From a virus, in the IMG/VR virus record IMGVR_UViG_3300030430_005256, positions 1 through 32,106 of that record: a DNA stretch of 32,106 nt; one strand, 5' to 3'. This document shows, piece after piece, positions 1 to 32,106 of the stretch (position 1 is its first letter; the number at the start of each line of letters is the position of its first letter). The notes below the pieces were generated by a model. That model was given only the letters and a program-made list of their open reading frames with translations. It was not told where the DNA came from and made no database searches. The translations under genes and the position numbers were made by a program.

Positions 1-614
1 ATAAGAGTGGTCATGGTGAGTTTGTAAAGGGAGTATGGGTATCTGCGAAGAGTATACCAGGTCGTGCCTTCTATTTCGAGACTTATCTACCAGAATATGC
101 AGCAATGTTTGATAAATTACCTATATCTGCGTTTACAACCGACCCAGAAACACCAAAACCTGATATGACCCTACATAATCTTCAGTTTTGGAACTGTATG
201 GACTATGGAGTTGTAGCGGTACAGAAGCAATTTATCGGTTCAATGCACTATGAAGTGATGACAAGAGACTATGGAACGCAAACTGGCACTTATATTTGCA
301 CTTTAGACAACTATCACCAAGATGTAGATGCAATTGACTACTCAACAAGTGAACAACCTGCCGAACATAAGTCTCATAACCTCTTAGAATTGGATAATGG
401 GCAGTTTTGTCTCTATCCAAACAACAGAATGAGAATTTTTGACAACAGTATCACTCCTGAGACACCTAAGATTCCTGATTTTAAAGTTTCAACCGTGTAT
501 TATCAGGTGGAAAACGGTCATGATCGTGATGGATTAGGTTCAGAAGAGAATTATTTTTGGAAAACAGCAAAAGAACGCAAAAATGAAGATAAAAATCAAC
601 TTGAATTAGGATAA
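1..614 (+). CDS. Conserved-looking phage protein of unknown function, 5' end missing
   Basis: The frame is open from the first bases of the window to a TAA at 612-614, so the N-terminus is missing. The first ATG inside the window (105) is not the likely start, because the residues before it (for example PGRAFYFETYLPEY, followed directly by the segment containing DKLPISAF) read as well-formed protein continuous with what follows. About 203 residues are visible. The protein is rich in aromatic residues (FWNCMDYGVV, YYQVENGHD) and has a charged C-terminus ending in a Lys/Glu-rich tail. There is no signal peptide or membrane segment in the visible part. It lies directly upstream of the baseplate genes, which suggests a structural or assembly role, but I do not recognise a family with a known activity. 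Its GC content looks slightly higher than that of the genes downstream. Confidence 0.8.
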   Translation, partial: KSGHGEFVKGVWVSAKSIPGRAFYFETYLPEYAAMFDKLPISAFTTDPETPKPDMTLHNLQFWNCMDYGVVAVQKQFIGSMHYEVMTRDYGTQTGTYICTLDNYHQDVDAIDYSTSEQPAEHKSHNLLELDNGQFCLYPNNRMRIFDNSITPETPKIPDFKVSTVYYQVENGHDRDGLGSEENYFWKTAKERKNEDKNQLELG

Positions 615-617
615 ATA
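610..617 (+). promoter_or_regulatory. Candidate late promoter GATAAATA
   Basis: The octamer matches the relaxed marine T4-like late motif NATAAATA and differs from T4 TATAAATA only at the first base. It overlaps the stop codon of the upstream gene. Transcription would start about 6 bases downstream, leaving a very short leader before the small ORF at 636. In AT-rich DNA this motif can arise by chance. Confidence 0.35.
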
Positions 618-635
618 AAATTAAAATGGAGAAAA

Positions 636-767
636 ATGGTCATTAAAATGGATAAATCACAAGAATTTATCAAATCTGGTCGAAAATTGATCAGTGAGTA
701 CGATGCAGACACTTATTATGAGGAAAAAGAGGAAGAAAAACCTCAATTTTTGAAGGAAGGCGAATAA
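636..767 (+). CDS. Small hypothetical phage protein (43 aa)
   Basis: This ORF encodes 43 residues beginning MVIKMDKSQEF and ending FLKEGE. The start at 636 is preferred over the in-frame ATG at 648 because GGAG at 628-631 lies four bases upstream of it. The product is highly charged, with an acidic run of glutamates around residues 29-35 and a predicted helical character. It has no membrane segment or cysteine. It fills the interval between the upstream unknown gene and gp25. I do not recognise it. The ribosome-binding site, the tight packing and the lack of any competing frame support it as a real gene. Confidence 0.55.
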   Translation: MVIKMDKSQEFIKSGRKLISEYDADTYYEEKEEEKPQFLKEGE

Positions 768-770
768 ATA
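763..770 (+). promoter_or_regulatory. Candidate late promoter AATAAATA upstream of gp25
   Basis: AATAAATA fits the NATAAATA late motif. It overlaps the stop codon of the 43-residue ORF and precedes the 57-base leader of gp25, one of the longest gaps in the window. A start about 6 bases downstream would transcribe gp25, gp6 and the giant wedge gene together. Confidence 0.4.
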
Positions 771-824
771 AACATAATATTAAAAAACCATTATACATAT
801 AATAGCAAAGTATAATATATTTGA

Positions 825-1226
825 ATGCCTACCAAAATTTCTCGTGCTTTTAAGGACATAAGTTTATCTTTTACGAGACATCCAGTTACAAATGACATCA
901 CCATTCTTAAAAATGAGGATGCGATCAAGAAATCTGTAACAAATTTGTGTCGAACATCGATAAATGAGAGATTTTTTAACCCATTAATTGGAACTAGGAT
1001 AGGTGAGTCACTTTTTGAAATAAATGATCCAGACATTGCTGAATTTTTGGAAGAAGATATTGAAAATACACTTAAAAATAATGAACCAAGAATAAAAGTT
1101 AAGTCTGTTGTTGCAAAAGCACAAATGGATTCGAATGAATTAGACATCAAAATAGAGTATGACATAGTTGGACTACCACTTCCATTGCAAAATATCGAAT
1201 TTTTACTACAACCAAGCAAATTATAA
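825..1226 (+). CDS. gp25: Baseplate wedge subunit gp25
   Basis: This 133-residue protein is close in length to T4 gp25 (about 132). It carries the gp25/GpW lysozyme-like family signature: a central 'T.I.ERFFNPLIGTRIGESLFE' type segment at residues ~44-65, a helix, and then the EPRIKVKSV stretch at ~88-96 that is typical of the family. In T4, gp25 sits at the inner baseplate, contacts the gp6 ring and the tail sheath, and helps trigger sheath assembly. Its stop codon overlaps the ATG of gp6 (TAATG), so the two are probably translationally coupled. The start at 825 has no clear Shine-Dalgarno sequence. The identification is strong from the motif, the size and the adjacent gp6. Confidence 0.93.
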   Translation: MPTKISRAFKDISLSFTRHPVTNDITILKNEDAIKKSVTNLCRTSINERFFNPLIGTRIGESLFEINDPDIAEFLEEDIENTLKNNEPRIKVKSVVAKAQMDSNELDIKIEYDIVGLPLPLQNIEFLLQPSKL

Positions 1227-3124
1227 TGTCATTTAATCAATTTACCAACTTAGATTTCAATTCGTTAAGGACTCAGATCAAAGATTACCTGAGAGGTAGT
1301 TCAAAGTTTACTGATTTTGACTTTGAGGGATCAAACTTTTCTGTTCTAATTGATACTTTAGCATATAATTCATATATTACGTCATATAATACAAATATGG
1401 CTGTAAATGAAGCATTTCTTGATAGTGCAACAGTAAGAGAGAATATAACGTCATTAGCAAGAAATATTGGTTATGTTCCTCGTTCAGCAAGATCTGCGAT
1501 TGCTAAAGTTAATTTATCTGTGGATTTTGGAACACAAGAAGCACTTTCTGCAACAATTAAGGCAGGAATTTTTGCAATTGGGTCAATTAGTTCTGGAAAT
1601 TACGTTTTTTCTATTCCAGAAGACATCACAGTGCCCACCAATACAGTTGTAAACAACGCAGAAGACTCAAAAATTGCAAATTTTACAAATATTTCAATAT
1701 ATGAAGGTAATTATATCACAAAAAAGTTTATAGTTGATGCATCTCAGATAAATCAAACATTTATTTTGGACAATAACAACATTGACACCTCTACAATCCG
1801 TGTTGAAGTCACATCAGGTGGAATTACCGAGACTTATGAAGAATACAGAAATATTTTTGAAGTTAATGCTAGATCTAGACTCTTTCTTGTACAGGAGATA
1901 GCAGATGAAAAATATCAAGTAATTTTTGGAGATAATCTTTTAGGTAAAAAACCACCAAATGCAAGTGAAGTTACAGTTTCATATATCGTTAATAATGGTA
2001 TTGATGGAAATGGTGCAAGTAACTTTACATTTTCAGGTAAAATTACATCAAATATTGGAGATGTAACAAGTGGTATATCAAACATAACGACCACTCAGAC
2101 AGCTGAAAATGGAGACGAGATAGAAAGTATAGATTCTGTAAAATATCTTGCTCCAAGAGTCTATGCGTCGCAGTACAGAGCAGTTACAGCAAATGATTAT
2201 TCAAGTTTAATACCAAGTTTATATGCAAATATCGACTCTGTGACTGCTTATGGTGGAGAGGAGTTAGATCCACCTCAGTATGGAAGAGTTTATATTACGA
2301 TCAAACCCAAAAATGGAGATGTTATATCTGGAGCACTCAAAGATAATATTAAATCAAATTTAAAAAAATATACTGTTGCTGGAATTAAACAAGAATTACT
2401 GGATTTGAAATATCTTTATGTTGAATATGAATCAACCGTTTCTTATAATGCTAGTTTTATTCCAGATAAATCAAATTTAGAAACAAGGATTGTATCTGCG
2501 ATTCAATCTTATTCAAAATCATCAGATATTAATTCATTTGGAGGTAGATTGAAATATAGTAAACTTCAATCTGTTATTGATAATGTTGATGATGGAATTA
2601 CATCTAACATCACAAACATTAAAATTAGAAGAAATTTAGTTCCTCTATATAATGAGTTAGCAAACTATGAAATTTGTTATTTAAATCAGTTTCATGCAGA
2701 TTTAGAAGGATTTAATGTTAAATCTACATCTTTCAAATTGGATGGAGTAAATGGTGACATATATCTCACAGACTTCCCAAATTCAGATCAAAAAACAGGA
2801 GTTATTAAATTTTTTACTCTTTCTAATCTTGATGAAGTTATATACGTGAATCAAAATGCAGGAAAAATTGATTATATCAAAGGTGAAATAATTCTCTTTC
2901 CAGTGAATATTGTATCTACGGCTTTGAGTGGTAGAATTGAAATACAAGTTATACCAGAATCGAATGATATTGTATCAAAACAAAATTTATACATTGTTTT
3001 AGACACATCAGCAAATAGTAAACTAACTTTGATTGAAGATGTAGTATCTTCTGGATCAAATAGATCAGGAAATAATTATATGCCACCATCTAGTTTCATT
3101 AGTGGCAAAACGTATGTAAGATAA
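1226..3124 (+). CDS. gp6: Baseplate wedge subunit gp6
   Basis: This 632-residue protein is near the T4 gp6 length (about 660). The N-terminal ~80 residues match the marine gp6 pattern, with FNQFTNLDF, then FEGSNFSVLIDTLAYN and the ENITSLARNIGYVPRSARSA region. A baseplate-J-like segment with IFGDNLLGKKPPNASEVTVSY lies at about residues 233-253. A second conserved block, QYRAVTANDY followed by YGGEELDPPQYGRVYI, lies at about 316-356. In T4, gp6 dimers link adjacent wedges into the inner ring of the baseplate and interact with gp25 and gp7. It overlaps gp25 by one base, and the next gene starts three bases after its stop. Confidence 0.95.
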   Translation: MSFNQFTNLDFNSLRTQIKDYLRGSSKFTDFDFEGSNFSVLIDTLAYNSYITSYNTNMAVNEAFLDSATVRENITSLARNIGYVPRSARSAIAKVNLSVDFGTQEALSATIKAGIFAIGSISSGNYVFSIPEDITVPTNTVVNNAEDSKIANFTNISIYEGNYITKKFIVDASQINQTFILDNNNIDTSTIRVEVTSGGITETYEEYRNIFEVNARSRLFLVQEIADEKYQVIFGDNLLGKKPPNASEVTVSYIVNNGIDGNGASNFTFSGKITSNIGDVTSGISNITTTQTAENGDEIESIDSVKYLAPRVYASQYRAVTANDYSSLIPSLYANIDSVTAYGGEELDPPQYGRVYITIKPKNGDVISGALKDNIKSNLKKYTVAGIKQELLDLKYLYVEYESTVSYNASFIPDKSNLETRIVSAIQSYSKSSDINSFGGRLKYSKLQSVIDNVDDGITSNITNIKIRRNLVPLYNELANYEICYLNQFHADLEGFNVKSTSFKLDGVNGDIYLTDFPNSDQKTGVIKFFTLSNLDEVIYVNQNAGKIDYIKGEIILFPVNIVSTALSGRIEIQVIPESNDIVSKQNLYIVLDTSANSKLTLIEDVVSSGSNRSGNNYMPPSSFISGKTYVR

Positions 3125-3127
3125 AAA

Positions 3128-6100
3128 ATGATCGGCACATCAAAATCTAAAAAAGTCAAAATAACAAATATTCTTGATAGTCAAATACTAGACTTCATTC
3201 AAGAGGAAAGTCCCGACTTCAAAGATTTTTTAAACCAATATTATGTTTCACAGGAATCTGAATTTGGATCTACATATCTATCTGACAATTTAACATCATT
3301 TAAAGATATTAGTGCTACTTCAAATAATATTTTAAATGTTAATGTTCCAAATATTTTAGCTGCAGATCCATCAAGATCTTATGATTCTTCTATCAATGCT
3401 TTTGATGATGAAATACCAGTTACCACGACAGATGGATATCCTGATCAATATGGTCTTTTTAAGATTGATAATGAAATCATAACTTACACTGGAAAAACAC
3501 CTACATCATTTACTGGATGTATTCGTGGTCTTAGTGCAATATCATCAATTGAAAAGTCTGAATACCTTACATTTAGTGAAACTGATAGTAATGAACATTT
3601 TACAAATCTTCAAATCAATGTAGATAGTGATGGTAATCCAATTATAGAGGAATATAAAGTAACTGTTGAAAGTAAAGATGAAACACATCCATATTGGAAA
3701 GTTGGAAGTAATAATGGATATCTTTTAAACGGAAATCAATCACCATCACTAACTCTTTTACCTGGCCGTACATATAAATTCAATCAATCAGATATTTCTA
3801 ACAGTGCACACCCAATCAGGTTTTATCTAGAGGCAAATAAAACTACTTCATATGGGTCAAAAATTATCGGTGGTGAGGAAAAACCTGCAAATGAAGTGAT
3901 TTACTATGCAGATGGTATAAAAGATAAAGTAGATGAGTATTATAATAGTTTTAGCACTGCTTCAGTTAGATATATTCAAATTACTGTAGATTATGGTACA
4001 CCTATAGTTTTACATTATATGTGCACTAATCATGGTTATATGGGTAATGCTGCTCAAATTAATCAGAATGGTGGAAGACCTGTTTTAAATTTAAGCAGTA
4101 TTTTTATAAATGAATTCTACAGAAAACATAAATCTCAATTTTTACCAGGTTTTGAAGGGAGAGAATTTGTAGATCAGGTTAACATTGAAAATATTTTAAC
4201 AAGAGCAAAAGATTTTTACAGATCAAAAGGAACTGATACTTCTTTAGAAATATTATTTAAGGTTCTTTTTGGTAAAAGTGTAGTCATAGAAAAACCTTTT
4301 GAAAATACAATTGGTTCTTCAGACTCTGAATGGGTAGTAACCGATAATATGATAGTGGATGTAATTGAGGGTGATCCATTTAAATTAATATCAACTAAGA
4401 TATTTCAAGGAACATTTGATAATCCGACTGCAGATGGAACTATTTCAAATATTCAAGAAGTATTTTTAGGATCAAAGAAATATTATAAACTATCATTTGA
4501 TAAATCTGCACATTTTGGTTCTTTTAATATTGGAACTAAAACAAAAATAACTGAAAAAGCACCTGATGGTTCATCTACTATCAATGTTGACTCCACCGTT
4601 GGTTTTGGAACTACTGGAACATTCATATACAAATATCTTGATGAATTCTTAGTTGCATCATATACATCAAAATCTGAAAACCAATTTTTTGGATGTACTG
4701 GTATTGTAGATGAAGGGATAGCAGAAAACAGTGATATCATAGATGATACTTTTATTTTTGGATATGAAAATGGTGATCCAGAAAAAGTGTGTACCATGAG
4801 AATTACTGGAACGATATCTAAACCATCAGAAAATGTCAGTAATTCAAAATATGCTTCAGTTGGAGAATCAATTCGAGTAAATTATCTTGGAGAAAAAGCA
4901 ACAGGACCTAAATTTGATACTTGGCTCTATAATCATTCTACTGTTTTAGATATTGAAGGTGTTTTTGAGGATACTGACAAAACTAATATTATTACCACTA
5001 AAGAACCATTAACTAATTTCTTATATCAGGGATGTAAAGTTGATATTATTAGATATGATTGGGCAGGTGGTACTAATGATGATTCTCTTAGATATGTCCC
5101 AACTAGTGTTTCTATTCTTGAGGGAGGAGTTGGATATAGCACAGCAACTAATGTTCCTACAAAATATTTCTTGACCCCAACTGGAATTGGTACAAATTTA
5201 ACTGTTGGAATTACTACAGCAGAGGGAAGTGATGGTGCAATAAATGGAGTTACAATTATCGATACTGGTATTGATTATAAGAAAGATGAACTAATTGAAA
5301 TTATTGGTGTTGGAACTGCTGCTGGTGCAATTATAAAAATTGATGATGTTGCTCCTATTGGATTTGGTAAGACTAAACCAAATGATCCAGGATTTGGTGC
5401 ATTTACAATTGTTGATACAGATGTTGAAATTTCTAATATTAATCCAGAAAATGGTAGAATAACTTTAAGAAAAGGAGGTAAAGAGGATTTTGTTGATAAA
5501 ATTAGACCACATCAAATTAGAAAAAAACTAGCATATGCAGATTCTTCTTTGGATGAACTTTCTCCAAATTTATTGACTAACATACAAAATACTTACATTG
5601 ATGATGTTGGTAATACTTACGTAACTTTTTCAGGATACCCTTCTTATCCTTTAGAGTCAACAAACAGATCAGTAAAAGTAAGTAATTTTGATGATAATGA
5701 AGTTTTTATTGCTGATACAAATCATTCTTTTTTAAATGGTGAAAAAATATTTTTTGAGCAGAATCCATTAACAGTTACCACTGTAACCACCAAAACAGAA
5801 ACGACAAATCCAGACGGAACAATTGAGACTGAAACAAATGTTTCAATTTCAACTTCATTTGGATTAGGAATAACTGATAGTCTAGGAAATTCAATTGAAA
5901 GCGGAGAATATCACACATCAATTGTAGGAATAAATTCATTTAGATTAGCAATTACTTTAGAAGAACTAAGAAGTGGAAATTTCTTAAAATTTAATTCACC
6001 AACAACAGGCATATCCACTGTAGTAGAGCAAACTGATGCTGATGCAACTACCATTATGGCAAATGATAGCACTAACTTTAGTTATTTAACTAAAACTTCA

Positions 6101-9100
6101 ATAGTGCCTTCTGGAAGTGGTTCTGGAAGCAGTGGTGGATTTGATATGGGTGGACCATATTTACATTTCGCTGGATTTTCTGGAACAAGAAGTGCAGTAT
6201 TGAATAAATTGGATGCCAGAAACTTTGAAAAAATAAAAGTTTATGCAAAAGTAGGAAATGATAGTAATGGTGGTGAGGATCCTGAAAGTTCTAACGAAGT
6301 TTTACAATTGGATTATGGAATTGAGGGTGATCTTTTTTCAAATTTTGCTGTAATTGGTACAATTATTCCAATATTAAGTAAAAATCCATCTGCACCTAAT
6401 TATAATGATGGATCTTTAAAGGTATTTGAATTAGATATTCCAGATGAAGCTAAAAAAGAAAATGTATTTTTTAGATTAATTCAACCATCCAGTGATGGAT
6501 CTAATTATGATCATTACGGTATTCAAAAAATTGAAATTACTGGAAGTGGAATTGCAGGAGTTACAACCACTACAACCACTTCTATAAGTGGAATAACTAC
6601 TTGCATTATTACACCAAATGATTTAGCTAATAATATTTTATCAAATCAAAATCAATTTAAAAGAATATTAAAAACACCTGAAATTAGAGAATCAGAAGAT
6701 AAGATAATTGGTCCTATAGGTGTTCAATTAAATGGAGTTGAGTTATATTCTCCTGTTTTAGAAGATTTTGTATGTTATGGTCAAATTGATGATGTCGTTG
6801 TAACAAATAAAGGAGAAAACTATGATGTAGTAAATCCACCTAATGTATCAGTTGCTAGTACTAATGGAAGTGGAGCAAAATTATACGGACATTTTTCTGG
6901 AAATATTTCAGAAATTGTTGTTACTCATCCTGGTTTTAACTATGTTGATACTCCTCAAGTTTCAGTAACAGGAGGAAATATAGATGCTTCGGGTAAAGCA
7001 TTGGTGGGAGAAGCATACATGAGGGGTTTCATACATTCTTTCTCATTCAATGATATTTCAAATTTAGTAACTAATATAGATCTTGATAAAGATAGTGTTA
7101 TTCATGGAGAGGATAAACCTCATAAATTTGAAAATGGTGAAGAAGTAGTTTATACAGCAACAGGAACTCCAATTGGAATTGGATCTACTGCTGTTGGTTT
7201 TGATACAAGTCGTTTGACATCAGGATCTACTTATTTTATTCGAAAAAATAGCGAAGCGTCTTTTTCATTAACTGTTAATAAAAGTGACGCTTTATCAGGA
7301 ATCAACACAATAGATTTTAATGAATTTGGAACAGGAACTCACACTTTAAGATCTAAAAAAATTAGAAAAATAATTGATCGTATATCTCTACCAGAAACAG
7401 GAGTAAAGTATCAAAATAGAAAAGTAGTAGTTGATTCTAACATTTATCCACCAGAAGATCCAAAAGATAATTTAACAACATTTACTGGTATTAATAAGTA
7501 CGATAATTATATTTTTGCGAAAAATCATGGATTTAGTGATGGAGATATTGTTGAATATAATTTTGATGGGACAATTATTTCTGGTTTATCTACAGAATCA
7601 ATTTACAAAATTTCTGTAATTGATAGTAATAAATTTAAACTAAGCGATGCAGGTACAGCAACAACTATTACAAATTCTAATTACAATCAAAAAATATATG
7701 TTGATTTAAATAATATTGGTGTTGGAACACATACTTTCAGATATCAAGATATTGTTGTTAACATAAAAGGAAATGTAAGTGCAGGACTAGTTACTTCAAC
7801 ACTTCCATCTTATTATAACGCTACTGCTTATCCAATTATTGATGGTTCTTTAGATAATGTTTTCGTCCAAAATGGTGGTTCTGGATACGGAACAACTGAT
7901 ATTACAAATTATAATACTGCACCAACTTTAGCATTGGAAGGAGGACAGGATGCAGAACTAAGTCCAGTAATTGATAATGGAAAAATAGTAAATGTTTCAA
8001 TTAACATTGAAGGCACTGGATATTCTTCTCCACCAATACTAAATGTTGTTGGCACAGGAACAACTTTTGGAAAATTTGCTAAATTAAAAGCAAATGTTTC
8101 AAGTGTAGGAGTTAATAGTATAACATCTGTTGATATTATTGATGGTGGAAAAGATTACATATCAGGAAAAACTTTCATAAACGTTGTTCCTAGAGGAGTT
8201 GATGCTAAGTTAAAAGCAAATGTTCATAAATGGAATATAAATGCAAGACAAAGATATTCTAGTGTATTAGGTAATGATATTTTTAAAGATACTACCCAAG
8301 TAAATGCTGAAGTTAAACTACAAAATAAAATAGTTGCTTTTTATGCAGGAGTTGAGTATAGAAAATCTCTTAATGATAATATTGATGAAGATAAGAAAGA
8401 AATTACACCACCTTCAAAACACTCTCCCATTTTAGGATGGGCATATGATGGAAATCCAATATATGGACCTTATGGTTATGCGGATCCTGTAACTGGTATT
8501 GGAGTAACACAATTATTCTCAAGTTACCAATTGAACAAAATTGAAGATAAATCTTTAAGACCTGATTTTGTTGACGGTTACTTTATTGAAGATTACTTGT
8601 ATATTGGAGATAGGGAATTAGACCAATTTAATGGTAGATATGGACAAACACCAGAATTTCCAAATGGAACATATGCATATTTTACCACAGAAACTAAAAC
8701 TTTATCACAATTCCCATATACTACATTTATTCATAGAAATAAAACTGATGCAGTTAATTATGATATAGATTATAAACAAACAGATAAATTTATTGATTCT
8801 GGTCTTTATAAAAGAAATGTATCACCATTAGGATTAAATGAAAAATTCAGAAATTATTTACCATTATCTGAATCTTTAGAAACAGATCCAGAACTAGAAG
8901 TTACTGCATGTTTACCAGGAAAAATAAATCAAATTACAACTTTTGAATCTGGCAGAGATTATAAAGTTGGAGACACTATCAATTTAAATGATTCTTTTGT
9001 AGATGCTAGTGTAGGTGAAATTCTAGGAAAAGAGATAAAAAAGGTTGAGGAAGTTGAAACTAATATCAATAATTTAAATTTTAGTGTTAAAGATAATGTT

Positions 9101-12100
9101 ATCACTGCATCTGGTGATTCAATACATAATTTTTCAAATAATGACGTAGTTGAAATTTCAGGAATAACATCTTCTTCTTATTTTGGTATTCAAGGTCTTC
9201 AGAAAATAGAAGTTAATACAACTTCAACATTTGTCTCTGTTGCAATTGCAGATACGACATCAACAGGAATATCAACTTCCATAAAGTTAGATGTATCAAC
9301 AAACAGTGGCAAATTTAAAGTTAATGATGTTATTCAAATTGATAATGAGAAGATGTTAATAATTGGTTTAGATAAACTTAATGACAAGTATGTGGTTTCG
9401 AGAATGCATGATAGTTCAGTGGGAGGAACACATAATATTGATTCTACAGTAAATAAATTAGAAAAATCTTTTACTTATAAAGTTTCTGGAAAAGAGATAA
9501 AAGATACAAACGTAAATGAAGAAAAAATAGCTTATGTAAATGTCACTAACTCCATTGGAATAGGGACAACATATACTAGTGTTGTAGTTGGAACTGCTGG
9601 AAGTAGTAATATTACTAAATCAATTCCACCTAGAGCAATTTATATTCCAAATCATAATTTTAAAAATGGAGACAAAGTATCTTTAGTTTCCATTGGTGGT
9701 ACTATTATTGCATCAAAAAATGATTCTTTAACTCCTGATTTTAATTTATCAACAATAAATCCATTATATTGTGTCAAAATTAGTAATAACTATATTGGAC
9801 TTTCAACAGAGAAGGTAGGATTTTTAACATCCTACGTTTATTACAAGAGTGTTCAGGACAATGATTTCTTTGGAAAAGAAGTTCAAATTAAAACTAATGA
9901 AAATAAATTAATTGGTAGTGCAAAAAGAGTAAATGGATTAGTTACACTCGGAACTAGTCATAGTATTTCTGTAGATGAAACAATACGTTTAAATATATCT
10001 CCAAATAGAACAGAAAAAATTAAATTCAAATTTGATGCTAATTTGAGAAATTTAATTGTTAACTCTAAAACCTTTGAAAATACTGGAATAGGAACAACTT
10101 TATCTACGATTACAATTCCAAATCATGAATTTGAAACTGGAGATGCGGTTTTATATAATGTTTCTACTGGATCTCCAATAAATGGTTTATCTGATAATAA
10201 AATATATTATGCTATTAGAATATCAGAAAATATTATTAAGTTATCTGAAACTTATAAAAAAGCAACTAAAAAACGCTTTGAATCGATAAACATTACAGGT
10301 ATAGGAAGTGATGGCATTTTATCAAAAGTTAACCCCAAAATTCACATAACTAAAGGAAATACACTTGAGATTGATACATCAGATTCAAGTTTAAAAATAG
10401 ATGGTGCTCCACTTAGGATAAATTTTTATAGTGATATTAATTTTAAAGATAAAATTAGTTCAAATTATATACAACAAAATGGTGAAATTGGAGATGGTAG
10501 TGATGACTCTAAAATTATAATTAGAACTAGTGATATATCATTAGAAAGATTTTATTACAGAGTAGAAAATGATAACTTATCAGATAATTTTGCAAATACT
10601 GACATACAAAATCATTCTACAATCGACATCATAGAGTCTAAATTTAACAGACTTCAAACAGTCACTGGAGTTGGAAATACAACAATAACATTTAATTCCA
10701 AAGTTGGAAGTGCAGAAACAACAACCTACAGTTCATATTTAAGTTCTGGATTTAGCACCGCTACTTATTCTACTAATGCGGTAAATGATCAAGGACCTAT
10801 TACTAGTGTTAAAATTATAAACTTTGGAAAAAATACAAATGTCATACCATCTGTTACCTCAGTTGGTACGACTACTGGAATAAATGCTGTTTTTTCAGTG
10901 TTGTCAAATGATATTGCTAAGATAGAAGACACTGATGTAACTGTTCAAGGATGGGAATTTAGTAAAAATAAATCACTAAAACCAAAAGCAGACACATATG
11001 CTATTTTAGATTTAAAAAATACACTCACTCTAAAATCAATAGGAGTTTCTACTGGGGGAAGAAACTACACAACACCACCAAAAGTAATAGGTGTAGGAAA
11101 CACTGTAATCACAACAAGATCTAGAATTGATGGTAATTCTGTAAGTGGTGTTGATATCATATCAAATGATAGTGGTTTACAAGAAGATTTGAGAATTATA
11201 CCAACTTTTAACTCTAATGGAATTAATATAGTAAATGCAACTTCTGCTAGTAAAAATTTAACATTAGAATTAAAAGCACCAATAGGTGGTCAATTTACAG
11301 ATGGACTTCCATTTGCAGTTGGAGATAAAATTTTTGTAGAAAATGTACAGATAAAAACTGTTCCTGGACTTGGAACAACAGATCTTGCTAGTTATAATTC
11401 AAGTGACTATGATTATCGTTTCTTTGAAATTATAGCTGTAAGTAATGGAAGTGCATCTGCTAACCCCTCTGTGACATATTCTATATCTGGAATATCAACC
11501 ACTGAAGCAGGTAATTTTGATGGTAATTTTATATTTGGTAGAGTAACAAAAGCAGAAGATTTAGCATCATTTGAACCAGAGTTTCAAAGTGTAGAATATG
11601 TTAAAGGTGAGGTAATATCAATAGGAAACGGAAAAGCAACTGCTATTGTATCCGAAAATGGTTGGGATCCACAATCTAAAACCTTAAAAGTAACTGATAT
11701 AGTAGGAAAAATTGATAATGGAGATGAAATAATAGGTTCTGTTAATAGTCAAAAAGCAATTATTAGTAATTTTAATACTTATGAATTTGATTTAGATGTA
11801 GATGTTTTTGCAGAATCTTTAGGATTTTGGAAAAGTGATAAAAATAAACCTAATTTTAGTTACGAAAGACTACATGACAATGATTATTATCAGAGATTTT
11901 CATATGCTTTAAGGGGTCAAGTAGACTATGAAACATGGAAAGAACCAGTTAATAGTTTAGGACATATATCTGGATACAAAAATTTTGCAGATTATGAAAT
12001 TGTTTCAAATACTTTTGTTGGAGTTAGTACAATACCAAAATCAGATATTGAGTTTAGAGTTGAAATTTTAAGTGATGCATCTGTTCATGAACAATTCGAT

Positions 12101-15100
12101 TATGATTTTGTATCTGAAGAAGAAACTTTGAGTAATATCATATCAAGAGAAGTACAGTTTGATCAGAAAAAATTAACTGATTACATTGAAGCTAAAACTA
12201 ACAAAGTTTTATTATTGGATGATATAAGTAATCAATTTACAGGATTGTCTACAATAACTGGACAATTGGTAGGATTAAAGAATTTTACTATTAAATCTAG
12301 TGGTAAAGATATAATGCATCAAGTATTTGATCCTACAAGTTTAACTGTTGGTGGTAATACCATAAGTATTGTTGATCACGGTTTTACTGATGGAGAAGAA
12401 TTGGAATATGCTCCAAATTCTGGAGGGTCAAGTATTGGAATTGTTACAACTAGTGCACCTGGAATTGCAGAAACAAGCATACTTCCATCAAAAGTTTTTG
12501 TTAATGTATCGGATGCTAATAATTTTTCACTAATAATAAAATCCTCAGAATCCGCTCCTGGATCAGCTGTTACATTTTCTAATGTTTCTGGTATAGGAAA
12601 TCAACATACTTTATCTGTAAATTCAAAGGAAGCAAGTATAAGATCTTTAATTACAATCGATAATGTAATACAAAGTCCACTTGGTAAAAAATCTACAGTC
12701 CTTGGATTATCAACTAGTGTTGGTATTGGAAGCACTGAAATTTTCTTAAATGACATATCTAAAGTTTCAGGAAACAAATTATTAAAAATTAATGATGAAA
12801 TAATGTTTACTGGTTTAGTTGGAATTGGTTCGACTAATTCTGTTTCTGTTGTTCGTGGATATATGGGAACTGTTGCTACTGCACATACGGTAGGTGCTGG
12901 TGTTAGCGAATTATATGGTGATTATAGAATATCTAAAGGTAATATTTATTTCTCTGATGCACCATACGGTCCCACAGGAATTGGCACTATTGCTGGTTCG
13001 AAAATAGAAGGTGGTGTGGTGGTTAATATTCCGAATGCAATGACCACAAGATCTGCATTTACTGGAAGAGTTTTCTTTAGAAAAAATGATGTTGCTGAAG
13101 GAAGACCAGGTAGTATGAACCGTGTTGTTGATGATATATCTGATAATTTTGATGGAACTACTAAATTATTTGATATGAAAGAAAATAGTGCTGTTCTTCC
13201 AGTTGGAATAACCACTTATGGTGGAGCACTACTAATTAATAATATATTCCAAAAACCATTCTTTGGTGATGTTGGATCAGTTAGAGAATCTGATTATAGA
13301 GTACAATCTCCTGTTGGAGGCGGTACAACAATACAATTCCTTGCGAACCCAGATATTGCTAGTGATACTACCGATATTCCTAGAGGTGGAAGAATCAATG
13401 AATTTTTAGTTGGTGTTGGTTCAGGATATCAGGTTCCCACTCGTGCTCTTGCTTATGCCAATATTGGCGTAGGTGGAACGATAGAATCAGTATCAATATC
13501 AACTCATGGTCAAGGATATATAAGTGCACCAAGAGTAGCAATTGGTGTCTCATATGCAAACTACGTACATAAATTTATTAGATCATTAGCAAATTCAATA
13601 AATCCAAATGTTGGTTCAAATAAAACACCTACATTTGCTGAATATGATTCATTTACTGGAGATTTACTTTTAGTAATTCCCAATCATGGTTTAACGACAA
13701 CAAACACCATTCAAATTGTAGATAACTCTTTATTCTTTACATGTTCAAGAGATGGATATGTCAAAGAAAAATCATATCCAAGATCTACTGATCCAGCATC
13801 AGGAAAAAATTTAACTATTACAAATGCAACAACAAATACAATTATAGTTAATGTAGGTGCAGGTGCAGGTGTTGGTGCTGCGTTTACTTCAGTAGTAAGT
13901 GCAGCAGGTACGATAACAGCGATCAATGTTGTTAATCCAGGAACTGGATATACAGCAACAAAAGATGAACCATTTATCATAATAGACGAACCCACTCCAT
14001 ATAAAAACATACCTTTACTTGGTGGAAATGGATCTGGGGCAAAAATGGATGTTGTTGTTGGAACTGGTGGAAGTGTAATTGATTTTAATATTGTAGATCG
14101 TGGTACTGGATATGAAATTGGAGATAATTTAGTTCTTCATGGTTTACCAGTTCAGGTTGGAGTATCTACAATTCCATTTAATATCACAGTTAAGAGTAGA
14201 TATCAGGATAAATTCTCTGGATTTACTTTTGGTGAATTAATTGAATTAGATGATTTTAGTAGTTTCTTTAATGGTTTTAGAAGATCATTCTTACTTACAA
14301 GAACAATTACAAATAAAGAATATTTTAGTATTGTTGCTGCAGATGGATCTGGTATTGTTTTAGCAAATAATCTTTTAGTATTTGTAAATGATATTTTACA
14401 AAAACCAGGAGTTGATTATGAATTTGAAGGAGGAACTAGATTTAAATTTACAGAAGCACCAAAAGCAGGAAGTAAATTTAAAATATATTTCTATAAAGGA
14501 TCTGGAACTGATGTTGAATTTGTAGATGTTGATGAAACAATTAAACCAGGAGATATTTTAACTTTAGATGCATTTGACCAAGATAAAAATAACATAAATG
14601 AATTTCCAACTCAAGATCCAAGAGTAATATATGAATTAACTTCTGCAACTGTTGTGGAAACTCAAACTTATACTGGACCTGGTATATCATCAGATCCTGA
14701 TTACCTTAGACCAGTAAGATGGAAAAAACAAACAGTTGATAAAATTATTGATGGAGAAAAAATACAAAAAAATAGAAATTTAAATACTTCACAACAGTAT
14801 CCAGCAACTAATATTATTGCATCAATTAATCCAACTGACACAGTTTTTAGTGTTAAAGACATAGTATCTTTCAGTGGAATTGACAATTTAAGTGAAACAC
14901 AAAATAGTATAAAAATAATAGATCAAAAAGAGACACAAGTTGCCATAGCCACAGCCACTGTAGATTTAGCAACCGAAAAAGTTTCTACATTAACCTTAAT
15001 TAATGCTGGATTCGGATATACAACTGCACCAATGGTTGCTATTCAACCACCAAATGATGTAGGAACTGGTGTTACTGCTACAGGAGGTGCCACAATTGAT

Positions 15101-15745
15101 GGAAATGGTGTTGTAACTGGAATTGCCATTACAAATCCTGGTGATGGATATACATTTAACCCACAATTAGTTATTGAACAACCAAACATACAGTATGATG
15201 AAAAACATTCTAATATTTCTTTCAATGGTGACAGAGGCATAATTATCGGAATAAACACAGCTGAAAATGGTTCGAACTCTGGAGTATCCACCAATTCGCC
15301 AGCACTAACTTTTGATATCATTCCAACTAAACAATTACCAGGTGCACCTTCTACTAAATCTGGAATTGTTACTGGTCAATATATTGTAATTCAAGGAACT
15401 TCTTTTGGTGATGGTATAGTATCAATTGGAACTCACACCAGTAAAATAGTTTCTGTTGGAAATTCATTTGCTGATAACGTATATCAAGTCGGTCATTATC
15501 AAGATGTTGGAACTGGATCAACAGTTAGAAGAATTATCTGTAATATAAATACAGCATTGTCTGGAATTAATACAAATACTGGTGTAACCACCAATCGTTT
15601 CATTGGTAATTATAGTTGGGGAACAATTACAGTGGCTGGAAGTAGAAATGGTAAATCATTTGAATTTTACAATCAAAATGGATTATTAGGTATTGAAACT
15701 TCTGCTCATATTAGTAGATCACTCCAGTTAAAACAGGTTTATTAA
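3128..15745 (+). CDS. Giant mosaic baseplate wedge protein in the gene 7 position
   Basis: A single 4205-residue frame lies between gp6 and gp8, where T4 encodes gp7 (about 1032 residues). The N-terminus (SPDFKDFLNQYY) and a block at ~324-390 (FYRKHKSQFLPGFEGREF, RAKDFYRSKGTDTSLEILFK) resemble the conserved head of gp7-like wedge proteins. The rest is a beta-rich mosaic. A cupredoxin-like segment spans ~175-312, and a reelin/jelly-roll-like segment spans ~1000-1140. GxGY repeats occur near 665-725, 1223-1295, 1578-1700, 3452, 3597-3668 and 3955-4022. A YHYH-like domain spans ~1700-1860. There are also 'NHGF..GD.V.Y' modules and 'VNDILQKPGVDY' modules near ~3360 and ~3750. No signal peptide or catalytic motif was seen. 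It is probably a wedge scaffold whose extra domains face outward. The gene 7 assignment rests mainly on position and the N-terminal block. Confidence 0.85.
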   Translation: MIGTSKSKKVKITNILDSQILDFIQEESPDFKDFLNQYYVSQESEFGSTYLSDNLTSFKDISATSNNILNVNVPNILAADPSRSYDSSINAFDDEIPVTTTDGYPDQYGLFKIDNEIITYTGKTPTSFTGCIRGLSAISSIEKSEYLTFSETDSNEHFTNLQINVDSDGNPIIEEYKVTVESKDETHPYWKVGSNNGYLLNGNQSPSLTLLPGRTYKFNQSDISNSAHPIRFYLEANKTTSYGSKIIGGEEKPANEVIYYADGIKDKVDEYYNSFSTASVRYIQITVDYGTPIVLHYMCTNHGYMGNAAQINQNGGRPVLNLSSIFINEFYRKHKSQFLPGFEGREFVDQVNIENILTRAKDFYRSKGTDTSLEILFKVLFGKSVVIEKPFENTIGSSDSEWVVTDNMIVDVIEGDPFKLISTKIFQGTFDNPTADGTISNIQEVFLGSKKYYKLSFDKSAHFGSFNIGTKTKITEKAPDGSSTINVDSTVGFGTTGTFIYKYLDEFLVASYTSKSENQFFGCTGIVDEGIAENSDIIDDTFIFGYENGDPEKVCTMRITGTISKPSENVSNSKYASVGESIRVNYLGEKATGPKFDTWLYNHSTVLDIEGVFEDTDKTNIITTKEPLTNFLYQGCKVDIIRYDWAGGTNDDSLRYVPTSVSILEGGVGYSTATNVPTKYFLTPTGIGTNLTVGITTAEGSDGAINGVTIIDTGIDYKKDELIEIIGVGTAAGAIIKIDDVAPIGFGKTKPNDPGFGAFTIVDTDVEISNINPENGRITLRKGGKEDFVDKIRPHQIRKKLAYADSSLDELSPNLLTNIQNTYIDDVGNTYVTFSGYPSYPLESTNRSVKVSNFDDNEVFIADTNHSFLNGEKIFFEQNPLTVTTVTTKTETTNPDGTIETETNVSISTSFGLGITDSLGNSIESGEYHTSIVGINSFRLAITLEELRSGNFLKFNSPTTGISTVVEQTDADATTIMANDSTNFSYLTKTSIVPSGSGSGSSGGFDMGGPYLHFAGFSGTRSAVLNKLDARNFEKIKVYAKVGNDSNGGEDPESSNEVLQLDYGIEGDLFSNFAVIGTIIPILSKNPSAPNYNDGSLKVFELDIPDEAKKENVFFRLIQPSSDGSNYDHYGIQKIEITGSGIAGVTTTTTTSISGITTCIITPNDLANNILSNQNQFKRILKTPEIRESEDKIIGPIGVQLNGVELYSPVLEDFVCYGQIDDVVVTNKGENYDVVNPPNVSVASTNGSGAKLYGHFSGNISEIVVTHPGFNYVDTPQVSVTGGNIDASGKALVGEAYMRGFIHSFSFNDISNLVTNIDLDKDSVIHGEDKPHKFENGEEVVYTATGTPIGIGSTAVGFDTSRLTSGSTYFIRKNSEASFSLTVNKSDALSGINTIDFNEFGTGTHTLRSKKIRKIIDRISLPETGVKYQNRKVVVDSNIYPPEDPKDNLTTFTGINKYDNYIFAKNHGFSDGDIVEYNFDGTIISGLSTESIYKISVIDSNKFKLSDAGTATTITNSNYNQKIYVDLNNIGVGTHTFRYQDIVVNIKGNVSAGLVTSTLPSYYNATAYPIIDGSLDNVFVQNGGSGYGTTDITNYNTAPTLALEGGQDAELSPVIDNGKIVNVSINIEGTGYSSPPILNVVGTGTTFGKFAKLKANVSSVGVNSITSVDIIDGGKDYISGKTFINVVPRGVDAKLKANVHKWNINARQRYSSVLGNDIFKDTTQVNAEVKLQNKIVAFYAGVEYRKSLNDNIDEDKKEITPPSKHSPILGWAYDGNPIYGPYGYADPVTGIGVTQLFSSYQLNKIEDKSLRPDFVDGYFIEDYLYIGDRELDQFNGRYGQTPEFPNGTYAYFTTETKTLSQFPYTTFIHRNKTDAVNYDIDYKQTDKFIDSGLYKRNVSPLGLNEKFRNYLPLSESLETDPELEVTACLPGKINQITTFESGRDYKVGDTINLNDSFVDASVGEILGKEIKKVEEVETNINNLNFSVKDNVITASGDSIHNFSNNDVVEISGITSSSYFGIQGLQKIEVNTTSTFVSVAIADTTSTGISTSIKLDVSTNSGKFKVNDVIQIDNEKMLIIGLDKLNDKYVVSRMHDSSVGGTHNIDSTVNKLEKSFTYKVSGKEIKDTNVNEEKIAYVNVTNSIGIGTTYTSVVVGTAGSSNITKSIPPRAIYIPNHNFKNGDKVSLVSIGGTIIASKNDSLTPDFNLSTINPLYCVKISNNYIGLSTEKVGFLTSYVYYKSVQDNDFFGKEVQIKTNENKLIGSAKRVNGLVTLGTSHSISVDETIRLNISPNRTEKIKFKFDANLRNLIVNSKTFENTGIGTTLSTITIPNHEFETGDAVLYNVSTGSPINGLSDNKIYYAIRISENIIKLSETYKKATKKRFESINITGIGSDGILSKVNPKIHITKGNTLEIDTSDSSLKIDGAPLRINFYSDINFKDKISSNYIQQNGEIGDGSDDSKIIIRTSDISLERFYYRVENDNLSDNFANTDIQNHSTIDIIESKFNRLQTVTGVGNTTITFNSKVGSAETTTYSSYLSSGFSTATYSTNAVNDQGPITSVKIINFGKNTNVIPSVTSVGTTTGINAVFSVLSNDIAKIEDTDVTVQGWEFSKNKSLKPKADTYAILDLKNTLTLKSIGVSTGGRNYTTPPKVIGVGNTVITTRSRIDGNSVSGVDIISNDSGLQEDLRIIPTFNSNGINIVNATSASKNLTLELKAPIGGQFTDGLPFAVGDKIFVENVQIKTVPGLGTTDLASYNSSDYDYRFFEIIAVSNGSASANPSVTYSISGISTTEAGNFDGNFIFGRVTKAEDLASFEPEFQSVEYVKGEVISIGNGKATAIVSENGWDPQSKTLKVTDIVGKIDNGDEIIGSVNSQKAIISNFNTYEFDLDVDVFAESLGFWKSDKNKPNFSYERLHDNDYYQRFSYALRGQVDYETWKEPVNSLGHISGYKNFADYEIVSNTFVGVSTIPKSDIEFRVEILSDASVHEQFDYDFVSEEETLSNIISREVQFDQKKLTDYIEAKTNKVLLLDDISNQFTGLSTITGQLVGLKNFTIKSSGKDIMHQVFDPTSLTVGGNTISIVDHGFTDGEELEYAPNSGGSSIGIVTTSAPGIAETSILPSKVFVNVSDANNFSLIIKSSESAPGSAVTFSNVSGIGNQHTLSVNSKEASIRSLITIDNVIQSPLGKKSTVLGLSTSVGIGSTEIFLNDISKVSGNKLLKINDEIMFTGLVGIGSTNSVSVVRGYMGTVATAHTVGAGVSELYGDYRISKGNIYFSDAPYGPTGIGTIAGSKIEGGVVVNIPNAMTTRSAFTGRVFFRKNDVAEGRPGSMNRVVDDISDNFDGTTKLFDMKENSAVLPVGITTYGGALLINNIFQKPFFGDVGSVRESDYRVQSPVGGGTTIQFLANPDIASDTTDIPRGGRINEFLVGVGSGYQVPTRALAYANIGVGGTIESVSISTHGQGYISAPRVAIGVSYANYVHKFIRSLANSINPNVGSNKTPTFAEYDSFTGDLLLVIPNHGLTTTNTIQIVDNSLFFTCSRDGYVKEKSYPRSTDPASGKNLTITNATTNTIIVNVGAGAGVGAAFTSVVSAAGTITAINVVNPGTGYTATKDEPFIIIDEPTPYKNIPLLGGNGSGAKMDVVVGTGGSVIDFNIVDRGTGYEIGDNLVLHGLPVQVGVSTIPFNITVKSRYQDKFSGFTFGELIELDDFSSFFNGFRRSFLLTRTITNKEYFSIVAADGSGIVLANNLLVFVNDILQKPGVDYEFEGGTRFKFTEAPKAGSKFKIYFYKGSGTDVEFVDVDETIKPGDILTLDAFDQDKNNINEFPTQDPRVIYELTSATVVETQTYTGPGISSDPDYLRPVRWKKQTVDKIIDGEKIQKNRNLNTSQQYPATNIIASINPTDTVFSVKDIVSFSGIDNLSETQNSIKIIDQKETQVAIATATVDLATEKVSTLTLINAGFGYTTAPMVAIQPPNDVGTGVTATGGATIDGNGVVTGIAITNPGDGYTFNPQLVIEQPNIQYDEKHSNISFNGDRGIIIGINTAENGSNSGVSTNSPALTFDIIPTKQLPGAPSTKSGIVTGQYIVIQGTSFGDGIVSIGTHTSKIVSVGNSFADNVYQVGHYQDVGTGSTVRRIICNINTALSGINTNTGVTTNRFIGNYSWGTITVAGSRNGKSFEFYNQNGLLGIETSAHISRSLQLKQVY

Positions 15746-15752
15746 TTTCGAG

Positions 15753-15760
15753 TATAAATA
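15753..15760 (+). promoter_or_regulatory. T4-type late promoter TATAAATA upstream of gp8
   Basis: This is an exact TATAAATA octamer, the T4 late promoter recognised by the gp55 sigma-like factor in T4. It lies in the 46-base gap between the giant wedge gene and gp8. Start of transcription is expected about 6 bases downstream, roughly 25 bases before the gp8 ATG at 15792. Confidence 0.75.
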
Positions 15761-15791
15761 ATCAAAAAATGAAACTGATTACTAAAAGAAA

Positions 15792-17375
15792 ATGCCAGCA
15801 ATAATAACAGATCAATTTAGAATAGCAAATGCACAGACCTTTGTTCAGAGTTTTTCTGGTATTGGTACAACATCGTATTATTATGCTTTTTTATCACATC
15901 CAGAGGGAAATCAAAGTATATTAGATGGAGTTACACTTCAGAATTATAAATCTATAACTGGAACAACACCTGATGTTCCAAAAGATTCTTTTCAACAAGA
16001 AAATTTATATCATGACACCATGTTATTTGCAAAAAGAATAACATCCTCCGATATAGCACTAGTCATACCAAATAGACCTTGGACATCAGGAGAAACATAC
16101 GATATGTATAGGAATGATATTGATATTGACAATAGAACAAATGTAACTAGTTATACTAATCTATATGATTCCAGATTTTATGCTGTAAATGATGAATTTA
16201 AAGTTTATATTTGTATTAATAATGGGTCAATAGGTGATGAAAATGGAAAATTAATAGCAAAGAAATCTTTACAGAAACCAACACATGTGGATTTATCTCC
16301 ACGTCCAGCTGGTGATGGGTCTGATGGATACTTGTGGAAATACTTATTCACAATAAAACCAGCAGATATTATAAAATTTGGTACGGATGACTTTATACCA
16401 GTTCCTTCTAATTGGGGTGACAGCAATAGTATTGAAGTAAAAAATGCTGCAAAAGATGGTAAAATTGAAACTGTATTAGTAAAAAAACAAGGACAGGGAT
16501 ATAAATTTGGTGCTTCAAGTAGCACAGTTATTGATAATGTTCCAATATATGGCGATGGAGATGGAACTGCAACTGCATCAGTAACAATTTCTGCTGGAAA
16601 GGTAACTCAAGTTGATGTGACAAAGGGTGGAGAAGGATATACTCGTGGACATCTTGAACTGAATAGTTCATCTAGAGATCAGGTAAATAAAGGTCCAACT
16701 GATTCAGGTCAAGCAGAATTTCAAGTTATAATTCCACCTCAAGGTGGTCACGGTGCTGACATTTACAGAGAATTAGGTGCTTTTAGAGTTCTTTTACATT
16801 CTAAATTTGATGATACAAAAGATGATTTGCCAGATTATGTAACTAAAAATAATTTTTCCAGAGTTGGTATTATCAAAAATCCGATTAAACAAGATGCCAC
16901 TGGGTCTTCTTCAGTTTTGCTAAATACTACGACTGCAACAACTCTTGGAGCAATAAAATTAGCTGGTGATAGTGCATCTACCGAATATCCAATTAATAGA
17001 TTAATAACTCAAACACAAACTAATGGCGACGTGGCAGTTGGATATGTAGCAGAATTTGATAAAAATACTAACGTTCTAAGATACTATCAACCAGTTGGAT
17101 TATCAACATTATCCGATTATGGATACAAGTTAGTTGATTTTAAATCTGAAGCAGTATCGATTCAAGGATCAGGTGTTGTAAATCCACTACAGGTAGATAC
17201 TGGTTTCAATGCTTCCAGTGTAAATGATGTAAACGTTGGTGTTTCTTTTGTTAATGGAATAGCAAAACCAGAAATTAAAAAATATTCTGGAGATATTATC
17301 TACATTGATAATCGAAATAAAGTTACAAGATCTTCTACTCAGAAAGAAGAAATTAAAATCGTAATAGAGTTTTAA
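15792..17375 (+). CDS. gp8: Baseplate wedge subunit gp8
   Basis: The 527-residue product matches T4 gp8 (334 residues) in several blocks. The first is an N-terminal FRIANAQTFVQSF region. The second is LVIPNRPW at ~90-97, which corresponds to the VIPRRDW block of T4. The third is DGYLWKYLFTIKPADIIKF at ~177-195, with FIPVP just after it. The fourth is RVGIIKNPI at ~357-365. The C-terminus has GDIIYIDNR followed by EEIKIVIEF, equivalent to the T4 C-terminal block. gp8 dimers join gp7 and gp10 in the T4 wedge. The extra length is explained largely by an insertion of two GxGY beta-repeats at ~223-290 (KKQGQGYKFG, KGGEGYTRGH), which T4 gp8 lacks. The next gene begins three bases after the stop. 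Confidence 0.93.
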   Translation: MPAIITDQFRIANAQTFVQSFSGIGTTSYYYAFLSHPEGNQSILDGVTLQNYKSITGTTPDVPKDSFQQENLYHDTMLFAKRITSSDIALVIPNRPWTSGETYDMYRNDIDIDNRTNVTSYTNLYDSRFYAVNDEFKVYICINNGSIGDENGKLIAKKSLQKPTHVDLSPRPAGDGSDGYLWKYLFTIKPADIIKFGTDDFIPVPSNWGDSNSIEVKNAAKDGKIETVLVKKQGQGYKFGASSSTVIDNVPIYGDGDGTATASVTISAGKVTQVDVTKGGEGYTRGHLELNSSSRDQVNKGPTDSGQAEFQVIIPPQGGHGADIYRELGAFRVLLHSKFDDTKDDLPDYVTKNNFSRVGIIKNPIKQDATGSSSVLLNTTTATTLGAIKLAGDSASTEYPINRLITQTQTNGDVAVGYVAEFDKNTNVLRYYQPVGLSTLSDYGYKLVDFKSEAVSIQGSGVVNPLQVDTGFNASSVNDVNVGVSFVNGIAKPEIKKYSGDIIYIDNRNKVTRSSTQKEEIKIVIEF

Positions 17376-17378
17376 AAA

Positions 17379-20300
17379 ATGTCCCAAGTTACAAATTTAA
17401 ATATAGCACCTTACTATGATGATTTTGACGCAAGTAAAAATTATAGGAAGGTTTTATTTAAACCAGGATTTCCAATACAATCTAGAGAATTAAGTACTTT
17501 ACAATCAATTCTTCATGAGCAAATTGAAAAATTTGGACAACATTTTTTCAAAGAAGGTTCAATGGTTATTCCTGGTGGAACCATTGTTGATTTAAGTTAC
17601 TTTGCGGTTAGAATTGATCCATTTTTTCTCAATATACCAGTAAAAGAATACACAAAATATTTGGCAGATAATAAAATAGAAATACAAGGTGAAATTTCTG
17701 GAGTTAAAGCGACTGTAGTTAATAGATTAACAGACGGTGAATCTGTAGATCAATTTGATACTTTATATTTAAAATATACAGCATCTGGTGATGATGGAGT
17801 AACCAAAACATTTTTAGATGGAGAAAATTTAATTACTTTATCTGATATTGAGTATTCTAACACTCGAATAACTGCAAATAGTTTTTTTGCAAGAACAATA
17901 ATATCAGATTCAATTAAAACAGGTTCATCAGCATCAATAAGCGAAGGAATTTTCTTTATTAGAGGTTACTTTGTACAAGTTCCAGCTTCAACCGTAATTT
18001 TAGATCAATATGAAAATCAACCAAGTTATAAAATTGGATTATCAATTAATGAGGAGTTAGTATCTGCTTCATCACAGAATTCTGATTTGTTTGATAATGC
18101 AAAAGGATATTCAAATGAAACTGCTCCTGGTGCAGATAGATTTAAAATATCTGCAATTTTATCTAAAAAATTACTAACAGATAACGATGATTCTGATTTT
18201 GTAGAACTAATTCGTATTGAAGATGGTGTTACAAAAGAGCAAGTTAAAAAGACAGAATATAATGTATTTAAAGATGAGTTGGCTAGAAGAACTTTTGATG
18301 AATCTGGAAATTATTATATTGAACCCTTTTCAGTTGATATTAGAGAAACATTAAATAATCGAATTGCAAACAGAGGATTATATTTTTCAAATCAAATTAC
18401 TCAAAATGGAAATACACCATCAGATGGTTTATTTACAATTCAAATTTCTGAAGGAAAAGCATATGTTAGTGGATATGAAATTGAAAAAACATCAACAACA
18501 TCAATTGATTTACCGAAACCAAGAACAACAAAATCAATAGAAAACGTTACACTTCCAATTAAAATTGGAAATATCGTTGTGGTAAATAATATTTTCGGAA
18601 CTCCGCAGATTGGTTTTAGTACATTTGTACATTTATTAGACAAAAGACTCACATCATCAAAAGGAAAAGATTCTACTGCAACTTTAATTGGAAAAGCAAG
18701 AGTTTATGATTTTAATCAATATACAGGAACAAACTATCAATTAAGATTATTTGATATTGAAACTTTTACAAAAGTTTCATTGGCATCAACAAGTTCTGCT
18801 GTTGTTGGAGATCATGTAGAGGGAAAATTTAGTGGTTCTGCTGGATTTGTCAATGAACAAACAGGAACAGGATCTGTTTTAACTTTAACTGATGTAAGTG
18901 GAGAATTTCAGATAAATGAACCAATTCTTGTAAATGGAATTGAAGTTGGAAGTAATATTGGAACTGTTAGTGATTTTGAATTTGCTGATATTAAAGCAAT
19001 TCATAGTGATAGAGGAATCGGTGCAGGTAGCAAAACTTTTGCTGCTGATTTAGAATTAAGTCATAGTAAACAGGTATTTCAAACAGGTGCAGAGTTTCAA
19101 ATTAGTGTGTTGAGTGGTGGTATTTCAACAGTAACAGGACCTTCTGTTTCGGATTTTAGATCACTAGTTAAAGTTGGTGATATTATTAGTTACAGTTCAT
19201 CTTCAAACCTTACTAATGTTGATCCAACTTTTAATCGAGTAAGTGGTTTTGGTATAGGTGGAACTAATTTTACAATTCAAAATGTTGCTGATGTTTCTGG
19301 TATATGCAATGGAGGAGTTGTTGGTAATTCTTCACCAACTGATATTTTTGTTCGTGTTCCATTTTTAAGTAAAGGAAGTAATCCTGGATTTTTAATTCCA
19401 TTTAAAGAAGAAAATATTGCATCTTTAAATCTTTTAGATAGTAATTATATAACAAGAAAAGTATTTAAGGTAAATGCTAGTGGGCAACAAGTAGTTTTAA
19501 ATTTATCATCTCATGGTGATAATTTATTTTTTGAACCGTTTTCAATAACAAATTATCTTGCAACAAAAGATAGTAATGGAAATAGAATAACATTAAGGGA
19601 ACCACAGTTTGTTTTTAGTAATAATAATCGTACCTTAACTATCAGTTCACTTGGAGTAACAGGAAATGTTACTGTGACTGCTACTGTGAAAAGAACTGTA
19701 TTTTCTTCCATCGAAAAAAATATAAATCGCTGTGCAAGTTTAGTAATCAACAGATCAAATGATGCTTCCTCTGGTCTCACAACAACAACTCTGAATGATG
19801 GTTTAACTTTCAGTAGAGTTTATGGAACAAGAGTTCAGGATGAAGAAATATCTTTAAATGTTCCTGAAGTACATCGAGTTTTAGATATTTTTGAATCTGA
19901 TGATGATACTAATCCAAATGAACCATTTTTTGTAGTGTCTTCACAATCAGAAGGATTTACAGGTAATGTTATTGTTGGTGAGCAAATAATTGCAGAGGGA
20001 TCTGGTGCTGTTGCTCGTGTAACTGATGTAACAAATAATACTAAAATAAAATTTGTATATGAAAATGATAAAACATTTGAAGTTGATGAATCTATAACTT
20101 TAGTAACTTCAGGAATTGTAGCAGTTATTTCTAAATTAGATTCTGGTGATACAAGTATTGTTGATAATTATATTTTAGATAATGGTCAAAGACAAGAGTT
20201 TGCTGATTATGGAAAAATAGTTCGAGAAAAAAGTGCAGCTGCACCTAATAGAAAAATAAAAATCATATTTGATCACTTTACAAGAAGTGGAATTAGTACT

Positions 20301-23300
20301 AATGGTACTGTAGAATCAATTAATAGTTATAATACTCTAGATTATTCAAATGAAATTCCAACTATTGATGGAAAAAGTGCATCTGATATTATAGATTTGA
20401 GACCAAGAGTTGCACCATATGATACATCTAGCACAAAATCTCCATTTGAATTTGGTAGTAGAGATTTTAGTGCATCTGAAACTGAATCATTAGTTTCTAA
20501 TCAAAGTGTTGTTGTTGATTATTCCTATTATTTGGGTAGAATTGATAGAGTATATTTAACAAAAGATGGACTCTTTGATGTAGACGAAGGAACACCTTCA
20601 AGATTTCCAAAACCACCAGAAAAAAATCCAGAAGCGTTTGAAATTGGTACAATAACTTTACCACCGTATCTAATAAATGCATCAACTGACACTCAAACAG
20701 CATTGAAATCTCATAAGAGATACACAATGAAAGATATAAACAGTTTAGAAAGTAGAATTAAAACACTTGAAGAATATACAACGCTATCTCTTTTAGAAAC
20801 AGATACTAAAAATCTTTCAATAAAAGATCCAAATACAGGACTTGATAAATTTAAATCTGGATTTTTTGTAGATAATTTTACTAGTCATAAAAAATCTAGT
20901 ATGAATCGAGGTGAAAGAAATTTTGATATTGATCGAGAAGCTGGTGAGTGTAGACCAAAATCAACAGAAAGAACTGTTAGTCTTAAAATAGAAACAAAAT
21001 CATCAAAAGCAGATCCAGTTAATGCTGATTATGCTTGGATAACAGACTTTGAGGATTCAAATATTACTCGAAATGCTCAAGGTCTAACTTTAAAATATGA
21101 TGAAGTAGAATTTATAAATCAACCTTTTGCAACAAGGGTTGAGAATCTAAACCCTTACCATATTGCTCTGTACGCTGGTAGTATCGTTCTAGAACCATCA
21201 GTTGACTATTGGGTAGAAGAAATACCTTTGGGAACTCCTGCGGTCTTTGAAGACACTTCTGCTTGGGATGCAATGGCTGACATGTATGGGGTGCAAGATC
21301 GTGAAAATGGTGGAATGGCATCAAGTTTCTGGAATTCTCATGAAGTAACATGGAGTGGAAGAGAAGAAGTAGTTAAAAGAGAACGTTTTAATGTTAAAAG
21401 AACTGTGGATACAAGTGAAAAGAAATTGAGAAGATCTAAACATCCACATATTAGAAGAATTACGACTAGAAATATTAATCTTAAATTTGATGTAGAAAGA
21501 ACTCTTGAGGAAAAAGGTGAGGAAAGAGAATTTGGATTTGAGGTTACTCCTCAATATGAAACAGTTAGTTTAGGTAAGAAAGTTATTGGAACAGAAATTC
21601 TTTATAACTGTAGATCAAGAAATATAGAAGTCACTTCTACAAGATTAAAACCAAATACAAAATTCTATGTTTTCATGGATAACATAGATATCACATCATA
21701 TTGTGTTCCTAAACTTTTACAGGTTTCAATGACAAGGGGAACATTTGCAACTGGTGATATCGTAGAAAGTTCTACAGAGGTAACTAATCTTCTTGGTTTT
21801 GGTGAAACTCCAGACATAATGTTCAGAGTTGCAAAAGAAAATCACAAAACAGGACCTTTTAATGCTCCAACAGAGACATATAAAAATGAACCATATACAA
21901 AATCTGCTTTATCTGGTAGTTATTCAAGTAGTAGTACTATTTTAAATATAGACACTGCTGGACTAGCATTAGAAGTTGAACCAAATCAATTGGGATGGGT
22001 CAGAAAGGGAATGACTCTAGCATCACAAAATGGTAATGCAGAAGCAGATATAAGTGATCTTTCTCTAGTTACTGATGAAAAAGGAGCATTAACATTCTCA
22101 TTACATATACCTGATCCAAAAATTCAAAGTAATCCTAAATTTACCACTGGAACTAATACTATTAGATTGACCACTAGTCCTACTAATGAAAGTAAATTAG
22201 ATCCTGGTGAATGTTCTGCAGAGGCAACTTATAAAGCATCTGGAATTGGGGAAATAACTCAAGAACAAATTTTATCAATTAAAACTGCTAATGTTGAGAG
22301 AAAACAGATTGGAGATGCAAGAGTTCTTTCCAGAATGAGAACAGAGACTGAAAGAAATAAAGAAGAAACAAGAGTAACACAGAATGATACTGGTTGGTAT
22401 GATCCATTAGCACAATCATTCTTGGTAGAAGCAAAGTATCAAGATGGTCTTTTTGTAACTGGTGGTAATTTATACTTTAAAACTAAAGACGATAACGTTC
22501 CTGTTACAGTTCAAATTAGAACTATGAGAGATGGAACTCCTACAACGACTATAGTTCCATTTGGTGAGATGAATATTGATCCAGCAGATATTAATTTATC
22601 TGATGATAGCACTGTTCCTACACCTTTTAAATTTCCAACTCCAGTTTATTTGAAATCAGGAAAAGAGTATGCTCTAACTTTGGTTGCACCTACAGAAAAA
22701 TATAATCATTTTATAACTCGAATGGGTGAGGAAGATCTTATATTACAGGCAATAAGTAATCAACAACCATATTTGGGATCTTTATTTAAATCACAAAACC
22801 AATCAACTTGGACACCAAGTCAATTTGAAGATTTAAAATTCACTTTAAATAAAGCAAAATTTGTAACTAATACTCCATCAAGTTTTATATTCTATAATAA
22901 TCAGTTAGATTTTGGTAAAATAAGAAAGAAAAATCCAGTAATTGCATATTCTAAAACACAAAGAATTTCAATTCAAGGTGCAACTACGCCAACATTTATT
23001 AAAGGACACGAATTAAAACAATCTACAAATACTGGTCGTATTGTTTCAATTGGTGCTTCTGTTCAATCTGGAACATCTGGTTTGACATTTGAAGGAAATA
23101 CTGGTATTGGTTTAACAAACGGTACATTTGCTGGTATTGGTGCTAGTTCAGTAACGGGAATTGGAACTGGACTTGAAGCAACTGTAACTGTTAGTGGTTT
23201 ATCTGTAAATTCTATTAATGTCACGAATGGAGGTACAGGTTATCAAGTTGGAGATGCATTAGTTTTTGATAAAGTAGGAAATACAGGATCTACTGTAAGA

Positions 23301-24713
23301 GCATTTGTTGGTATTGTAAGTAATACTAATTATTTGGTAGTTGATCAAGTTGATAAAAACTTTGTTTCTAGTTCTAGTGTCACACATGTTGCAACTGATG
23401 GAACTAATACAATAATTCCTGCAAACAGAGTAGAATCTGTAGTATCAGATCCAATTAAAGATGGGTTTACAATGGAATTTGATCATCGAAATCACGGAAT
23501 GCATGGTTCAAATAATAAAGTTCAAATTGAAGATTTTGAAGGTGATAGTAAATCAACCGATATATCAGAAGATATTTTGTTTGATTCAACTAGTATAAGT
23601 GTAGAATCGGATCAAAATTTTGGTACTTTTGAAGGTGCTGCTGTAGGTAGTGCACACACAGGATATGTAAAAATTGGAAAAGAAATTATTGGATACCACG
23701 GACCTGTATCTGGAAATGTTATTAATGGAATTTCTGAAAGAGGAGTTGATTCTAGTTTAATAGCAACTCATAGAGCAGGAAAAAGAAAAATTAGCAAATA
23801 TGAATTTAATGGCATATCTTTAAGAAAAATTAATAAAGTCCATAATATTGATGGTTCAAGAGATCGTACATTTAACAGTTATTATGTTAAATTAAATGAT
23901 GCTACAACAAATAAACCATTTAAAAGAACAAAATCAGGTGGAGGAAGTAAATTAAGAGTATCTCAAAATATTCCTTTTGAAGCAATCGATCCAAGAATTA
24001 CAATGATAAATCCAACTGGAACCTCGGTTTCTGCAAGGATTAAAACAACTTCAGGAAGTAGTGTGAGTGGAACAGAAGCATCATTTACTGATAAAGGTTA
24101 TGAAGATATAACCCTTAATAAACTGAATATTCTAGATGATCCAAGAATAGTTGCATCAAAAGTAAATGAGTTAAATCTATTGAATAATGAAAAATCATTT
24201 GCTTTGGAAGTAGTTCTTTCTTCTTCGAAACCAGATGTTTCTCCGATGATTGACTTAAACACACCAAATATCATTCTTATAAGTAATTTGGTTGATGATC
24301 AAGTTTCTAACTATACAGAAGATAGAAGATCAAGAGTTCAAGGAGAAGAACCAAATAGTGCTGTATATATTACCAATAGAATCAATTTAGAATTCCCATC
24401 AAATTCATTATATGTTCAGTTTGATGGTCATAAAGATGATGATTCAGACTTCCGTGTCTTCTATAAATTACACAGAAGTGATCTTCCTCAAAAACAAGTA
24501 TACAATCCATTTAATTTAGATGGTTCACCAGATACTTTTGTAGATCCAAATGTTAAGTATAACGGATTTAGTGAGTATAAGTATACTGCAGAAAATCTAC
24601 CACAATTTACTTCCTTTACCATTAAAGTTATTATGACATCTAAAAATCAAGCAAATGCACCAAGATTTAAAAACTTTAGAGCAATTGCTTTACGTTCATT
24701 TGATGTAGATTAA
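17379..24713 (+). CDS. DUF4815 / gp10-like giant baseplate or tail-fibre protein
   Basis: This 2444-residue protein opens with YYDDFDASKNYRKVLFKPGF and SRELSTLQSILHEQIEKFG, the signature I associate with DUF4815 phage structural proteins. A short coiled coil (YTMKDINSLESRIKTLEEYT) starts at residue 1115. The segment with YNCRSRNIEVTSTRLKPNT and ITSYCVPK lies at ~1407-1445. WYDPLAQSF at 1673-1681 opens a beta domain (GGNLYFKTKDDNVPVTVQIR) like that seen in gp10-type proteins. A GxGY repeat (TNGGTGYQVGD) lies near 1950, and a 'KIGKEIIGYHG...RGVDSS...H' module near 2090-2120. Following gp8 directly, it occupies the T4 gene 9/10 position and probably serves as the outer wedge or fibre attachment protein. 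No enzymatic motif was seen. The family call is from memory of the N-terminal motif. Confidence 0.82.
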   Translation: MSQVTNLNIAPYYDDFDASKNYRKVLFKPGFPIQSRELSTLQSILHEQIEKFGQHFFKEGSMVIPGGTIVDLSYFAVRIDPFFLNIPVKEYTKYLADNKIEIQGEISGVKATVVNRLTDGESVDQFDTLYLKYTASGDDGVTKTFLDGENLITLSDIEYSNTRITANSFFARTIISDSIKTGSSASISEGIFFIRGYFVQVPASTVILDQYENQPSYKIGLSINEELVSASSQNSDLFDNAKGYSNETAPGADRFKISAILSKKLLTDNDDSDFVELIRIEDGVTKEQVKKTEYNVFKDELARRTFDESGNYYIEPFSVDIRETLNNRIANRGLYFSNQITQNGNTPSDGLFTIQISEGKAYVSGYEIEKTSTTSIDLPKPRTTKSIENVTLPIKIGNIVVVNNIFGTPQIGFSTFVHLLDKRLTSSKGKDSTATLIGKARVYDFNQYTGTNYQLRLFDIETFTKVSLASTSSAVVGDHVEGKFSGSAGFVNEQTGTGSVLTLTDVSGEFQINEPILVNGIEVGSNIGTVSDFEFADIKAIHSDRGIGAGSKTFAADLELSHSKQVFQTGAEFQISVLSGGISTVTGPSVSDFRSLVKVGDIISYSSSSNLTNVDPTFNRVSGFGIGGTNFTIQNVADVSGICNGGVVGNSSPTDIFVRVPFLSKGSNPGFLIPFKEENIASLNLLDSNYITRKVFKVNASGQQVVLNLSSHGDNLFFEPFSITNYLATKDSNGNRITLREPQFVFSNNNRTLTISSLGVTGNVTVTATVKRTVFSSIEKNINRCASLVINRSNDASSGLTTTTLNDGLTFSRVYGTRVQDEEISLNVPEVHRVLDIFESDDDTNPNEPFFVVSSQSEGFTGNVIVGEQIIAEGSGAVARVTDVTNNTKIKFVYENDKTFEVDESITLVTSGIVAVISKLDSGDTSIVDNYILDNGQRQEFADYGKIVREKSAAAPNRKIKIIFDHFTRSGISTNGTVESINSYNTLDYSNEIPTIDGKSASDIIDLRPRVAPYDTSSTKSPFEFGSRDFSASETESLVSNQSVVVDYSYYLGRIDRVYLTKDGLFDVDEGTPSRFPKPPEKNPEAFEIGTITLPPYLINASTDTQTALKSHKRYTMKDINSLESRIKTLEEYTTLSLLETDTKNLSIKDPNTGLDKFKSGFFVDNFTSHKKSSMNRGERNFDIDREAGECRPKSTERTVSLKIETKSSKADPVNADYAWITDFEDSNITRNAQGLTLKYDEVEFINQPFATRVENLNPYHIALYAGSIVLEPSVDYWVEEIPLGTPAVFEDTSAWDAMADMYGVQDRENGGMASSFWNSHEVTWSGREEVVKRERFNVKRTVDTSEKKLRRSKHPHIRRITTRNINLKFDVERTLEEKGEEREFGFEVTPQYETVSLGKKVIGTEILYNCRSRNIEVTSTRLKPNTKFYVFMDNIDITSYCVPKLLQVSMTRGTFATGDIVESSTEVTNLLGFGETPDIMFRVAKENHKTGPFNAPTETYKNEPYTKSALSGSYSSSSTILNIDTAGLALEVEPNQLGWVRKGMTLASQNGNAEADISDLSLVTDEKGALTFSLHIPDPKIQSNPKFTTGTNTIRLTTSPTNESKLDPGECSAEATYKASGIGEITQEQILSIKTANVERKQIGDARVLSRMRTETERNKEETRVTQNDTGWYDPLAQSFLVEAKYQDGLFVTGGNLYFKTKDDNVPVTVQIRTMRDGTPTTTIVPFGEMNIDPADINLSDDSTVPTPFKFPTPVYLKSGKEYALTLVAPTEKYNHFITRMGEEDLILQAISNQQPYLGSLFKSQNQSTWTPSQFEDLKFTLNKAKFVTNTPSSFIFYNNQLDFGKIRKKNPVIAYSKTQRISIQGATTPTFIKGHELKQSTNTGRIVSIGASVQSGTSGLTFEGNTGIGLTNGTFAGIGASSVTGIGTGLEATVTVSGLSVNSINVTNGGTGYQVGDALVFDKVGNTGSTVRAFVGIVSNTNYLVVDQVDKNFVSSSSVTHVATDGTNTIIPANRVESVVSDPIKDGFTMEFDHRNHGMHGSNNKVQIEDFEGDSKSTDISEDILFDSTSISVESDQNFGTFEGAAVGSAHTGYVKIGKEIIGYHGPVSGNVINGISERGVDSSLIATHRAGKRKISKYEFNGISLRKINKVHNIDGSRDRTFNSYYVKLNDATTNKPFKRTKSGGGSKLRVSQNIPFEAIDPRITMINPTGTSVSARIKTTSGSSVSGTEASFTDKGYEDITLNKLNILDDPRIVASKVNELNLLNNEKSFALEVVLSSSKPDVSPMIDLNTPNIILISNLVDDQVSNYTEDRRSRVQGEEPNSAVYITNRINLEFPSNSLYVQFDGHKDDDSDFRVFYKLHRSDLPQKQVYNPFNLDGSPDTFVDPNVKYNGFSEYKYTAENLPQFTSFTIKVIMTSKNQANAPRFKNFRAIALRSFDVD

Positions 24714-24940
24714 TGAAAAACAATTTTATAAAAGTAAAGTCTGATGTTTCTTTAGTTAGAGATATAACATCTGACGCTATTGTAAATCGAAATAAAAGTG
24801 AATTTGATAAATTCAATAACTTATCAAAAATAAAGTATAAAGAAAAGCAAGAGTTTAATCAAGTAAAAACTGATTTGAGTGAAGTTAAACAGGAATTAAA
24901 AGAATTAAAAGAACTTTTAAAATCAATCGTACAAAATTGA
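24713..24940 (+). CDS. Small coiled-coil structural protein (75 aa)
   Basis: The 75-residue product begins MKNNFIKVKSDVSLVRDITSD. Its C-terminal half is a clear amphipathic coiled coil with heptad-like leucines and many Lys/Glu residues (LSEVKQELKELKELLKSIV). Its ATG overlaps the stop of the DUF4815 gene by one base (TAATG), which suggests coupled translation and a product that may trimerise with, or chaperone, that protein. I recall similar short 'VRD...AIVNRN' proteins beside tail genes in marine T4-like phages, but their function is not known to me. Confidence 0.75.
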   Translation: MKNNFIKVKSDVSLVRDITSDAIVNRNKSEFDKFNNLSKIKYKEKQEFNQVKTDLSEVKQELKELKELLKSIVQN

Positions 24941-24942
24941 AT

Positions 24943-24950
24943 TATAAATA
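24943..24950 (+). promoter_or_regulatory. T4-type late promoter TATAAATA
   Basis: This is an exact TATAAATA octamer, two bases after the stop of the coiled-coil gene and 29 bases before the ATG at 24980. Predicted transcription starts near 24956. It would drive the small tail-protein cassette and possibly run on into gp13-gp14. Confidence 0.75.
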
Positions 24951-24979
24951 TATCAAGATAGATTCTATTAAATTTAATA

Positions 24980-25318
24980 ATGGCAGCATATATCAGCAAT
25001 ATCGTAATTGATGCAGGGGCTGACTTTCAGCAAATTTTCACTCTTGAGGGTGCTAATAACTCTGCATTAAATTTGACTGACTATACTGCAACTGCAAAAA
25101 TAAAGAAACACCCTGCTTCTTTAAATGATACAGCTACTTTTTCTGTTTCTTTTCCAAGTCGATTGCAAGGGCAATTAAAATTATCTCTTGGTAGTGCAAC
25201 TACTAAAGATATAAAACCTGGTAGATATAGTTATGATGTTTTATTGGTAAGTGATGCAGGAATTAAATCAAGAGTCATCGGTGGTAGTGCAATAGTTACT
25301 GCTGGAGTTACCCGCTAA
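24980..25318 (+). CDS. Small beta-sandwich tail protein (112 aa), function unknown
   Basis: This 112-residue protein has alternating hydrophobic strands: NIVIDAGADFQQIFTLEG, then LTDYTATAKIKKHP, KLSLGSATTKDIKPGRYSYD and VIGGSAIVTAGVTR. The pattern 'D.GadF...f.L...L..yta.a.i', followed by 'lkpGrY.YDv.l' and a final 'VTR', is one I associate with small Ig-like phage tail or fibre-associated modules. It is the first gene after a perfect late promoter and is followed after five bases by a fibre-like gene. No signal peptide or enzymatic residues are visible. A role as a baseplate or fibre adaptor is inference. Confidence 0.78.
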   Translation: MAAYISNIVIDAGADFQQIFTLEGANNSALNLTDYTATAKIKKHPASLNDTATFSVSFPSRLQGQLKLSLGSATTKDIKPGRYSYDVLLVSDAGIKSRVIGGSAIVTAGVTR

Positions 25319-25323
25319 AAAAC

Positions 25324-25581
25324 ATGTCAGATATCAATGTAAGAGTTGTTTCACAAGATACAACTCAAGTCAAATTAGGAACTCAAAATGCGATAAAAGT
25401 ATTGTCAAGTTCTTCTGGAGGTGCAGGAACATTAGGTGGTTTAGCTGATATTGATATATCAGGTGGACTGGCAAATGGGATGGTTCTTGTATATAATTCA
25501 GGAACATCAAAATGGGAAGCTACTTTAGAATTAACGCCAGGTGAAACACAGAATTTAAACATCAATGGGGGAAGTTTTTAA
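25324..25581 (+). CDS. Small tail-fibre-like protein (85 aa)
   Basis: This 85-residue Gly/Ser-rich protein begins MSDINVRVVSQDTTQVKLG. A central segment (LGGLADIDISGGLANGMVL, then YNSGTSKWEAT) follows the 'L..L.DvdisG..nGmvLvYn....kWeaT' pattern that recurs in phage fibre proteins. It ends in NINGGSF, close to the end of the next gene (IDGGEF). The gene abuts the next one exactly, with its stop immediately followed by ATG. It may be a short fibre segment or an adaptor that co-assembles with the 438-residue product. Its function is not established from sequence. Confidence 0.75.
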   Translation: MSDINVRVVSQDTTQVKLGTQNAIKVLSSSSGGAGTLGGLADIDISGGLANGMVLVYNSGTSKWEATLELTPGETQNLNINGGSF

Positions 25582-26898
25582 ATGGCTAGTATAATAAGAG
25601 TAAAAAGATCAACGGGAACTGCTGCTCCAAGTTCTCTAAATTTTGGTGAATTAGGACTTACAATTGGTGTTGGAACTCATGGTAATAAAGGTGGTAGATT
25701 ATTTGTAGGTGATAGTAATGATGATGTAAGGGAAGTAGGTGGTAGATATTTTACAGATTTATTAAGTATTGCACCAGGTTTAGTTGCAGGTCAAGTTAAC
25801 CCAACAACTGCTGCAAATGGTTTTGCTGTAATTTTAGATTCAAATAGAAAAGTAGATCAATGGAATGTAGATAATTTAACTTTAGACGGGAACACTTTTT
25901 CTTCTACTAATACAGATGGGGATATAGTTTTAAATCCAAATGGAACTGGAGAAATAAACATTCCAGACGATACTTTCTTAAGTTTTGGTGATGGGAAAGA
26001 TGCAAAAATTGAGTATGATGAAACTGGCACTGATAAAGTTCAAGTAACAGGTGCTGGATGGGTATACAATGGTATTCCTGTAGAATTTCAAGGTGGTGGC
26101 GGTATAGTAATTGATAATATTGGAATATCTTCAAATGTAATTTCATCAAAATCTGGTGCATCAAATACTTTATTCATTGATCCATATCCAGATGGATTGG
26201 ATAGTGATGGATTAGTTGTTATTAAAGGTAGTCTTCAGGTTGATGGAACAACAACTAATGTTAATTCCACAACAGCGACTGTTAACGACTCAATGATTAA
26301 TTTGGGTGATATAACTAGTCAAAGAACAATTATGGCTCCAGTTGTTTCTGGAGTATCAACAGTAAAACTTGATTCACTTGTCGGAATTAATACTGGAGAT
26401 TTAATTAGTGGTCATCCATCTTTACCTACTCCTACAGGTACTCCAATAACTCAATATAATGTAGAAGTTGGAATTGTTACATTTACAGGAACTACTAATG
26501 ATGGTATTAGTACAACAACACAATTAACAGTCACTCATGCATTTGATACTAATACAGATAGAGGTGTATCATTTAACTATAATACAAGCACAGGAGTCGC
26601 AGGTATCAAAACTGGATTCTTCGGATATGATGATACTCACTCAAGATGGACATATATTCCTGATGCTAATATTACTGGTGGTGTTGCGATTGGTACTAAA
26701 GGTTTCCTAGATATTAAAGGAATATATTATCAAGCTGGAGATTTTTCAACTAGTGGTGTTGTTTACTTTGATTCAACTGGATTGCAGAAATCAACTGTGG
26801 CACCAGGTTCAGGAATCTCAACATCAAATGCAATTTTGACAACTGATGCAAGTGGTGTTCCTACTTGGACTTCGACAATTGATGGAGGCGAATTTTAA
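25582..26898 (+). CDS. Tail-fibre-like structural protein (438 aa)
   Basis: The N-terminus (IIRVKRSTGTAAPSSLNFGE, LGLTIGVG, GGRLFVGDSND) is the short 'lKRs...aP..L..GELgl......grLfvGd' module found at the start of many phage tail-fibre and short-fibre proteins. The body is beta-rich. Around residues 110-140 it contains TDGDIVLNPNGTG and FLSFGDGKDAKIEYD. A TTTNVNSTTATVNDSMINLG segment near 220-240 is typical of fibre shaft or marine phage virion repeats. No endosialidase-type chaperone domain, depolymerase motif or collagen-like repeat was seen. Host recognition or fibre structure is the likely role, inferred from the N-terminal module and the location between the baseplate and neck genes. Confidence 0.8.
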   Translation: MASIIRVKRSTGTAAPSSLNFGELGLTIGVGTHGNKGGRLFVGDSNDDVREVGGRYFTDLLSIAPGLVAGQVNPTTAANGFAVILDSNRKVDQWNVDNLTLDGNTFSSTNTDGDIVLNPNGTGEINIPDDTFLSFGDGKDAKIEYDETGTDKVQVTGAGWVYNGIPVEFQGGGGIVIDNIGISSNVISSKSGASNTLFIDPYPDGLDSDGLVVIKGSLQVDGTTTNVNSTTATVNDSMINLGDITSQRTIMAPVVSGVSTVKLDSLVGINTGDLISGHPSLPTPTGTPITQYNVEVGIVTFTGTTNDGISTTTQLTVTHAFDTNTDRGVSFNYNTSTGVAGIKTGFFGYDDTHSRWTYIPDANITGGVAIGTKGFLDIKGIYYQAGDFSTSGVVYFDSTGLQKSTVAPGSGISTSNAILTTDASGVPTWTSTIDGGEF

Positions 26899-26901
26899 AT
26901 T

Positions 26902-27075
26902 ATGGATAGTGAAGTTGATGTGAATATATTAATTAATCGATATCATCAAAAATTATCAACATTAGTTAATCAAAACATTTTATTAGAAGCCAAAATTGAA
27001 TCTTTAACTAGAGATTATTCTATTTTACAAGAAAAATTAAGTAATTACGAAAATCAGGATACAGAGAATGAGTAA
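26902..27075 (+). CDS. Small coiled-coil hypothetical protein (57 aa)
   Basis: This short frame encodes 57 residues (MDSEVDVNILINRYHQKLS ... NQDTENE). It starts three bases after the fibre-like gene and ends inside the start of gp13, with the ATG of gp13 (27068) eight bases before its end. The core (LVNQNILLEAKIESLTRDYS, ILQEKLSNYE) has heptad spacing of I/L residues typical of a coiled coil, and there are no membrane segments. It fills what would otherwise be the longest gap in the window, and the overlap with gp13 suggests translational coupling. The function is not recognisable. A small trimerising tail or neck factor is possible. Confidence 0.68.
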   Translation: MDSEVDVNILINRYHQKLSTLVNQNILLEAKIESLTRDYSILQEKLSNYENQDTENE

Positions 27076-27901
27076 ACCTAATTCCAGAGCAACACTTAAA
27101 GACTACTGTTTAAGAAGACTAGGATATCCTGTTTTGGAAATAAACGTAGATGATGATCAGATAGATGATCTAACTGATGATGCGATTCAATATTTTCAAG
27201 AAAGACATTTTGATGGTATTGAAAGAGTATTTTTAAAGCATAAGTTAACAGCAGCAGATATTGCAACAGCAAAAACAACACAGACTACATCATCATCAAC
27301 AACTGGTATTAATAATGGTATTACTTCATCTGGAAATTCAGACAGTTTTCTTGAAACAAATAACTATTTAAAACTACCAGATCATGTAATTGGTGTTGAA
27401 AAAGTATTTAAAATGGATCAAAACACAATATCTAGTGGTTTGTTTAATATTAAATATCAGATATTTTTAAATGATCTTTATTATTATGGTGCACTTGATC
27501 TTATGAATTATGCGATGACAAAAACATATTTGGAAGATTTAAGTCGTCTTATAACTCCAGATACTCAAATTAGATTTAATAAAAAACAACACAATTTGTA
27601 TATGGATATTGATTGGAATCAAATCAGTGCCGATACTTTTCTTATTTTGGATTGTTATCGATTAGTCGATCCTGGTACTGCAACAGATGTTTATAATGAT
27701 TTTTGGTTAAAAAGATACTTAACTGCTTTGATTAAAAAACAATGGGGACAAAATTTAATTAAGTTTCAGGGTGTAATGTTGCCTGGTGGAATTCAGTTGA
27801 ATGGAAGACAGATATATGATGATGCTATTAAAGAAATTGAAGAAATTGAATACTCACTCAAGACAGAATACGAATTACCACCTCTTGACCTAATAGGATA
27901 A
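27068..27901 (+). CDS. gp13: Neck protein gp13
   Basis: The 277-residue product fits gp13 of T4-like phages (T4 is about 309). The N-terminus (TLKDYCLRRLGYPVLEINVD, DDQIDDLTDDAIQYFQERHFDG) is the characteristic gp13 start. Conserved helical and strand blocks follow: LKLPDHVIGVEKVF at ~103-116, KYQIFLNDLYYYG, and DLMNYAMTKTYLEDLSRLIT. The C-terminal region has NDFWLKRYLTALIKKQWGQN, then LPGGIQLNGRQIYDDAI. A low-complexity Thr/Ser-rich insert lies at ~70-95. gp13 and gp14 form the neck that closes the filled head and allows the tail to join. gp14 follows after four bases. Confidence 0.94.
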   Translation: MSKPNSRATLKDYCLRRLGYPVLEINVDDDQIDDLTDDAIQYFQERHFDGIERVFLKHKLTAADIATAKTTQTTSSSTTGINNGITSSGNSDSFLETNNYLKLPDHVIGVEKVFKMDQNTISSGLFNIKYQIFLNDLYYYGALDLMNYAMTKTYLEDLSRLITPDTQIRFNKKQHNLYMDIDWNQISADTFLILDCYRLVDPGTATDVYNDFWLKRYLTALIKKQWGQNLIKFQGVMLPGGIQLNGRQIYDDAIKEIEEIEYSLKTEYELPPLDLIG

Positions 27902-27905
27902 TGTT

Positions 27906-29612
27906 ATGCCACTTTCTCCGTATTTTCTTCAAGGGTCAACAAACGAACAAAGATTAGTTCAAGATCTTATAAATGAACAATTAAAAATTTATGGACAGGA
28001 TGTTGTATATCTTCCTCGAAAGATTGTAAATAAAAATACAATCATGAAAGAAGTGACTGCATCAACATTTGATGATGCATTTCGAATGGAAGCATATTTG
28101 GTTAATTATGAAGGATTTGAGGGTTCTGGAGATGTATTATCAAAGTTTGGTATTCAAACAACTGATGCAGTATCATTTGTAATATCAAAGGAAAGATATG
28201 AAGATTTTATCAGTCCCTTCTTGACTGTTGATACTTCATATCAATTGGCAAGTAGACCAGAGGAAGGAGATTTAATATACTTACCTTTAGATAATACTAT
28301 GTTTGAAATAAAGTATGTTGAAGGTAAAAAACCATTTTACCAGTTGAATAACTTATATGTTTATACTTTAAGTTGTGAAGTAATGGATTACGCTCTCGAT
28401 GAGCAAATTGATACAGGAATTGAAGATGTTGATAAAGCAGCTGTAGAATTTGGATTTACCACTAAATTAACTATGGTTGGTGTAACTGCTGCTACAGCAA
28501 CAGCAACCGCACAATTAGCAAAAGACCTAAGTCTCCTTACGACTGGAAATTCTGTTAATCGTATCGATTTAATCAATGACGGAACTGGATATACCATTGC
28601 ACCTTTAATTGGTATATCTACAGCACCAACTAATGGTATTAATGCAACTGCAGTTGCAATTATGACAAGTCGAACTGGACAAACTGGACAGTCAATTGAT
28701 CGAATTGAAATAACAAATCCAGGATATGGATATACAGAAGTTCCTACAATTACAATTCGAAGTCAAAATGCCTTTGGAACAGGTGGAATAGCAACTGCAT
28801 TAATATCACCAACCTCAATTGGAGCACCAGTTATCACAGGTGGTGGTAGTGGATATGCATTCCCATCTGAGATATCACCAACAGTTACATTTACACCACC
28901 ATCCTCAAGAGCAACTGCAATTGCGACAGTTTCCTCTGGATCAACAGTTATAAATGCATTAACCATAACCAGTCCTGGCGTTGGATATACTGGAGTTCCA
29001 ACCGTTACAATATCTGCTCCTACGAGTGGAATTACAGCAATCGCAACTGCTACAGTAAGTGCTGGTGGAACTATTACAGGATTGACAATAAACAACGCTG
29101 GAACAGGATATACTTCATCTTCTGCACCTACAGTTACAATCAGTAATGAAGTTGGTATTAAGACTTGGACTGGAGAACTTGCAGAGGCAGTGTCATTCTT
29201 GAATACAAATGGAGAATTAAATGTAATTAGATATACAAACGCTGGTGTTGGATATACTGCAGGAAGTGCTCCAGAAATAACAATAAGTTCTCCAACAAAG
29301 GCAGGATTATCTACAGGAGATTACTTATTCAAGGAGATGGTTAGAGGAGTTTCTACAGGAACAACTGCATTTGTATCTGATTGGGATAGAGATACAAGAG
29401 TTCTTAAAGTTACAACATCATCTGGAACTTTCCTCACTGGAGAAACAGTTGTTGGTATTGGCACGACAATGAATGGATCAGATTCACAGTATGTAATTCA
29501 AAGCAAAACAGATGAAAATGATGATGATACTTTTGGAGATAATCTCACTGTAGAGACTGAAGCAGATGCAATTATTGATTTTTCCGAAGACAATCCCTTC
29601 GGAGATTTCTAA
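27906..29612 (+). CDS. gp14: Neck protein gp14 with internal GxGY beta-repeat array
   Basis: Residues 1-~205 match gp14: PYFLQGSTNEQRLVQDLINE, VVYLPRKIVNKNTI, EASTFDD-type and GDVLSKFGIQ blocks, then YLPLDNTMFEIKYVE and FYQLNNLYVYTLSCE. The C-terminus (DDTFGDNLTVETEADAIIDF, ending NPFGDF) also matches the gp14 tail. Between them, about residues 218-450 hold a Gly/Thr/Ile-rich array of at least five repeats, including NDGTGYTIAP, NPGYGYTEVP, GGGSGYAFP, SPGVGYTGVP, NAGTGYTSSS and NAGVGYTAGS. The array makes the protein 568 residues against about 256 in T4. The same repeat occurs in the giant wedge protein, gp8 and the DUF4815 protein. gp14 joins gp13 at the neck. The insertion would project outward as a beta-structure, which is an inference. 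Confidence 0.93.
   Translation: MPLSPYFLQGSTNEQRLVQDLINEQLKIYGQDVVYLPRKIVNKNTIMKEVTASTFDDAFRMEAYLVNYEGFEGSGDVLSKFGIQTTDAVSFVISKERYEDFISPFLTVDTSYQLASRPEEGDLIYLPLDNTMFEIKYVEGKKPFYQLNNLYVYTLSCEVMDYALDEQIDTGIEDVDKAAVEFGFTTKLTMVGVTAATATATAQLAKDLSLLTTGNSVNRIDLINDGTGYTIAPLIGISTAPTNGINATAVAIMTSRTGQTGQSIDRIEITNPGYGYTEVPTITIRSQNAFGTGGIATALISPTSIGAPVITGGGSGYAFPSEISPTVTFTPPSSRATAIATVSSGSTVINALTITSPGVGYTGVPTVTISAPTSGITAIATATVSAGGTITGLTINNAGTGYTSSSAPTVTISNEVGIKTWTGELAEAVSFLNTNGELNVIRYTNAGVGYTAGSAPEITISSPTKAGLSTGDYLFKEMVRGVSTGTTAFVSDWDRDTRVLKVTTSSGTFLTGETVVGIGTTMNGSDSQYVIQSKTDENDDDTFGDNLTVETEADAIIDFSEDNPFGDF
29583..29603 (+). terminator. Candidate hairpin at the 3' end of gp14
   Basis: TCCGAAG and CTTCGGA form a perfect 7-bp inverted repeat with a 7-base loop inside the last codons of gp14. 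A weak T-rich tract follows (gatttct). It could attenuate transcription or stabilise the mRNA end before the 27-base gp14-gp15 gap. The lack of a strong T-run makes it a doubtful intrinsic terminator. Confidence 0.35.
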
Positions 29613-29615
29613 ATA
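29608..29615 (+). promoter_or_regulatory. Weak late-promoter-like TCTAAATA upstream of gp15
   Basis: This octamer differs from TATAAATA at one base. It overlaps the gp14 stop codon and lies 24 bases before the gp15 ATG at 29640. It immediately follows the hairpin at 29583-29603. This could be a transcription boundary, but a one-mismatch octamer in AT-rich DNA is weak evidence. Confidence 0.25.
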
Positions 29616-29639
29616 GTTTGGATAGTAAATTATAAAATC

Positions 29640-30695
29640 ATGTTGGGAACATATTATTATCACGAAATAATTAGAAAGACTATCATAGCTTTTGGTACTC
29701 TTTTTAATAATATTGAAATTAAACATAAAACACAATCAGGAGGACCTCATTCTACTGTTAAGGTTCCGATTGCTTATGGTCCTACAGAAAAATTTGTTGC
29801 AAGATTAGAACAAAGACCAGATTTAAGAAATAGAGTTGCAATAACTTTACCTCGTTTATCATTTGAAATGGATGGAATATCTTATGATGCGACAAGAAAA
29901 GTTTCAACAATGCAAACTTTTAAAGCATTTACAAGAGATGGATCAAAAAGTGCAAGAAAAGTTTTTATGCCAGTTCCTTATAATTTAAGTTTTAAGTTAT
30001 ATGCGATGACTCAATATAATGAAGACTCTCTCCAAATTATTGAACAGATATTACCATTCTTCCAACCATCATTTAATTTGACTGTAAATTTAGTTTCTTC
30101 AATAGGAGAAAAAAGAGATATACCAATGATATTAGATTCAGTAAATTTTGAAGATAATTATGAAAGTGGTATGGATGAAAAAAGAGTTATTATTCATACT
30201 CTTGGATTTACTGCTAAAACATTCTTATTTGGTCCTGTTGCTGATAGTGCAAGTGGATTAATCAAAAAAGTTCAGGTTGATTATAATACAAATACTACAA
30301 ATAGAAAAGAGTCTTCAAGACAACTCCGATATATTGCAGAACCAAGAGCATTGAAAGATTATAATGATGATGGAGTTACATCTCTTGCTGAAAATATAGA
30401 TAAAAAAGTTAAGAGTTTCTTGGTATCAGATACATCAAGTCTCACCACAACCACTTATGTTGCAATTGATAATGAACTAATGTATATAACTGCAATTGAT
30501 GGTAACAAGATAACTGTAAGACGTGGTGAAGATGGTACAATTATAGATACTCATACAAGTGGAACAAATGTTGATGCAGTAAATGCTGCAGACGATGCTC
30601 TAGTTGAACTTGGAGATGACTTTGGATTTAGTGAACAACGTTTTGATTTTAGTGATGGAAAAATTTATAGTCCAACAAAAGGAGTTGATGTATGA
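29640..30695 (+). CDS. gp15: Tail completion / sheath terminator protein gp15
   Basis: The first ~210 residues match T4 gp15 (272 residues). The start MLGTYYYHEIIRKTIIAFG corresponds to the T4 gp15 opening. It is followed by LFNNIEIKHKTQSGG, VKVPIAYGPTEKFVARL, ITLPRLSFEMDGISYDATRK and IIEQILPFFQPSFNLTVNL, then RDIPMILDSVNFEDNY. gp15 forms a hexameric ring on top of the tail tube and sheath and binds the neck. Residues ~260-320 add a module (AIDNELMYITAIDGNKITV, RRGEDGT...HTSGT) that T4 gp15 lacks and that resembles modules in the giant wedge and DUF4815 proteins. The 3' end overlaps gp16 by four bases (ATGA). Confidence 0.93.
   Translation: MLGTYYYHEIIRKTIIAFGTLFNNIEIKHKTQSGGPHSTVKVPIAYGPTEKFVARLEQRPDLRNRVAITLPRLSFEMDGISYDATRKVSTMQTFKAFTRDGSKSARKVFMPVPYNLSFKLYAMTQYNEDSLQIIEQILPFFQPSFNLTVNLVSSIGEKRDIPMILDSVNFEDNYESGMDEKRVIIHTLGFTAKTFLFGPVADSASGLIKKVQVDYNTNTTNRKESSRQLRYIAEPRALKDYNDDGVTSLAENIDKKVKSFLVSDTSSLTTTTYVAIDNELMYITAIDGNKITVRRGEDGTIIDTHTSGTNVDAVNAADDALVELGDDFGFSEQRFDFSDGKIYSPTKGVDV
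30677..30684 (+). promoter_or_regulatory. Strong Shine-Dalgarno sequence for gp16
   Basis: AAAAGGAG lies seven bases before the gp16 ATG at 30692, inside the end of gp15. It is one of the few clear Shine-Dalgarno sequences in the window and fixes the gp16 start. Confidence 0.6.
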
Positions 30696-31123
30696 GTAAA
30701 TTTGACGAAATAGATGAATTTTTGGAAGTAGAAGCAATTGATTCTCCAATAAATTCAAAGGAACCAAAAAAAGGTGAGATTAAAAAGAAAAAAGATGATG
30801 AAACAATCGACTATGAATATACAAGAGGTAATTTATATTCTTTAATCGAAAAAGGTCAAGAAGCACTTGATAGTATTTTAGAAGTTGCACAAGAAGGGCA
30901 ACAACCAAGAGCATATGAAGTGGTTAGTCAATTACTTAAGAATGTTGGAGATACTACAGATAAGTTAATGGATCTCCAGCAAAAGAAAAAAGAACTTACA
31001 AAAGATGATAATAAATCGCCAACAACTGTAAACAATTCTTTATTTGTTGGATCAACTTCAGAACTATCTAAATTATTGAAGAAAGGAATAATAAATAATA
31101 AAGTGGAGAATGAAGAAGAATGA
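30692..31123 (+). CDS. gp16: Small terminase subunit gp16
   Basis: The 143-residue acidic and basic protein is close to T4 gp16 (164 residues). The core at ~45-95 (DYEYTRGNLYSLIEKGQEAL, DSILEVAQEGQQPRAYEVVS, QLLKNVGDTTDKLMDLQQKK) is the characteristic gp16 helical region, which oligomerises into a ring. The N-terminus is acidic with a Lys-rich stretch (KKGEIKKKKDDE). The C-terminus (NSLFVGSTSELSKLLKKG) matches the part of gp16 that interacts with the large subunit. gp16 recognises DNA and regulates the gp17 ATPase and nuclease during packaging. It overlaps gp15 and the next gene by four bases each. Confidence 0.93.
   Translation: MSKFDEIDEFLEVEAIDSPINSKEPKKGEIKKKKDDETIDYEYTRGNLYSLIEKGQEALDSILEVAQEGQQPRAYEVVSQLLKNVGDTTDKLMDLQQKKKELTKDDNKSPTTVNNSLFVGSTSELSKLLKKGIINNKVENEEE
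31090..31097 (+). promoter_or_regulatory. Candidate late promoter AATAAATA inside gp16 end
   Basis: AATAAATA fits the relaxed NATAAATA motif and lies 22 bases before the ATG at 31120. It could give the basic head-protein gene its own late transcript. It sits within a simple AT-rich codon run (ATAATAAATAATAAA), so chance is a serious alternative. Confidence 0.25.
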
Positions 31124-31830
31124 AGTCGTTCAACGAATTTATACAAGAAAGTAGTTTAACAAGATTGAAAAGCAAATCCGATAAAGGAGGAATGGCTGTT
31201 CTTTCTGGAAGTCGTGCTGACAAATCTGCAAAAGAAAATAAAGCAAGAGCAAAGCAATTAGATAAAGATATTCGTGGTAAAGGTTTACCAGGTGCAACTA
31301 AAGTAACTGGTAGATATGATGAAAAAGATAAAAAAACAGGGAAGGTAACAAAAGTCAAAGAACGTTCTCACGTTGTAACTTCTGGTAAGATGGGTAAGAG
31401 AAAGTTTAAAAAAGCAATCAAAGCACTTGGTAAAAAATATGATCAGGATGCAGTAATTACACAAACAAAAGGTGGTGGAGGTGCTACACTCAAGAGAACT
31501 CGTAAAGGTGCACTACCAAAAAGAAATATTAAAATTGGTAAGATGAGACCAGGTAGAACTGGTGAAATGGATACTAAAATTAAAGGTAAAACATTTACTT
31601 ATGAATCATCATATCTTCGTGTTCAACAAAGAGGTAGAACTTTTTCAATCGTTTTAAATTGGAAAGGAAGACTTTTAAGTACACAAATGTTCTTTCCACA
31701 ATTTACAAGACCAACAAAAGAACAAGTAACTTTTGAAATTAATAAAGTATATCCAGGTGCTATGGTATACTATTATAATCCTATCGAAAAAGATCCATCG
31801 CAACCGTTGGTGTTTGCTGGAAGAAGTTAA
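31120..31830 (+). CDS. Basic protein with capsid-targeting-like N-terminus, candidate internal head protein
   Basis: This 236-residue protein is very rich in Lys and Arg (for example KMGKRKFKKAIKALGKKY and LKRTRKGALPKRNIKIGKMR). The first ten residues, MKSFNEFIQE, resemble the MKTxxEFIxE capsid-targeting sequence of T4 internal head proteins. They end in I-Q-E, which fits the L/I-x-E cleavage rule of the gp21 prohead protease; no other L/I-x-E site was seen. Residues ~25-115 follow a 'LSGSRADKSAKEN..R...L...I...G......GRY.E' then 'ERSHVV' and 'LGKKYDQDAVI' pattern that recalls DUF3293-like proteins. The C-terminus is a beta-rich segment (SYLRVQQRGRTFSIVLNWKG). It lies between the two terminase genes. 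Packaging in the head is inferred, and its activity is unknown. Confidence 0.82.
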   Translation: MKSFNEFIQESSLTRLKSKSDKGGMAVLSGSRADKSAKENKARAKQLDKDIRGKGLPGATKVTGRYDEKDKKTGKVTKVKERSHVVTSGKMGKRKFKKAIKALGKKYDQDAVITQTKGGGGATLKRTRKGALPKRNIKIGKMRPGRTGEMDTKIKGKTFTYESSYLRVQQRGRTFSIVLNWKGRLLSTQMFFPQFTRPTKEQVTFEINKVYPGAMVYYYNPIEKDPSQPLVFAGRS

Positions 31831-31841
31831 AAGTTTTAATT

Positions 31842-32106
31842 ATGTCTGATAATGTTTATCTTGGTAATCCAAATTTAAAAAAAGCAAATACACAGATTCA
31901 ATTTTCTGCGAGGCAAATTGAAGAGTTTGTTAAATGTAAAAATGATCCATTATATTTTACACAGAAGTATGTAAAAATAGTCAGTCTTGATGAAGGATTA
32001 GTTCCTTTTCAACCATATAAGTTTCAAGAAAAATTAATTAAAAGATTTCATAAGAATCGTTTTAACATTTGTAAGATGCCTCGTCAGACTGGTAAGTCTA
32101 CGACTG
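31842..32106 (+). CDS. gp17: Large terminase subunit gp17, 3' end missing
   Basis: Only the first 88 codons lie in the window. They begin MSDNVYLGNPNLKKANTQIQ, then FSARQIEEFVKCKNDPLYF and LVPFQPYKFQEKLIKRFHKN, and end in CKMPRQTGKSTT. The PRQTGKST segment at ~80-87 is the ATPase Walker A loop of gp17 (T4 has SRQLGKTT at about 161-168). gp17 is the packaging motor, with an N-terminal ATPase and a C-terminal nuclease. The distance from the start to Walker A is about half that in T4, so the N-terminal extension is shorter here. The start is 11 bases after the preceding gene, without a strong Shine-Dalgarno sequence. Confidence 0.94.
   Translation, partial: MSDNVYLGNPNLKKANTQIQFSARQIEEFVKCKNDPLYFTQKYVKIVSLDEGLVPFQPYKFQEKLIKRFHKNRFNICKMPRQTGKSTT

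Follow-up and report, generated by a model that had tools for sequence, protein, structure and literature searches.

The window we analyzed, which is the whole 32,106-nucleotide stretch (a 32 kb virus record with a G+C content of 31%), contains a T4-like late gene cluster in which gp13, gp14, gp15 and gp16 are followed by an open reading frame (ORF) at positions 31120–31830 and then by gp17, with the region 24713–32106 most closely resembling cyanophages and single-cell marine viruses at DNA identities of 66–70%. The upstream neighbor, gp16, encodes the terminase small subunit (30692–31123, plus strand; phrog_445, 4.9e-50), and the downstream neighbor, gp17, encodes the large subunit (31842–32105, plus strand; phrog_5989, 9.3e-24) and is truncated by the end of the window. 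Between them, on the same strand, the ORF starts with an ATG that overlaps the gp16 stop codon by 4 nt (ATGA), coupling it translationally to gp16, and encodes a protein of 236 amino acids. We know of no gene between 16 and 17 in T4. Judged by substitution rates against its close relatives, the ORF is evolving under purifying selection, with dN/dS values of 0.06–0.22 for the first, larger part of the protein versus most relatives (a divergent exception, L063, gives 0.56) and of 0.35–0.49 for the C-terminal part. From residue 11 onward the product is strongly basic, as an earlier note on this DNA had stated, with a pI of 10.6 and 55 K/R against 18 D/E.

Residues 11–162 (31150–31605, plus strand) are predicted to form an S-adenosylmethionine (SAM) lyase domain with a PII/CutA-like ferredoxin fold. 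The Pfam family S-AdoMet_lyase (PF23780) matched residues 27–162 at 7.4e-16 and 58.7 bits, above its cut-off of 28, while the earlier suggestion that the middle of the protein is DUF3293-like and of unknown function had to be abandoned, with DUF3293 (PF11697) scoring 16.6 bits against a cut-off of 25 and the nearest relatives falling below that cut-off too. PADLOC and NCBIfam searches of the window protein returned no match. Two AlphaFold models of modest confidence (mean pLDDT 55 and 60) gave the expected strand-helix-strand-strand-helix-strand order, and a Foldseek comparison with 350,542 PDB chains placed SAM lyases at the top (6zm9, 8bb1, 7ock and 6znb), followed by CutA/PII folds, in line with what has been published for the SAM lyase family. 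Svi3-3 was the top match, and chains of Svi3-3 and T3 SAMase filled ranks 1–7 and 1–6 for these modest-confidence models. The link to the solved lyases in the PDB came from the fold search only; PDB sequence searches with the window protein, profile A2 and the Alishewanella homologue found no lyase match, the similarity being too low.

In Svi3-3, SAM is contacted by Gly56, Tyr58, Glu69 and Gln104, and Tyr58 bonds Glu105 (PMC7877911). These residues align with G64 and Y66 (31309–31317), E81 (31360–31362) and Q109-D110 (31444–31449) of the window protein, all on the plus strand, and these five positions are invariant across 28 relatives. The G, Y, E and Q positions are also invariant in an alignment of 10 sequences, T3 among them, and the SAM-binding residues are kept among relatives with as little as ~30% identity. 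The spacing from Tyr to Glu is 11 in Svi3-3, S-N03 and S-CREM2, and the hairpin of the window protein is 4 residues longer; our alignment puts E81 on T3 Glu67 where the published residue is Glu68, an off-by-one ambiguity at low similarity. Taken together, alignments and models give good support for the window protein being a member of the phage SAM lyase family with an intact SAM-binding site. It shares with Svi3-3 (PDB 6ZM9/6ZNB; PMC7877911) the fold and the SAM-binding G, Y, E and Q(-E/D), although identity is ~13% and packaging is not known for Svi3-3, and it shares with the T3 gp0.3 SAMase the Pfam family, the fold and the key G, Y, E and Q, although the T3 enzyme lacks a capsid-targeting sequence and is the first viral protein made after infection rather than being carried in the head. 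The T3 lyase is labeled "SAM-dependent methyltransferase" in RefSeq (L094:901–1359) and in phrog_2226, a name that misleads annotation of the family.

Ahead of the lyase domain lies a short N-terminal segment. The T4 internal proteins IPII and IPIII carry the capsid-targeting sequence (CTS) MKTYQEFIAE. Within the CTS of T4 IPIII, positions 4 and 7 decide targeting and positions 8 and 10 decide processing (PMC9026906), and the first ten residues of the window protein, MKSFNEFIQE (31120–31149, plus strand), agree with this rule at all four positions (F4, F7, I8 and E10). The T4 prohead protease gp21 cleaves after L/I-x-E; I8-Q9-E10 is such a site and places the predicted cut at E10|S11 (31147–31152, plus strand), within a hydrophobic-x-E|S-S pattern that is invariant in relatives. 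The motif occurs in just 1 of the 16 main ORFs of the window, the ORF at 31120–31830, and a Peptidase_S77 prohead protease is encoded ~8 kb from the lyase gene on the contig of a close relative. We conclude that MKSFNEFIQE is, on good sequence support, a textbook T4-type CTS, and both the targeting motif and the protease site that the earlier note had read here stand.

To these can be added the N-termini of 80 metagenomic relatives, of which 77 have a complete 5' end (L045, for example, lacks it). All 77 start with M[KRI]x[FY]xx[FY] and have [ILVM]-x-E|SS, a count that may be mildly biased toward CTS-bearing relatives, one of our six search patterns being the CTS itself; homologues without the N-terminal motif, which had been named as grounds for rejecting the proposal, numbered 0 among the 77. 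The P3 position of the cut site is I in 43, L in 14, V in 12 and M in 8, and the distance from start to cut is 10, 13, 16, 17, 19, 61 or 62 residues. Given that the ends of the propeptide are kept while its middle varies, this arrangement fits a targeting element joined to a protease site. A putative CTS-less class (L017, L018, L020, L022, L023, L043, L044 and L046–L048) was rejected, as its members have an MKSF[ASK]DF start ~52 residues upstream; in these loci a basic insert of ~52 residues, with the sequence KKxEERKPQKAMDAGARGRRMLQRREYAAKVSAFIPDELKDHY in the L017/L018 class, lies between the CTS body and I-D-E|SS.

Similar N-termini were found in more distant lyases, including MDKQTTFKEFLTE|SSLTR in L117, MSKQYKQFINE|SSLSR in L109 and MRTFQEFLQLCE|GGLAR in P-SSM2, and weaker forms of the CTS in an Alishewanella phage (MNFVQLLESEINALSE|SSLSR), Microcystis phage Mel-JY01 (MQFKQYILGE|SSLSR) and Campylobacter phage CP220 (...KFNE|SSLAR). 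Our scan of bacterial genomes gave two distant matches only. One of the two, the bacterial homologue L106 (an 804-aa frame), has no CTS and carries ITPSRL in place of the phage ESSLSR, and thus the lyase fold does not itself demand E|SS. Among P-SSM2-type relatives (L136–L147), CTS-like segments (YYKDFINIVE|GN or TYRSFIDE|GN) are internal and follow another N-terminal domain, which suggests longer propeptides or polyproteins. The gene directly after the P-SSM2 lyase homologue, P-SSM2_115 (L097:3480–3740), starts with the CTS-like MKSFKQFLEEA.

Residues 163–236 (~74 aa; 31606–31827, plus strand) form a separate small domain with a predicted beta-beta-alpha-beta order, recognized by a phrog match, by the model and by its solo occurrence in the slot between gp16 and gp17. 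Residues 167–225 match phrog_1742 at 7.5e-5, and the form in L018 matches phrog_10346 at 1.6e-8. The domain sits directly before gp17 without a lyase in other cyanophages (S-SSM7, AG-345-O18 and many contigs), sometimes with a CTS of its own (MKDLNQFISE|ASK), and also forms part of a 517-aa S-SCSM1 protein present in virions. Slot proteins of phrog_1742 and phrog_10346 (S-SSM7_139, S-SCSM1_30 and the AG-345-O18 slot ORF) thus share the C-terminal domain, the gp16-gp17 neighborhood and in some cases the CTS with the window protein, but they lack the SAM lyase domain, and a short form of the lyase stops where the slot domain starts. The simplest history is the insertion of a lyase cassette between a CTS and an older resident slot domain. 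Since the window protein differs from its nearest relative class by a dN of 0.03 in the lyase part and of 0.32 in the C-terminal part, the two parts have probably been shuffled. Ahead of the C-terminal domain, E162|S163 reads T-Y-E|SS with Thr at P3, and in slot relatives (L159–L238) hydrophobic-x-E|[AS] (T next) regularly precedes the slot domain; from sequence, a second cut at E162|S163 that parts the lyase from the slot domain is possible.

Evidence from virions comes from the cyanophages S-CREM2 and S-SCSM1. S-CREM2 gp6 (WNL50925), annotated as a "SAM hydrolase," is 53% identical to the window protein over residues 1–166, matches PF23780 at 2e-19, and has the N-terminus MKDFDSFLEE with a site reading LEE|SSLSR, although its gene lies among recombination genes rather than between gp16 and gp17 and it has another C-terminal extension. 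Mass spectrometry of virions purified on CsCl identified it by 19 unique peptides at 26% coverage (PMC10665884). In the portions of that paper available to us, the authors do not discuss the CTS; they propose that such proteins enter with the genome, yet they allow for contamination of the virion preparation, and the nonstructural virion proteins they describe there include kinase- and nucleotidyltransferase-like enzymes (PMC10665884).

We translated all 219 genes of S-CREM2 and scanned the first 12 residues for a strict motif, F..F[ILMVF].E, which was present in four proteins, every one of them detected in virions (p=0.003). With a wider motif, adopted after inspecting S-CREM2, seven of eight were detected (p=2e-4). 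Two S-SCSM1 proteins carry the strict motif, and one of them, an NMN adenylyltransferase, is present in virions, while the other, a 106-aa slot protein, was not detected there; pooled over both phages, 5/6 strict-motif proteins were virion-detected (p=0.001). Packaging of the window protein in the virion is supported through the homologue gp6. Further CTS-like N-termini occur in the virion-detected S-CREM2 proteins gp12, gp13, gp14, gp136 and gp154 (loci L090 and L093), among them the Cas9-annotated gp12 (RFASFMAEA), the kinase-like gp14 (VKRFDAFLTEE) and the cytidylyltransferase gp154 (MKNFSSFLTEA), and by their N-termini these proteins are candidates for injected enzymes.

The position of the gene also bears on when it is expressed. 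The slot copy of the lyase gene sits in the late cluster gp13-gp17, and most motif-carrying copies outside the slot (in P-TIM68, S-N03, S-CREM2, AG-345-L05 and several contig families) have the late-promoter-like ATAAATA 22–31 nt upstream. Among short-form loci, which are not independent of one another, ATAAATA was found upstream of 9/29 (one of them at 50 nt) versus 13/363 control ORFs. A late promoter for the window gene itself was considered and rejected: its ATAAATA at 31090 lies inside gp16 codons, and most slot relatives have CTAAATA there. Late synthesis of an anti-restriction enzyme is most sensible if the enzyme is destined for the next cell.

From the sequence and structural observations, the biology of T4 internal proteins and the biology of SAM lyases, we think it likely that the ORF encodes a packaged and trimmed SAM lyase that is ejected with the DNA and, by depleting SAM, blocks SAM-dependent restriction or BREX. 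The T4-type CTS would load the lyase into the prohead, and a gp21-type prohead protease would trim it after Glu10. The trimmed lyase would stay in the mature head and enter the next host alongside the DNA, where it would split SAM into methylthioadenosine and homoserine lactone. With SAM gone before or during genome entry, SAM-dependent defenses such as type I restriction and BREX could be blunted with no need for phage expression. Precedents exist for these steps: CTS fusions are packaged and delivered in T4 (PMC9026906), the T4 internal protein IPI is injected and counters restriction, and SAM lyases neutralize restriction-modification and BREX (PMC12255297). The T4 internal proteins IPI, IPII and IPIII and Alt resemble the window protein in their CTS, L/I-x-E cut and basic or enzymatic cargo, but their cargo domains are unrelated and no SAM lyase cargo is known in T4. 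The idea of a packaged, ejected effector gained support on the side of packaging, from S-CREM2 gp6 and the conserved motif of the 77 relatives; that the protein is cut at Glu10, that it is ejected, that it serves to deplete SAM and which defense it overcomes are inferred.

Alternatively, a packaged SAM lyase could serve mainly in host take-over, lowering SAM or inhibiting SAM synthetase and so perturbing methylation and metabolism. Heteropolymer formation by the T3 SAMase leaves methionine adenosyltransferase inactive (PMC8406200), the complexes 7ock and 8bb1 are among our fold matches, and the kinase- and nucleotidyltransferase-like companions in the S-CREM2 virion would suit such a role, but T3-type lyases are established as counter-defense and a head carries a limited dose of enzyme; we regard this reading as unlikely. 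It is also conceivable, although distinctly improbable, that the lyase is unpackaged and active in the producing cell, with an N-terminal motif that is generic or due to chance. The possible contamination that the S-CREM2 authors allow for in the case of gp6 (PMC10665884) and the undetected CTS-bearing protein of S-SCSM1 would fit this, but the CTS body and cut site persist in 77/77 relatives across propeptides of 10–62 residues, the motif occurs in few proteins, with virion proteins overrepresented among them, gp6 was identified by 19 unique peptides, and the window gene overlaps gp16 within the late cluster.

Two further readings change what the domain is for. The earlier note had read the basic mature part as fitting a DNA-condensing or co-ejected internal protein, and a lyase-fold internal head protein that condenses DNA or helps to assemble the head, with catalysis irrelevant, would suit both the pI of 10.6 and the basic, abundant internal proteins of T4 (PMC9026906). 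Against it stand an intact SAM-binding site, invariant down to ~30% identity, the low dN/dS of 0.06–0.22 in the lyase part versus most relatives, and the many T4-like cyanophages without a recognizable copy, which together leave it very improbable. The slimmest chance of all goes to a packaged lyase that, once injected, would act as an anti-CRISPR by destroying the type III CRISPR messenger SAM-AMP and not SAM; a phage SAM-AMP lyase with the same PII-like fold and key glutamate does exist (PMC12255297), but the curated Pfam match and the best fold matches here are SAM lyases.

Each element has a precedent: SAM lyases, cargo with a CTS and, in one case, a SAM "hydrolase" detected in virions. 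In the open-licence literature we found no paper joining a SAM lyase with CTS or internal-protein packaging; searches of that literature for cyanophage capsid targeting returned a T4 review only, and for a cyanophage SAM hydrolase the S-CREM2 paper only. With the packaged lyase as our preferred reading, we lean slightly toward the broader view that large T4-like phages generally rely on a SAM lyase carried in the head, which they inject so that SAM is cleared at time zero. That view covers cyanophages and several uncultured myovirus-like phages, and perhaps Alishewanella, Campylobacter, Microcystis and Lak phages, whose lyases would have CTS N-termini ending in x-E|SS or a near variant.

The unusual finding of a SAM "hydrolase" among the virion proteins of a cyanophage gains independent, sequence-based support from the analysis, which also offers a simple motif, with a predictive value based on two proteomes, for seeking further ejected enzymes in T4-like cyanophages. 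A marine phage gene that had no explanation can now be treated as a testable enzyme with a route of delivery. If the general strategy holds, CTS tagging would be a plug-in means of delivering SAM lyase, NMN adenylyltransferase-like, kinase-like and Cas9-annotated proteins into the host. SAM lyases are known as early-expressed counter-defense, and a virion-delivered lyase would act ahead of all phage expression, solving the timing problem of early expression.
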